Below are positions 1 through 51,338 of a DNA stretch of 51,338 nt, piece by piece. Made by a program: the position numbers and the translations under genes. The DNA is taken from positions 1 through 51,338 of the forward strand of contig CALQZS010000001.1 in assembly GCA_943349945.1 (NCBI GenBank), written 5' to 3'. Position 1 is the stretch's first letter; every line of letters begins with the position of its first letter. This stretch comes from Candidatus Nomurabacteria bacterium. GTDB taxonomy: Bacteria > Patescibacteriota > Minisyncoccia > Phycocordibacterales > SBAW01. The notes under the pieces are model-generated. The model was not told the origin of the DNA. It ran no database searches and saw only the letters and a program-made list of their open reading frames with translations.

Positions 1-2
1 CC

Positions 3-92
3 ACACCCCCCGCCGAGGAAAAGAAGAAAGGTAAGGAAAATTTTTGGTTTTGCTCCCGCGACCGCAGGGAGCGGACGAGGCGCGCAGGTTAG
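3..92 (+). CDS. Possible 3' tail of an upstream gene (partial)
   Basis: An open frame enters from the left edge without a start and stops at TAG 90-92. The 29 visible residues are Lys/Glu-rich at first (PAEEKKKGKE) and then Arg-rich. A charged tail like this is common at the end of ribosomal proteins, but no family can be recognised, and the last part lies in GC-rich repeat-like sequence, so the real stop could be different. Confidence 0.2.
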   Translation, partial: TPPAEEKKKGKENFWFCSRDRRERTRRAG

Positions 93-142
93 TCCTCGCT
101 CGGATTGTTTTGGAAAAAAGTTCGGATTTTGTTCAGGAGACA

Positions 143-275
143 CAGCCAAAAAATAGAATCACCGTTTTCGCCAAAATTCGGAGCGTCGCAAAGCGACGCG
201 ACTGGAGTTTCCGCCAGAATTCGCCAAGGGTTTTTGAAATCCAAAAGAAGCGAGCGGGACGCGAGGCGGGGGTTC
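143..275 (+). repeat. Left arm of a 133-bp perfect inverted repeat
   Basis: This stretch is the exact reverse complement of 1709-1841. Its outer end begins CAGCCA, the reverse complement of the tRNA-Gln 3' end at the other arm. The arm encodes, on the minus strand, the same residues as the C-terminus of the serine recombinase (FKNPWRILAE), so it can be read as an inverted remnant of a second recombinase 3' end or as one arm of an invertible segment. Confidence 0.9.
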
Positions 276-359
276 TCTGTTCTCCGAACAGTCAAAATAG
301 TAATTTTGTGAGCCAATCTTTAAGCGATAATTATCAATATTTAACATAAACCTTTTTCT

Positions 360-1868
360 ATGAACAAATTCTTTCTATATGCGAGAAAATCTACCGACGA
401 GCCAGATCGTCAGATTTTGAGTATTGAATCGCAAATTGACGAGTTGAAAGAATTTGCCGAGCGAGAGCAGTTGGAAATTGTTGAAACTTTTGTTGAGTCA
501 CAGACCGCTAAAGAGCCGGGCAGACCTATTTTCAACAATATGCTCTCGCTCATAGAAAAAGGAAAAGCGTCGGGAATTTTAGCTTGGCATCCCGATAGAT
601 TGGCGAGAAATAGTATTGACGGCGGAAAGATAATCTATCTGTGCGACCTTGGCAAAATTAAGGAGCTAAAATTCCCGACCTTTTGGTTCGATGCTACGCC
701 ACAAGGTAAGTTTATGTTAAATATTGCTTTTGGGCAGAGCAAATACTATGTGGATAATCTTTCAGAGAATGTGAAGCGTGGACTTCGACAGAAAGTAAGA
801 CGAGGCGAACAGTCCGGTCAAGCTCTCACTGGATATTTGAATGACAAACTAAACAAGAAAATTATTCCCGACCCAGAAAAATTTCGCCTCGTCAGAAAAA
901 TGTTCGAAGTCTACGCTACTGGAAATTATTCTCTGAAAGCTACAAGGAATTTGCTCGCCCAAAAAGGCTTGCTGTCTAAAAATGGTAAAGTTCTCACTAT
1001 TTCAAACACGCAGATGATATTGAAAAATCCTTTTTACTACGGAATGTTTTTGTTCAACAAAGAACTTTACCAAGGAAAGCACGAGCCAGCGATTTCAAAG
1101 AAACTTTTTGATAAGTGCGCGGAAGTTTCGGCGAGGAATGCTCACCCGATGAAGCGAGGAATTATCAAACATGTCTTTCGTGGAATATTTTTGTGCGGAG
1201 AATGTGGCTGTGGTATCACAAGTGAAGTGCAGAAAGGTCATACCTATTATCGTTGTACTAAAAAGAAAGGTGTTTGTGCGCAAAAATATATCCGCGAAGA
1301 ATTCCTCGCCGAACAAGTGAATGACACTATCAAAAAAGTTTCTTTGCCGTCCGAGTGGAAAGAATTCATGCTCGCTGAATTAGAAAAGGAACAAGCGAGC
1401 AGTTTCCACTCTGACGAGCTTTTCGTTCAAAATCTGAAAAATCAAATCAAAAGTGTTGAGGAGACGCTAGATAGGCTTCTTGACGCTCATTTGGACAGCA
1501 CAATTACGAGCGAGGAGTATATCGCCAAGAAGCAAAAGCTCCTCAACCAAAAAATTGATTTTTTAGAGAAATTGAAAGATTTTGAACGAAAAGGCAATCG
1601 CTGGCTCGAACTTTCTAAACAATTCATTTTAGACAGTAACCAAGCCGTAATTATCGCTTCCGAAGAAAATCTCGAAGCCAAAAGAGATTTTCTTAAAAAG
1701 ATTGGCTCGAACCCCCGCCTCGCGTCCCGCTCGCTTCTTTTGGATTTCAAAAACCCTTGGCGAATTCTGGCGGAAACTCCAGTCGCGTCGCTTTGCGACG
1801 CTCCGAATTTTGGCGAAAACGGTGATTCTATTTTTTGGCTGGGATACAGGGATTCGAACCCCGATTAA
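360..1868 (+). CDS. Large serine recombinase
   Basis: Site-specific serine integrase/invertase. The N-terminal resolvase domain has the nucleophile in YARKST (Ser11) and the arginine-rich region WHPDRLARN. It is followed by a recombinase domain, a zinc ribbon (CGECGCG near 278 and a second Cys pair, YRC...GVC, near 300) and a coiled coil (about 345-410), the usual order for integrases. The frame has no stop of its own before the tRNA: its last 10 residues (GYRDSNPD end) are translated from tRNA-Gln, and the preceding 44 or so from the right inverted repeat. The native C-terminus probably ends near WRILAE. Base composition is more AT-rich than the neighbours, as expected for a mobile gene. It is flanked by inverted repeats and lies at the 3' end of tRNA-Gln, its probable attachment site. 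Confidence 0.9.
   Translation: MNKFFLYARKSTDEPDRQILSIESQIDELKEFAEREQLEIVETFVESQTAKEPGRPIFNNMLSLIEKGKASGILAWHPDRLARNSIDGGKIIYLCDLGKIKELKFPTFWFDATPQGKFMLNIAFGQSKYYVDNLSENVKRGLRQKVRRGEQSGQALTGYLNDKLNKKIIPDPEKFRLVRKMFEVYATGNYSLKATRNLLAQKGLLSKNGKVLTISNTQMILKNPFYYGMFLFNKELYQGKHEPAISKKLFDKCAEVSARNAHPMKRGIIKHVFRGIFLCGECGCGITSEVQKGHTYYRCTKKKGVCAQKYIREEFLAEQVNDTIKKVSLPSEWKEFMLAELEKEQASSFHSDELFVQNLKNQIKSVEETLDRLLDAHLDSTITSEEYIAKKQKLLNQKIDFLEKLKDFERKGNRWLELSKQFILDSNQAVIIASEENLEAKRDFLKKIGSNPRLASRSLLLDFKNPWRILAETPVASLCDAPNFGENGDSIFWLGYRDSNPD
1709..1841 (-). repeat. Right arm of the 133-bp perfect inverted repeat
   Basis: Exact reverse complement of 143-275. The last 6 bases overlap the 3' end (A-G-CCA) of the tRNA-Gln gene on the minus strand, so the repeat boundary coincides with the tRNA end. 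The arm also encodes the C-terminal part of the serine recombinase on the plus strand. Confidence 0.9.
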
Positions 1869-1909
1869 AGGCTTCAAAGGCCTCTGTCCTACCATTAGAC
1901 GATATCCCA
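1836..1909 (-). tRNA. tRNA-Gln (anticodon TTG)
   Basis: On the minus strand the gene begins TGGGATATCG and ends TATCCCA-G-CCA with an encoded CCA, the classic U1-A72 tRNA-Gln acceptor. The anticodon stem GAGGC/GCCTT encloses the loop CTTTGAA, giving anticodon TTG. The T-arm GGGG-TTCGAAT-CCCT is intact. Both flanks carry mobile-element signatures: a recombinase inverted repeat at the 3' end and a GIY-YIG gene ending at the 5' end. Confidence 0.95.
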
Positions 1910-1910
1910 A

Positions 1911-2168
1911 TTATTTTACAGATACACTCTCAATTATAGAGAGTTTCTCACTCGCCCCTTTGTAACTTTTAAGATATTTCTCACGCTCTCGGGCTTCCGC
2001 CCTTGTAGCATAAGCTTCTTTATATAAAAGTTCAAAGGGTTTTCGAAACTTTGTTGAACGAACTTTTCCGGCATTATGGTAGGCAAGTCGGTTTGTTGGA
2101 TTTGAAGTCAACCCAACATAATATCCGCCATCTTTCAAACTCCGCAAGATATATACATACCAATGCAT
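1911..2168 (-). CDS. Small GIY-YIG endonuclease lodged beside tRNA-Gln
   Basis: An 85-residue single-domain GIY-YIG nuclease. Visible motifs are YVYIL (3-7), YYVGLTS (16-22) for the GIY/YIG strands, the catalytic-arginine helix NPTNRLAYH (23-31), and the EAREREKYLKS helix (58-68) with the metal-binding glutamate. The ATG at 2168 comes directly after a duplicated tRNA-Gln 5' fragment, whose TAGGAC could act as a weak ribosome-binding site. The TAA stop (1911-1913) touches the first bases of the intact tRNA-Gln. The gene therefore fills the space between two copies of the tRNA 5' half. Single-domain proteins of this type are mostly uncharacterised; the context suggests a homing or self-inserting nuclease, which is inference. 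Confidence 0.85.
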   Translation of the reverse strand: MHWYVYILRSLKDGGYYVGLTSNPTNRLAYHNAGKVRSTKFRKPFELLYKEAYATRAEAREREKYLKSYKGASEKLSIIESVSVK

Positions 2169-2169
2169 A

Positions 2170-2224
2170 GTCCTACCATTAGCCTGCCCGCGGACGGGCT
2201 TTGCCGGCCAGGGACGATATCCCA
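2170..2224 (-). pseudogene. Duplicated, interrupted 5' half of tRNA-Gln
   Basis: On the minus strand it reads TTGGGATATCGT, then a 31-nt palindromic insert, then CTAATGGTAGGAC, which are exactly the first 24 or so bases of the intact tRNA-Gln (acceptor strand plus D-arm). No anticodon arm or 3' half follows; the GIY-YIG start codon comes instead. It is a direct repeat of the tRNA 5' end bounding the GIY-YIG gene. Confidence 0.85.
2183..2213. repeat. 31-nt GC-rich palindromic insertion
   Basis: The sequence interrupts the D-arm of the duplicated tRNA-Gln fragment. Ends CCTG-CC and GG-CAGG pair, and an inner hairpin GCCCG/CGGGC is also possible. It resembles the small palindromic repeats found scattered in many bacterial genomes. 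No second copy is seen in this window. Confidence 0.6.
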
Positions 2225-2303
2225 ATATTTGCCGAACCGCACAATAACTCCTTGAGAATAGCAAAAAATACGGATTTTGCGAACAGGGCGTACTATTAGC
2301 CCC

Positions 2304-2552
2304 ATGTACACGGTCTATATTATTGAGTGCGCCGACAAGTCGCTCTACACCGGCATCACCACAGATCTGAGCCGACGGTTTGCCCAACACCAAGCAGGCA
2401 AAGGCGGGCACTACACACGCGCGCACAAGCCGGTGCGCATTGTCTACAGCGAAGCGCATACAAACCGCAGCCAGGCCTCTGTGCGCGAAGCCGCAATTAA
2501 AAAACTCTCGCGCGAGCAAAAGCACACACTTATTGCCAGCGCGCGCGTTTGA
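2304..2552 (+). CDS. GIY-YIG domain protein (YhbQ/UPF0213-like)
   Basis: An 82-residue single GIY-YIG domain: TVYIIEC (3-9), LYTGIT (14-19), the arginine helix DLSRRFAQHQ (21-30) and the glutamate helix SQASVREAAIKKL. It belongs to the short chromosomal branch represented by YhbQ, implicated in DNA repair or structure-specific cleavage, rather than to the homing type. The start at ATG 2304 fits a -10 box TACTAT at 2291-2296, seven bases upstream, so the transcript should be leaderless. It is divergent from the tRNA-Gln/GIY-YIG cluster and is not closely similar to the GIY-YIG protein next door. Confidence 0.85.
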   Translation: MYTVYIIECADKSLYTGITTDLSRRFAQHQAGKGGHYTRAHKPVRIVYSEAHTNRSQASVREAAIKKLSREQKHTLIASARV

Positions 2553-2667
2553 GGTAGCTGCTTCAGGCAAACTACAGATACTGGTTGTTAGTCTGTACCC
2601 ACAGTGCTTTAATGAAGAGAGGTTCTCCCCCGATTCGATTACACTATTCGCCTAACTATATCTCTCT

Positions 2668-3567
2668 ATGACTAAAATCATTCTCGCAGTAGTTGCCGTG
2701 CTTGTGCTTTTGGGAGTTGGTGCATACTTCTGGCTTCCTGCTGGGTTTATAGCCACAACCAACCCGCCACCCACAACCACGCCCGACCCAACCACCCCAC
2801 CTGCCGCCACCTCAACTCCGCATGGAGGCAAAGTGGTTATAGGCAAGTCGGTCGAAGGTCGCGATATCGAACTCTACCAATACGGCCAAGGCACTACCGA
2901 GCTTTTGTTTGTGGGCGGCATACACGGTGGCTACGAGTGGAACACGACTCTTGTGGCACACAACTTGATGGACTACCTTGCTGCAAACCCCGAGGCAATT
3001 CCAAGTAACATCAAAGTAACCGTCATTCCTACTTTAAACCCAGACGGTCTCTACAGCGTCGTGGGTACTGCTGAGCGCTTCTCTCCTACTGACGTTCCTT
3101 CATCACAAACAACGGTTATCGCCGGACGGTTTAACGCCAACAAAGTCGACCTTAACCGCAACTTCGACTGCGACTGGCAAGCATCCGCAACCTGGCAAAG
3201 CAAGACCGTAAGCGGCGGCACACAAGCCTTTTCCGAGCCCGAAAGCCAGGCAATTAAAGCGTACATAGAGTCCAACACCCCAGAGGCCGTGGTGGTGTGG
3301 TACAGCGCTGGCGGCGGCGTCTTTGCCTCCAGCTGCCACAACGGCGTCTTGGACGAAACCAAAACCATCACCAACCTCTATGCCAAGGCAGCAGGCTACA
3401 AAGCATCAAACGACTTTGACTTTTATTCCATCACAGGAGACATGGTCAACTGGCTCGCCAAAAAAGAAATCCCCGCTATTAGTGTTTTGCTCACCACACA
3501 CAGCAGCATCGAGTGGGACAAAAACCTAAGCGGCATTACCGCATTGTTTAAACACTACGCACAGTAG
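2668..3567 (+). CDS. M14-like zinc carboxypeptidase paralog, probably inactive
   Basis: Membrane-anchored (TM about 4-24) with a Pro/Thr linker (31-52) and an M14 fold from about residue 55. The first zinc motif GGIHGGYE (83-90), NPDG (124-127) and DLNRNF (161-166) are intact. Two essential positions differ from the paralog next door: the third zinc ligand His (WHS) is Tyr212 in WYSAGG, and the catalytic Glu (TVEL) is Leu274 in SVLL. The protein therefore probably lacks peptidase activity and may bind peptidoglycan peptides or regulate its partner (inference). Nine bases separate it from the second copy, so they form one operon. The -10 TATATC at 2657-2662 ends five bases before the ATG. Confidence 0.85.
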   Translation: MTKIILAVVAVLVLLGVGAYFWLPAGFIATTNPPPTTTPDPTTPPAATSTPHGGKVVIGKSVEGRDIELYQYGQGTTELLFVGGIHGGYEWNTTLVAHNLMDYLAANPEAIPSNIKVTVIPTLNPDGLYSVVGTAERFSPTDVPSSQTTVIAGRFNANKVDLNRNFDCDWQASATWQSKTVSGGTQAFSEPESQAIKAYIESNTPEAVVVWYSAGGGVFASSCHNGVLDETKTITNLYAKAAGYKASNDFDFYSITGDMVNWLAKKEIPAISVLLTTHSSIEWDKNLSGITALFKHYAQ

Positions 3568-3576
3568 CGCTACTAT

Positions 3577-4431
3577 ATGCGGCGTCTACTTGTTATTGTC
3601 TTAATTCTTATGGCGCTTGTAGGCGTGGGTGTGTGGTGGGCAACAAAAGATGCTCCAGCCCCCGCCCCTGTTGCACCCACCGCGCAAGGCCCCGAGGTTA
3701 CCACTATAGGCAAGTCTGTCGAAGGGCGTTCGATAGAAGCCTACACCTTTGGCCAAAGCGGCAAGCACTTGCTGTTTGTGGGCGGCATACACGGCGGCTA
3801 CGAATGGAATAGTGTCTTGTTGGCATACGAACTTATCGACTATCTAAAAGCAAACCCCGCTGTTGCAGAGGGCGTTACTGTTACCATTATCCCGTCCGCA
3901 AACCCAGATGGAGTGTTTAAAGTAGTAGGCAAAGAAGGTCGCTTTAGCGCTGCCGACGCTTCGACAGATGCCGACACTCTGGCGGCTGGACGCTTTAACG
4001 CAAACGAGGTAGATATCAACCGGAACTTCGCCTGCAAGTGGCAACCAACCAGCACTTGGCGTAGCAAACAAGTTAGCCCCGGCACTCAAGCCTTTTCCGA
4101 ACCAGAGGCCCGCGCCATACGAGACTTTGTCTCTAAGTCCTCGCCAAATGCTGTGGTCTTTTGGCACAGCCAAGCAAACGCCGTCTATGCGTCCGAGTGC
4201 GAGGCCGGTGTATTACCCCAGACACGCGCTGTTATGGAAACCTACGCAAGCGCAGCTGGCTACCCCGCAATACTTTCCTTCGATGCGTACCCAATTACCG
4301 GTGACGCCGAAGGCTGGCTAGCGTCTATAGGCATACCAGCCATCACCGTAGAGCTTGCCGACCACACCAGTGTGGAGTGGGAGAAAAACCTCGCCGGCAC
4401 TAAGGCACTATTTGCGCTCTATAGTAAGTAA
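3577..4431 (+). CDS. M14 family zinc carboxypeptidase, membrane anchored
   Basis: 284 residues: N-terminal TM (4-22), Ala/Pro-rich linker (26-38), then the M14 domain. Catalytic features are all present: GGIHGGYE (69-76) for zinc, NPDG (109-112), DINRNF (146-151), the third zinc ligand His197 in WHSQ, and the general base Glu259 in ITVEL. Related proteins cleave gamma-D-glutamyl or C-terminal residues of cell-wall peptides; acting outside the membrane on murein peptides is inferred from the anchor. It shares about half its residues with the preceding paralog, which lacks two of these residues. It is translated from the same operon, with start ATG 3577 nine bases after the previous stop. Confidence 0.88.
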   Translation: MRRLLVIVLILMALVGVGVWWATKDAPAPAPVAPTAQGPEVTTIGKSVEGRSIEAYTFGQSGKHLLFVGGIHGGYEWNSVLLAYELIDYLKANPAVAEGVTVTIIPSANPDGVFKVVGKEGRFSAADASTDADTLAAGRFNANEVDINRNFACKWQPTSTWRSKQVSPGTQAFSEPEARAIRDFVSKSSPNAVVFWHSQANAVYASECEAGVLPQTRAVMETYASAAGYPAILSFDAYPITGDAEGWLASIGIPAITVELADHTSVEWEKNLAGTKALFALYSK

Positions 4432-4481
4432 AAAGTATCCCTAGTAGAGACTCTGATGCACCTTGGTATATACTGGTGTGC

Positions 4482-4745
4482 ATGGACCAACAGGCAGAAA
4501 AGACAGGACTCAAGATTCTCGAAAATATTGAAGAGGAGTTAGAGCAGATTAAAGAGCGCACCCCTACCAGCCGTCATGCTTTTTTGCACGGCATCTGGCA
4601 AGGTGCTGGCGTAATTGTCGGCAGTATTGTTGCCCTGGTGGCTATTGGCTGGGGCTTGTCGCTGCTGGGCATCATACCCGGACTTAATGTGCTGACGCAG
4701 TACTTCCAAGACGCTATTCAACACTTACCTAACCGCACACCCTAG
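4482..4745 (+). CDS. Small single-pass membrane protein (DUF5665-like)
   Basis: 87 residues. A charged helix with the heptad-like run ENIEEELEQIKERTP (about 13-27) is followed by a hydrophobic segment of Gly/Val/Ile (about 42-64). The order charged coil then two closely spaced hydrophobic stretches matches DUF5665-type proteins, whose role is unknown. The -10 box TATACT at 4469-4474 is seven bases from ATG 4482, which supports this start over the GTG at 4476. The next gene begins two bases after its stop. Confidence 0.65.
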   Translation: MDQQAEKTGLKILENIEEELEQIKERTPTSRHAFLHGIWQGAGVIVGSIVALVAIGWGLSLLGIIPGLNVLTQYFQDAIQHLPNRTP

Positions 4746-4747
4746 CT

Positions 4748-5812
4748 ATGCAGCACAAACACACAGCATGGCTTGTGGGCGGGTTTGTCTTTGCATGTGC
4801 GGCAATATACGCACTTAGTTCGTCGAGCCTCTTTGCCGTCAGCTACAACGCAAACGCGCCCATAGAAGAGGCGGCCCCTACCCCTGCGGCAAAAATCCCC
4901 GTCCTAGACAAAGTGGCATACGATGCAAAGATGCTGCACTTGGCTAACAACCCAGCGCCGTCCACTACCACAGCCTCTACCACCAAGCCCACACTCTGGC
5001 CACCTAAAACAGTGTACCCAAACCCGGGCGCCATACTCCCCTTCAGTCGCATCTTGGCGTACTACGGCAATTTTTATTCCAAACAAATGGGCGCGCTTGG
5101 CGAGTACGAAACAGACGACATGCTTGCACGCCTTGAGGCCGAGGTCGCACGCTGGGAGGCGGCCGACCCGGACACCCCTGTCATACCGGCCATAGAGTAC
5201 ATTGCCGTTACTGCGCAAGAAAGCCCCGGCAAAGACGGTAAGCACCGCCTGCGCATGCCCGAGAGCCAACTCGACCACGCGCTTGCTTTGGCAAAGCGAG
5301 TCGACGGTATTGTTATTTTAGATATTCAAATCGGTTTAAGCAGTCTCGAGGCCGAGATAACCGACCTAGACAACTATCTGTCCAAACCAGAAGTGCACCT
5401 TGCACTCGACCCCGAGTTTGCTATGAAGGGCGGTGCCAAACCAGGCACGGTCATTGGCAGCCTGGACGCTGCAGACATCAACTACGCAGCCGAGCACTTG
5501 GCCAAGCTGGTACGCGAGCATAACTTGCCGCCCAAGGTGCTCATCGTGCACCGCTTTACCCACAACATGGTCAAGCGCACAGACCAGATACGCCCGCTGC
5601 CCGAGGTGCAAATTGTCATGGTGATGGACGGCTGGGGCTCGCCCGCAAAAAAGATAGGCACCTACAACCAGGTTATCTACCCCGAGCCGGTGCAATTTGC
5701 TGGTTTTAAATTATTTTACAAAAACGACATACGTCCACCAAGCACACGCCTGCTAACCCCCAAAGAGATACTCGAGCTGCAGCCAAGGCCAGTGTTCATA
5801 CAGTACCAGTAG
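4748..5812 (+). CDS. Secreted/anchored protein of unknown function, possible TIM-barrel
   Basis: 354 residues with an N-terminal signal-anchor (8-28), a Thr/Ala/Pro-rich linker (to about 85) and a globular domain. The domain has regularly spaced beta-strand-like segments, including SRILAYYGNFY, VIPAIEYIAV, DGIVILDIQIG, HLALDPEFAM, PKVLIVHRFT and IQIVMVMDGWG, each ending in small or acidic residues, as in (beta/alpha)8 glycosidase-like folds. No catalytic motif is certain; candidate acids are Asp in LDIQIG and LDPEF. It sits two bases after the DUF5665-like gene, likely in one operon with envelope proteins. I do not recognise the family. Confidence 0.7.
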   Translation: MQHKHTAWLVGGFVFACAAIYALSSSSLFAVSYNANAPIEEAAPTPAAKIPVLDKVAYDAKMLHLANNPAPSTTTASTTKPTLWPPKTVYPNPGAILPFSRILAYYGNFYSKQMGALGEYETDDMLARLEAEVARWEAADPDTPVIPAIEYIAVTAQESPGKDGKHRLRMPESQLDHALALAKRVDGIVILDIQIGLSSLEAEITDLDNYLSKPEVHLALDPEFAMKGGAKPGTVIGSLDAADINYAAEHLAKLVREHNLPPKVLIVHRFTHNMVKRTDQIRPLPEVQIVMVMDGWGSPAKKIGTYNQVIYPEPVQFAGFKLFYKNDIRPPSTRLLTPKEILELQPRPVFIQYQ

Positions 5813-5842
5813 CGCACCAAAAGTGCGTGCTACAATATGTGC

Positions 5843-6892
5843 ATGAGGGCTGAGATACTTCGACCGTATTTTTTGCTTATTTTGTTGGCACTACTGTTTG
5901 TTACTACTGCCTACATTATCCAACCGTTTTTTGGCCCGCTCGTGTTGGCCACAATAGCCGCAGTAGTATTGCAGCCGCTCTATGCATGGGTGTTGCGCTA
6001 CATCCCCGGCCGCGCCATGGCCGCACTCGCCACCGTAGTCTTAACCAGTGTGTGTATTGTGCTTCCGCTTTTCTTCCTTGGCTCACAAATATTCAACGAG
6101 GCTCGATCGCTTTCTACATCCTTTACCGGTACAAACGGCCACACCTACGTGTCGACAACCATAGACAACATCGGCTTGTTGGTAGACCGCGTCATCCCCG
6201 GCGCCGGTGGAGTGTTCGACACGCTGGGCGGCGACCTCGACCAATACGCACGCATGGCCGTGTCGTACTTGGCGACACACCTGGGCAGCGTCGCCACAAG
6301 TATCGCAGCATTTTTCCTTAGTTTGTTGATTTTCTTTATTTCGTTTTACTACATGCTCAAGGACGGTCCGCAATTTAAAAAAGCAATAATCGCGCTTAGT
6401 CCGCTAAGCGACACCGACGACGAGTTTGTCTTTACTCGGCTAGGGTCAGCCATCAATTCGATAATCAAAGGCAGCTTTACCATTGGCCTTATACAAGGCA
6501 CGCTCACCGGGTTTGGGTTTTTCTTGTTTGGTATCCCCAACTTTGTATTGTGGGGTATGGTAGCGACCTTCGCCTCATTCATCCCCGGAGTGGGCACTTC
6601 TTTGGTGCTCGTGCCTGGTATCGCCTTTCTTTTGTTTACAGGCGACACCACGGTGGCACTAGGGCTCGCGCTGTGGAGTATTTTGGCTGTAGGTCTTGTC
6701 GACAACTTCCTGGGCCCACGCCTTATGAGCCGAGGTACCGAGGTACACCCCCTACTCGTGCTTGTAGGCGTGCTCGGCGGGTTAGCGCTGTTTGGGCCGC
6801 TAGGGATATTTTTGGGACCACTAACGCTAAGCTTTTTGTTTGTGCTGCTTGGAATACTCGAGCGACCACCAAAGACACAAAAAGCAAAATAA
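5843..6892 (+). CDS. AI-2E family transporter (membrane permease)
   Basis: Polytopic membrane protein of the PerM/AI-2E family (about 349 residues, normal length). It has paired TM helices at the N-terminus (about 8-50), a soluble excursion (about 80-140), a further helix pair and a C-terminal bundle rich in Gly, with the signature PNFVLWGMVATFASFIPGVG near residue 230 and LVDNFLGPRLM near 285. Family members include autoinducer-2 exporters, Na+/H+ antiporters and uncharacterised permeases, so the substrate is unknown. The -10 TACAAT at 5831-5836 lies six bases before ATG 5843, favouring this start over ATG 5837. Confidence 0.88.
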   Translation: MRAEILRPYFLLILLALLFVTTAYIIQPFFGPLVLATIAAVVLQPLYAWVLRYIPGRAMAALATVVLTSVCIVLPLFFLGSQIFNEARSLSTSFTGTNGHTYVSTTIDNIGLLVDRVIPGAGGVFDTLGGDLDQYARMAVSYLATHLGSVATSIAAFFLSLLIFFISFYYMLKDGPQFKKAIIALSPLSDTDDEFVFTRLGSAINSIIKGSFTIGLIQGTLTGFGFFLFGIPNFVLWGMVATFASFIPGVGTSLVLVPGIAFLLFTGDTTVALGLALWSILAVGLVDNFLGPRLMSRGTEVHPLLVLVGVLGGLALFGPLGIFLGPLTLSFLFVLLGILERPPKTQKAK

Positions 6893-6893
6893 T

Positions 6894-7559
6894 ATGTTAA
6901 AAATACTAGGCACACTTGTGGGCGTTGTGTTGGTTGTAGGCGGGTTAGTATTGGCGTATCGATTTTTGTCGAGCGACGTACCACCGCCTGCGGCTGTGCC
7001 AAGTAGCGCACAGACCAACACCACCCCCGCAGCGCAGGTGCAAAACACCCCTATTACTACTCAGGTTAATACAAAACAAATTATGACCGCTACCCTACAC
7101 ACCAACAAAGGAGCCATAACTTTGGAGCTCTTGCAACAAGACGCGCCAAACACGGTTGCTAACTTTATCAAACTTGCCCAAAGCGGTTTTTATGATGGCA
7201 CCAAATTCCATCGGGTAATAAAAGACTTTATGAACCAAGGCGGAGACCCACTGACCCGCGACGACTCACAAATGGCCCGCTGGGGTACCGGCGGCCCAGG
7301 CTACACCTTTGCCGACGAAATCCATGCCAACAACCGCAACGTGCCCGGCACCATCTCTATGGCAAACGCCGGACCCAACACCAACGGTAGCCAGTTCTTC
7401 CTTAATGTCGCAGACAATGGCTTTTTGGATACCAAGCACACTGTCTTTGGTAAAGTTACCGCAGGCATGGAGGTGATGCTCGCTATAAACAACACACAGA
7501 CCGACGCAGCCGACCGCCCCACAGAGCCTGTAGTGTTGGAGCGCATTACCCTCGAGTAG
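6894..7559 (+). CDS. Peptidyl-prolyl cis-trans isomerase, cyclophilin type, membrane anchored
   Basis: 221 residues. A TM segment (4-22) and a Pro/Thr/Gln-rich linker lead to a bacterial cyclophilin domain from about residue 65. Family hallmarks are FHRVIKDFMNQGGD (the catalytic Arg in FHRV), GTGGPGYTFADE, GTISMANAGPNTNGSQFFL and HTVFGKV. It should catalyse proline isomerisation in secreted proteins on the outer face of the membrane. The ATG is one base after the stop of the AI-2E gene, so the pair is co-transcribed and probably translationally coupled. The frame extends upstream, but residues before MLKILG overlap the previous gene and are unlikely to be used. Confidence 0.93.
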   Translation: MLKILGTLVGVVLVVGGLVLAYRFLSSDVPPPAAVPSSAQTNTTPAAQVQNTPITTQVNTKQIMTATLHTNKGAITLELLQQDAPNTVANFIKLAQSGFYDGTKFHRVIKDFMNQGGDPLTRDDSQMARWGTGGPGYTFADEIHANNRNVPGTISMANAGPNTNGSQFFLNVADNGFLDTKHTVFGKVTAGMEVMLAINNTQTDAADRPTEPVVLERITLE

Positions 7560-7563
7560 TTGC

Positions 7564-7591
7564 CTGACATTCACAAAAAGTATGCTACTAT
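7564..7591 (+). promoter_or_regulatory. Putative promoter of the acidic mini-protein
   Basis: CTGACA (7564-7569) and TACTAT (7586-7591) are separated by 16 bases. The start codon follows about 45 bases later, so this unit has a leader; the leader contains the perfect palindrome TTACCATGGTAA. Confidence 0.45.
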
Positions 7592-7635
7592 GGAGGCTCG
7601 GTCGTCTTTACCATGGTAACTAAGTACACACATAT

Positions 7636-7725
7636 ATGGATCCAGAAGAAGTAAAGCCTGAGGAGACCCCAGTTGAGGAGCCTGCAATGCCAGCTCCTAC
7701 AGAGGAGGGAGAGGTTGCTGCGTAA
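7636..7725 (+). CDS. 29-residue acidic mini-protein
   Basis: A complete ORF (ATG 7636, TAA 7723-7725) encodes 29 residues, ten of them Glu or Asp, with Pro and Ala making up most of the rest (starts MDPEEVKPEE, ends EGEVAA). It has its own putative promoter upstream and a strong terminator 20 bases downstream, which argues for a real transcript. No clear Shine-Dalgarno is seen. Low-complexity acidic peptides like this are common in reduced genomes but have no assigned role. The whole unit could alternatively be a small RNA. Confidence 0.55.
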   Translation: MDPEEVKPEETPVEEPAMPAPTEEGEVAA

Positions 7726-7743
7726 GCACTACTCGACCGCAAA

Positions 7744-7779
7744 TAAAACCCCCTCATTATTTTGGAGGGGTTTTATTTT
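7744..7779 (+). terminator. Rho-independent terminator
   Basis: AAAACCCC-CTC pairs with GGAGGGGTTTT around an AT-rich loop and is followed by TATTTT. It ends the acidic mini-protein transcript before the ABC-F gene. Confidence 0.85.
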
Positions 7780-7807
7780 GTAGAAAAAAGAACTTGTATA
7801 CCTATTT

Positions 7808-9259
7808 ATGGCTAAAGAAGAAGTAATAGTACGATTTGAGGATGTCTCGTTTGACTACGGGCACAACAAACCTATTTTAAAAGAGGTGAGCTTTTCTGTG
7901 CGCCGTGGTACCAAAAACACCATCATGGGCCAAAACGGCGCGGGCAAAAGTACCCTGCTCGACATAATCACCGGCGCCAAAACTCCAGAGTCGGGCGTGG
8001 TGCACCTAGCCCACGGGCTCAAAGTGGCGCAAGCTCGCCAGGTTATACCCAAAGAGCAGCTCGACATGACGGTGCGTGAGTTTTTTGAATCTTGCTTCCC
8101 TACCAAGGTGTACGACATAGACCCGCGTATAGACAAAGTGCTTGATGCGGTGCACCTTGTAGCCGACCACAGCAAAAAAGTACGCGCATTTTCTGGCGGA
8201 CAGCAGGCGCGCTTGCTTCTGGCCTCGGCACTTATACAAGATGCAGATCTGCTACTGCTCGACGAGCCGACCAACAACCTCGACCACGCAGGTATCGAAC
8301 ACCTGACACAGTTTTTGGTTAACTCCAAAAAGACCTGCATTGTTATTTCCCACGACGCCGAATTTTTAAATGCATTTACCAACGTGGTGCTCTACCTAGA
8401 TGTCTTTACACACAAAATCGAACAGTATGCCGGTAACTACTTCGACACCGTGGCACAGATTTCTGCCCGCATAGAAAAAGAAAACCGCAAAAACGCACTG
8501 CTTGCCAAAGAAATTCAGGCCAACAAAGACAAGGCAAACTTTTTTGCCAACAAGGGTGGCCAGATGCGCCTCGTGGCGCGTCGCATGCGCGACAAAGCAG
8601 AAGAAATGGAGGAAGAAATGGTAGATGTGCGCAAAGAAGACCGAACCATTCGGTCGTTTGTGATACCCGCACAAGAAGGGCTCGTAGGCGAAGTGTTGGG
8701 TATTTCATCCTACAAGGTCATCAAAGACCACAAACCTACGGTGCGCAAAGCAAAAATATCGCTCAAGCGCGGCAACCACCTGCAGCTTGCTGGCCCAAAC
8801 GGCATAGGCAAAAGCACCCTGTTGGAGTCGCTCGCAAGCGGCACCGCCGAGGGCACGACCGTGGCGCCTGGGGTCAAAATAGGCTACTACCGCCAAGACT
8901 TCTCTACGCTTAACTTCGACGACACCGTGTACGACTCGCTTATGGCTGTGATGGATAAAAAAGATGAAGAACGGATGCGCTCGGTGGCAGCCGGTTTTCT
9001 CCTTAGCGGCGAAGTGGTACGCACCAAAATAGGCAGCTTGTCGGAAGGTCAAAAAGGCCTCGTGGCTTTTGCTCGGCTAGTCTTGGAGCGTCCGGGCCTA
9101 CTTATACTCGACGAGCCCACCAACCACATAAACTTCCGCCACTTGCCGGTTATTGCCGAAGCACTAAACACCTACCAGGGCGCCATGATACTCGTGAGCC
9201 ACGTACCCGACTTTGTAGCCAAAATTCGTATCGACGAGGTACTAGACTTGAACAAATAA
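7808..9259 (+). CDS. ABC-F family ATPase
   Basis: 483 residues with two ABC modules and no membrane domain. Module 1 has Walker A GQNGAGKST (about 42-50), signature FSGGQQ, and Walker B LLLLDEPTNNLDH. Module 2 has GPNGIGKST (about 329-337), signature LSEGQKG and LLILDEPTNH. A charged linker (about 215-285, rich in Lys/Glu/Arg) corresponds to the P-site tRNA interaction motif. ABC-F proteins such as EttA/Uup bind the ribosomal E site and rescue or regulate translation; which subtype this is cannot be decided. A -10-like TATACC (7797-7802) is five bases from the ATG, consistent with a leaderless mRNA. Confidence 0.92.
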   Translation: MAKEEVIVRFEDVSFDYGHNKPILKEVSFSVRRGTKNTIMGQNGAGKSTLLDIITGAKTPESGVVHLAHGLKVAQARQVIPKEQLDMTVREFFESCFPTKVYDIDPRIDKVLDAVHLVADHSKKVRAFSGGQQARLLLASALIQDADLLLLDEPTNNLDHAGIEHLTQFLVNSKKTCIVISHDAEFLNAFTNVVLYLDVFTHKIEQYAGNYFDTVAQISARIEKENRKNALLAKEIQANKDKANFFANKGGQMRLVARRMRDKAEEMEEEMVDVRKEDRTIRSFVIPAQEGLVGEVLGISSYKVIKDHKPTVRKAKISLKRGNHLQLAGPNGIGKSTLLESLASGTAEGTTVAPGVKIGYYRQDFSTLNFDDTVYDSLMAVMDKKDEERMRSVAAGFLLSGEVVRTKIGSLSEGQKGLVAFARLVLERPGLLILDEPTNHINFRHLPVIAEALNTYQGAMILVSHVPDFVAKIRIDEVLDLNK

Positions 9260-9267
9260 CCTACACA

Positions 9268-10329
9268 CTACGCTTGTGGGCTTGCAACGCGATAGAGCGC
9301 CAGCTCTAGCGGGATTGCCGGAATAGGTGCGTGCGCGACTTCAAGCAGCGCGGTAATGAGCTCTGCAAGAAGGTTGGCATTTATCGCCGCCCCTGCTGGG
9401 CCTGCCAGCTCGGCAAGTATCGCTTGGTCGCTCTCGCTAAATTGCTCGGCAAATTGTTTGCGAAGCCCAGGCACAAACCGGAGCAACAAGACGCTGCGCA
9501 CTTTTGTTACCACGAGCAACAAAAATACTTTTGGCTCTACCCCGCCCTGGAGTGCGGTATGAAAAACTTCCACCGCTGCCCCGGCGTCCTTGCGCGCAAG
9601 CGCCTGCAAAAAATCATTAACCGCAACAGATGACGGCGCACCCACAACAGCGGCAACCTCTTCCTCAGAGAGGGTTTTGTCTTTTGATACCGTGAGCACT
9701 TTTTGCAAAATCCCAAGCGTATCGCGGAAAGACCCGTCGCCCATAAGCGCTATCAACTCGGCCCCCGCAGGAGACAGCGTCGCACCCTCTTTTTTAGCAA
9801 CATCGAGCGATAACTTTTTGAGTGTTTCGTGGGATGGTTTTTTAAACTTAAAGGTTTGGCACCGCGAGATGATAGTGTCGGGCACTCGGTCGAGCTCGGT
9901 GGTGGCCAACACAAACACAGCGTGGCTAGGCGGCTCCTCAAGCGTCTTAAGCAGCGCCTGCCAGGCCTGGGGGGTCAGCGCATGCGCCTCGTCTATTATG
10001 TAAAACTTGTACGTCGACTCAAACGGCAAGGTCGACACTCCGTCGCGCAACTCGCGTATCTCGTCTATGCCGCGATTGCTCGCCGCATCCATCTCGTAGA
10101 TATCTTGGTCGCTGGTGCCCACTGCGTGTGCCAACGCACGCGCCATAGATGTTTTGCCTGTGCCGCGCCCACCTGCAAAAAGGTACGCATGCGCTATTTT
10201 TTGCTGCGCAACTGCAGCCTCCAACACTTTGACTATTTGGTCTTGGTCGCGAAAATCGTCAAACACGCCTGGGCGGTATTTACGATACAGCGCCAACGAC
10301 ACCCTTTCTTCCACTGCAGCTTTTGCCAT
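9268..10329 (-). CDS. dnaX: DNA polymerase III subunit gamma/tau (short form)
   Basis: Clamp-loader ATPase, 353 residues. Walker A GGRGTGKTS (about 53-61), Walker B with IIDEAH, sensor-1 ATTELDRVPDTIISRC and the SRC arginine finger are clear. The four-cysteine zinc module normally placed between Walker A and MDAASNRG is deleted; only about 12 residues (AVGTSDQDIYE) remain. The protein stops after the collar domain, so there is no tau-specific C-terminus. The start at 10329 is favoured because TATACT (minus strand, 10336-10341) lies six bases upstream, giving a leaderless mRNA. It is convergent with the ABC-F gene, with eight bases between stops. Confidence 0.93.
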   Translation of the reverse strand: MAKAAVEERVSLALYRKYRPGVFDDFRDQDQIVKVLEAAVAQQKIAHAYLFAGGRGTGKTSMARALAHAVGTSDQDIYEMDAASNRGIDEIRELRDGVSTLPFESTYKFYIIDEAHALTPQAWQALLKTLEEPPSHAVFVLATTELDRVPDTIISRCQTFKFKKPSHETLKKLSLDVAKKEGATLSPAGAELIALMGDGSFRDTLGILQKVLTVSKDKTLSEEEVAAVVGAPSSVAVNDFLQALARKDAGAAVEVFHTALQGGVEPKVFLLLVVTKVRSVLLLRFVPGLRKQFAEQFSESDQAILAELAGPAGAAINANLLAELITALLEVAHAPIPAIPLELALYRVASPQA

Positions 10330-10383
10330 AACACCAGTATACCCGCTTATAGAGCAGTATACATAGGGCAACCCTATGTATGT

Positions 10384-10764
10384 TTAAGAGACTTTTTTAA
10401 CTGCCTTTTTAACAGTCTTTTTTACCTTCTTTGCGGTCTTGGAAGACTGCATGTGCTGCCACGCGGCCTTCAAGTCTTTTGCCATCTGCATAAGCTCTGC
10501 CGAGGTTGCACCGCTCACGCTTGAGTAGCGCTTGACCACCTTGTCGACTATGTCGAGGTAGGTTTGTTTGTCTATGTCGCCCAATTTTTCGACCGCCTCC
10601 AAAACTTCTGCGCGCGCTTTAAACATCCAACTACGTGCAAGCTTGCGATGTTTTGCTGCATTTTTTGCACCATAGAGCCAGTACGCTGCTGCTGCAGTTG
10701 CAGCCGCTGCTGCCACACCCACACTTACCGCACCCACACTACTGTTGTTACTTTTTTTTGCCAT
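10384..10764 (-). CDS. Small membrane protein with a Lys-rich tail
   Basis: 126 residues: an Ala/Val/Gly-rich TM segment (10-30), a helical middle (about 40-100) and a basic tail of KK-V/A-KK repeats (SKTAKKVKKTVKKAVKKVS) reminiscent of histone-H1-like tails. The tail could bind nucleic acid or acidic polymers next to the membrane, tethering DNA or ribosomes (inference). No family recognised. A palindrome ACATAGGG/CCCTATGT at 10361-10380 follows its stop and may end its transcript. Confidence 0.65.
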   Translation of the reverse strand: MAKKSNNSSVGAVSVGVAAAAATAAAAYWLYGAKNAAKHRKLARSWMFKARAEVLEAVEKLGDIDKQTYLDIVDKVVKRYSSVSGATSAELMQMAKDLKAAWQHMQSSKTAKKVKKTVKKAVKKVS

Positions 10765-10788
10765 AATATTTTAATTACGTGGTAATGA

Positions 10789-11100
10789 TTATTCTGTTTC
10801 TGCCACCTTATCTGCTGCTTTTTTCTTTCTGCTTCGAGTGCCAAACCGGTAGGTAACGAACCCCATAAGCAAGTCGACAATGCCGCGCAACTTTACCCCT
10901 TCTGTTTTAACTTGCGCACGCAGGGTCTCGAAGTCTTGCTCCAGGTCGTCGCTCGCTTTGCGTACCTTGGCCATTACTGCACGCACATCCTTTGCGATGG
11001 CGATGCAATAATATAATAACACACCCACAAAACCGCTCAGTACCAACACCGCTATGGCTGTAATAAAAAAGAAAATATTTGCCTGCAATATGTCACTCAT
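10789..11100 (-). CDS. Small membrane protein with coiled region (DUF948-like)
   Basis: 103 residues. One N-terminal TM helix (about 8-35) is followed by an amphipathic helix KDVRAVMAKVRKASDDLEQDF and a basic end (SRKKKAADK). The layout matches general-stress-type DUF948 proteins, but similarity is weak. TATACT on the minus strand at 11109-11114 ends eight bases before ATG 11100, favouring this start. It precedes the Lys-rich membrane protein by 24 bases and both may be one operon. Confidence 0.6.
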   Translation of the reverse strand: MSDILQANIFFFITAIAVLVLSGFVGVLLYYCIAIAKDVRAVMAKVRKASDDLEQDFETLRAQVKTEGVKLRGIVDLLMGFVTYRFGTRSRKKKAADKVAETE

Positions 11101-11122
11101 ATACACGCAGTATACAACATTA

Positions 11123-11156
11123 AAAAAATAACCCCGCCGGATGTCCGGCAGGGTTT
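11123..11156 (-). terminator. Rho-independent terminator after pyrE
   Basis: On the minus strand AACCCTGCCGGA-CA-TCCGGCGGGGTT is followed by a run of T. It lies 18 bases beyond the pyrE stop. Confidence 0.88.
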
Positions 11157-11174
11157 AACTAGGAAGCGCGACCG

Positions 11175-11879
11175 TTAGCGGTATGCAAGTTCAGGATAAT
11201 TGCGCTCCATTTCCTCGGTCCAGTCCCACGGATTGGCGTGCCACTCTGCAAGAGTGTCGGCGAACCTGGGTCTGTGCTGCTCGAGACAACGCTTCACATC
11301 CGTGAAGCAGCTCAGTGTCGCATGCGGCACACCTAAAATGTCGAACGCCTCCGTCGCCTTGGGAAATTGGTAGTCAAAGAACGAAATGCACGCTTTGACT
11401 TGCCCACCCACGGCTTTTAGTGCCGCGACCGCAGGTGCCGAAGATGTAGCCATGGTCACCACATCTTCAAACAAAATCACTTGCCTGTCGGCGACGTTGG
11501 CGCCCACCACCTGCACCGGGAGCCCATGCTCTTTTTCATCCTTGCGGACATAGCAAAACGGCACACCAAGACGGTCGGCAAGCATCGCCGGTATCGCAGT
11601 AGCCCCCATAGCCACCCCAGCAAACACCACGCCTCGCAAGGAGGCTGTTCCGCAGATGGCATTAATAAATCCAGGGGACGCATTTTGCAAAAACACCAGC
11701 AGCGTATTACGAAACGCCACCTGTCCCAAAAGCCGACGCAGGTCGACATACATAGGCGACAGTATGCCACTCTTAAAGCGCACTGGCACGGCCGGAAAGC
11801 CGATCATCCCCTCTTCGACCAAGCGCACCCCAAGCCCAGGCGGGCGGCGAAGTTCAGGAGCAGTCTGTACAATGTGCAT
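11175..11879 (-). CDS. pyrE: Orotate phosphoribosyltransferase
   Basis: Makes orotidine 5'-phosphate from orotate and PRPP. The catalytic loop YVRKDEKEHG (about 129-138) and the PRPP-binding motif VILFEDVVTMATS (about 151-163, normally VIEDVITTG) are visible, along with the substrate strand FKSGILSPMYVDLR. 234 residues is slightly long for the family; an extra C-terminal segment (HANPWDWTEEMERNYPELAYR) has no obvious counterpart. Unlike its neighbours it has a strong Shine-Dalgarno (GAGGAGG, six bases from ATG), a -35/-10 promoter and its own terminator, so it is a self-contained unit. A pyrF gene lies 13 kb away; no other pyrimidine genes are present, so the cell probably takes up orotate or a precursor (inference). 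Confidence 0.9.
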   Translation of the reverse strand: MHIVQTAPELRRPPGLGVRLVEEGMIGFPAVPVRFKSGILSPMYVDLRRLLGQVAFRNTLLVFLQNASPGFINAICGTASLRGVVFAGVAMGATAIPAMLADRLGVPFCYVRKDEKEHGLPVQVVGANVADRQVILFEDVVTMATSSAPAVAALKAVGGQVKACISFFDYQFPKATEAFDILGVPHATLSCFTDVKRCLEQHRPRFADTLAEWHANPWDWTEEMERNYPELAYR

Positions 11880-11909
11880 TGAATCCTCCTCGTTTCTAGT
11901 CTGGAAAAG

Positions 11910-11938
11910 AGTGTACGACTTACCAAGCTAGCGCGCAA
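11910..11938 (-). promoter_or_regulatory. Promoter of pyrE
   Basis: On the minus strand TTGCGC (11938-11933) and TACACT (11915-11910) are spaced by exactly 17 bases. The leader to ATG is about 25 bases and includes GAGGAGG. Confidence 0.6.
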
Positions 11939-11941
11939 CCA

Positions 11942-12922
11942 CTAGTGCTGGGTGGTTTGTAAAAACGCTTCCACATGCTCCTCTATTTCTTTGCTGTTTT
12001 GCGTCTCCATCAGACGCATACGTAGCTCTTTGGCGCCGGGAAATCCTTCGCAATACGCTTTAAAATGCTTTTTCATTATCGCAAAGTTTTTCGTACCGCC
12101 CAGCAGTTCTTCAAAAAGTTTTGCATGTTCGACGGCGATACGTAGACGAGTCTCTACCGAATGAGAGTTTTCCGAAGTTCCAAACAACCACGGTCTACCA
12201 AAAATAGCGCGCCCAAGCATAGCCCCGTCGGCGCCACTCATGGCAACGCGCTCACGGGCATCTGCCATGTCAGCGCAGTCGCCGTTGCCAATGATTAGTG
12301 TTTTGCTTTGCATCTCGTTTCTAATTTCGACCGCGCGAGCAACGCGCTCCCACCGCGCAGGTACTTTTGACATCTCTTTTCGGGTACGTGCATGTATGGT
12401 GACGGCCGCAGGTTCCTCGGCCAAAATAACGGGCAACCAAGTATCGAGCGTGTCTTTGTTGTAGCCAAGCCGTGTTTTAACCGACACGGGCAAGTTTGGC
12501 GCGCCCCGCTTGGCTGCGCGGATAACCTCGCGTGCCACGTCTGGATGTGTAATCATCTTTGCCCCTGCACCCTGCTTTTCTATGCTCTTGTCGGGGCAGC
12601 CCATGTTGATGTCTATGCCGTCAAAACCCAACTCCTCTGCCAGGGCAGCCGCCTTCTCCATCGTCTCGGGATTGCTCGTAAAAAACTGCGCCACAATAGG
12701 CCGCTCTGCCTCGCTGTACAACAAGTCGAGCAATAACTTTTGCTTCCCCGCTTCGTCTGCAAAACACAGGCCGTCGGCCGAGACAAACTCGGTCCACATC
12801 ACGTCGGGCCCGCCCGGTTTGCTGTACTTGGCTATCATGTGCCGAAATGCCGCGTCGGTGACGTTGGCAAGCGGGGCTAATACAAAAAATGGCTTAGGAA
12901 GCGTGTCCCAAAATGTCTGCAT
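11942..12922 (-). CDS. dusB: tRNA-dihydrouridine synthase (DusB type)
   Basis: FMN/NADPH enzyme that reduces uridines in the tRNA D-loop. The N-terminal FMN strand VLAPLANVTDAAFRHM (about 15-30), the active-site Cys in INMGCPDKSIEKQGAGAKM (about 105-123), and the phosphate-binding IIGNGD and GADGAMLGRAIFGRPW motifs follow the Dus order. Full length at 326 residues. The ATG is nine bases after the ftsQ stop, so both share a transcript. The first FMN motif reads ANVTD instead of the usual GVTD, a mild variation. Confidence 0.93.
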   Translation of the reverse strand: MQTFWDTLPKPFFVLAPLANVTDAAFRHMIAKYSKPGGPDVMWTEFVSADGLCFADEAGKQKLLLDLLYSEAERPIVAQFFTSNPETMEKAAALAEELGFDGIDINMGCPDKSIEKQGAGAKMITHPDVAREVIRAAKRGAPNLPVSVKTRLGYNKDTLDTWLPVILAEEPAAVTIHARTRKEMSKVPARWERVARAVEIRNEMQSKTLIIGNGDCADMADARERVAMSGADGAMLGRAIFGRPWLFGTSENSHSVETRLRIAVEHAKLFEELLGGTKNFAIMKKHFKAYCEGFPGAKELRMRLMETQNSKEIEEHVEAFLQTTQH

Positions 12923-12931
12923 ACTGCAACC

Positions 12932-13759
12932 TTACTGTCCTTTGAGCTTGTAGTAAACCTTGTCTCCAAAGCGCACATCGAGGTACTCAAAATCAGACAA
13001 TGCACGGTCTGCAAATGGGACGGAAGCAAGCGCCAGCAAAAAACGCTCCAGCACAGCACTGCCCGAGTCTGCTACTCCAAAGAGCACCGCAAAGCCGCCT
13101 GCAAACACGGCGCGCACGTCTCCTTCGTGGTTCACCGTCACAGACTGCAAGGCGCCGGTGTCGGCACTTTTTTGCAACGACTCAAGCAAAGGCGGCAGCG
13201 CGTGAAATTGCGCCGCAGTTAAAAATTGCCCTTGCCCTGCTTCCGAATTTTGCAACGGCCCATAGTATGTTTGATACACACCACCCGAATACATCGCGGC
13301 AGGCGCGTACACCAAACCGTCTTCGTCTAAAAAGTGACACGCCGTAGACGAGGCTTGGGACTCGCCGCACCAAAGCGCCGCAGGCTGGCGCTCGGCAATA
13401 GTAACCGCCACGCTTTTAAAATCTTCTGCCTGCACGGTAATCGTTTTAATAGTTGGGAAGCGGCGTGTCAGCTCGCGCGTAATCTCCTTTTGTGGATAGA
13501 GAAAAATATTCGACCGAGCAAAGAGGTAGCCCCAACCACCTGCAAGCTCTTGCCGCACCACCCCCTCGAGCTCTTTTGCATCGAGCGCACGCACCCCAAG
13601 CACAGACACCTGCCCCACCCGCATAAACGGTGCCCATGAAATCGCCACAAGGGCGCCAAGCAACAACAGCGTCGCCAAAGCACACACGCCCACAAACAAT
13701 AGCCGCCGCCTCGAGCGTCGAGCTTTGAGTCTTGATTCTCCCAAATGTACCCGAGCCAT
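12932..13759 (-). CDS. FtsQ/DivIB-like cell-division protein with POTRA domain
   Basis: 275 residues: a basic N-terminus (RLKARRSRRR), one TM helix (about 20-45), then a POTRA domain (VGQVSVLGVRALDAKELEGVV) and a beta domain (TIKTITVQAEDFKSVAVTIAERQPAALWC and FLDEDGLVYAPA). This is the FtsQ/DivIB order; the protein would scaffold FtsB/L and septal peptidoglycan synthases. No mur/ddl/ftsA genes surround it, so it is outside a dcw cluster. It is followed by dusB in one operon. Confidence 0.85.
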   Translation of the reverse strand: MARVHLGESRLKARRSRRRLLFVGVCALATLLLLGALVAISWAPFMRVGQVSVLGVRALDAKELEGVVRQELAGGWGYLFARSNIFLYPQKEITRELTRRFPTIKTITVQAEDFKSVAVTIAERQPAALWCGESQASSTACHFLDEDGLVYAPAAMYSGGVYQTYYGPLQNSEAGQGQFLTAAQFHALPPLLESLQKSADTGALQSVTVNHEGDVRAVFAGGFAVLFGVADSGSAVLERFLLALASVPFADRALSDFEYLDVRFGDKVYYKLKGQ

Positions 13760-13770
13760 ATATAGAGAAA

Positions 13771-14292
13771 TTATTTAGGTACTGGCAAACCTAATTTTTG
13801 CAGAGGCAAGTATTTAAAATAATACTGACAACCAACAGAAATGATGTAATCCCGCACATCTTTGTACTCATTCTTATTAAACCAATCACTCAAAATATAG
13901 ATGTATTCCACTTCAATATTGAGTGGGGCCATCAGTTTTGCGTATTGTTTACGCTTAAAATCACAAGTCTGTAATTTTTCATCAACAGAACCAGCAACTC
14001 TTTGAAATTTTAGTTCAATAATAAATAATGTGTTGTTTGTGATTACGTATAAAGCCTCATCAGGAAGAAGCTTTTTAGAAAGAATTTTTTTATAATCTAT
14101 CTTTTGAGACTCAAGAAATTTATATAGACCATTTTTTTTAAAACTTCTAGCAACCTCTTTGTCTTGATATAGAATTACTGTTCCATTTACTTTATACCCT
14201 TTTGTTTTACGTAAAAGCTCAAGAATATCTCTTTCTTTTTCAAAATTTAGACCAGTGAGCGTATTTCCACCTCCTTTTCCACCTTGTATCAT
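13771..14292 (-). CDS. Putative type II restriction endonuclease
   Basis: 173 residues with a PD-(D/E)XK arrangement: LPDEAL (about 93-98) and, 15 residues on, IIELKFQ with the E-L-K triad (about 108-114), followed by a Gln/Lys-rich helix. The conserved-looking N-terminus GGKGGGNTLTGLNFE is typical of small restriction enzymes. The start lies one base after the methyltransferase stop, the standard tight R-M pairing. The gene is markedly AT-rich compared with its GC-rich neighbours, pointing to transfer. Specificity cannot be read from the sequence. Confidence 0.8.
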   Translation of the reverse strand: MIQGGKGGGNTLTGLNFEKERDILELLRKTKGYKVNGTVILYQDKEVARSFKKNGLYKFLESQKIDYKKILSKKLLPDEALYVITNNTLFIIELKFQRVAGSVDEKLQTCDFKRKQYAKLMAPLNIEVEYIYILSDWFNKNEYKDVRDYIISVGCQYYFKYLPLQKLGLPVPK

Positions 14293-14293
14293 T

Positions 14294-15115
14294 TTATTTC
14301 TTTAAATCAAAAAAACGCTTTTTTGAAAGCTCTAAATAATCTTTCTCTAAGTCGATGCCTATAAACTTCCTACCGTTTGCAGCACTTACTATACCTGTTG
14401 TAGAACTACCTGTGAATGGGTCGAGAACAATGTCGCCTTTATTAGTAGACGCGAGCACTATACGCTTTAGCAAATCAAGTGGTTTTTGTGTTGGGTGTTT
14501 TCCGTATTTTTTTTCTTCTGGTTTTGGTGTTCCCAAAGACCAAACTGAGCGCATTTGAAGCCCAGGTTTTTTCAGTTTATCCTCTGACCACTCGCCGTCC
14601 TTCATTAGACTGTAATTGAAAACATGTTTTGCTTTCTTTTCTTTTCGAGCCCAAATGAGCGTCTCGTGGCTTGCCGTAAAAAACCGACAACTTAAGTTCG
14701 GAGAGGCGTTCGGTTTAAACCAAGAGATATCATTAAGAATATGGTAATTCAATGATTGTAGCGCATGGCCGCACTGATAAATAGAATGGTAGGTTCCACT
14801 TACCCATAGCGTACCGCTAGGTTTGAGCACCCTGCGACAAGCTTCCATCCAGCGATAATGAAACTCATAATCATCTTGGAAACCTTTACTCACATCCCAA
14901 AGTCCTTTGTTCACGCTCACCATACGACCAGCATGTACAGTGAAACCACCGTTTGAGAGATTGTACGGCGGATCAGCAAAAATCATATCAACCGAATTCT
15001 CAGGAAGTTGAGATAGGATTTTTAACGCATCGCCATGGTACAAAACAAAATCATCCTTCAAAAAATAGGGTTTCTCAACAACTATAGAAAGTATTTTCCT
15101 TTCGGCAGTCGTCAT
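14294..15115 (-). CDS. DNA adenine-N6 methyltransferase, DpnA-like beta class
   Basis: 273 residues. The catalytic motif DPPYNLSNGG (about 46-55) precedes the SAM-binding motif FTGSSTTGI (about 238-246), the order of beta-class enzymes. The run IFADPPYNLSNGG...VSVNKGLWD and the middle segment (NASPNLSCRFFTASHETLIWARK) closely resemble DpnA of the DpnII system as I remember it, which methylates GATC, also on single strands. A GATC target here is therefore plausible but unproven. It pairs with the downstream nuclease, one base apart. AT-rich, probably acquired. Confidence 0.92.
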   Translation of the reverse strand: MTTAERKILSIVVEKPYFLKDDFVLYHGDALKILSQLPENSVDMIFADPPYNLSNGGFTVHAGRMVSVNKGLWDVSKGFQDDYEFHYRWMEACRRVLKPSGTLWVSGTYHSIYQCGHALQSLNYHILNDISWFKPNASPNLSCRFFTASHETLIWARKEKKAKHVFNYSLMKDGEWSEDKLKKPGLQMRSVWSLGTPKPEEKKYGKHPTQKPLDLLKRIVLASTNKGDIVLDPFTGSSTTGIVSAANGRKFIGIDLEKDYLELSKKRFFDLKK

Positions 15116-15162
15116 AACTCTATTGTACCATCTATCTGTTTACGCAACGCCATCCTTTGAAG

Positions 15163-16452
15163 CTAGCTGTTTTTCTCTATTTTCTCTTTGCCGCCCATGT
15201 ATGGGCGCAATACTTCAGGAATAGTTACAGTGCCGTCTTCGTTTTGGTAGTTCTCGAGTATGGCAATGAGCGTGCGTCCTACAGCAAAAGCCGTAGCGTC
15301 GTTCATATGCACAGGTTCGCTCGTGCCATCACTGCGCTTTACTTTAGTGTTTAAACGGCGCGCTTGGAAGCCACCAACATAATCAGCGCTGTGGGTTTCG
15401 CGATAGGTATCTTGGCCAGGCATCCAAGTTTCAATGTCGATTTGTCGCTGGTCTGGGAAGCCCATGTCTCCCGTACACACCGACACCACTTGATGCGGAA
15501 GTTTCAGCTGCTGCATTAAGTATTCCTGTATCGCGACCAAGAAATCCTGCTCTGCAAATCCATCTTCCGGTTTAGAAAAAACTTCCATCTCAATTTTATC
15601 AAACTGATGTTGGCGCAAGATACCACGAGTATCTTTGCCTGCTGCACCTGCCTCACGACGAAACGCTGGAGTATACGCAAAATAACGAATAGGGAGAACT
15701 TCTTCCGTAAGAGTTTCGTCCATATATATGGGGCCGAGTGTATGTTCAGCAGACCCAACAAGCACCAAGTCATCTTTTTCAAAATAAAATCTATCCTCTA
15801 TCGGATCCAGACGTGCCATACGGTTCATTACTTGAGAGCGCATCATCACCGGAGGAACAATCAAGGTAAAGGGATTGTCGCTCACTGAAATATTTGCGGT
15901 TTGTATAATCGCGCGCAACACATCTCGCGATGTAAGCGTTTTTATAGTGAAGTTGAGTAGTGCAAATTGCAGAAGAGCTAAATCGCCCGCAAGATAGGTA
16001 AAACGTGCTCCCGAGACTTTTGCTCCCGTCTCGCTATACAACACCCCTAAATCTTTACCAATATCCCAGTGCGCTTTGGGGGTAAAGGTAAATTGCGGCT
16101 TTTCTCCCCACTGACGCACCACTTGGTTAGCGCTTTCATCTGGCCCAATAGGCGTGTCGGCTGAAGGGATGTTTGGGATTTTCACCAACAGTGACACGAG
16201 CTCTTTTTCAAGCGTTTGATATTTCTCTTCTGCAATGCGCAAGTCTTCTTTTAACTGCTTCCCTGCCTCTGCATCGCGCGCCTCTTGTGCCACGCCTCGT
16301 TTGCGGTTTATCTCGCTCACCTCGCCTGCAAGTTTTTTGCGCTCGTCGGCAAGTACCAACACACGGTCAAGGTCTACACCTTCGCGGTTTTTGTTTTTAA
16401 GTGCTGCGCGCACAATGTCCGGGTTTTCTCGGATAAAAGTGATATCAAGCAT
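15163..16452 (-). CDS. serS: Seryl-tRNA synthetase
   Basis: Class II aminoacyl-tRNA synthetase, 429 residues from MLDITFIREN. The N-terminal long helical arm (about 30-100) that grips the tRNA-Ser variable arm, motif 2 TPAFRREAGAAGKDTRGILRQHQF region and motif 3 AVGRTLIAILENYQ with RPYMGG at the end are in place. A longer frame exists, but residues before this ATG lie in the dprA region. TACAAT on the minus strand (16466-16461) is eight bases upstream, giving a leaderless mRNA from a -10 palindrome shared with dprA. Confidence 0.96.
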   Translation of the reverse strand: MLDITFIRENPDIVRAALKNKNREGVDLDRVLVLADERKKLAGEVSEINRKRGVAQEARDAEAGKQLKEDLRIAEEKYQTLEKELVSLLVKIPNIPSADTPIGPDESANQVVRQWGEKPQFTFTPKAHWDIGKDLGVLYSETGAKVSGARFTYLAGDLALLQFALLNFTIKTLTSRDVLRAIIQTANISVSDNPFTLIVPPVMMRSQVMNRMARLDPIEDRFYFEKDDLVLVGSAEHTLGPIYMDETLTEEVLPIRYFAYTPAFRREAGAAGKDTRGILRQHQFDKIEMEVFSKPEDGFAEQDFLVAIQEYLMQQLKLPHQVVSVCTGDMGFPDQRQIDIETWMPGQDTYRETHSADYVGGFQARRLNTKVKRSDGTSEPVHMNDATAFAVGRTLIAILENYQNEDGTVTIPEVLRPYMGGKEKIEKNS

Positions 16453-16460
16453 ATATTTTG

Positions 16461-16470
16461 ATTGTACAAT
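16461..16470. promoter_or_regulatory. Palindromic bidirectional -10 between serS and dprA
   Basis: ATTGTACAAT is a perfect 10-bp palindrome, so TACAAT is present on both strands. It ends eight bases from the serS ATG and ten from the dprA ATG. A further TATACT lies at 16472-16477 on the plus strand. Confidence 0.55.
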
Positions 16471-16480
16471 ATATACTACA

Positions 16481-17344
16481 ATGCCTTTCCCTATGCGACA
16501 ATTGGCTCGCAAGGACTTCCCCCCACTGCTGCGGGAGATACCCGACTGCCCCACGCGCCTCTACCTGCGGGGCACCATGCCACCGCCTGAGTACAAATTA
16601 CTTTGCGTTGTGGGCTCACGGGCATGCACCCCCTATGGCCGCCGCATGACACAGACTCTTATTGCAGGGCTGGCAAAGTACCCTGTGGGCATTGTGTCGG
16701 GCATGGCGCTGGGGATAGATGCCGAGGCGCACAAAGCCGCGCTTGATGTGGGGCTCCCCACGGTTGCGGTGCTGCCATCGGGGCTTGACGACAAAATTAT
16801 ATATCCACGGATGAATCAGCCGCTTGCGCAGCGCATACTCAAACAAGGAGGCGCCTTACTTTCCGAAAATGAGCACAATTTTGTGGCAATGCTCCACTCG
16901 TTCCCAGAGCGCAACCGCATAGAAGCAGGAATCTCCAAGGCAGCACTCATTATTGAAGCGAGTGAAAAATCGGGTACGCTCATCACGGCACGTCTTGCAA
17001 TGGAGTACAACCGCGAGGTTCTGGCGATACCCCACGAGCTTGGCCGCGAGAGCGGTGCAGGCGTCAATGCACTTATCCGCGAAGGGGCGACATTGGTGCG
17101 GAGCAGCGGCGACATTTTGGAAGCTTTGGGGTTGCGGCCAATTGAAAATCCAACACAAGCCACATTCCCCACTGATTTAACTCCTGCCGAAGTAAAAATA
17201 CTCACTGCTTTAACACAGCCCATGGTGCGCGATGAACTTATCGAACAAACCGATCTCTCTGCCCAAGAGGCAAATATTGCCCTCTCATCACTCCTTATCC
17301 GCGGACTTATTGTGGAGCGGCTGGGCAAGATAGAGCGCGCTTAA
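16481..17344 (+). CDS. dprA: DNA-processing protein DprA
   Basis: RecA-loading protein of natural transformation, 287 residues. The Rossmann-like DprA/Smf fold shows VVGSRACTPYGRR (about 45-57), the GS-like SGMALGIDAEAHKAAL (about 74-89), PSGLDDKIIYPRM and ALIIEASEKSGTLITARLA. A C-terminal winged-helix domain (LTPAEVKILTAL...IALSSLLIRGLIVERLG) is kept. It is divergent from serS by 28 bases. It converges on the PHP gene with a 4-base stop overlap. ATG 16481 is chosen because the longer frame lies inside serS; an internal ATG at 16493 is possible. Confidence 0.95.
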   Translation: MPFPMRQLARKDFPPLLREIPDCPTRLYLRGTMPPPEYKLLCVVGSRACTPYGRRMTQTLIAGLAKYPVGIVSGMALGIDAEAHKAALDVGLPTVAVLPSGLDDKIIYPRMNQPLAQRILKQGGALLSENEHNFVAMLHSFPERNRIEAGISKAALIIEASEKSGTLITARLAMEYNREVLAIPHELGRESGAGVNALIREGATLVRSSGDILEALGLRPIENPTQATFPTDLTPAEVKILTALTQPMVRDELIEQTDLSAQEANIALSSLLIRGLIVERLGKIERA

Positions 17345-18075
17345 TGCCACTTTCGTTTGCGTGTAGGCAACAAACCCACGCGAGCAAGAAGTGTTGTAAA
17401 AGAAAAGAGACTCTGGCGCACCAACATTTCCCGCACCAAGCGTCTCGGCCGAGTGTAGTTCACGAATGCATGGTTTGTTATCGCAGCAAATACGCCAGCC
17501 TGTGTTTTTTCTTGCACCTCAAGCAGTGCGTAGTTTTCGTGCATGTAATCAAAAAAGTGTGTGTCTGAGGTCGCAATAAAGGGTTTGCGGTGATGCGCCG
17601 CCACTTGGGCGGCGCGCGTGTTCCTATTTATCTTTGTCGAGTAGAACCAAGAATGCTCTATCGCATCAAACAAGTCTATATATTTTTCAAGATACGCATG
17701 CAAACTAAAGTTTCCATAAAAATAGGGGTGCGGCGCTATCACCAGCACTCCTTTGTGCGTAGCACGATATGCGGCTAAGTCGGCAAACGTACGTATACGC
17801 TCTGCATCTTTGTCGGCGCCAAGCAACAGCACATGACGCCCTCGCTCGCCCGCACGCTCTGCCACATCTAGCTCAACACCTGGTATAAGCAACACACCTT
17901 TTGTGGCTGCATACGTTGCATATTCTTCGGTCCATGCGCACACTTCGTGACAAGTCAGCGCCAACACCTCGAACCCATGCCGGGCCGCATGGTCTACCGC
18001 ATCAAACAAAGAGTACCCCACCACGTCGCGCGGGTCGTCGCTGGTGTGCATGTGCAGGTTAACTTTTAGTTGCAT
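17341..18075 (-). CDS. PHP-domain metal-dependent phosphoesterase
   Basis: 244 residues. The four PHP motifs are visible: NLHMHTSDD (about 6-14), ALTCHEV with IPGVELDV, IAPHPY and IATSDTHFFDY at the end. PHP proteins hydrolyse nucleotides, histidinol phosphate or short oligonucleotides; this stand-alone form resembles RNase AM/TrpH-type nucleases, but the substrate is uncertain. The start at MQLKVNLHMH (18075) puts the first motif right at the N-terminus as usual. The stop overlaps that of dprA by four bases on the opposite strand. Confidence 0.85.
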   Translation of the reverse strand: MQLKVNLHMHTSDDPRDVVGYSLFDAVDHAARHGFEVLALTCHEVCAWTEEYATYAATKGVLLIPGVELDVAERAGERGRHVLLLGADKDAERIRTFADLAAYRATHKGVLVIAPHPYFYGNFSLHAYLEKYIDLFDAIEHSWFYSTKINRNTRAAQVAAHHRKPFIATSDTHFFDYMHENYALLEVQEKTQAGVFAAITNHAFVNYTRPRRLVREMLVRQSLFSFTTLLARVGLLPTRKRKWH

Positions 18076-18103
18076 AAGTGTTCGTGTGGATAACAATACA
18101 CTA

Positions 18104-18136
18104 TAAAAAGAAACACCTCGGACGCAGCCGAGGTGT
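18104..18136 (-). terminator. Rho-independent terminator
   Basis: ACACCTCGG and CCGAGGTGT form a 9-bp stem; on the minus strand it is followed by TTCTTTTTATAG. It ends the CDP-alcohol transferase transcript before the PHP gene. Confidence 0.85.
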
Positions 18137-18151
18137 GTTGTCTCACGATAT

Positions 18152-18823
18152 CTACCCCGCATATCGCACAGGGTGTGCTGCTTCCCGCAAGTAAAACAAT
18201 CCAGCAAGCACACTTGCCGCAAACATCAGCCCAAGCAGTATAAGCGGCGACACTAGTGGGTAACCAAGCCAGTATAGTTGGCACTGCATCACGAGGATGC
18301 ACAGCCAGTGCAGTGTTGCACGCCCTTTGCCGACACCGTGCACCTCGAGCGGTTGTCCTCGCCGCCAGCGCACGCAAGCTATGCCAGCGACAAAACATTC
18401 AGCCACACATACCGCCGCTATACCCGCCCATACTTCGGGTGTCGCGCTATACAAAAATATGTTGGCAAACATCGCCACGGCGTGCACACGGTCACGTACA
18501 GGGTCGAGCACCTTACCCAGGAAGCTATGTTGGTCGAGCACGTCGGCAGCAATACCATCCAAGACATCGGACAGTATGATACCAATATTCACCAAGGGGA
18601 TAAGCCACAGAAATGTCTTAGAGACAAAGAGCCAACAGTAGAGAGCAACGCCCAACAAACCAAGTACCGTGATGCCGTTTGGCACGGTAACCCATTTGTC
18701 GTGCACTACAAACTGGTGCGCAGTCCCCCGCAAACGAGCAAGGATGACGCGTGCCAGTTGCACAGAAAGTTTTTGTACCAAAACACACTCCTCCCGTTTG
18801 AGTTTGCGTCTATGGGCAAGCAT
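18152..18823 (-). CDS. CDP-alcohol phosphatidyltransferase family protein
   Basis: Membrane enzyme that would transfer a phosphatidyl group from CDP-diacylglycerol to an alcohol. The motif D-x2-DG-x2-A-x9-G-x3-D-x3-D is present as SDVLDGIAADVLDQHSFLG followed by KVLDPVRD; the Arg that usually follows Ala is Asp here. About six TM segments follow the basic N-terminus. The start is uncertain: the frame runs to 18880 with a TTG there, but ATG 18823 before a Lys/Arg-rich segment is the first ATG. It is divergent from topA and ends in its own terminator. Phosphatidylglycerophosphate synthase is a likely role. Confidence 0.8.
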   Translation of the reverse strand: MLAHRRKLKREECVLVQKLSVQLARVILARLRGTAHQFVVHDKWVTVPNGITVLGLLGVALYCWLFVSKTFLWLIPLVNIGIILSDVLDGIAADVLDQHSFLGKVLDPVRDRVHAVAMFANIFLYSATPEVWAGIAAVCVAECFVAGIACVRWRRGQPLEVHGVGKGRATLHWLCILVMQCQLYWLGYPLVSPLILLGLMFAASVLAGLFYLREAAHPVRYAG

Positions 18824-18879
18824 ACGCACATTAATTCTCTTGTGCAAATTTAATATCCGTTGTATTACTGTATGTACCA

Positions 18880-21117
18880 ATGAAGCTCGTCATCGTCGAG
18901 TCGCCCGCAAAGGCCAAGACTATAGAAAAGTACATGTCCAGCATGGGAGATGGTGATTTTGTGGTGCGTGCCTCTGTAGGCCACGTGCGCGACCTACCCA
19001 AGAGCAATAAAAAAGCTATCGATATAGAGGCGGGTTTTGTACCCCACTACGAAGTCGTGCCTGGCAAAATGCAGGTCATAGCCGACCTTCAGGCGCTGGC
19101 CAAAAAAGCAGACCAGGTGATACTCGCCACCGACCCCGACCGCGAGGGCGAGGCTATTGCGTGGCACATAAAAGAGGAGTTGAAGCTCAAAAAACCAAAC
19201 CGCATCGCCTTCCACGAAATCACCAAAGAGGCTATAGCCGAGGCGCTCGAACATCCGCGCCAAATCGACGACCATTTGCGCTTGGCGCAAGAGGCGCGCC
19301 GCGTCTTGGACCGCCTGGTAGGCTACGATTTGTCGGGACTTATCTGGAAGAAGGTGCGCTATGGACTCTCTGCCGGCCGCGTGCAGTCTCCCGCGCTGCG
19401 TATCATTATGGAGCGCGAGCGCGAGATACGCGCATTTGTGCCCGAGACGTACTACGTCATTACTGCACAAACCAAGACTCCCAAAAAGGAGGCACTGACC
19501 CTTACCTGCGTTGATGAGCCAAAAGATGCGCCAGGCAAAAAGGATGGCAAAAAAACTGCCGACGAAATAATCGCCGCAATTACCAAAGACGGCCTTAGTG
19601 TCACCGACGTCACCGAAAGTGAGATGAAGCGCACCACCCGCGCACCCTTTACCACCTCGACCTTGCAGCAGACTGCAAGCTCGCGGCTTGGCTTCTCTCC
19701 TGCAAACACCATGCGCATCGCACAAAAATTGTACGAGGCGGGGCATATCACGTATATGCGTACTGACTCGACCAATTTGGGTAAACCCGCGCAAGCAGCA
19801 ATTTTGGCCTATGCCGAGAAAAAGTTTGGCAAAGACTATGTAGAGCCACATACCTTTACAACCAAATCTAAAAACGCTCAAGAAGCCCATGAAGCGGTGC
19901 GCCCTACCCACCCCGAAAAAGAGTCTTTGGGCAGCACACCCGAACAAAAGAAACTCTACGAGCTTATTTGGCGCCGTACCGTCGCATCACAAATGACCGA
20001 TGCCAAACTACTCAAGACAAAAATAATTGCCAATACCAAAGACAAAGATGTACCAGCATTTACCGCCAACGGCTCGCGTGTGGTGTTTGACGGATGGCTC
20101 AAGGCCGACCCAGCAGCGCGCGGCGAGGATGTCGAGTTGCCAAAAGTAACCCCAGGCGAAGATTTGAAAGTTGAAGATATCTCCGCAGAAGAAAAGCAGA
20201 CAACCCCACCACCCCGCTACACCGAAGCTGGTTTGATTAAAGAGCTCGAGAAGCGCGGCATCGGCCGACCATCTACCTACGCATCTATCATGCGCACGCT
20301 CGACGACCGCGGCTATGTGGCCAAAGAAGGTCGCTCTCTTAAACCCACCGACACCGGCGACGTGGTGTCGAGCTTTTTGGAAGAGAACTTCCCTACCTAT
20401 ATCAGTGACACGTTTACCGCCGAGATGGAGGACGAACTGGATGAAATTGCAAACGGCACGCGCGAGTACGTCAAAACACTCAAAGATTTTTATACACCGT
20501 TTTTGAAGGAGGTAAAAATAAAAGACAAAGAGGCAGGCAAAATTACAGATTTGGGGCCCGCACCCAAAGAATTCCCTTGTCCCCTCTGTGACAGTGCGAT
20601 GGTCTTTAAACTCTCGCGCCAGGGCAAGTTTATGAGCTGCTCGCGCTTCCCCGACTGCATGGGCGCACGTACCGAAGCGGGTGAAGTTATCTCCAACGAC
20701 CCAGCAAAACCAATTGGTACCCACCCCGACACTGGCGAAAATATTTACGTACTCGACGGGCGCTTTGGCCCGTACGTGCAGCTGGGCGAGATGCCCGAGG
20801 GTAAGGGCAAAACAAAAAAGCCCAAACCAAAACGCTCTTCTGTTCCGAAAGAAAAAGACCCGCTCACAGTTACTCTCGCCGATGCTGTACACTACCTTTC
20901 GCTCCCACGCACCTTGGGCACACACCCCGAAACTGGTGCCGAGATTACTGCAAACGTCGGGCGCTTTGGCCCCTACATCGCCCACAACATCAAACCCAAA
21001 CCCGACTTCCGTTCGCTCAAAACTGACGACGTATACAAAATCGACCTCCCCCGCGCGCTAGAGATTTTGAAAGAAGAAAAAAAGCGCCGTGGCTTTGCCA
21101 AAAAGAAAGTAGCGTAG
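18880..21117 (+). CDS. topA: DNA topoisomerase I
   Basis: Type IA topoisomerase, 745 residues. The Toprim domain carries VESPAKAKTIEKYM (6-19) and the acidic triad ATDPDREGEAIAWH (about 83-96). The gate region has the active-site Tyr in GHITYMRTDSTNL (about 291). One four-Cys zinc finger (CPLCDSAM...MSCSRFPDCMG, about 567-596) and two repeated Topo_C modules with GRFGPYVQLG and GRFGPYIAHN complete the C-terminus. Relaxes negative supercoils; gyrA is in the same window. A weak -10 (TACTGT, eight bases upstream) suggests a leaderless mRNA. Confidence 0.97.
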   Translation: MKLVIVESPAKAKTIEKYMSSMGDGDFVVRASVGHVRDLPKSNKKAIDIEAGFVPHYEVVPGKMQVIADLQALAKKADQVILATDPDREGEAIAWHIKEELKLKKPNRIAFHEITKEAIAEALEHPRQIDDHLRLAQEARRVLDRLVGYDLSGLIWKKVRYGLSAGRVQSPALRIIMEREREIRAFVPETYYVITAQTKTPKKEALTLTCVDEPKDAPGKKDGKKTADEIIAAITKDGLSVTDVTESEMKRTTRAPFTTSTLQQTASSRLGFSPANTMRIAQKLYEAGHITYMRTDSTNLGKPAQAAILAYAEKKFGKDYVEPHTFTTKSKNAQEAHEAVRPTHPEKESLGSTPEQKKLYELIWRRTVASQMTDAKLLKTKIIANTKDKDVPAFTANGSRVVFDGWLKADPAARGEDVELPKVTPGEDLKVEDISAEEKQTTPPPRYTEAGLIKELEKRGIGRPSTYASIMRTLDDRGYVAKEGRSLKPTDTGDVVSSFLEENFPTYISDTFTAEMEDELDEIANGTREYVKTLKDFYTPFLKEVKIKDKEAGKITDLGPAPKEFPCPLCDSAMVFKLSRQGKFMSCSRFPDCMGARTEAGEVISNDPAKPIGTHPDTGENIYVLDGRFGPYVQLGEMPEGKGKTKKPKPKRSSVPKEKDPLTVTLADAVHYLSLPRTLGTHPETGAEITANVGRFGPYIAHNIKPKPDFRSLKTDDVYKIDLPRALEILKEEKKRRGFAKKKVA

Positions 21118-21120
21118 GTA

Positions 21121-21149
21121 TTGACATATCATTCTATTCCTGTTAGTCT
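21121..21149 (+). promoter_or_regulatory. Promoter of the alpha-CTD-like gene
   Basis: A perfect -35 TTGACA (21121-21126) is followed after 17 bases by TAGTCT (21144-21149), a moderate -10. It starts immediately after the topA stop. Confidence 0.6.
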
Positions 21150-21177
21150 ATGTTTTGGTAGAAACAGGAGGCACGTA

Positions 21178-21717
21178 GTGTCATTGTTAGACAAACGGAT
21201 AGAAGACTACCGTGGGAGTCTTCCCAGAGTGGGCTACAATGCCCTCAGGAATGACGGCATTGTCACACTGAGAGATCTGGTGGAACATTCAGAACAAGGC
21301 CTTCTTCGGGTACCATCCTTCGGGCGAGTCAGCTTGGTCGCAGTCATTGAACTGCTCTATGCCCAAGAGCCTCGACTACGCCTTGGAATGACCGCGGAAG
21401 AGATCGAGGCGCTCGAAGCGTCTCCGCCGGAGACAACCGCAGATGAAGGTGTTGCTATTTCCGAAGCGCGCCTTCGGGAGATCCTCGCCGCTGTTGCAAA
21501 CACTCTCGTGGGCTGTACGAGCCCGGGTGGAATGTCTCGCCTGATGTCTTTTGACGCAAGTCCAATGTCAAGTGACGAGCCTGGCGTACTGGTTGCGCTG
21601 ATGCTGGCCCAAAAGGCCAAACTGACGTTGGTGGAATACCAGACGATATTTGGCCCTGCCGTCAGTCAAGCTCTCGCAAACCTCATCGGTGGCAAGGAAG
21701 TCACCATCAAATTCTGA
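21178..21717 (+). CDS. Stand-alone RNA polymerase alpha-CTD-like protein
   Basis: 179 residues starting at GTG 21178, preceded by AGGAGG eight bases upstream. Residues about 14-65 match the alpha C-terminal helix-hairpin-helix fold: LPRVGYNALRNDGIVTLRDL, then LLRVPSFGRVSLVAVIELL. In RNA polymerase alpha this module binds UP elements and activators. The rest (acidic linker EEIEALEASPPETT, then a helical region) is not recognised. There is no alpha N-terminal domain, so it cannot assemble polymerase. A DNA-binding regulator that mimics or competes with alpha-CTD is plausible inference. It has its own promoter, Shine-Dalgarno and terminator. Confidence 0.75.
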   Translation: MSLLDKRIEDYRGSLPRVGYNALRNDGIVTLRDLVEHSEQGLLRVPSFGRVSLVAVIELLYAQEPRLRLGMTAEEIEALEASPPETTADEGVAISEARLREILAAVANTLVGCTSPGGMSRLMSFDASPMSSDEPGVLVALMLAQKAKLTLVEYQTIFGPAVSQALANLIGGKEVTIKF

Positions 21718-21728
21718 CGCGCCTTCGA

Positions 21729-21756
21729 CCGCTCCCACACAGGGGGCGGTTTTTTT
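21729..21756 (+). terminator. Rho-independent terminator
   Basis: CCGC-CCC pairs with GGGGGCGG, followed by seven T. It closes the alpha-CTD-like gene unit. Confidence 0.88.
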
Positions 21757-21796
21757 ATATGCATCTTTTTGTGTAAGTGTTTAGTATACTAAGACC

Positions 21797-23362
21797 ATGT
21801 CGACCGTACAGGATATTTTAAGCCTCATGAACGGACCGTCGAAGGAGGACGCGGCTTTTGTAGAAAAAGCATACGCGTTTGCCGCAGAGGCACACAAAGA
21901 CCACAAGCGCTTTTCGGGCGAGCCGTATTTAAACCATCTTGTAGAGACCGCCAAAGGCTTGGCTGAGCTTGGCATGAGCGCCAAAACAATAGCCGCCGGA
22001 CTTTTGCACGACTCGGTCGAAGACGTGGGCGTAAAGCCCGAAACAATTGAACAAGAGTTCGGCAAAGAGGTACGCTTTTTGGTCGAAGGGGTTACCAAGC
22101 TCGGGCACTTTAAATACCGTGGTGCCGAGCGGCATCGAGAAAGTTTGCGCAAACTGCTGGTCGCCACAGGCAAAGATGCGCGGGTGCTCATCATCAAACT
22201 GATGGACCGCTTGCACAACATCCGCACGCTCGAGCACGTCCCGCCCGAAAAGCGCACCCGCATCGCACTAGAGACACTCGAGATATATGCGGCCATTGCC
22301 CATCGACTAGGTATGGGGTTGGTGCGTCGCGAGCTCGAGGACAAGGCGTTTGAATATGCCTACCCACAGGAATTTGCCGAGGCAACTCGCCTCTTGAGCG
22401 AAGCCGCTAACGACACGGAGGAGCGCTTGGAAAAAATGCTCCGCACACTCAAAAAAGAGCTCGCCGAAAGCGGCATTACCGATTTCCAAACCGACTATCG
22501 TGTTAAAGGTTTGTGGAGTCTGTGGCAAAAACTGCAACGCAAGGGCGGCGATATAAACAGCGTATACGACATAGCCGCGGTGCGTATTATCGTACCCACA
22601 GTGGCCGACTGTTACCGCGTGCTTGGTTTGGTACACAAACTCTGGCAGCCGCTCCCCAACAAAATCAAAGACTACATCGCCTTCCCCAAGCCAAACGGCT
22701 ACCAAGGGCTGCACACCACCGTTTTTTCTGGCGACGGCGGGCTACCCACGCAGGCGGGCATTGTGGAAGTACAGATCCGCACCAAAGCGATGCACCAAGA
22801 GGCGCAGTACGGCATCGCTGCACACGTACTCTATAAAGACGCGCCCACTAGCGGGAGTCAGCCACAGCGCACCTGGCGAGATGGATCGAGCTTCGACTGG
22901 ATACGCAGTTTGATACCCAACTTTAGGCGCAACACCAAGGATACTACAGCGCCCACACCAGAGCGCAAACGAGTGCGCTATGGCGCACCCGAGATGCCCG
23001 AGTGGCTCGCCGAGCTGGAAGAAAAAAGCACCGACCCAGACTTTGAGATGACGCTTAAGACCGACATTTTTACCCACCGGGTCTTTGTCTTTACCCCACG
23101 TGGTGATGCAGTGGACCTGCCTATAAACTCTAGCCCTATAGACTTTGCGTACGCCATACACTCCGACGTGGGCGACCATATATCGGGCGCCAAGGTAAAT
23201 GGCAAGTTGGTGCCGCTCGACACCACGCTCCAAAATGGTGACATTGTGGAGATACAGACCAAAAAATCTGCAACACCAACACAAAAGTGGCTTGGGTTTG
23301 CAAAAACCACTCTTGCGCGCAGACACATCCGCAACGCGATTGATCGTCTAAAAAATAGCTAG
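21797..23362 (+). CDS. RelA/SpoT family (p)ppGpp synthetase/hydrolase
   Basis: 521 residues. An HD hydrolase domain (YLNHLVETAKGLAELG; HDSVEDVG at about 74-81; KLMDRLHNIRTL) is followed by the synthetase domain (YDIAAVRIIV, KDYIAFPKPNGYQGLHTTV, VEVQIRTKAMHQEAQYGIAAH) and a TGS domain (VFVFTPRGDAVDLP). It ends soon after TGS without the helical/ACT regulatory part, so it is shorter than the usual 700 or more residues. Both catalytic sites look intact, so a bifunctional alarmone enzyme is likely. The -10 TATACT at 21785-21790 lies six bases before ATG. Its stop overlaps that of parB by four bases. Confidence 0.94.
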   Translation: MSTVQDILSLMNGPSKEDAAFVEKAYAFAAEAHKDHKRFSGEPYLNHLVETAKGLAELGMSAKTIAAGLLHDSVEDVGVKPETIEQEFGKEVRFLVEGVTKLGHFKYRGAERHRESLRKLLVATGKDARVLIIKLMDRLHNIRTLEHVPPEKRTRIALETLEIYAAIAHRLGMGLVRRELEDKAFEYAYPQEFAEATRLLSEAANDTEERLEKMLRTLKKELAESGITDFQTDYRVKGLWSLWQKLQRKGGDINSVYDIAAVRIIVPTVADCYRVLGLVHKLWQPLPNKIKDYIAFPKPNGYQGLHTTVFSGDGGLPTQAGIVEVQIRTKAMHQEAQYGIAAHVLYKDAPTSGSQPQRTWRDGSSFDWIRSLIPNFRRNTKDTTAPTPERKRVRYGAPEMPEWLAELEEKSTDPDFEMTLKTDIFTHRVFVFTPRGDAVDLPINSSPIDFAYAIHSDVGDHISGAKVNGKLVPLDTTLQNGDIVEIQTKKSATPTQKWLGFAKTTLARRHIRNAIDRLKNS

Positions 23363-24330
23363 AGAGAAAAACTGCGCGGATCGAACGTATTTTCGTCTAC
23401 CGTCTTCTCTTCTTCTGTCCTGTCGTCAAGCTGCTCTACCGGAAGTTCGGCCTCTGTGGCTGCACCCACAGCGTCAGCCACCGCCTCATTTTTCTTTTGT
23501 GCAATGCGCGACGCAAGCGCTGCAAAGAGCGTCTGCAGATCGTCTTCGGAGAAGAAGTCTATAGACAATTTGCCCCCCACTTCTTTTGGCTCTATAGCCA
23601 CACGCGTACCAAGGGCCTCGGTCAGCTCGCGCTCCATCTCTAAAATCTCGGGCGAGTAGAGATATTCTTTTTTGCGTACTTTATCAAACGCGATGCGGCG
23701 GGCAATAGACTCGGAGTCTCGCACAGTCAGGCGCTTGAGTATAATCTCGCGAAAGAGCGTCTTTTGCTCCTCTGGTCGGTCGATAAGCATAAGTAGTGGC
23801 CGAGTATGCCCTTCGGCGATTTTGCCGTCAGAGAGCGCTTGCTGGATGTCGTCTGGTAGCATCAAAAGGCGGATAGTGTTGGACACATACTCGCGACTCT
23901 TGCCCACCTTCTCGGCCACCTGCACATGCTTAAACCCAAACTCCGACACCAGCCGTGCAAAAGCTTTTGCACGGTCTATGGGGTTTAAGTCTTCGCGCTG
24001 CAGGTTTTCGATAATCGCAACTTCGAGTTTTGTTTTGTCGTCATCAAAGTCGGCGCGGATAATAACCGGCACTTGCGCCACACCTGCAAGTTTGGACGCA
24101 CGCAAACGGCGTTCGCCGGCAATAAGCTCGTAGTCGGTGCCTATGCCGCCGTCGGGCTTTTCGAACTCGCGCCTCGTAACGGTGAGCGGTTGGATGACTC
24201 CGTATTGGCGGATGGATTTGGCCAGGTCTTGGAGCTTTGCTTCGTCAAACTCTTTGCGCGGCTGGAAGGGGTTTGGTTTAATTTTGTCTACCTCGACCCA
24301 AAAAATGGCGTTATTGTAAAACTCTGACAT
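23359..24330 (-). CDS. parB: ParB/RepB/Spo0J family partition protein
   Basis: Chromosome-segregation CTPase that binds parS, 323 residues. Box I shows IKPNPFQPRKEFDEAKLQDLAKSI and TDYELIAGERRLRASKLAG; box II shows ENLQREDLNPIDRAKAF. The helix-turn-helix (VAEKVGKSREYVSNTIRLLMLP) follows. A C-terminal acidic region ends EEEKTVDENTFDPRSFSL. No parA is adjacent, and no parS-like TGTTTCACGTGAAACA was seen in the window. TAGTAT (minus strand) lies six bases before ATG, consistent with a leaderless mRNA. Confidence 0.93.
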   Translation of the reverse strand: MSEFYNNAIFWVEVDKIKPNPFQPRKEFDEAKLQDLAKSIRQYGVIQPLTVTRREFEKPDGGIGTDYELIAGERRLRASKLAGVAQVPVIIRADFDDDKTKLEVAIIENLQREDLNPIDRAKAFARLVSEFGFKHVQVAEKVGKSREYVSNTIRLLMLPDDIQQALSDGKIAEGHTRPLLMLIDRPEEQKTLFREIILKRLTVRDSESIARRIAFDKVRKKEYLYSPEILEMERELTEALGTRVAIEPKEVGGKLSIDFFSEDDLQTLFAALASRIAQKKNEAVADAVGAATEAELPVEQLDDRTEEEKTVDENTFDPRSFSL

Positions 24331-24394
24331 AGAGATATACTAGCATACGTAAGGTCGGGTGGTGGTTACAGGAGGCGTGCTAGTTCAAAATAAT

Positions 24395-24478
24395 GCCGGA
24401 GTGGCGGAATGGTATACGCGCGCGACTCAAAATCGCGTCTCGCAAGGGATGGGAGTTCGAGTCTCCCCTCCGGCACCA
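24395..24478 (+). tRNA. tRNA-Leu (anticodon CAA)
   Basis: Starts GCCGGAG and ends CTCCGGC-A-CCA with encoded CCA. The anticodon stem CGCGA/TCGCG encloses CTCAAAA (anticodon CAA). It has the long class II variable arm and T-loop TTCGAGT. Its 3' end is repeated in inverted and direct orientation just downstream. Confidence 0.95.
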
Positions 24479-24689
24479 AAACAATTGAGCCCAGAGCATG
24501 CCTCTGGGTGATTATTGTTTTTGCCGGAGGGGAGACTCGAAGGCGAGCGCGGGCACCCAGCGAGCACGCTGGGTCGCGCGAGCAGGGCCGAGAAACTTTT
24601 TGGAGCGACGACAAAAAGTGTTCTTGGCCGAGTCTCCCCTACGCATAAGCCCCTCCGGCACCAACTAAAAATGTTCTTGGCCGAGTCTC
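24479..24689 (+). repeat. tRNA-Leu 3'-end fragments, terminator hairpin and direct repeats
   Basis: Non-coding. CCCAGAG/CTCTGGG (24490-24508) followed by TTATTGTTTTT is a terminator. Directly after it comes an inverted copy of the tRNA 3' end (TGCCGGAGGGGAGACTCGAA, from 24522). Further on, GAGTCTCCCCT and CCCCTCCGGCACCA (24630-24662) repeat the same tRNA end in direct orientation, split by about 10 bases. TGTTCTTGGCCGAGTCTC occurs twice, at 24619-24636 and 24672-24689. Translated frames here (GGETRTP) are tRNA-derived and not genes. Confidence 0.75.
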
Positions 24690-24717
24690 TATACAACAAT
24701 AATTTTTGTAGTACAAT
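24690..24717 (+). promoter_or_regulatory. Putative promoter of pyrF
   Basis: TATACA (24690-24695) and TACAAT (24712-24717) are spaced by 16 bases. The leader to ATG 24748 is about 25 bases and carries GGAG. Confidence 0.5.
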
Positions 24718-24747
24718 CTTTCTGGAACCTTGTATGGAGTAGCTACG

Positions 24748-25449
24748 ATGCCTGCGCCACTTTTGACCTTGGCACTGGACTTGCCCGTATCAGGCTTTGT
24801 TCTTGGACAACTCCTGGAATCTGGAGGGGTTGATATTCTCAAGCTCGGACTATGGAGCATGAGGAGTAGCCCAAATGATAGCGTGCGCACCTACGCAACG
24901 TTTGCTGAGACACTCTGCCCCAAACTAAAAATCCCTCTGTTTTATGACTTAAAACTGGCTGACACGCCAGACACCAATGCGGGAGTTATCAAAACACTCC
25001 TTAAAGGAGGATATGTAACCATAAGCACAACCCTCTACTCACCAGAGCACCTAAAGAAAATGGTGGCACTTTGCAACCAGCAAGAAGTGCAACCCGTCGC
25101 CGTGTCGCTAACCACCGCGACACAAAAACATCCCCTGGTTACACTCGGCACCAGAGAAGGATTTATCCTCTCGGAGATTGCTCGCGCAGTAGAGTGCGGA
25201 TTTACGCATTTTGTCTGCGACGGTTCAATGCTTCCATGTCTGAAGGATGTGCCGATAAAAATTCACGTACCTGGCATCCGGCCCGCATGGTACCCAGAGC
25301 CAGGCAACCACCAACACACCATCGAACCTGCCCAGGCTGCGCGCTTTGGTGCCTATAGCGCCATTGTTGGCAGACCAGTACTCGACAACGAGGAGAGACT
25401 CATGATGGGGGTCTTGAACCAAATACGTCAAGATCTACATTCCGTTTAG
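24748..25449 (+). CDS. pyrF: Orotidine 5'-phosphate decarboxylase
   Basis: Converts OMP to UMP; 233 residues, a (beta/alpha)8 enzyme. The first strand LTLALDLP, the catalytic Lys motif FYDLKLADTPDT (about 72-83) and the phosphate-binding end IVGRPVLDNEE (about 210-220) match PyrF, and PGIRPAW fits the loop. The start at MPAPLL is supported by GGAG nine bases upstream. It has its own promoter and terminator, as does pyrE, although the two genes are 13 kb apart. Confidence 0.9.
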   Translation: MPAPLLTLALDLPVSGFVLGQLLESGGVDILKLGLWSMRSSPNDSVRTYATFAETLCPKLKIPLFYDLKLADTPDTNAGVIKTLLKGGYVTISTTLYSPEHLKKMVALCNQQEVQPVAVSLTTATQKHPLVTLGTREGFILSEIARAVECGFTHFVCDGSMLPCLKDVPIKIHVPGIRPAWYPEPGNHQHTIEPAQAARFGAYSAIVGRPVLDNEERLMMGVLNQIRQDLHSV

Positions 25450-25459
25450 CCCACCACCT

Positions 25460-25488
25460 AGCACCCCAAAAGGGTGCTTTCTTTTTTT
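25460..25488 (+). terminator. Rho-independent terminator after pyrF
   Basis: AGCACCC-CAAAA-GGGTGCT followed by TTCTTTTTTT. Confidence 0.9.
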
Positions 25489-25512
25489 CATATAGCGAGG
25501 TACAAGTGTAGG

Positions 25513-26424
25513 GTGCAAAAGCCAAAAATAATAGCCGTGGTGGGGCCCACCGCCTCGGGCAAAACGTCGCTTGGTATCTTCTTAGCCCAAAAGCTCGGGG
25601 GCGAGGTTATATCCGCCGACTCACGCCAGGTCTATAGCGGACTCGACCTGGGCACAGGCAAGGCAACAGAAAAAGAAATGGCAGGTATACCCCACCACCT
25701 GCTCGACGTCGTGTCTCCAAAAAAGCAATTTGCCGTAAGCGACTTTGTGCGTCTTGCAACGCGCGCACATTCTAGCATTCTGCAGAAAGCTAGAATCACC
25801 ATACTAGTTGGAGGCACGGGGTTGTATGCTGATACGTTTTTGGGCCGCATGACTTATGCAGAAGTGCCACCCAACCCGGCGCTACGTGCCAAACTAGAAA
25901 AGAAAACTGCTCAAGAGCTTTTTACAGAGCTACAAACACTCGACCCACGCCGCGCCGCCAATATAGAAAAAGAAAATCCTCGTAGACTTATACGCGCTAT
26001 AGAAATAGCCAAAGCTATTGGCGCAAGCCCAGCGGGCGGCCCCAGCACGGAGCAAAAGTATGACGTCTTGTGGCTGGGCCTAGCCCCCACGCAAGAAAAA
26101 TTGCACACAAACATCCACACTCGCCTACTAGAGCGTATACAGCAAGGTATGGTCGCCGAAGCAAAGCGGCTGCACACGAGCGGACTTTCCTACAAGCGCA
26201 TGGACGAGCTAGGACTCGAGTATCGCTTTCTTGCACGACTGCTCCAAGGCAAACTATCAAAAGAAGAGTTTGTAGTCGAACTCGAGCGTGCCATACAGCA
26301 CTACGCCAAGCGTCAAATACGCTGGCTTAAACGAAACAAAGACATTCGCTGGGTAGGCAGCCCGCCAACAAGTCGGGCAGGCAAAACAGAAGCGCTGCGG
26401 CTGGCAAAAGAGTTTTTGAAATAA
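25513..26424 (+). CDS. miaA: tRNA dimethylallyltransferase
   Basis: Adds a dimethylallyl group to A37 of tRNAs reading UNN codons; 303 residues. P-loop VVGPTASGKTS (about 7-17), DSRQVYSGLDLGTGKAT (about 37-53), VGGTGLYAD and the R-R-A-I-E-I segment are typical. The GTG start at 25513 is chosen because TACAAG (25501-25506) lies six bases before it, matching the leaderless spacing of neighbouring genes. Substrate tRNAs Leu, Trp, Cys and Tyr are encoded nearby. Confidence 0.93.
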   Translation: MQKPKIIAVVGPTASGKTSLGIFLAQKLGGEVISADSRQVYSGLDLGTGKATEKEMAGIPHHLLDVVSPKKQFAVSDFVRLATRAHSSILQKARITILVGGTGLYADTFLGRMTYAEVPPNPALRAKLEKKTAQELFTELQTLDPRRAANIEKENPRRLIRAIEIAKAIGASPAGGPSTEQKYDVLWLGLAPTQEKLHTNIHTRLLERIQQGMVAEAKRLHTSGLSYKRMDELGLEYRFLARLLQGKLSKEEFVVELERAIQHYAKRQIRWLKRNKDIRWVGSPPTSRAGKTEALRLAKEFLK

Positions 26425-26428
26425 ATGC

Positions 26429-26458
26429 AAAAAAGAGCAGCCTAAGCTGCTCTTTTTT
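26429..26458. terminator. Bidirectional terminator between miaA and tRNA-Trp
   Basis: AAAAAAGAGCAGC and GCTGCTCTTTTTT form a 12-13-bp stem with A-run and T-run on the two sides, serving the convergent miaA and tRNA-Trp transcripts. Confidence 0.9.
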
Positions 26459-26462
26459 GGTT

Positions 26463-26536
26463 TGGCGGGCGATGAAGGAATCGAACCTTCGCTAACGGTT
26501 TTGGAGACCGTTGTGATACCATTTCACCAATCGCCC
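26463..26536 (-). tRNA. tRNA-Trp (anticodon CCA)
   Basis: On the minus strand GGGCGAT...ATCGCCC-G-CCA with encoded CCA. The anticodon loop CTCCAAA sits in an ACGGT/ACCGT-type stem. It follows rpmG, the usual bacterial Trp tRNA neighbourhood, although secE and nusG are missing here. Confidence 0.95.
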
Positions 26537-26559
26537 GTGGGCAAAATATACCACGAGGA

Positions 26560-26718
26560 TTACTTTCGCGCCTCTTTGTGAGTTTGCTGCACCCGGCACC
26601 ACTTACAATACTTCTTGAGCTCGATTTTGCGCTCAACAAGCTTTTTGTTTTTGGATGACCAATAGTTAATGCGTTTGCATTTCCCGCAGGCCAGCTTTAT
26701 AAGACGGTCTTGTGACAT
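26560..26718 (-). CDS. rpmG: 50S ribosomal protein L33
   Basis: 52 residues. The four-Cys zinc ribbon CGKC (about 11-14) and CKWC (about 38-41) and the segment RINYWSSKNKKLVERKIELKKYC identify L33, Cys+ form. ATG 26718 is chosen to start at MSQDRLIKLACG; upstream TATAGT is nine bases away. It is followed by tRNA-Trp. Confidence 0.92.
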   Translation of the reverse strand: MSQDRLIKLACGKCKRINYWSSKNKKLVERKIELKKYCKWCRVQQTHKEARK

Positions 26719-26775
26719 AACAAAAAGACTATACCTGACAAGCACCAAAAGTGCAACCCATGGCCCAAAATAGGC

Positions 26776-27834
26776 CTAGCAGCCTACCTTGGCACACAAC
26801 TTGTTGACGTAATTGCGGGTTTCTTGGTACCCCGTATTGGACACACAAACGGCTGGCCGGGGCGAGGCGGTGCAGTCTACCGCATGGGCCGTACGTGTGC
26901 CGCAGTCCCAGTCACACTGGTAGGCATACCCGCTCGGGCAGCAGGCGCTTTGCTGTACCGCAGATTGCCCGCCATTGTATGCCGCATATGCCAGGGCTAG
27001 ATTATTTTGATTTGCAGCATACACCTGCCCAAAATATGCCACCCCTTTTTGTATCTGGTCGGTAGCACACGCAGTGTCGCCGCTACCGCATGTCTTGCCC
27101 CCGTTTGCGGGCAAAAGCTGCATCAAACCCAAAGCCCCCTTAGCGCTAACAGCACCTGCATTACCGCTGGACTCTGCGGCAATGAGTGCCGCAACGGCGC
27201 CAGTACAGTTTGGCACAGACACACTCTGGCATGCGTTAGAAATTTGCGCACCGTACACACGAGTAACCCCTTCGACGTCGAGCGCTGCTCCGTTTGTGGG
27301 CAGCGGCGTCTGCCCGCCTACATTTACTGGCCCCCCACTAATCCCCCCACGCAAAAAGCTAAACATATCGGTGATGCTGGACTCGCGCGGTCTTTCGCCG
27401 TCGGGTGCACAGGTAAGAGAATTCCAGGTGCCGGTAAGGAAGAAGTTTTTCTTGACCAAAGAATGCAGGATGGTCTGTACCACTAGCCACGCAGAGAGCG
27501 CAATAACAAAGCCGATTATGACGGAGCGGAATATGCCGTGTGCGCGGGTGATGTTTGTAGGATTACCACCCGAGGTAAAGTACAACACCCCAGCCCAGGC
27601 AAAGAGCCCTACCGACAATGGTACCGTCAGCATGAGTAGGAAGTTGATGATGTTTTGGGACAGGGTTACCAAGTCGCATAGGCCGCACTCTGTGGCACCC
27701 AAAGCGTTGCCTGCAGTGACTCCACCGCACGGTACGAGGCCAGAGGGGGTGTGGGGGGAGGTTTGGGCGAAGGCTACAGACGCAGAGAGAAGCAGCGATA
27801 CGCCCACAATTGCTATAAAAGAAAATAGTTTCAT
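26776..27834 (-). CDS. Envelope protein: pilin-like membrane domain fused to SLT lytic transglycosylase
   Basis: 352 residues. A signal peptide (1-23) is followed by a two-TM VirB2/TrbC-like segment with paired cysteines (PCGG..., TECGLCDL; TM about 60-85 and 103-128), a linker, and a C-terminal lysozyme-like transglycosylase domain (about 185-352). That domain has the catalytic Glu in AALIAAESSGNAG, then GALGLMQLLP and LALAYAAYNGG. Nine extra Cys in the C-terminal part suggest disulfides outside the cell. It would cut glycan strands of peptidoglycan. The start is three bases after the stop of the sister gene, which has the same N-terminal domain but an M15-type C-terminus. Confidence 0.85.
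   Translation of the reverse strand: MKLFSFIAIVGVSLLLSASVAFAQTSPHTPSGLVPCGGVTAGNALGATECGLCDLVTLSQNIINFLLMLTVPLSVGLFAWAGVLYFTSGGNPTNITRAHGIFRSVIIGFVIALSAWLVVQTILHSLVKKNFFLTGTWNSLTCAPDGERPRESSITDMFSFLRGGISGGPVNVGGQTPLPTNGAALDVEGVTRVYGAQISNACQSVSVPNCTGAVAALIAAESSGNAGAVSAKGALGLMQLLPANGGKTCGSGDTACATDQIQKGVAYFGQVYAANQNNLALAYAAYNGGQSAVQQSACCPSGYAYQCDWDCGTRTAHAVDCTASPRPAVCVSNTGYQETRNYVNKLCAKVGC
27345..27770 (-). repeat. Near-identical duplicated DNA, copy 1
   Basis: About 426 bases encoding the shared pilin-like N-terminal domain. It is nearly identical, including at silent sites, to 28332-28757, at a constant offset of 987 bases. This indicates recent duplication or gene conversion. Confidence 0.85.
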
Positions 27835-27837
27835 GTT

Positions 27838-28827
27838 TTATATTGAAGCCCCTGGCAGCTGCAGGTGCCAATGGCTGCCTTCGTTGATAAACAGTGTACC
27901 ATCCGGTGCCTTGTGGGCCGGTGCCCGTGCCCCACCACCAATAGACACTGTCCCTGCAGATGGGTATTTCATAATAACGCTGTCTAAGCTGCCGCCTTTG
28001 CTTATATCAAACGCACTGCCGTTGGTGTGCACATTGCCTGCACCCGAAGTGCCGTGCCCTGTCTCGGTGCCGCCACTTATGTTAATGGTGCAGTTACACT
28101 CGCGTTGCAGCGCCACCAGCCGGTCCACTGTCGTCTTTTGCACACCGTCCAAAGAGGTACACGAACTTTGGTTTGCGTTACTGCAGCCCCCGGTCGAGGT
28201 GTAGGTAAAGCAGGTAGTGCCGCTGCAGGCACCCGCCAATGCAGCACGCGCCGCTTGGTCGGAATATACATCGCCCGTTTGGGCTCGGGGCGTTTCGGTC
28301 GTACCAATTCCACCCGCTCCCCCACTCACTCCCCCGCGCAAAAAGCTAAACATGTCGGTGATGCTGGACTCGCGCGGTCTTTCGCCGTCGGGTGCACAGG
28401 TGAGCGAGTTCCAGGTGCCGGTAAGGAAGAAGTTTTTCTTGACCAAAGAGTGGAGGATGGTCTGCACTACCAGCCACGCAGAGAGCGCAATGACAAAGCC
28501 GATGATGACGGAGCGGAATATGCCGTGTGCGCGGGTGATGTTTGTAGGATTACCACCCGAGGTAAAGTACAACACCCCGGCCCAGGCAAAGAGCCCTACC
28601 GACAATGGTACCGTCAGCATGAGTAGGAAGTTGATGATATTTTGGGATAGGGTTACCAAATCGCATAGGCCGCACTCTGTGGCACCCAAAGCGTTGCCTG
28701 CAGTGACTCCACCGCACGGTACGAGGCCAGAGGGGGTGTGGGGGGAGGTTTGGGCGACAGCGGCTGGCACAAAAAAGAAAAAGAGGGCAACCAGTACCCA
28801 TGCACCAACTGTAAAACGGGCCAACAT
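27838..28827 (-). CDS. Envelope protein: pilin-like membrane domain fused to M15-type peptidase
   Basis: 329 residues from MLARFTVG. Signal peptide, then the same two-TM domain as the downstream gene, then a C-terminal domain with the M15 zinc pattern: VHTNGSAFDIS (His and Asp ligands) and HWHL near the end (third His ligand). M15 enzymes cleave D-Ala peptide bonds in peptidoglycan. Together with the SLT sister it would attack both glycan and peptide. Cys pairs are frequent in the linker. The frame continues upstream to 28884; ATG codons at 28845 and 28854 are alternatives, but 28827 gives the best signal peptide. This is the first gene of a two-gene operon. Confidence 0.83.
   Translation of the reverse strand: MLARFTVGAWVLVALFFFFVPAAVAQTSPHTPSGLVPCGGVTAGNALGATECGLCDLVTLSQNIINFLLMLTVPLSVGLFAWAGVLYFTSGGNPTNITRAHGIFRSVIIGFVIALSAWLVVQTILHSLVKKNFFLTGTWNSLTCAPDGERPRESSITDMFSFLRGGVSGGAGGIGTTETPRAQTGDVYSDQAARAALAGACSGTTCFTYTSTGGCSNANQSSCTSLDGVQKTTVDRLVALQRECNCTINISGGTETGHGTSGAGNVHTNGSAFDISKGGSLDSVIMKYPSAGTVSIGGGARAPAHKAPDGTLFINEGSHWHLQLPGASI
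28332..28757 (-). repeat. Near-identical duplicated DNA, copy 2
   Basis: Partner of 27345-27770, encoding the N-terminal module of the M15-type protein. Outside these limits the two genes share no obvious DNA similarity. Confidence 0.85.
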
Positions 28828-28874
28828 AGTATGTGCCCCTATCATACCATCCATTTTTTCATATATAAGTAAGC

Positions 28875-28906
28875 AAAAAGTCACAGCTTCCAGCTAGGAC
28901 TTTTTG
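28875..28906 (-). terminator. Terminator of tRNA-Tyr
   Basis: AAAAAGTC and GACTTTTT form the outer stem, with AGCT/AGCT pairing inside, directly downstream of tRNA-Tyr on the minus strand. Confidence 0.7.
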
Positions 28907-28913
28907 ACATTTG

Positions 28914-28996
28914 TGCGCCGGGTTGGATTCGAACCAACGAAGGCCGAAGCCGACAGGTTTACAGCCTGTTGTAATTGACCACTCTACCACCGACGC
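28914..28996 (-). tRNA. tRNA-Tyr (anticodon GTA)
   Basis: On the minus strand GCGTCGG pairs with CCGGCGC (one G-T), discriminator A, no encoded CCA. The anticodon loop is CTGTAAA in ACAGG/CCTGT. A class II variable arm (GGCTTCGGCC) is present, as expected for bacterial tRNA-Tyr. Confidence 0.95.
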
Positions 28997-29066
28997 AGAT
29001 GGAGAACAGTCATACGGTACACTTTTTTTAGAGCTCTGTCGACTCAGCCACTACACCCCTGAAGCC

Positions 29067-31766
29067 TTACCGCGCAATGTAGTCACTAGCCACAGGAGCT
29101 TTGACGCGGCTGCGGGCACTTTTGCGCACCTCAAAGGTAAATTCACTTCCCTTCATATCCACCGTTACTGCCCCACCCGAGAGCACTCCACGGCTCACCA
29201 TAAGGTGCGCCACTTTGGTTAAGATTTTATCTTGTATAAGCCGGCGCAGTGGGCGCGCACCATAGTGCGGGTTGTAACCCTCTTTCGCCAAAAACTCATA
29301 CACAGCAGGCGTGATGCTGAGTGTAATATCTTTTTGTTTCAATCGTGCAACCACCTCCTTAACCTGCAGCCCCACAATTTCTTGTATTGCTTCGGGCGAG
29401 AGGATGTTAAAGATGATTATCTCGTCGATGCGGTTTAGGAATTCTGGACGGAAGTAGTCTTTGAGCGAAGCATTCACCCGCTCTTTGGCCACTTGGTAGT
29501 TGCGGTTGTCGCTTGCGCCGCCGGTAGCAAAGCCCAACTGTTCCATCTTGTCGATGTACTGCGCGCCCACGTTCGAGGTCATGATGATTATCGTGTTGCG
29601 GAAGTTAACCTTGCGACCCTTTGCGTCGGTCAAGTGGCCGTTGTCGAGCACCTGCAGGAGGATGTTAAACACCTCTGGATGCGCTTTTTCTATCTCGTCA
29701 AAAAGCAGCACCGAGTACGGTCGATGGCGCACCAGCTCGGTCAACGCACCACCCTCTTCGTGACCCACATAGCCCGGCGGCGCGCCGATGATTTTCGAAA
29801 CCGAGTGTTTTTCCATATACTCCGACATGTCCACGCGGATGAGCGCCTTGTCGTCGTCGAACATAAACTCCGCGAGCGCTTTGGTGAGTTCTGTCTTACC
29901 CACGCCGGTTGGCCCCAAAAACATAAAGGATGCTATAGGCCGGTTTGGGTCGGCGATGCCCGCGCGCGAGCGCTTAACCGCATCCGCCACCTTTTGCACG
30001 GCCTCGGTTTGACCCACCACACGCCCCTCGAGCATGCGTTCAATGCGCGACAGCTTTTCTGCCTCTTCCTCGAGCATGCGCGACACGGGGATGCCGGTCC
30101 ACTTAGACACCACCGACGCAATGTCGGGCTCGGTTATTTCTTCTTTCAAAATCCGACGAGTGCTTTGTAGTTTTTTGAGTCGTTTTGTCTTTTGCTCCAA
30201 CTCGCGCTCCAACGCCGGTATCTCGCCGTAGCGGATTTCTGCCGCACGCGAAAGATCTACCGCATTCTCTGCAGAGTCGGCCTCCATGCGCAAGGTCTCG
30301 AGCTCTTTTTTAATATTCTTAATATCCAACAGCACCTGCTTTTCGTTTTTCCAACGCAACTCAAGCTCGCCGGTCTTTTCTTTAAGCTCGGCTATTTCGC
30401 GCTCGATAACTTTGGTGCGTGTTTTTGCCGCACGCTCGCCACCGCCCTCGGGCGGCTCTGCGGCCTCTTTACGGAGCGCCTCTTTTTCTACCTCTAGGCG
30501 CATTATCTTGCGGTGCGCTTCTTCAAGCAGCGGCGGCTTGTTTTCGAGCGAGATGCGCAGCGACGACGACGCCTCGTCTATAAGGTCGATTGCTTTGTCG
30601 GGCAAAAAACGGTCCGGGATGTAGCGTGCCGACAGTTGTACCGCGGACACCAAGGCATCGTCGGTAATATGCACGCCGTGGAAGAGCTCGTATTTTTCTT
30701 TAAGCCCACGCAAAATGGCAATAGCGTCGTCTATCGACGGCTCAAGTGCATACACCGGCTGGAAGCGACGCTGGAAGGCCGGGTCACGTTCGATATGTTT
30801 TTGATATTCGCGTAGCGTCGTAGCACCCACCACATGCAAATCACCACGCGCCAAGGCGGGCTTGAGCATGTTTGACGCATCCATAGCGCCTTCCGCAGCG
30901 CCCGCGCCTATCATGGTGTGTATCTCGTCGATAAAGAGCAAAATCTTGCCCTCGGAACGCTCGATCTCTTTAATAATCGCTTTGAGCCGCTCTTCAAACT
31001 CGCCGCGGTACTTGGTGCCTGCAATAAGCGACCCCAGGTCGAGCGATACCAACTCTTTGTCGCGCAGCGACTCTGGCACATCACCGCTGGCAATGCGCGC
31101 AGCCAAGCCTTCTGCTATGGCGGTTTTACCCACGCCTGGCTCACCTATCAAAATAGGATTGTTTTTAGTGCGACGCGACAAAATTTGTATAACGCGGCGG
31201 ATTTCTTCGTCCCGACCAATCACCGGGTCGAGCTTGTTTTCTTGCGCCATCTTGGTGAGCGAGCGCGTGTACTTGGCCAATGCGCGAAACTTCTTTTGTT
31301 CGCCGCCGGCTGGAGTCTTTGCGGTGCGCAGTTCGCTAAGCGCACGCAACACCGACTCGCGCGTGATGCGAAAACGGTTCAGCGTATCGCGTGCCACACC
31401 CGGCACATCAAGCAAGGATATAAAAAGATGCTCTGTAGACACAAACTCGTCGTGGAGCTCGGTTGCTACTTTGGCCGAACGCTCCAGCGCCTGCACCAAC
31501 TCTGGCGTGAGGTACAGCTGATACGACGGCGACAACACCGAGCCGCTTGCACCCCCCTCCAGCGCCTCGAGCACCGTGTCGGTCAACAGCACCAAGTCTA
31601 TTTCGAGCTTGTCTAGCACGCTGGTCACCAAAGACTCTTCTTGCAAGAGCAAAGCCCCAAGCAAGTGTATAGGGCTAACTTGGTTTTGACCGCGCTCTAC
31701 CGCAAGCTCATGTGCGCGGCGTACGGCTTCTTTTGCTTTTGTGGTGAAATGGTTGAATGGTGGCAT
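29067..31766 (-). CDS. clpB: ATP-dependent chaperone ClpB
   Basis: Hsp100 disaggregase, 899 residues. The N-terminal Clp domain (two repeats, 1-145), AAA+ module 1 ([15 protein letters not shown], about 208; Walker [11 protein letters not shown]), a long coiled middle domain (about 410-560, Glu/Lys-rich) and module 2 ([16 protein letters not shown], about 645; [13 protein letters not shown]) are in order. The long middle domain indicates ClpB rather than ClpA/C; no ClpP-binding IGF-type loop was noticed. It rescues aggregated proteins with DnaK, which is not in this window. It is followed on the same strand by tRNA-Tyr, about 70 bases on. Confidence 0.94.
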
Positions 31767-31801
31767 ATATAGTTACAAGTGCAGGGGTGCACGGTTAGTT
31801 A

Positions 31802-32557
31802 CTAGTTTGTACGAACCAGGGTGTATGCGCCCGGACTCTCAAGTATAGACGTACTAGTGGTGATACCTATTACCTCGCCAAAAAGCGTAAGCAAAAGCGA
31901 CCCAGGGGTGGATGACTGCACACTTGCTTCTACTCGACCCTCTGCTCCCCCGTTTGGCAACATAGCAATGACTCCTGTACCCACGGCGTCGACTCCTTTG
32001 CCGCCGATGCGGATAACACTTTGGCCCAGACGCAGTGTAGATGGGTCGGCCACCGCAGCGGGCGCCCAAGCGGTCGAGGTTCCCACAGCCACGGCAACCA
32101 CCGCCATGCTTGAGGTAGCAACAGTAGATTGCAACACCGCCGCGACCCGCGTACCGTCTGCCAAAATGACGTCAAATTTTTCTGCACCGGTTGCGGCAAG
32201 TGCGGCCTTGTCGGTTAGCGCCTTGCCCGAGGAATCTACAATTACCCCGCGCGCAAGCAATTGGTCGCTACCTTGCAGGGTGATGCGGATAACACTCTTT
32301 TGTGCTGCAGCTATAGACTGTGCGGCCAAGTCGTCATCTTTGACCACAAGGGTTTTTTGTACCACTGCCGCATTCTGACTCTGGGGCACCACGGTTTCGA
32401 CCGTGCGCTCTACTATTTGGTTTATGGTGCGCGTGACAGAAAGTGGCGCCTGGCTCATCAAAGACACGGTTACAATACCCGTCGCAATAGACGTTACAAA
32501 GCTCACCAACAAGGTAAGCAAGACTATTTGGTGTTTAGTGAGATGCTCAAGATCCAT
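31802..32557 (-). CDS. HtrA-like protein lacking the catalytic triad
   Basis: 251 residues. One TM helix (about 11-35) leads to a trypsin-like two-barrel fold aligned to HtrA by SVIRITLQGSD, RGVIVDSSGKALTD, LRLGQSVIRIG and GEVIGITTS. Expected residues are missing: the TNHHV-type His is replaced in LTDKAAL, the DVAVL-type Asp in SSMAVVAVAV, and GNSGGPL by TPGSLLL. No PDZ domain follows. It is probably a pseudoprotease acting as a scaffold or sensor outside the membrane. TATAAT (minus, 32570-32565) ends seven bases before the ATG. It converges on nothing and follows the cysteine desulfurase gene. Confidence 0.75.
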   Translation of the reverse strand: MDLEHLTKHQIVLLTLLVSFVTSIATGIVTVSLMSQAPLSVTRTINQIVERTVETVVPQSQNAAVVQKTLVVKDDDLAAQSIAAAQKSVIRITLQGSDQLLARGVIVDSSGKALTDKAALAATGAEKFDVILADGTRVAAVLQSTVATSSMAVVAVAVGTSTAWAPAAVADPSTLRLGQSVIRIGGKGVDAVGTGVIAMLPNGGAEGRVEASVQSSTPGSLLLTLFGEVIGITTSTSILESPGAYTLVRTN

Positions 32558-32565
32558 TACTACTA

Positions 32566-33753
32566 TTATACAACAATTCGGTACCTCTGCGCAATTTTTG
32601 CCAATGCCCCCGCAATGCGCCTTGCCTCTGTCTGTGTCGCAGTGGGCAAGAGCGTCAAACGCAGCGCAGTTTTTGCAACCTCAACAGACACCCCAAGCGC
32701 CAACAACACTGGCGACGGTTCATCATCCCCTGTGCTGCATGCCGAGCGGGTTGATGCTGCGATACCCATAGCGTCCAGCGCTACTACTGCCATTTGTCCA
32801 TCGAGTCCAGGTATAGAAATAGAGAGATTGTTTGCAACTCGTGCAGTAAATGGTGGCCCCAGCAGCACCGCTTCGGGCAACGCGCGCTGGATTTCTTGCC
32901 ACAAAAAATCCCGAACCCCAGCCACTGACTCTGCGCGTTGCTCGACACCCCGCTGTGCATCCTCAAGCGCCGCCGCAAACGCACCCACAAGCGGCAAGTT
33001 TTCTGTCCCGCTGCGCAGCCCCCGCTCTTGCCCGCCGCCCCGCACAAGCGGCGAGATGCGCACCCCACGTTTTGCATACAACACACCGACACCCTTGGGG
33101 CCGAGGATTTTTTGCCCATCGAGTGTCATCAGGTCGACACCGAGGCGCTCTACCATCAGAGGCAGCCACAGCGGCGCTTGCGATGCATCCACATGCACAT
33201 ACAGAGGCGTCGCACCTGTGCGACTTTTGCGGATGTGGCGAATTTCTTTAACTACTTCGCGCACAGGCTGCACTGTGCCTACCTCGCTGTTAACCAACTG
33301 CAACGACACTAGCACCGTGTCGTCTGTTATTGCCGCCGCAACAGCTGCCGTGTCTACTAACCCCGCACTGTCTACCGGAAGCTCTGTTACTTTGAGCCCT
33401 TGGGGCAGAAGTGCCCGCAGTGGCTCCAACACCGACGGATGTTCAATAGCAGAAGTAACCACATGCGCTGATGCACCTGCGTGCAACAGTGGCCACAAAG
33501 CGCCCACAAGCGCTAGGTTGTTTGCCTCGGTGCCACTTGCTACAAACACCAACTCGTCTGCATGCGCACCAATGGCCGCTGCTGCTTTGGCACGCGCCTG
33601 GTCTAGCTCGCCCTTTGCAGCTACAGCCTCCTTGTGCAAGCCGCCCGGGTTGCCATAGAGCCCCAACAGGCGCAGCAATTCTGCCTCTGCACGGGCAGAG
33701 ACGGGGGTTGCTGCAGCAGCATCAGCGTAGATACGTTTATTCCAACGAAACAC
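32566..33753 (-). CDS. Cysteine desulfurase (NifS/IscS family)
   Basis: PLP enzyme moving sulfur from cysteine to Fe-S or tRNA thiolation partners; 395 residues. ASGTEANNLALVG (PLP phosphate), SAIEHPSV, HVDASQAP, the Schiff-base Lys in MTLDGQKILGPKGVG (about 223) and the persulfide Cys in TRSACSTGDD (about 346) are all intact. It starts at GTG 33753. TATACT on the minus strand (33765-33760) is six bases upstream, so the mRNA is leaderless. It has no IscU/SufU partner nearby; use for tRNA thiolation (as with MnmA) is possible. Confidence 0.93.
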   Translation of the reverse strand: MFRWNKRIYADAAAATPVSARAEAELLRLLGLYGNPGGLHKEAVAAKGELDQARAKAAAAIGAHADELVFVASGTEANNLALVGALWPLLHAGASAHVVTSAIEHPSVLEPLRALLPQGLKVTELPVDSAGLVDTAAVAAAITDDTVLVSLQLVNSEVGTVQPVREVVKEIRHIRKSRTGATPLYVHVDASQAPLWLPLMVERLGVDLMTLDGQKILGPKGVGVLYAKRGVRISPLVRGGGQERGLRSGTENLPLVGAFAAALEDAQRGVEQRAESVAGVRDFLWQEIQRALPEAVLLGPPFTARVANNLSISIPGLDGQMAVVALDAMGIAASTRSACSTGDDEPSPVLLALGVSVEVAKTALRLTLLPTATQTEARRIAGALAKIAQRYRIVV

Positions 33754-33759
33754 ATCTTT

Positions 33760-33769
33760 AGTATATACT
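33760..33769. promoter_or_regulatory. Palindromic bidirectional -10 box
   Basis: AGTATATACT reads the same on both strands and gives TATACT in each direction. It lies six bases from the cysteine desulfurase GTG and seven from the DUF4446 ATG, so both leaderless starts appear to share one ten-base element. Confidence 0.65.
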
Positions 33770-33776
33770 GGGGCCT

Positions 33777-34301
33777 ATGCTGTTTGCATCCCAACCATTT
33801 TTGGTCTCTGCCACACACTATCTCACCTTGGCGGCGCCATGGGTCGCGCTGCTTGCGTTGTTGCTGTCTTTGACCGCGTGCATGGTGATGTGGTCGCTGC
33901 GTCGACGCTTTAAACGGCTGGCTCTGGGGCGCAACGGGTCGATAGAAGAGAGTGTTTCTATTTTGACACGCGACATCAAAGAGCTACAGACCTTTCGGGT
34001 TGAGCTCGAGAAGTATTTAAAAGTGGCCGAGCTGCGTATGCGTGGCAGTTTGCAAGGCTTGGGCATCATCCGCTTTAATCCGTTTTCAAGTGATGCAGGT
34101 GGTAACCAAAGTTTTTGTGCGGCATTTCTTGACGAAAGGCACTCTGGCGTGGTATTCTCAACACTCTACACCCGTGACCGCGTTGGCGTGTATGCAAAGC
34201 CCGTAGAAAACGGCATCTCAACTTTTGAGCTGACAGACGAAGAACGCGCAGCTATAGAAAAAGCAAAGAGTGCTATCGTCGAGCATAAGCGCGCGGCCTA
34301 A
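33777..34301 (+). CDS. DUF4446 family membrane protein
   Basis: 174 residues. One TM helix (about 18-40) is followed by a coiled helix (EESVSILTRDIKELQTFRVELEKYLKVAELRMR) and a compact domain with GIIRFNPFSSDAGGNQSFCAAFLDE and GVVFSTLYTRDRVGVYAKPV, the conserved core of DUF4446. Function unknown; in other bacteria the family neighbours chromosome-partition genes. Twelve bases separate it from infB. The TATACT at 33764-33769 is the promoter core. Confidence 0.88.
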   Translation: MLFASQPFLVSATHYLTLAAPWVALLALLLSLTACMVMWSLRRRFKRLALGRNGSIEESVSILTRDIKELQTFRVELEKYLKVAELRMRGSLQGLGIIRFNPFSSDAGGNQSFCAAFLDERHSGVVFSTLYTRDRVGVYAKPVENGISTFELTDEERAAIEKAKSAIVEHKRAA

Positions 34302-34313
34302 CCCATTTCATGT

Positions 34314-35852
34314 ATGAGTACAAAAAACAAACCAGGGGCTACCGCCCTATCTAAAGAGTCGCAAGTACGGCCACCTATTGTGGCTATTGTGGGGCACATC
34401 GACCACGGCAAGTCGACCCTGTTGGACTACATCCGCAAAAGCAACACCACCGCCGGCGAGGCAGGCGGCATCACCCAACACCTCTCTGCATACGAAGCCG
34501 AGCATAGCACACACGTAGACGGTAAGGCAGTACTGCGCACCATCACCTTTTTGGACACCCCAGGCCACGAGGCTTTTCGTGCTATGCGCTCGCGCGGACT
34601 CGAGGTCGCCGATGTGGCGATATTGGTCGTATCTGCCGAAGATGGCGCCAAGCCACAGACCCTCGAAGCACTTTCTCTTATCGCCGAAGCAAAAATCCCC
34701 TACATTGTTGCACTAACCAAAATAGACAAGCCAGGTAGCGACGTAGAAAAAGCAAAAATGTCTCTGCTTGAAAACGGCATCTACCTAGAAGGCCTGGGCG
34801 GCGAAGTGCCGTTTGTTGCGGTCTCGAGCAAAACTGGCGAAGGCATCCCCGAGCTGCTTGATTTGATTTTGTTGGCCGCCGAGATGGAAGGGCTTGCCGC
34901 AGACCACTCGCTGCCTGGCAGTGGCTTGGTGATAGAGGCGCATGTCGACAACAAGCGCGGCAACACCGCCACACTCATTGTGCAAAATGGCACCGTGCAC
35001 AGCGGCACCTTTGTGGTGTCGGGCAGTAGTTTTGCACCAGTGCGCATCATGGAAAACTTTTTGGGTAAACATATTACCGAGGCGCTCCCAGGGAGTCCTA
35101 TACGCATCGTCGGGTTCTCTACCCTACCCACCATTGGTGCAAAATGGAGCACTGTAGCATCTAAAAAAGAGGCAGAGGCCGCAGCACAAGCAAACCGCAC
35201 ACAACCCAAAGCAGCACAAAAACAAGACGGGGAGGAAGAGCCGCGCGCAACGCTGCCGCTGGTTATCAAAACCGACTTTGCCGGCACCGGCGACGCCGTG
35301 TTGCACGAGCTAGAAAAGCTGCCTAAAGATGCACGCATGGAGGTCAAGGTGGTGAGCCGCGGTGTGGGCCCTATTTCCGAAGGCGACATACGCTTTGCAG
35401 GCAGCGGCAACCCAGGACTCGTGGTCGGGTTTAATGTCAAAGTAGAGCGCGAAGCAAGCGAGCTTGCGGAGCGTCAAGGTGTTGGGGTGGCGACGTTCGA
35501 CATCATTTACAAACTGACAGAATGGTTGAGCGAAGAGATAGACAAACGCCGCCCACGCGAAAACCAAGAAGAAAAAACTGGTACCGCAAAAATTTTGAAA
35601 GTATTTAGCCACACCCGTGGCAAAGTAGTATTAGGCGGCAAGGTCGAAGACGGCGCCCTCTCCGACGGCGAGCAGGTTAAGATTATGCGCCGAGACTTGG
35701 AGCTTGGCCGCGGAGAAATAGTGAGCCTACAGGCGCAGAAAGCCGCAACCAAAAAAGTGGCCGCGGGGAATGAGTTTGGCGCCATGCTCAAAACAGAGGT
35801 CGAGCCTGCCCCAGGCGACCACCTAGAGTCGTTCACTATTGTTTTTAAATAA
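34314..35852 (+). CDS. infB: Translation initiation factor IF-2, short form
   Basis: GTPase that places initiator tRNA on the ribosome; 512 residues. G1 GHIDHGKST (about 27-35), G2 [11 protein letters not shown]3 DTPGHEAF (about 82-89) and G4 TKID (first residue Thr, not Asn) are seen. Domains II, III ([14 protein letters not shown]) and the C-terminal IF2-C domain follow. The long N-terminal region of typical IF-2 is absent, as in other reduced genomes. It lies downstream of DUF4446 and is followed by rbfA after a hairpin; infB-rbfA is a conserved order. Confidence 0.94.
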
Positions 35853-35856
35853 CAAC

Positions 35857-35887
35857 AAAACTAACGTAGTCAGACTGCGTTAGTTTT
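35857..35887. terminator. Hairpin between infB and rbfA
   Basis: AAAACTAACGTAGTC and GACTGCGTTAGTTTT pair with one mismatch. The stem CTAACG/CGTTAG recurs in the rpsA terminator at 49919-49952. Confidence 0.8.
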
Positions 35888-35896
35888 ATACCCACT

Positions 35897-36211
35897 ATGG
35901 AAAACCGCAGCGAAAAAATACAAGAAGCAGTGCGTGCAACCGCCGCAGAGTTTTTATCCCGCGAAGCGGGGCGCAAGTCGCTTATCACCGTAACGCGCGC
36001 CGACATATCGAGCGACGGGCGGCGCGGAGTTATATACATCACCGTGCTGCCCGACACCGCCGAGGAGTCTGCAGTGCGCTTTGCCAACCGTAGCCGCACC
36101 GACCTTGCGCTGTTTTTTAAAAAACGTGTCCGGGGTGCACAGTTCCCCCATGTGGAGTTTGTGATAGACCGCGGCGAGAAAAATCGCCAACGCCTAGACG
36201 AGCTTTCGTAA
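35897..36211 (+). CDS. rbfA: Ribosome-binding factor A
   Basis: 104-residue KH-type maturation factor of the 30S subunit. Visible core: SEKIQEAVRATAAEFL, ITVTRADISSDGRRGVIYITVLP (about 27-49) and VRGAQFPHVEFVIDRG, which fits the R-x-P-x-L-x-F/V-D end of RbfA. It starts at ATG 35897, nine bases after the terminator stem. It follows infB, as in many bacteria. Confidence 0.9.
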   Translation: MENRSEKIQEAVRATAAEFLSREAGRKSLITVTRADISSDGRRGVIYITVLPDTAEESAVRFANRSRTDLALFFKKRVRGAQFPHVEFVIDRGEKNRQRLDELS

Positions 36212-36270
36212 AAATCTCCAAAATACGCTACAGTGTAGGTACCTCAAGTGTAGCTTGAGCGCATTCAAAG

Positions 36271-36342
36271 GGCCACGTAGTCAAGTGGTAAGACAAGAGT
36301 CTGCAAAACTCTTATGCGCGGGTTCGATTCCCGCCGTGGCCT
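36271..36342 (+). tRNA. tRNA-Cys (anticodon GCA)
   Basis: GGCCACG pairs with CGTGGCC; discriminator T, no encoded CCA (TCA follows). The anticodon loop CTGCAAA is enclosed by AAGAGT/ACTCTT. A hairpin CTCAAG/CTTGAG precedes it at 36243-36259. Confidence 0.95.
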
Positions 36343-36374
36343 CACGATTGCCCCGCCTCGCACCGCGGGGCAAA

Positions 36375-36459
36375 GCCGGGATGATGAAATGGTAGACATA
36401 GGGGACTTAAAATCCCCAGACCAATTACGGTCGTGTGGGTTCGAGTCCCACTCCCGGCA
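36375..36459 (+). tRNA. tRNA-Leu (anticodon TAA)
   Basis: GCCGGGA pairs with TCCCGGC; discriminator A, no full CCA (ACA). The anticodon loop CTTAAAA lies in GGGGA/TCCCC and a class II variable arm is present. A CDS begins five bases after its last base, so the two must be co-transcribed. Confidence 0.95.
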
Positions 36460-36464
36460 CAGCA

Positions 36465-37313
36465 ATGGACTTCTTTTTACCAGACATACCCGCCACCGCT
36501 TACTCCCCTTTTGAATGGCCAGAGTACAATCTTTCTCTCGCATATCCTGCGTTTGTGCATGCAAAAAATATTGGCACCAACCCGCCTGGTGTCCGCATCG
36601 GTGTGTGGCCTATATACATAGACGAGTACCGCAGCGACACCGAGCCCGCGCCACAAAAAGGCCCTGTGCAGCTGGCACAGTGGCATCGTCTCACCCGCAC
36701 AGACACGCCGCCGGGGTGGTGGCAGCTACCGCATGCACAACCAGAGCTATACATTGGGATTTATAATGACCTCCGTCCCGGATATACAAACAACTGGAAA
36801 AAAACCGCTGCGTACTATAGTCGCCAAGTTAAAAAAAGACTCCTTGACCAAGAGTACCGTATAGAATCTTTAGATTTTAATATCTTTGCCGAAGCGTTTG
36901 CTCATAGCACGGTTGCTCGCGAAATACCGACACTTGAGATACGCAAATTACAAAAACGTCTGGAGCTCTTTCCACAAAGCATCTCCATGTGGGGCATGCG
37001 TCGAATATCAGACAACAAAATAGTCGCGGGCTTCAGTGCCTTTGATTCGGCACACAACAAAGCAAGTCAGTATGGCTGCAGTTTTTATTTGCCAGAAGTG
37101 TATAGAGATAACCTAGTTGTTGGACTCATAGACCACTGGTTTGAAGTATCGATCCATAAACAAATACGAGTACTACACTTTGGGCTGTTTGCACCAAAAG
37201 GGCAAGGCACAGGGCGTGCAAAAACTATTTCCGATTTTAAATCAAAGTTTATAACTCATCATATCGCCTACCAACCCCCGCTTTGGCGACTCACAGGAGG
37301 AAAACTCTTTTAG
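36465..37313 (+). CDS. Unknown protein, acyltransferase-like, first tandem paralog
   Basis: 282 residues, soluble, rich in Trp/Tyr. The C-terminal half resembles a GNAT/FemABX fold: beta strands SMWGMRRISDNKIVAGFSAF and GCSFYLPEVYRDNLVVGLIDHWFEVS, then RVLHFGLFAPKG and ISDFKSKFITHHIAYQPP (the FK-x2-F element is reminiscent of FemABX C-termini). That assignment is tentative. The gene starts five bases after tRNA-Leu(TAA) with no Shine-Dalgarno, so tRNA 3' processing could release its mRNA with a very short leader. The paralog next door shares the motifs MDHWF, W-P and FKS-F. No homolog is known to me. Confidence 0.7.
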   Translation: MDFFLPDIPATAYSPFEWPEYNLSLAYPAFVHAKNIGTNPPGVRIGVWPIYIDEYRSDTEPAPQKGPVQLAQWHRLTRTDTPPGWWQLPHAQPELYIGIYNDLRPGYTNNWKKTAAYYSRQVKKRLLDQEYRIESLDFNIFAEAFAHSTVAREIPTLEIRKLQKRLELFPQSISMWGMRRISDNKIVAGFSAFDSAHNKASQYGCSFYLPEVYRDNLVVGLIDHWFEVSIHKQIRVLHFGLFAPKGQGTGRAKTISDFKSKFITHHIAYQPPLWRLTGGKLF

Positions 37314-37332
37314 CGTCTATAATGTCTATCAC

Positions 37333-38202
37333 ATGGACTTCCCCTACGGACAACTCATAGACGCCCCACCAGGGTTTGTAGCACCCGAGCAATGGCCAGA
37401 ATTTATGGCACAGGCAAACCCACCGCCGCTGTGCGCCCGCGAAGTCGTAGGTAGCAACCCCTCGGGTGTGCGTTGGAGCTTGTGGCCACTGACGTTCGAA
37501 GAATATGTAAGCGACATCGAGCCCGACCTTGCCGCATCCGCCATGGGTAAACTTGCACGCAACCGCTTGGTCACCTGGAAGCGCGTTGGTCGCAAGGATG
37601 TACCCCAGGGGTGGTGCGTTGGTAAGTCTCCGTGGCGCATAGACGGCGTATACAACTTGCAGGAAAATCCACACTACACAAAAGACTGGTCACAGACCGA
37701 GCGCCGCCACCAGCACAAGTGGGCAGCTTTGGTTGCACAGCAAAAATATTGCATCGAAGAAATTTCGATGGACGAGTTTTCCAACGCCTACACAAAAAGC
37801 ATCGTTGCAAAAAAATTTGGCACCGAGCTGCTGTTGCTTACCAAGCGCAAACACGCCGCAGCAAACACGCACATAGTACTCTATGGCGTACGCGATATTG
37901 CCAGCCAGGCCATTATCGCAGGGACTGCGGTTATATATTCTCCAACTCACAAAGGCTCCACGTGCGAGAGTCGCTTTATGCTACCCACGGCACGCGGCAC
38001 GCACGCGATGACCGGCCTTATGGACCACTGGTTTGCCGAATCACAAAAACGCGGCATTACTTTTTTGGTGTTTATGTATTTTTGGTACCCTGGTGCACCA
38101 AAAAAATGGCAAGGATTTTCGGAATTTAAATCACACTTTTGCAAGCACTATGTCGCCTACCCTCCCGAGCTTACGCGTTTTGTGCGCGGGAGGTTGTTTT
38201 AA
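37333..38202 (+). CDS. Unknown protein, acyltransferase-like, second tandem paralog
   Basis: 289 residues, colinear with the previous gene: MDF- start, W-SLWPLTFEEYVSDIEPD (compare GVWPIYIDEYRSDTEP), CIEEISMDEFSNAYTKSIVAKK, LYGVRDIASQAIIAGTAVIYSP, GLMDHWFAESQKRGITFLVF and FSEFKSHFCKHYVAYPPEL. The conserved Asp-His-Trp-Phe and FKS-x-F suggest a shared acyltransferase-like fold, as inferred for its sister. TATAAT at 37318-37323 lies nine bases before ATG 37333, so it has its own near-leaderless promoter. Function unknown. Confidence 0.7.
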   Translation: MDFPYGQLIDAPPGFVAPEQWPEFMAQANPPPLCAREVVGSNPSGVRWSLWPLTFEEYVSDIEPDLAASAMGKLARNRLVTWKRVGRKDVPQGWCVGKSPWRIDGVYNLQENPHYTKDWSQTERRHQHKWAALVAQQKYCIEEISMDEFSNAYTKSIVAKKFGTELLLLTKRKHAAANTHIVLYGVRDIASQAIIAGTAVIYSPTHKGSTCESRFMLPTARGTHAMTGLMDHWFAESQKRGITFLVFMYFWYPGAPKKWQGFSEFKSHFCKHYVAYPPELTRFVRGRLF

Positions 38203-38270
38203 ACTCAGGCTGGTCACTAGAAAGTTTAGTGTTTTTGTGTACAATTACGCTGTTTGCTGAAGCAACCAAT

Positions 38271-38346
38271 CCGCCCATAGCTCAGTTGGTAGAGCAACTC
38301 CCTCTTAAGGAGATGGTCCCAGGTTCGAGCCCTGGTGGGCGGACCA
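38271..38346 (+). tRNA. tRNA-Lys (anticodon CTT)
   Basis: CCGCCCA pairs with TGGGCGG; discriminator A with encoded CCA. The anticodon loop CTCTTAA lies in CTCC/GGAG. T-arm CCAGG-TTCGAGC-CCTGG. Confidence 0.95.
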
Positions 38347-38390
38347 AAGGTACAAAGATCCCGCCTGCGCGGGATTTTGTGCTTTGGTCC
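38341..38390 (+). terminator. tRNA-Lys terminator whose outer stem includes the tRNA 3' end
   Basis: The inner stem ATCCCGC/GCGGGAT is followed by TTTTG. Outside it GGACCAAAG (the tRNA discriminator and CCA) pairs with CTTTGGTCC at 38382-38390, giving an extended hairpin. Confidence 0.65.
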
Positions 38391-38567
38391 GAGCCGGAGC
38401 GATGTCGAGTCAGCAGACGAGACCGCGAGGCGGGGTCGCGACCGAACCCGAGCGTCGGCGAGGGCGAGAGTTGTGATGACAAAAGTCTATAGCAAGTTCG
38501 CGAGCAATTTTGCTGACGAGCAAAATCGACTTGTGATGACGAAGTCCGAGTCTGAGTCATAAACAAC
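38391..38567. other. Non-coding repeat-like stretch downstream of tRNA-Lys
   Basis: GC-rich, with many GAG/GCG steps in the first half. TTGTGATGAC occurs at 38471-38480 and 38531-38540, each followed by an AAGTC-like word. ATTTTGCT/AGCAAAAT forms a hairpin near 38507-38526. No credible ORF; translated frames include tRNA-derived peptides. Its composition resembles the stretch after tRNA-Leu(CAA). Confidence 0.5.
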
Positions 38568-38596
38568 TTGACAATCTAACAATTGTATGAGAAAAT
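38568..38596 (+). promoter_or_regulatory. Putative promoter of the Cys-rich secreted protein
   Basis: TTGACA (38568-38573), 17 bases, then GAAAAT (38591-38596). The -35 is perfect, the -10 moderate. Confidence 0.5.
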
Positions 38597-38628
38597 AAAC
38601 ATAGATGTTCTCGTAACTGGAGGTTTCA

Positions 38629-38988
38629 ATGCGTACGGTACTACTAGCTACTCTGCTCGCAACACTTGGTTTGCTGTGTCTGCACGATACAGCACAGGCC
38701 GCATGTTGGCGTCGAGCCGACGGAACATGTACGGTAGACGAGGTGTCCACCGTACCTGCCCGGCATATATGGCCGAGCGCGCCCTATGGTTGCCGAGTAC
38801 CCCAATGGAGCCCCGTATCTGTTGTGAAGGAGCTCTGTGGGCAAAACACCCGCTCACCGCAGCTCAGGCAGCAACGGCAGTCACGGTTTGTGTCGGCGCG
38901 GACACTGCACCCCGACGCACCCTTTGAGTGCCGACTCCCCGACACAACACCACCAGACATGGTGCTGAATATATGCGGACGGCGCTAG
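38629..38988 (+). CDS. Cys-rich secreted protein with internal duplication
   Basis: 119 residues. Signal peptide MRTVLLATLLATLGLLCLHDTAQA, then a mature protein with six cysteines. Two copies of a 27-residue unit (45-71 and 91-117) share the pattern P-x-AP-x2-CR-x-P...V-x3-CG, suggesting two disulfide-bonded loops. The Shine-Dalgarno GGAGG is six bases before ATG, and a promoter and strong terminator bracket the gene, so it is a self-contained unit. I do not recognise the family; a role outside the cell is all that can be inferred. Confidence 0.7.
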   Translation: MRTVLLATLLATLGLLCLHDTAQAACWRRADGTCTVDEVSTVPARHIWPSAPYGCRVPQWSPVSVVKELCGQNTRSPQLRQQRQSRFVSARTLHPDAPFECRLPDTTPPDMVLNICGRR

Positions 38989-38994
38989 CCTTAC

Positions 38995-39037
38995 TCCCCC
39001 ACAGCCACTTGAGCTGTGGGGGAGCTTCTTTTTTTTA
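38995..39037 (+). terminator. Strong Rho-independent terminator
   Basis: CTCCCCCACAG and CTGTGGGGGAG form an 11-bp stem, followed by CTTCTTTTTTTT. Confidence 0.93.
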
Positions 39038-39078
39038 AAACTTTCAAATACTCAAAAACAAGGTAGAATCGTCTTATC

Positions 39079-39159
39079 GCCGGGGTGGCGAAATGGTAGA
39101 CGCACTTGCCTTAGGAGCAAGCGAGGTAACTCATGGAGGTTCAAGTCCTCTCCCCGGCA
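39079..39159 (+). tRNA. tRNA-Leu (anticodon TAG)
   Basis: GCCGGGG pairs with CCCCGGC; discriminator A, no encoded CCA. The anticodon loop CTTAGGA lies in CTTGC/GCAAG and a class II variable arm is present. Third tRNA-Leu in the window. A T-run (TGTTTTTT) follows at 39165. Confidence 0.95.
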
Positions 39160-39199
39160 CAAATCTGTTTTTTATCCTTATTTCTGGCCCTTATATTGC

Positions 39200-39229
39200 T
39201 TGACAACTAGGCATATATGGTGGTATAAT
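39200..39229 (+). promoter_or_regulatory. Consensus promoter of the SPFH operon
   Basis: TTGACA (39200-39205), 18 bases, TATAAT (39224-39229). The predicted start is at about 39236-39237, on the ATG of a 17-codon leader ORF. Confidence 0.85.
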
Positions 39230-39236
39230 TAAGGAG

Positions 39237-39290
39237 ATGCGGCACGGTACCGCAATGAACCTTAACAATCGGAAGGACTGTGTCCTATGA
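39237..39290 (+). CDS. 17-residue leader peptide overlapping the SPFH start
   Basis: ATG 39237, 17 codons (MRHGTAMNLNNRKDCVL), TGA 39288-39290. The stop overlaps the SPFH start as ATGA, a translational-coupling arrangement. AAGGAG lies just before the ATG, but the predicted transcription start falls at or next to it, so the leader may itself be leaderless. The SPFH Shine-Dalgarno (GGAAGGA) lies inside this ORF. The short hairpin AGGAC/GTCCT in its last codons covers part of that site. Confidence 0.5.
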   Translation: MRHGTAMNLNNRKDCVL

Positions 39291-40447
39291 GCACTCCGTA
39301 CATACTCCTCGTTGTATTCCTAATCTTCGCATTTCCCTTCTTCGCATATGCACTATCGCTTCGTCAAATCTTCTTCACTCAAATCAAGGAAGGTCGGGCG
39401 GTATCTATAGTGCGCGGAGGCGACCATTCGCATTTCATCCTGTCATATCGTGGACATCTCTTGAACGATCCTCGTACCGGACACAAGTTCGATACCGAAA
39501 AACCCGCATGGGAAGTATTACAACATCCGGAGAAAAATACGAATAAAAAAACCTCCGCGTACCGAGCACTCTCTCCATGGAGGATTCTAGAGCGGCTGGG
39601 CATCTATTACTACGGCTTCTGGCCGTTCTTCAAAATAGATTACCAGTGGCAAGACTGGGTCGAGGAAAAACAAAACTCTACGACAGGACACGTGGAGCCG
39701 TGGATTCGACATGAATATACGGGGATAATCTACGTTGCCGCCTTCACCTATCGCTTCCGACTTCCTGCTGCCGAAAACAGCCAAGGGTTTCCAACAACTC
39801 TTGACTACAATGTCGTTATCGAGGTGACAAACTTGTTCACCGTCAGATACCGCATTGCGGACTTCATGAAGCGACTCATTGCCGAGTGCAATGGCGCGAG
39901 CAGAAAATGGGTTGCCGAACGCGACTACAACGAGGCAACAGCGGACATAAGCACAGAGAGCACCACTAGCACAAGTTTTGCTCTCATGCTTCTGAATCTC
40001 AACACAAAAATAGAGACAGAATTAGAGACGGAATCCAAGTCTATTGGACTTCCAGAAGCTCTGGGCGTTTCTATACGTTCCGCTTCTCTGCAAGAAGTGA
40101 CACTGGTCGGAGTTGATGCTGGAGAAATTTCTAAAGCAACAGTCGCCAAGGGCGTAGCCGAACTACAAGCAGAAGCGACTGTCGCAACTGCACAAGGTAA
40201 TGCCAAAGCTGTCCTTATAGCAGCAGAGGCGGAGAAAAATCGCATCACCACCGTCTACGGAGCCGTCCAAGAGTTTGGCGAAGCAGGTTTGGTGATGAGA
40301 CAACTCGATGCGGTAGAAAACTCATCACAAGGCCCCGGCAATACAATAGTCTGGGCAAACAACCCACTAGGACCTTGGTTGGCAAGCCTTTTCGAACGAA
40401 AGGGCCCAGCCAGCCCAACTTCAAATCCAACATCACCCACAGAATAG
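39287..40447 (+). CDS. SPFH/band 7-like membrane protein
   Basis: 386 residues. One N-terminal TM helix (about 5-25), then a beta-rich SPFH-like domain (about 95-215) and a long Ala/Glu-rich coiled helix (about 215-335: AKGVAELQAEATVATAQGNA, AVLIAAEAEKNRI). It ends in a Pro/Ser/Thr-rich tail. SPFH proteins form ring-like membrane microdomain scaffolds. The start ATG 39287 overlaps the TGA of a leader ORF. The next gene starts 11 bases after its stop, so the two probably act together. Confidence 0.82.
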   Translation: MSTPYILLVVFLIFAFPFFAYALSLRQIFFTQIKEGRAVSIVRGGDHSHFILSYRGHLLNDPRTGHKFDTEKPAWEVLQHPEKNTNKKTSAYRALSPWRILERLGIYYYGFWPFFKIDYQWQDWVEEKQNSTTGHVEPWIRHEYTGIIYVAAFTYRFRLPAAENSQGFPTTLDYNVVIEVTNLFTVRYRIADFMKRLIAECNGASRKWVAERDYNEATADISTESTTSTSFALMLLNLNTKIETELETESKSIGLPEALGVSIRSASLQEVTLVGVDAGEISKATVAKGVAELQAEATVATAQGNAKAVLIAAEAEKNRITTVYGAVQEFGEAGLVMRQLDAVENSSQGPGNTIVWANNPLGPWLASLFERKGPASPTSNPTSPTE

Positions 40448-40458
40448 AGGGGTACGTC

Positions 40459-41217
40459 GTGAAGGACTATATCATACCACTACTCATAGCGGGAGCAGTC
40501 GTAGGCATCATCGTTTTTCTCATCTACACAGGAGGAAAAAAGGAACAGGAGAAAGTGAGAGTTCGTGCGCCCACAAACTCTCCACAACAAACAGCGGCCA
40601 AGCCTGGTTTCTGGAACTCTGCAGTCACAAAAACTCAAAAGGTGCTTGGTGACGGGTTCGGAATATGGGCGCTGATACTGCTCTTCCTGTCCGGTGCCAT
40701 AGTTTACACAGCGCCTGGCATGCTGGAGCTGTGGTGGCTGTTGCCTCTTGGGCTGATGGTGGTGTTCTTGATACTCAAGGCATCCACCATCAAGTCCGAC
40801 ATAGCTCGTATCGGTGGCATCATCGCAGTTACAGCAGGAGCGTTCTTTCTTGTCCTGCCAAACCTCCCGGGCAGCGTGCCTGGGTCGCCACCAAGACTCA
40901 CTCCAAGTCAGGCGACAAAACTTGCACAGCTCAAGCAAGCCTGCCCCGGCGAGAAAGTACCTTTCACCTACACACCAAGCTACCAGATAGTCAACCAAAG
41001 CCAATGCTTTGTATACTTCTGGACGGGCAAGAACAAAGTCTACATCAGCGACCCAAACGGCAAGGAGTACGGCCCATATTGTGAAGACGGGACAGAATGT
41101 CTCAAGGGTCGGATCACCTACTCAATTCGGTCGGTACGGAGCGCTGGGGCAGAATTCCCTGGACATATCCGCAAAGATCCCGATTTCTCGACACTGACTT
41201 TCATCTATCGAGAATAA
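40459..41217 (+). CDS. Multi-pass membrane protein of unknown function, SPFH operon partner
   Basis: 252 residues from GTG 40459, preceded by GAGGGG. TM segments lie near 5-22, 66-82, 87-105 and 112-135. A C-terminal domain with four cysteines (QACPGEK, QCFVYFW, YCEDGTECLKG) and Tyr/Ser strands would probably lie outside the cell, with disulfides. Known SPFH partners are NfeD-like proteins; the membrane bundle here is reminiscent of that arrangement, but the C-terminal part is not a recognisable OB fold. The operon ends at a strong terminator 13 bases on. Confidence 0.65.
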   Translation: MKDYIIPLLIAGAVVGIIVFLIYTGGKKEQEKVRVRAPTNSPQQTAAKPGFWNSAVTKTQKVLGDGFGIWALILLFLSGAIVYTAPGMLELWWLLPLGLMVVFLILKASTIKSDIARIGGIIAVTAGAFFLVLPNLPGSVPGSPPRLTPSQATKLAQLKQACPGEKVPFTYTPSYQIVNQSQCFVYFWTGKNKVYISDPNGKEYGPYCEDGTECLKGRITYSIRSVRSAGAEFPGHIRKDPDFSTLTFIYRE

Positions 41218-41229
41218 AAACGTCCAACG

Positions 41230-41262
41230 GCCATCCTTTATGGATGGCCGTCTTTTTTTCTA
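41230..41262 (+). terminator. Rho-independent terminator
   Basis: ACGGCCATCC/GGATGGCCGT stem with a TTTAT loop, followed by CTTTTTTTC. Confidence 0.92.
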
Positions 41263-41277
41263 TATAGTAAGTGAGTT

Positions 41278-41535
41278 TTAGTATGGAAGCTGTTTACCCA
41301 CTATAGACGCGATAAGTCGCACAATAGCAAACGCGGACGACATAATAAACATTCCCGCCAAACCCCAAAACATGTGCTTTTTGCCGTTAGCTGCTTTGTG
41401 CGAACCTTTACTCAAGCTCCACAAAAATTCAACCAATCCGTACACAAACAGCAAGAGTCCAACCGCAAATAGCAGCGCCATGATCGGGTTAAGCACCTCC
41501 CGAGCTAGCAAGTTAACTATTGCTTCTGCTGACAT
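41278..41535 (-). CDS. Small two-TM pilin-like (VirB2/TrbC-type) protein
   Basis: 85 residues: hydrophobic helices at about 15-40 (PIMALLFAVGLLLFVYGLVEFLW) and 53-75, joined by a basic loop (SLSKGSHKAANGKKH). This helix-basic loop-helix pattern is that of VirB2/TrbC pilins and recurs in the next three genes. No signal peptide is visible. It is the last gene of a six-gene minus-strand run (44505 to 41278). Confidence 0.65.
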   Translation of the reverse strand: MSAEAIVNLLAREVLNPIMALLFAVGLLLFVYGLVEFLWSLSKGSHKAANGKKHMFWGLAGMFIMSSAFAIVRLIASIVGKQLPY

Positions 41536-41539
41536 TTAG

Positions 41540-41893
41540 CTAGTATCCAGATGATGGGACTGCAGGCAAGGTAGGTTCTGCGCCGCCCGATATACCAAGT
41601 GCACCTTGTGCCATAGTAATTATCCCCCAAATAGACACCATCACAAACAACGAAACAATGCCAGCAATCATGGTGTTTTTGCCTTGTGCAGCAAATTTTT
41701 TGCCGCCTCGCACATAGTTAAACAAACCATAAAAGAAGACGACCATAGTTGCCGCAATAAGCAACGGTATCAACATGCTCACAATCCCATCAACCGCACC
41801 GACAAAGTCATATACAGGGTCAAGTGTGGGAGCTGCAAAAGCTACCGCCGGAAGCAACAAGAATGCAGGGGCAAGAAGTAAAGTTTTTCTCAT
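41540..41893 (-). CDS. Pilin-like membrane protein with signal peptide
   Basis: 117 residues. Signal peptide MRKTLLLAPAFLLLPAVAFA, then two TM helices (about 38-60 and 77-98) with the basic loop YVRGGKKFAAQGKN between them, and a Gly/Pro/Ser tail. Matches the TrbC/VirB2 layout. Four bases before the next gene, so co-translated. In type IV secretion such subunits build a conjugative pilus; here no other secretion genes are nearby. Confidence 0.7.
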   Translation of the reverse strand: MRKTLLLAPAFLLLPAVAFAAPTLDPVYDFVGAVDGIVSMLIPLLIAATMVVFFYGLFNYVRGGKKFAAQGKNTMIAGIVSLFVMVSIWGIITMAQGALGISGGAEPTLPAVPSSGY

Positions 41894-41965
41894 ATCAAAT
41901 CTTAAATTAATACATCTCTATAGTAACAAGCTGCACCACGAGCACAAGCCGCGCCTGTGGATAGT

Positions 41966-42211
41966 CTATATGGTTGTAAAGAACGATTTTCTTAGGACAC
42001 TGAGTATCCCCCACACAGACACCAACACAAACAATGCGCCCAACCCCCACACAATCAAATCTCTGCCATATGTTTTGGCTTTAGCGTTTGGGGATTTATA
42101 TACGTATTGTACCAACCCCATAAAAAACACGACCATAGCAACCCCCGCCAATAAGCCTACCAAACTGTTAATAAACTCTATAAGTACGCCTACTAATCCT
42201 GCAAAAGTCAT
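41966..42211 (-). CDS. Small two-TM pilin-like protein
   Basis: 81 residues without signal peptide. Helices at about 12-36 and 52-72 flank the basic loop YVYKSPNAKAKTYGR. Related in pattern to its neighbours (VVFFMGLVQYVYKS; compare VVFFYGLFNYVRGG in the next gene), suggesting duplication. About 70 bases follow before the next gene, with no clear hairpin seen. Confidence 0.65.
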   Translation of the reverse strand: MTFAGLVGVLIEFINSLVGLLAGVAMVVFFMGLVQYVYKSPNAKAKTYGRDLIVWGLGALFVLVSVWGILSVLRKSFFTTI

Positions 42212-42221
42212 AGGTTATATA

Positions 42222-42647
42222 TTAGCGGCAAACCCCAGCTCCGGACGAGCCACTTCCTGCTCCAAGGGTGTTTATGGTGCTGGCCACTATCTGCCCCAAT
42301 GTCCACGCCCCTAAAAAGAGCATGATGCCTAAAATCACATAGGTGAAGTTTTTTCGAGCTCTCAATAATTCTTTTGGATTGCCACGCGCCTTCACAAACA
42401 AAAAACCAGAGTAGGTTAAAAATAGTACAGCAATAGGTACACCAAAAATAAGCAGCACATCCAGCATTTCTTTGAGCAGCGAACAGAGACTGCCGACGTT
42501 TAATGGATTTACCAATGTATTTGTGCCGCCTCCGGCGGTGTATGTCTGATCGCTTCCACCTCCAAATTGGGCGAACGCTGGTGCCGCCACAATCAACAGC
42601 AAAAAAGCAAACGCTGTAGCTGTGTAATATTTTATGTAGTGACGCAT
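42222..42647 (-). CDS. Pilin-like membrane protein with Cys pair
   Basis: 141 residues. Signal peptide (about 1-26, ending APAFA), a Gly/Ser/Thr-rich stretch, then SLCSLLKEMLDVLLIFGVPIAVLFLTYSGFLF, the basic loop VKARGNPKELLRARKN and a second helix. This segment resembles the N-terminal modules of the SLT and M15 fusion proteins at 26.8-28.8 kb (GLCDL, FTSGGNPTNITRA), linking the two loci. A terminal Cys (GVCR) could be a disulfide partner. Confidence 0.7.
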   Translation of the reverse strand: MRHYIKYYTATAFAFLLLIVAAPAFAQFGGGSDQTYTAGGGTNTLVNPLNVGSLCSLLKEMLDVLLIFGVPIAVLFLTYSGFLFVKARGNPKELLRARKNFTYVILGIMLFLGAWTLGQIVASTINTLGAGSGSSGAGVCR

Positions 42648-42656
42648 ATATTAGTA

Positions 42657-43961
42657 CTACTGCCCACGCACCAGTGCCCCAAGAGACAATCCAACTTCTG
42701 CCACAGCACTCCCTAGCTCGGACTTGCCACTTATCACCGATTCTATCATGCCGGCAAAGAGGTCGTCTGTTTTGGCTTTGTCTACATCAAGCCATGCACG
42801 TGCCACCAACGCCGACTGCACAAACACAGCCTGCGCCGCGTCTGCAGAGGTGTCTACAACCACGTCGCGACGCACAGGAGGCAATTTAGACTCCCGTGCA
42901 GCTACCGCAATAGCCGCCTGGCTCGTGAGTGCCTGCACTGCCAACGCTGCCCCCGCCGGGTTTGGTGCCGTGCGTGCGATAGCGATGCCCGTTAGTTGGC
43001 CGAAGGTGAGCGTCGTGCTGTTACCCTGGATTTGTGGTAGCGGCGCCACCCCAAAGCGCAGGTTAGGGTTGCGGGTCGCGAGTGTCCTGTAGTCGCTTGC
43101 CATACCAAAGTACAGCGCCACATCCCCCGCCGTAAAGGCCTGCCCCGCCTCCGGCAAAGAACGGTTCCACGAGTAGGTAGTTTTAGATGGGTTCGCAAAT
43201 TCAGTATAAAACTTCAATGCCGATATAGCCGGGTTTGCCGTGGCACCTTGTGGTGTTTGGCCAAATACGACGTTTGGTCGCCCATCGCCGTCACGCGTCA
43301 CAATATGGTCGCCCGCCTGCAAAAAGAGCGCAGTGAGTATCGCCTTTGCGTGGGTAATATTCCCCCACTCGCCAAGCGCTGCTGCGCTTTTTTGTATATT
43401 GAGCGATGGGTCAAGCACGGTCAGCCGCGGCGCCAAAGTAATCAAATCGCTCCAATAACGAGGCGGTTGCGCAACGCCCGCACTAGCCAACAAGTCGCGG
43501 TTCCAGTACATAACCAGCGGGTCCACAAACAGAGGCAAAGCCAGCACGCCTTGCGGCGTCAAGAAAAGCTGCCCCTCGTCGATGTATGAGTTTACAAACG
43601 TCGACTGCGACACCGTACTGTACGGTAGTATTTGTATTTTATTTGCAAATGGCCACACCTCGTCTTGATTTATCAAAAACAGATCGGGGCCAGTGCCGCT
43701 TGCCATGGCGTTTACCAAGTCGGTCAAGTACGTACTGGGCGCCTTTTGCACATACACAACATCGATAAGCATTTTATTATCCCCGCGCAACTCTTGCAGT
43801 GTGCGGTCCATCAACGCCTGCTCTGTCGCGCCCCAAATCACTACCTTGCCGATGTCGCTCTTGCCTCCGACACCACCAAACAATGCAAAAACTGCCACAC
43901 CTACAAGCGTCAAAAGAACAAACGCGCCGGTAAAGATAAGTTGGAAGTTGGTCATTTTCAT
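42657..43961 (-). CDS. Extracellular solute-binding protein (family 1 type), TM anchored
   Basis: 434 residues. An uncleaved N-terminal TM (about 7-29) replaces the usual lipobox. The bilobed binding fold shows VVIWGATEQALMD (39-51), SGTGPDLFLINQDE (88-101), LPLFVDPLVMYWNRDLL and ALYFGMASDY, all typical of sugar-binding ABC proteins. No permease or ATPase genes lie nearby, so a sensing or capture role with the adjacent pilin-like proteins is possible. Ten bases separate it from the first pilin-like gene and one base from the upstream methyltransferase. Confidence 0.85.
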   Translation of the reverse strand: MKMTNFQLIFTGAFVLLTLVGVAVFALFGGVGGKSDIGKVVIWGATEQALMDRTLQELRGDNKMLIDVVYVQKAPSTYLTDLVNAMASGTGPDLFLINQDEVWPFANKIQILPYSTVSQSTFVNSYIDEGQLFLTPQGVLALPLFVDPLVMYWNRDLLASAGVAQPPRYWSDLITLAPRLTVLDPSLNIQKSAAALGEWGNITHAKAILTALFLQAGDHIVTRDGDGRPNVVFGQTPQGATANPAISALKFYTEFANPSKTTYSWNRSLPEAGQAFTAGDVALYFGMASDYRTLATRNPNLRFGVAPLPQIQGNSTTLTFGQLTGIAIARTAPNPAGAALAVQALTSQAAIAVAARESKLPPVRRDVVVDTSADAAQAVFVQSALVARAWLDVDKAKTDDLFAGMIESVISGKSELGSAVAEVGLSLGALVRGQ

Positions 43962-43962
43962 A

Positions 43963-44505
43963 CTAAGATTTTTTGCGCACTACAAACCCCCAGTGATAAC
44001 TGCCAGCGGGCGCAGGCTCTACATACGCAAACCCATGTTTATTAAAGAGGTCATGCGCCGTGCCCTCAGTATACACGTGGGTTTCGTGCGGCCCCAAACC
44101 CCCAAACGAGCCCGCCCAGTCCACCACCAACGCCCGCCCGCCGCGCCGCAGCAGACGATACACTTCTTGTACCAGTGCGTCTTTATCTTCCACCGCAAAG
44201 AGCACGTTTGCCACAATGCACACATCAAACTGCTCTTTGGGCAAATGAGTACCGCCCACTTTTTCTATATCACCGTGCACCACCTCTACGTTATGTAGAC
44301 CCTCTAGCACTGCCAGGTTTTTGATGCGCGACAAAATATCTTGCTGGATGTCGACTGCCCACACCATGCCCTTGGGCGCCACTTCGCGCGCCGCTGCGCG
44401 GGTAAAAAACCCCGACCCCGCACCCAAGTCGGCGACGCGCATACCTTCGTGCAATTTTGCTGCGCGTATAACTTTGCCCGGATCTAAAAAAGCACTCTCC
44501 CCCAT
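43963..44505 (-). CDS. Class I SAM-dependent methyltransferase (UbiE-like)
   Basis: 180 residues. Motif I VADLGAGSGFFTRAAA (about 24-39), acidic strand end VWAVDIQ (about 48-54), VVHGDIEK and the motif IV-like FDVCIVANVLF are clear; substrate unknown. It heads the six-gene run containing the solute-binding and pilin-like proteins. TATACT (minus strand, 44519-44514) ends eight bases before ATG, consistent with a leaderless start. Confidence 0.88.
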   Translation of the reverse strand: MGESAFLDPGKVIRAAKLHEGMRVADLGAGSGFFTRAAAREVAPKGMVWAVDIQQDILSRIKNLAVLEGLHNVEVVHGDIEKVGGTHLPKEQFDVCIVANVLFAVEDKDALVQEVYRLLRRGGRALVVDWAGSFGGLGPHETHVYTEGTAHDLFNKHGFAYVEPAPAGSYHWGFVVRKKS

Positions 44506-44545
44506 TACCCACCAGTATACGCTACAAATCCCCTCTCAACCTGTT

Positions 44546-44584
44546 TACAAAGGACAGTCCTTCGTCGAAGGACTGTCCTTTGTA
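44546..44584. repeat. 39-nt perfect palindrome, left of secreted-protein cassette
   Basis: TACAAAGGACAGTCCTTCG pairs over all 19 bases with the other arm around a single T. Each arm is itself partly palindromic (AAGGAC-A-GTCCTT). It is followed by TATGAAAAACTGGGGATAAC (44583-44602), shared with the second palindrome at 45167. Confidence 0.9.
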
Positions 44585-44636
44585 TGAAAAACTGGGGATA
44601 ACGTTAAAAGTTATAATTAAGATTTTGTGCGCAGAT

Positions 44637-44663
44637 AAAAAAATACTCCCTTTTGGGAGTATT
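44637..44663 (-). terminator. Terminator of the 44.7 kb secreted-protein gene
   Basis: AATACTCCC/GGGAGTATT with a four-base loop, followed on the minus strand by seven T. Its upstream edge overlaps the stop codon. Confidence 0.88.
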
Positions 44664-45054
44664 AACTTTTGGTATCCGGTGGCACAAAACAGTGTATGGC
44701 TGCCGACAAACCCTGTCCGGTGGTGTCGGGCACCGCACAGACATGGGCATGCCCATCGGGCGTTATGGTAGCCGGCGGATTGTCTGGGTCGTACGCATAT
44801 ACCGGCACAGGCTCGTAGTTGCCTGTCTCCCTAATCCGCACCATCCACACCCAGCCCGCAATATCAAAATATGCCTGCGTTGGGTAGCAGTCCTTCTTGT
44901 TGCAACAAGACTCGTAACTGTTTGGCTTATTCCACTTCGAGTAGAAATCGTAGTGGAGCTGTGCATCAGACGCAGGATGATTATGCGCCGTCTGTGCCTG
45001 CGCCTGTGCGGCGCCCACTACAAACAGCATCACCAACATACAGATTCGGAACAT
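44662..45054 (-). CDS. Small secreted Cys-containing protein
   Basis: 130 residues. Signal peptide MFRICMLVMLFVVGAAQAQA, then HNHPASDAQLHYDFYSKW, CCNKKDC (a Cys cluster near 50), TGNYEPVPVYAYDPDNPP, DGHAHVCAVP and IHCFVPP. The pattern D-A-x-L-H-x2-F-Y...CC-x3-DC...HVC...CF-P resembles uncharacterised secreted proteins that I associate with alphaproteobacteria, so transfer is plausible but unproven. ATG 45054 has GGGAGA seven bases upstream. The gene has its own terminator and lies between two long palindromes with identical flanks. Confidence 0.7.
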   Translation of the reverse strand: MFRICMLVMLFVVGAAQAQAQTAHNHPASDAQLHYDFYSKWNKPNSYESCCNKKDCYPTQAYFDIAGWVWMVRIRETGNYEPVPVYAYDPDNPPATITPDGHAHVCAVPDTTGQGLSAAIHCFVPPDTKS

Positions 45055-45166
45055 GCAGATTCTCCCGTGTTTGATTGTATCTCCTGGTCGTTTCTTCTGT
45101 GTCTGCCTCACACGTTACCGAACCCGCCCCTTTTTAGCAACCAACCCTGTATAGAGCCATCAAATT

Positions 45167-45204
45167 TACGAAGGTCAGTCCTTCGCGAAGGACTGACCTT
45201 CGTA
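45167..45204. repeat. 38-nt perfect palindrome, right of secreted-protein cassette
   Basis: TACGAAGGTCAGTCCTTCG pairs with its 19-base mirror. Compared with 44546-44584, each arm differs at two positions and the opposite arm carries the matching changes. It is followed by the same TATGAAAAACTGGGGATAAC (45203-45222) and then directly by the gyrA 3' end. Confidence 0.9.
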
Positions 45205-45223
45205 TGAAAAACTGGGGATAACT

Positions 45224-47704
45224 TTAGAGGCAGACGAAGCTTGCTATTGCATCACCGTCGCGGAGTTTCATGATGCGGACGCCTTGGGTGCCACGAGAGA
45301 GTGATGGAATTTCGGTAAGGTCGGTGCGGATGACTTGGCCTTTTTGCGAGACCACCACAATCTCTGCACTTGCCTCGTCGCCCTTACTTACCACCAACGC
45401 CGCAATCAACGGCCCAGTTTTTGGCGTGACTTTGACCGTTTTAATACCCGAGCCGCCGCGGTTTTGGACTTTGTATTCTGCAACAGGGGTCGTCTTGCCG
45501 TAACCATTGCGGGTCACCACCAACACCTCTGCGGTTTTGTCGCCCTTGCGCACCACATCGGCACCCACAATGATGTCGCCCGTGCCCAACTTCATACCGC
45601 GCACACCGCCTGCGGTGCGGCCCATAGCGCGAATGTCGCTCTCTTTAAATCGTATTGCCTGGCCTTTTTGGGATGTAAGCAACACTTCGTCGCCTTTTTC
45701 TACCAACAATGCCGAGATAAGCTCGTCACCTTTTTGCAGTTTAATAGCAATGAGTCCGCTCCGGCGTACGTCGTGGAATGCAGTTGCATCTACCTTCTTT
45801 GCCACACCTTCTTTCGTAATCATGTACAAAAATCGCTCACCTTCTTTTTGATTTTTGCGCATCGGCAAGACACTCGTTACCTTTTCGCTGTCGCCAATAG
45901 AAAGGAAGTTCACCAGTGCTTTACCTTTGGTCGAACGCTTGCCTTCTGGCAGTTCGTACATTTTTATCTGGTACGCCTTGCCCATGTCGGTAAAGAACAA
46001 CAGGTCGCTGTGGCTCGAAGTGGTCAAAAAGGCAGTAACCACATCTTCTTCTTTGGTGTTCAGGTCTATAACCCCCACGCCGCCGCGCTTTTGGCGCTTG
46101 TATTCTTCGGGGTTAGTGCGCTTTACATAGCCGTCGGCGGTAAGCACCAACACCTGCTCTTCGTCGGGCACCAAGTCTTCTACGTTGATGATGCCGGCAG
46201 CGCCTTTCATCACTTTTGTCTGGCGGTCATCACCAAACTTTTTACCCACCGCTTCTATCTCATCTTTAACCACACCAAGCATCTTCTTTTCGCTCGCCAA
46301 AAGCGCCAGCCACTGTGCGATCATAGCCTGCACCTCATTCAGTTCATCTTCTACTTTTTTGCGCTCAAGGTTTGCAAGCCGCGACAGGCGCATCTCCAAA
46401 ATAGCCTGGGCCTGGAGGTCCGAGAATTTAAATTTCTTTATCAAATTAGCTTGCGCATCAGCCACATCTTTAGATGCGCGAATGGTCTTGATAACCTCGT
46501 CGATATGGTCGAGCGCTTTGGTGAGGCCTAGCAAAATATGCTCGCGCTCTTGTGCTTTTTTGAGGTCAAACTCGGTACGACGCTTCACCACCTCGCGACG
46601 GTGTTTGATAAACTCCTGGAGTATTCCTTTAAGCGACAAGGTTTGCGGCACACCGTCCACCAACACCACCATGTTGAAGTGGAAGGTGTCTTCGAGCGAT
46701 GTGTGTTTGTACAGCGAGTTGAGTACTTTTTGTGGATGTGCGCCCACCTTAAGTTCCACCACCACGCGGATGTCGCGTGTAGACTCGTCGCGCAAGCCGC
46801 GGATACCATCTACTTTTTTGTCGCGCACCAGGTCGGCAATACGGACGATAAGGTCGGACTTGTTTACACGATATGGAATAGACGTAATCACAATCTGGAA
46901 GTTGCCTTTTTTATCTTCCACAATTTCTGCATTACCGCGCACCACCACGCCGCCTTTGCCTGTAGAGTACGCATGCAGCAGGGCTTTTTTATCAAATGCC
47001 ACCGCGCCCGTTGGGAAGTCAGGCCCCGAGACATGCTCCATCAAGTCTTCCACAGTCGCGTCTGGGTGCTCGACCAAGTGCACGAGCGCATTCGTAAGCT
47101 CGGTTAGGTTGTGTGGCGGAATAGACGTCGCCATACCCACCGCGATACCCAGCGTGCCGTTGAGCAAAATGTTTGGCACTGCCGCAGGCAGCACCTCGGG
47201 CTCTTTAAGGGTGCCGTCATAGTTGGCACGCCACGCAACAGTATCTTTTTCCAAATCGTTCAACAGTTGCTGCGCCATCGAGCTCATCTTTGCCTCGGTG
47301 TAGCGCATAGCAGCAGCCGAATCGCCGTCGATGGATCCAAAGTTACCCTGGCCAATGATCAGCGGGTACCGCATAGAAAAATCTTGCGCCATCTTGACCA
47401 TGGCGTCATACACAGACGAGTCGCCGTGCGGATGGTATTTACCAAGCACATCACCCACCACTGCTGCCGATTTACGAAAACGCGCCCCAGGGGAAAGGCC
47501 CATGCGGTGCATGGCATACAAAATACGGCGGTGCACCGGCTTTAGACCATCGCGCACATCAGGCAAAGCGCGGCTGGTGATAACCGACATCGCGTAGTCC
47601 AAGTACGACTCGCGCATCTCGGTCGAGATGTTGCGGTCTACAATACCAAGCGCTGCGTCACGAGGTTCTTCTGGTGGTGTTTGTTTAGATTTTTTGTCTG
47701 CCAT
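45224..47704 (-). CDS. gyrA: DNA gyrase subunit A
   Basis: 826 residues. The winged-helix/tower core shows [21 protein letters not shown], the quinolone region [16 protein letters not shown] (Ser and Asp at the usual resistance positions) and the catalytic Tyr in [10 protein letters not shown]. The C-terminal beta-pinwheel carries the GyrA box as QKRGGVG, which identifies gyrase rather than topoisomerase IV. gyrB is not in the window. MADKKSK at 47704 is the start: CATACT (minus strand) is six bases upstream. Confidence 0.97.
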
Positions 47705-47708
47705 AATT

Positions 47709-47981
47709 TTAGTATGCGTACGGTAGTGTAACCCCGGCACTACTGGTTGCTACCTCTAGCGTATTGCCTCTCGTTTGTGCACTTCCTGCGTTTGCTAACT
47801 GTGTTTGCTGCAAGGATCCATCTTGATTTTGCACCACCGTGCTGGTGCTCGACATGCGCACCCCAAGTGTTGTAACCCACACCACAAACACCAACGCCGT
47901 ACACACACCCGCTATCTGTGTTGCATGTTGGCGGCGCTCGTGCGGCGACTTTGTTTGCATGTGCTGTAAATATTTTTTCAT
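47709..47981 (-). CDS. Small single-pass membrane protein
   Basis: 90 residues. Basic N-terminus ([11 protein letters not shown]), TM helix about 23-42 ([19 protein letters not shown]), then a Ser/Thr/Gln/Asn-rich outer tail. No family recognised. The start is nine bases after the MBL-fold gene stop, so they are one operon; gyrA follows but has its own -10. Confidence 0.6.
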
Positions 47982-47990
47982 AACAAAAAT

Positions 47991-48611
47991 TTAGTAGCTC
48001 AGCACCAGTATCTCACCTTCTTTACCATCCAGATCTTTTTTCTTGAGCGTCAGCTTGTCTGCTGCCTCTACCTTTTCCGCACCAGCCTCTTTCAAAAACA
48101 GTTTGAGCGACTCGGGGCTGTAGTGCATCGGGATTATGGCCTTTGGCTCCAATTGTACCGCCAACTTATACGCTTCGGCATGGTCGAGCACCCCCGCACC
48201 CCCCACAGGCAAAAAGAGTATGTCGATATCATCCAACTCTTGCTTTGCCGCAGGCGGCAGCAAGGGGTTACTAAGCGCCCCCAAAAAGCACAGGTTCATG
48301 CCTTCGAGGATAATACTATATATAGTATTGACCCCTGCCTTGCCGCCGTAGGTCGTTTCAGAAGCAAAACCCCGCACTGCCACATCTTTGACCTCATATT
48401 CGCCAGGGCCTTCGATAACAAACGGTTCGCGCTCGCCAAACGAGGCGTTTTCTATCCCGGCAAAATCAGGGTGATGCGCTGATATAAAAAGGACATCAGA
48501 GCCAAATTTGACGCTCTTTTGTTTGGACTCTTTAGAGGGCAAGTTGAAGGCCAGAGTCAATTCCCCTTGAGTGATTTTAAAACACTCGCCGCCAAAATAG
48601 CTGATAACCAT
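47991..48611 (-). CDS. Metallo-beta-lactamase fold protein (UlaG/UPF0173-like)
   Basis: 206 residues. Start VISYFGGECFKI and LFISAHHPDFAG, then EGPGEYEVKDVAVRGFAS, LCFLGALSN and IIPMHYSPE correspond to UPF0173-like hydrolases. The usual HxHxDH metal motif is reduced to SAHHPDF, and LGDL-type Asp is replaced by GALS, so metal binding is doubtful. The same form is widespread in reduced genomes, so a non-hydrolytic role is possible. TAAAAT (minus strand) ends six bases before ATG 48611. Confidence 0.8.
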   Translation of the reverse strand: MVISYFGGECFKITQGELTLAFNLPSKESKQKSVKFGSDVLFISAHHPDFAGIENASFGEREPFVIEGPGEYEVKDVAVRGFASETTYGGKAGVNTIYSIILEGMNLCFLGALSNPLLPPAAKQELDDIDILFLPVGGAGVLDHAEAYKLAVQLEPKAIIPMHYSPESLKLFLKEAGAEKVEAADKLTLKKKDLDGKEGEILVLSY

Positions 48612-48662
48612 GGCAGGATTTTAACATATTTCCCCAAAAAAAGCTGCTTCTGTATCCGGGGG

Positions 48663-48690
48663 TTGCAAAAACTCAAAAGTTAGGTATATT
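48663..48690 (+). promoter_or_regulatory. Putative promoter of rpsA
   Basis: TTGCAA (48663-48668), 16 bases, TATATT (48685-48690). Confidence 0.55.
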
Positions 48691-48696
48691 TGGGCC

Positions 48697-48810
48697 AATA
48701 GAGAGCAATTTGGCTTTTTATTAGCAACAAGGAGCGCAGGACTTAACCTTCAGCAACTACATAGGCCCGGCCTATGTACCCTGAAAACCCTGCCCGACAA
48801 ATCAATAGTT
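48697..48810 (+). promoter_or_regulatory. rpsA 5' leader
   Basis: About 110 bases from the predicted transcription start to ATG. Contains AAGGAG far from the start and the hairpin ACATAGGC-CCG-GCCTATGT (48770-48788). Autoregulation by S1, known for rpsA leaders in other bacteria, would fit but is inference. Confidence 0.4.
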
Positions 48811-49896
48811 ATGGAAACAGAAGAGAAAAAAGACTTGCGTGCTATGGTCGCGTTTGCAGACAAAGCCCCTAACCCACCCCAGCCGGGTGACATTATAGAG
48901 GGTACTGTTCTAGCACTCGACCGTGCCCGCCTATACATCGACCTGCCACCCTTTGGTACAGGCGTTATTTTTGGTCGCGAGTACATGAATGCCCGCGAGG
49001 TCATCAAGCGCACCAATATTGGCGACACCGTTGCCGCAAAGGTTATAGCTACCGACACCAAGGACGGCTACATCGAGCTCTCGCTCAAAGAGGCTCGCCA
49101 GGCGGTACTGTGGGCCGAAGCAGAAGATGCGGTCAAACAAAAGAAACAGTTTGAACTCGTTATCAAAGAGGCAAACAAGGGCGGTCTTATTTTGGACTGG
49201 CAAGGTATCGCCGGCTTCTTGCCTGCGTCCCAGCTTAAGGCAGACCACTATCCACGCGTAACCGACGGCGACAAGGACAAGATCTTGGACGAACTCCGCA
49301 AGCTTGTGGGCCAAAAAATAGCCGTCTCACTTATTTCAGCTGCACCTAAAGAAGGCAAGCTTATCTTCTCGGAGAAAGGTGCCGACGATAAAGAAAAGCG
49401 CGAGCTTGTCGAGCAGTACCAAGTAGGCGACAGCGTAGAGGGCGAGGTAACCGGCATGGTGGACTTCGGCGTCTTTGTGAAGTTGGAAGAAGGGCTCGAA
49501 GGCCTGGTCCACATTTCTGAAATCGACTGGGGCTTGGTGGATGATCCACGACACTTCTTTAAGGTTGGTGACCGCGTTACGGTAAAAATAATCGACATCA
49601 AAGACGGCAAGGTATCACTTTCAGTCAAAGCACTTAAAGAAAACCCATGGGCAGGCGCAGCAAAACGCTACAACAAGGGCGACAAAGTTGAAGGCGTAGT
49701 GATTAAGTTCAACAAACACGGTGCGCTTGCCTCTATCGAAGAAGGTATCGCCGGTTTGGTGCACGTCTCGGAGTTTGGCACAGAAGACAAGTTGCGCCAG
49801 AGTCTAGAGCTGGGCAAACGATACCCATTCACCATCTCTCTCTTTGATCCAAAAGAGATGCGCATGGCGCTCGCATACGGCGGAGACAAAAAATAA
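48811..49896 (+). CDS. rpsA: 30S ribosomal protein S1 (four S1 domains)
   Basis: 361 residues with four OB-fold repeats: PGDIIEGTVLALDRARLYIDLP (25-46), a degenerate second domain (QFELVIKEANKGGLILDWQGIAGFLPASQL), VGDSVEGEVTGMVDFGVFVKLEEGLEGLVHISEI (about 209-242) and KVEGVVIKFNKHGALASIEEGIAGLVHVSEF. Shorter than the six-domain proteobacterial form and similar to Gram-positive-type S1. In a genome where most mRNAs look leaderless, the role of S1 in start selection is of interest. It has its own promoter, a leader and a terminator. Confidence 0.92.
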   Translation: METEEKKDLRAMVAFADKAPNPPQPGDIIEGTVLALDRARLYIDLPPFGTGVIFGREYMNAREVIKRTNIGDTVAAKVIATDTKDGYIELSLKEARQAVLWAEAEDAVKQKKQFELVIKEANKGGLILDWQGIAGFLPASQLKADHYPRVTDGDKDKILDELRKLVGQKIAVSLISAAPKEGKLIFSEKGADDKEKRELVEQYQVGDSVEGEVTGMVDFGVFVKLEEGLEGLVHISEIDWGLVDDPRHFFKVGDRVTVKIIDIKDGKVSLSVKALKENPWAGAAKRYNKGDKVEGVVIKFNKHGALASIEEGIAGLVHVSEFGTEDKLRQSLELGKRYPFTISLFDPKEMRMALAYGGDKK

Positions 49897-49918
49897 ACAT
49901 TCTCGTCTTACGTACACA

Positions 49919-49952
49919 AAAAAACTAACGCGGTCATGCGTTAGTTTTTTTG
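49919..49952. terminator. Bidirectional terminator between rpsA and pth
   Basis: AAAAACTAACGC and GCGTTAGTTTTTTT around GGTCAT. Serves both convergent genes. Confidence 0.92.
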
Positions 49953-49957
49953 TTTTG

Positions 49958-50491
49958 CTATACCCTACTGTTTATTTGCGTTCGCGCTTTGTCGAGTCCT
50001 TCGGTAAAAAGCAATTCTAGCGCATCAGCCACCGTCTTTTGTACCTTTTTTAACTTCACAACCTCTGTTGGTTTAAAGGTGCCCAATACAAAATCTACCG
50101 TCTTTTCTGCATCTGGCTTTTTTATCTTACCCGATGGCGTAGCGGGGCTTATGCCAATGCGTATGCGTATAAAATCCTTTGTCTTGAGCGCTTGTTGTAT
50201 CGACAAAACTCCTCGGTGCCCTCCAGCACCACTGCCAAAAGAAAATTTTACTACCCCCAAGGGCAGGTCAAGCTCATCGTGCAACACCACCAGGTTCTCG
50301 GCAGCTTTTTTTGAGGTGATTATTTTTTTAAACGCCGCGCCCGAGTCGTTCATGTATGTGTCGGGCAGTACTATTTTTATTTTTTTGGGAATTTTTTTCT
50401 CGAGTGCACGCAAAAAGTCGCGTCCCACGTTATGACGCGTGCCGTCATACTCACTACCCGGGTTACCAAGCCCTGCGACTATCCATTGCAT
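49958..50491 (-). CDS. pth: Peptidyl-tRNA hydrolase
   Basis: Releases peptides from stalled peptidyl-tRNA; 177 residues. IVAGLGNPGSEYDGTRHNVGRDF carries the conserved Asn and catalytic His. LPDTYMNDSG has the second Asn, VVLHDELDLPLG the Asp, and GSGAGGHRGVLSI the Gly loop. The start at MQWIVAGLG (50491) fits TATATT six bases upstream on the minus strand, a leaderless arrangement. Divergent from lepB. Confidence 0.95.
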   Translation of the reverse strand: MQWIVAGLGNPGSEYDGTRHNVGRDFLRALEKKIPKKIKIVLPDTYMNDSGAAFKKIITSKKAAENLVVLHDELDLPLGVVKFSFGSGAGGHRGVLSIQQALKTKDFIRIRIGISPATPSGKIKKPDAEKTVDFVLGTFKPTEVVKLKKVQKTVADALELLFTEGLDKARTQINSRV

Positions 50492-50589
50492 GACAAAAAT
50501 ATACCATTCACACGACTTGCATGCATCTTTTTTCTGTTTTCCACTACTCTCTTGCTTGCACAACATGCAAAGCGTACTACAATAGTTGC

Positions 50590-51144
50590 ATGCCACAGGA
50601 GAAACGTGAGAATTTTTTCACAGAACTCCTCAAGTTTGCTCTTATCGCTATCGTCATCGTGCTGCCGATACGACTTTTTGTTGCGCAGCCGTTTATTGTG
50701 TCGGGTGCATCCATGGTGCCCACCTTCTACAATGGACAATACTTAATTGTTGATGAACTTTCGTACCGTTTTGAAGATCCAAAGCGCGGCGAGGTAATTA
50801 TTTTTCGGTATCCAAAAGATCCTTCACAGTTTTTTATCAAACGTATCATCGGACTCCCAGGAGAAACGGTCATATTGTCCAACGGTACTGTTTCGGTACA
50901 AAAAACAGACGGCTCGACCCTGCTACTCGACGAGCAATACGTAACCAAACAAGGAAGCGCGACACAAACCTACGAAGTACCCGCAGACAACTACTTTGTT
51001 ATGGGCGACAATCGGCCCGAAAGCTCCGACTCTCGCACCTGGGGCTTTGTACCAAAAGAAAACATCGTCGGTCGTGCTTTTTTACGCCTGCTTCCCATAC
51101 AAAAAATGACCCTCTTCCCGGGTAGTGTCGCAGAACAACAATAA
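50590..51144 (+). CDS. lepB: Signal peptidase I
   Basis: Removes signal peptides at the outer face of the membrane; 184 residues. One TM helix (about 13-34), box B with the nucleophile SGASMVPTF (Ser about 41), box D with the general-base Lys in FIKRIIGLPGE (about 85) and box E GDNRPESSDSRTWG (about 137-150) are all intact. TACAAT at 50578-50583 lies six bases before ATG 50590. Likely processes the many signal-peptide proteins in this window. Confidence 0.96.
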   Translation: MPQEKRENFFTELLKFALIAIVIVLPIRLFVAQPFIVSGASMVPTFYNGQYLIVDELSYRFEDPKRGEVIIFRYPKDPSQFFIKRIIGLPGETVILSNGTVSVQKTDGSTLLLDEQYVTKQGSATQTYEVPADNYFVMGDNRPESSDSRTWGFVPKENIVGRAFLRLLPIQKMTLFPGSVAEQQ

Positions 51145-51148
51145 ACTC

Positions 51149-51338
51149 ATGAGCGCACAAACAGTGTCCCCTTCTTTGTTTATCAAACACGCAGCTGACG
51201 TAGCTTCCTTTTATGGGTTTCGGCCTATGCACGAGGTAGAGCGAGGCATCCCCGCGCTGCAGCGCACCCGAGGCGTGCACTCGTTTGGCACGGCCGCAAA
51301 CACGTGCAACCTCATTATTGCGCAAAATCCCACCGACC
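51149..51338 (+). CDS. Cut-off gene at the window edge, possibly aminoacyl-tRNA synthetase-like
   Basis: Open from ATG 51149 to the end (63 codons). The N-terminus SLFIKHAADVASFYGFRPM resembles the class II HisRS/HisZ start, where an ADIARYYGF-type helix is followed by an Arg-Gly motif, but too little is visible. It begins four bases after lepB and is probably co-transcribed. Confidence 0.45.
   Translation, partial: MSAQTVSPSLFIKHAADVASFYGFRPMHEVERGIPALQRTRGVHSFGTAANTCNLIIAQNPTD

Follow-up and report, generated by a model that had tools for sequence, protein, structure and literature searches.

What places a serine recombinase gene between two perfectly matching inverted repeats, each ending in the 3' end of a tRNA gene? 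The question is raised by the opening part of a 51,338-nucleotide stretch of DNA (hereafter the window, meaning the whole stretch), position 1 of which is the start of the 343-kb contig C1. The two arms (133 nt each, 100% complementary, separated by a 1433-nt spacer; see table) enclose a recombinase open reading frame of 502 aa that reads through the right arm into tRNA-Gln. The left arm repeats part of the recombinase 3' end in reverse, and CAGCCA, the 3' end of the tRNA-Gln gene, forms the outer end of both arms. The arms, their tRNA-derived ends and the course of the recombinase frame had been noted in a preliminary description of the DNA, and they stood up to closer analysis. A perfect repeat of 133 nt is far beyond chance, and past the left arm the homology to the recombinase 3' end shrinks to just two 12-nt patches with indels. 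The recombinase has the Resolvase, Recombinase and zinc-ribbon domains in that order (PF00239, PF07508, PF13408; all above cut-offs), with the catalytic serine in an invariant YxRKS motif. The DNA fold of the arm alone gave a hairpin z-score of -0.9, which is nothing special, and a promoter/terminator scan returned a number of sites not above that of shuffled sequences. We consider it very probable that the window begins inside an integrated, tRNA-targeting serine-integrase island, a type that occurs chiefly in Patescibacteria and in which attP appears to be duplicated, inverted and homogenised.

Coordinates of the features at the start of the window, with their proposed roles
Feature	Position	Strand	Remarks
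S, inner end of the cargo module; putative P-type (left) half of attP	1..142	+	Contig C2 opens with the same 149 bp; complete islands of relatives have two inverted copies of the homologous flank
GTTCGG, T-loop-like motif of S	120..125	+	23 nt to core (P spacing); equal offset in relatives' aligned attP sites
Core CAGCCAA	143..149	+	Common to S/left arm, tRNA-Gln/right arm and S/C2
Left arm, putative P' half with reversed codons of the recombinase C-terminus	143..275	-	With S, would form an intact inner attP
Large serine recombinase (integrase)	360..1868	+	Catalytic YARKS and DRLARN motifs; directed toward tRNA-Gln
Right arm	1709..1841	+	With tRNA-Gln, would form attL
tRNA-Gln(ttg), target gene	1836..1909	-	T-arm and acceptor 3' strand as putative B half-site
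GTTCGA of tRNA-Gln	1859-1854		18 nt to core

The segment outside the left arm, which we call S, is the inner end of a module, and the cargo proper lies outside the window. Contig C2 of the same genome opens with the identical 149 bp and departs from C1 at base 150, right after CAGCCAA. We read this shared stretch as a branch of the assembly graph, with one sequence, S, that appears to continue both into the left arm and into the beginning of C2, because further contig ends in this assembly share overlaps of roughly equal length. The contig bearing the window's cargo is outside the genome bin, and the island is assembled here from C1, C2 and relatives. In one contig of a genome of the same genus (G020) the C2 genes (reversed), a copy of S, the recombinase C-terminus (92% identical), tRNA-Gln and the C1 genes follow each other in this order. 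Another genome of the genus (G029) has homologues of the C2 genes within 1.4 kb after tRNA-Gln and no recombinase, and thus apparently preserves an island-free version of the site, of the kind for which the preliminary description had pointed to related genomes. Taken together, the two layouts indicate that C2 represents the chromosomal DNA downstream of tRNA-Gln, the S at its start being attR. A further search for an empty site, via the gene downstream of the island in G023, returned just 32-40% matches of unclear orthology.

Several neighbouring features deserve mention in their own right. Just inside the C2 junction (253-1296; L006) lie an XRE regulator gene and the truncated first part of HsdR; the cargo of L066 likewise opens with XRE and then HsdR, and the pair on C2 likely remains from an earlier island that had occupied this tRNA-Gln. 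Directly upstream (on the 5' side) of tRNA-Gln, about 300 bp (1911-2223) with a GIY-YIG-like frame, absent at this place in G020, end at the far side in a broken copy of the 5' end of this tRNA (gtcctaccattag ... gacgatatccca) and look like a second small insertion at this gene. Two related tandem genes (299 and 284 aa; proteins 55% identical) occupy 2668-4431, near tRNA-Gln, and a similar pair is present in a few genomes of the genus.

The arrangement recurs widely. Among ~150 related genomes nearly all full-length close relatives of the recombinase have long, near-perfect inverted arms (up to 171 nt), and a scan of named genomes recovered 80 loci, mostly from Patescibacteria and from many separate assemblies, 70 of which have arms of 25-155 nt. 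As the loci were gathered by similarity to the window's recombinase, these counts describe its relatives, not Patescibacteria at large. A tRNA gene was detected on the C-terminal side of the recombinase in 50 of the 70 armed loci and on the other side in none. The non-tRNA flank recurs, inverted and ending at the core, 1.2-10 kb farther out in seven of nine long contigs, and within the named set a second S is present in 28 of the 47 loci with at least 400 bp of left flank, enclosing 0.85-8.8 kb of cargo; in the other 19 it was not found, where the contig or the 10-kb flank may stop first or the island may have decayed. The complete order is hence tRNA/arm-rec-arm'/S'-cargo-S/chromosome. It is complete in L066, the closest of the named loci (Nomurabacteria; recombinase 94% identical; likewise at tRNA-Gln), in which two identical 183-bp copies of S lie 7.6 kb apart. 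Thus, while the arms described at the outset are real, they make up only half of a larger duplicated site (S/core/arm), and the element reaches well past the recombinase unit to which the preliminary description had confined it.

The target genes of the named set are those for tRNA-Ser, Gln, Ala, Gly, Leu, Asn, Trp, His and Asp, to which the earlier set of relatives adds Glu, Thr and Arg. L029, L080 and L092 have, where the tRNA would be, a sequence that resembles the S of a different island, as is predicted for tandem insertion at one tRNA; L084 resembles them with a less clear alignment. Two loci depart from the common layout: L041 (G115:C3 1281-3301) has a tRNA gene at each arm (tRNA-Phe and tRNA-Leu), and L022 has degenerate arms and a recombinase directed away from the tRNA. 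Seven relatives (L105, L111, L112, L117, L123, L128, L131) come from records titled Sulfuricaulis, Limisphaerales, Desulfobacterales, Bdellovibrio, Deltaproteobacteria, Actinobacteria and Omnitrophota, and represent either mis-binned contigs or true spread outside Patescibacteria. A 40-kb region (G003:C2 75000-115000; L057, L058), where several serine recombinases belonging to different clades occur together with numerous tRNA genes, is an island-insertion hot spot. A viral origin of the island was dropped, as viral contigs searched with S gave no match and held seven recombinase relatives, none of them close (best phage protein identity 29%).

The junctions themselves suggest how such islands are built. 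All three (tRNA with arm, S with arm, S with chromosome) have in common just a short core, which corresponds to tRNA positions 71-74 or slightly more. On the tRNA half GTTCRA stands 18 nt from the core, and on S a GTTCRA-like sequence stands 23 nt from it; this offset of +5 was retrieved by script in 40 of 44 loci (the other four have GTTCTGAC at that place), compared with ~9.5 of 44 in which shuffled flanks yield a 5-of-6 match anywhere in range. Since attP of the Listeria integrase has its zinc-ribbon motif 5 bp farther out than attB does (PMC3783163), the matching offset marks the tRNA side as B type and S as P type. Right arm plus tRNA can then be read as attL, S plus left arm as an attP kept inside the integrated island and S at the start of C2 as attR, and the sequences have these forms (tRNA/arm that of attL, S/chromosome that of attR, S/arm that of an intact attP). 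Conservation extends to -32 in S but is lacking in the chromosomal half of attR; no clear mirror copy of GTTCRA was seen in the right (P') half of attP among the aligned sites. In the complete islands of relatives, and for the window's locus as read from C1 and C2 together, putative attL and attR sites flank integrase and cargo, with the short core at the tRNA 3' end.

We reason that a large serine integrase would join its attP (S/core/arm) with an attB made of the tRNA T-arm and acceptor 3' strand, crossing over around tRNA positions 71-74 and reading the T-loop GTTCRA on the tRNA side and its copy 5 bp farther out in S. Insertion at tRNA-Gln would yield attL (tRNA/right arm) and attR (S/chromosome, the start of C2), with a second, complete and inverted attP (S/left arm) retained 5' of the integrase gene, so that inverted arms would bracket the integrase and inverted copies of S the cargo. 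The recombinase would accordingly be an active integrase, and the island would presumably exit as a circle with two attP sites.

The history of the arms can be read from their differences. Between the window and L066 each arm shows 11 differences, at identical sites and with identical changes in both arms, and within islands 30 of the 59 arms of at least 60 nt are free of mismatches (mean mismatch 2.1%). Arms alike inside islands that have diverged together between islands point to ongoing homogenisation instead of recent origin. In a quick tree of 69 recombinases, 47 armed ones and five scattered, interior armless ones form a single clade (SH-aLRT 96); its sister group lies at tRNAs and has no arms, and one further group has neither tRNA nor arms. 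The sister recombinases of Patescibacteria (L191, L201-L204, L206-L209; protein 32-36% identical) are, like that of the window, directed toward the tRNA, but they fall outside the armed clade and have no inverted arms (longest match 14 nt). Judged by this comparison of sequences, the arrangement is the mark of an old, widespread recombinase clade. The suggestion that perfect identity implies recent origin or active exchange is therefore borne out for exchange, given the concerted evolution of the arms, and is not supported for recent origin, the arrangement being that of an old clade.

Other explanations have to be weighed against these data. The preliminary description had proposed that the segment 276-1708 inverts, i.e., that it is a switch flipped between the arms by its own recombinase, for which the perfect inverted arms around a recombinase and the reversed recombinase of the degenerate L022 might speak. 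A freely flipping unit should nonetheless leave the tRNA on either side, and the ratio found was 50:0, with L022 as the single exception to one orientation; moreover, in all 16 islands that have an XRE gene, this gene is located at a distance of 247-493 bp from the inner core and is directed away from the recombinase. The switch would also need recombination of attL with attP, an unproductive pair in known serine integrases (PMC3783163), and we regard inversion as very unlikely. Marginally less credible is an IS-like element of ~1.7 kb that has the arms as ends and was inserted beside the tRNA. Such an element would account for the compact, single-gene build with inverted ends and for its presence in many genomes, but not for a non-tRNA flank that is itself conserved and repeated at the far end of the island, for a unit seen just between a tRNA (or the S of another island) and S, or for the empty-type locus of G029, from which the entire island is missing; among the loci examined, no arm-recombinase-arm unit was seen that had unrelated flanks and a short target duplication.

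The left arm's nature as part of a recombinase 3' end, with faint homology past it, could also be explained if two opposed islands had met and a deletion had left one recombinase and the 3' end of the other. The layout is, however, found in 47 sampled recombinases of one clade, which requires a single event and then long retention; such a deletion might possibly have been the origin of the design, it is unlikely as a recent local accident, and as an account of the locus as a whole we hold it to be highly improbable. The earlier idea of the left arm as a chance remainder of a second recombinase is thus not supported, since the layout marks an old and widespread clade. An assembly or amplification artefact, which the position at a contig end beside a branch of the assembly graph could suggest, has a negligible probability, given that 70 of 80 loci, which come from many projects, share this anatomy, also deep in long contigs (including L084, AP024682, a record titled complete genome), and that the junction falls exactly at the core.

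If the window does open inside an integrated island with a duplicated attP, a reason for which the inner copy would be retained may lie in its position. Equal activity of both attP sites would lead to mixed polarity, and the polarity found is not mixed. We tentatively propose that the inner attP, which lies between the recombinase and XRE genes, may serve the integrase as a control site or a back-up, held identical by gene conversion, which could keep the copies alike. Integration at the inner attP would split the recombinase-XRE region and integration at the outer one would not, which could be the source of the fixed polarity. L041 and L022 are compatible with rare use of the inner site. A bolder and rather doubtful possibility is that the inner attP is not a relic but a working acceptor or a copying device. 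As an acceptor it would capture DNA that carries a tRNA attB, and L041 would be the product of such a capture; as a copying device, a hairpin or self-templated step would rewrite the identical inverted attP pair at each transfer, which would explain both the identity of the arms and the fixed polarity. Either role, if true, would mean a new lifestyle for serine-integrase elements.

The cargo of the islands checked is rich in defence genes. L066 encodes type I restriction functions together with an AbiP2-type reverse transcriptase and a Cas4-like nuclease, L072 has restriction genes and an OLD-like ATPase, and L098 a methyltransferase and a PD-Lambda-5 protein. For Patescibacteria, a very large group of which few members are in culture, the islands would be a well-defined carrier of defence functions (in the islands checked, type I restriction, DRT reverse transcriptase and others), and one that appears to move between distant lineages, because the window, Nomurabacteria and Taylorbacteria have recombinases that are ~95% identical. 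They further suggest a route by which one integrase family could reach many tRNA genes, with the near-universal T-loop as target, and would supply integrase work with dozens of natural attP/attB pairs of known targets. The retained inverted attP with its concerted arms poses a sharp, testable question on the control of serine integrases.

Neither serine integrases nor tRNA islands nor the 5-bp rule is new. The staphylococcal cassette chromosome is likewise a mobile cassette with a serine recombinase, and CcrA/B/C show weak similarity over most of the window's recombinase (CcrB, E = 2e-29); the score of this recombinase for CcrB, 102.5 bits against a curated NCBIfam cut-off of 900, is far too low for membership, and its targets (tRNA genes) differ. 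The integrases of Listeria A118/LI, phiC31 and Bxb1 have the same Resolvase-Recombinase-zinc ribbon order, and that of Listeria also carries the P-type half-site motif 5 bp farther out than the B-type one (PMC3783163). In contrast to these three, attB is here a tRNA gene, proposed to be read via its T-loop, and a full attP is duplicated, inverted across the integrase gene and kept in the integrated island. The tRNA-targeting islands of the Islander/TIGER collections (cited in PMC12884075) resemble ours in insertion at the tRNA 3' end, an integrase adjoining the tRNA, an island arm that supplies the last bases of the tRNA gene, and tandem accumulation; they differ in that here a serine integrase replaces the commoner tyrosine one, three junctions replace two, and inverted copies of S bracket the cargo. 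The inverted, duplicated attP arrangement was not described in the literature searched, coverage of which was partial and took in few subscription journals, so that the absence is a weak one. Set beside these systems, what is most likely new is the proposed recognition of the T-loop on many tRNAs together with a retained, inverted and homogenised second attP.
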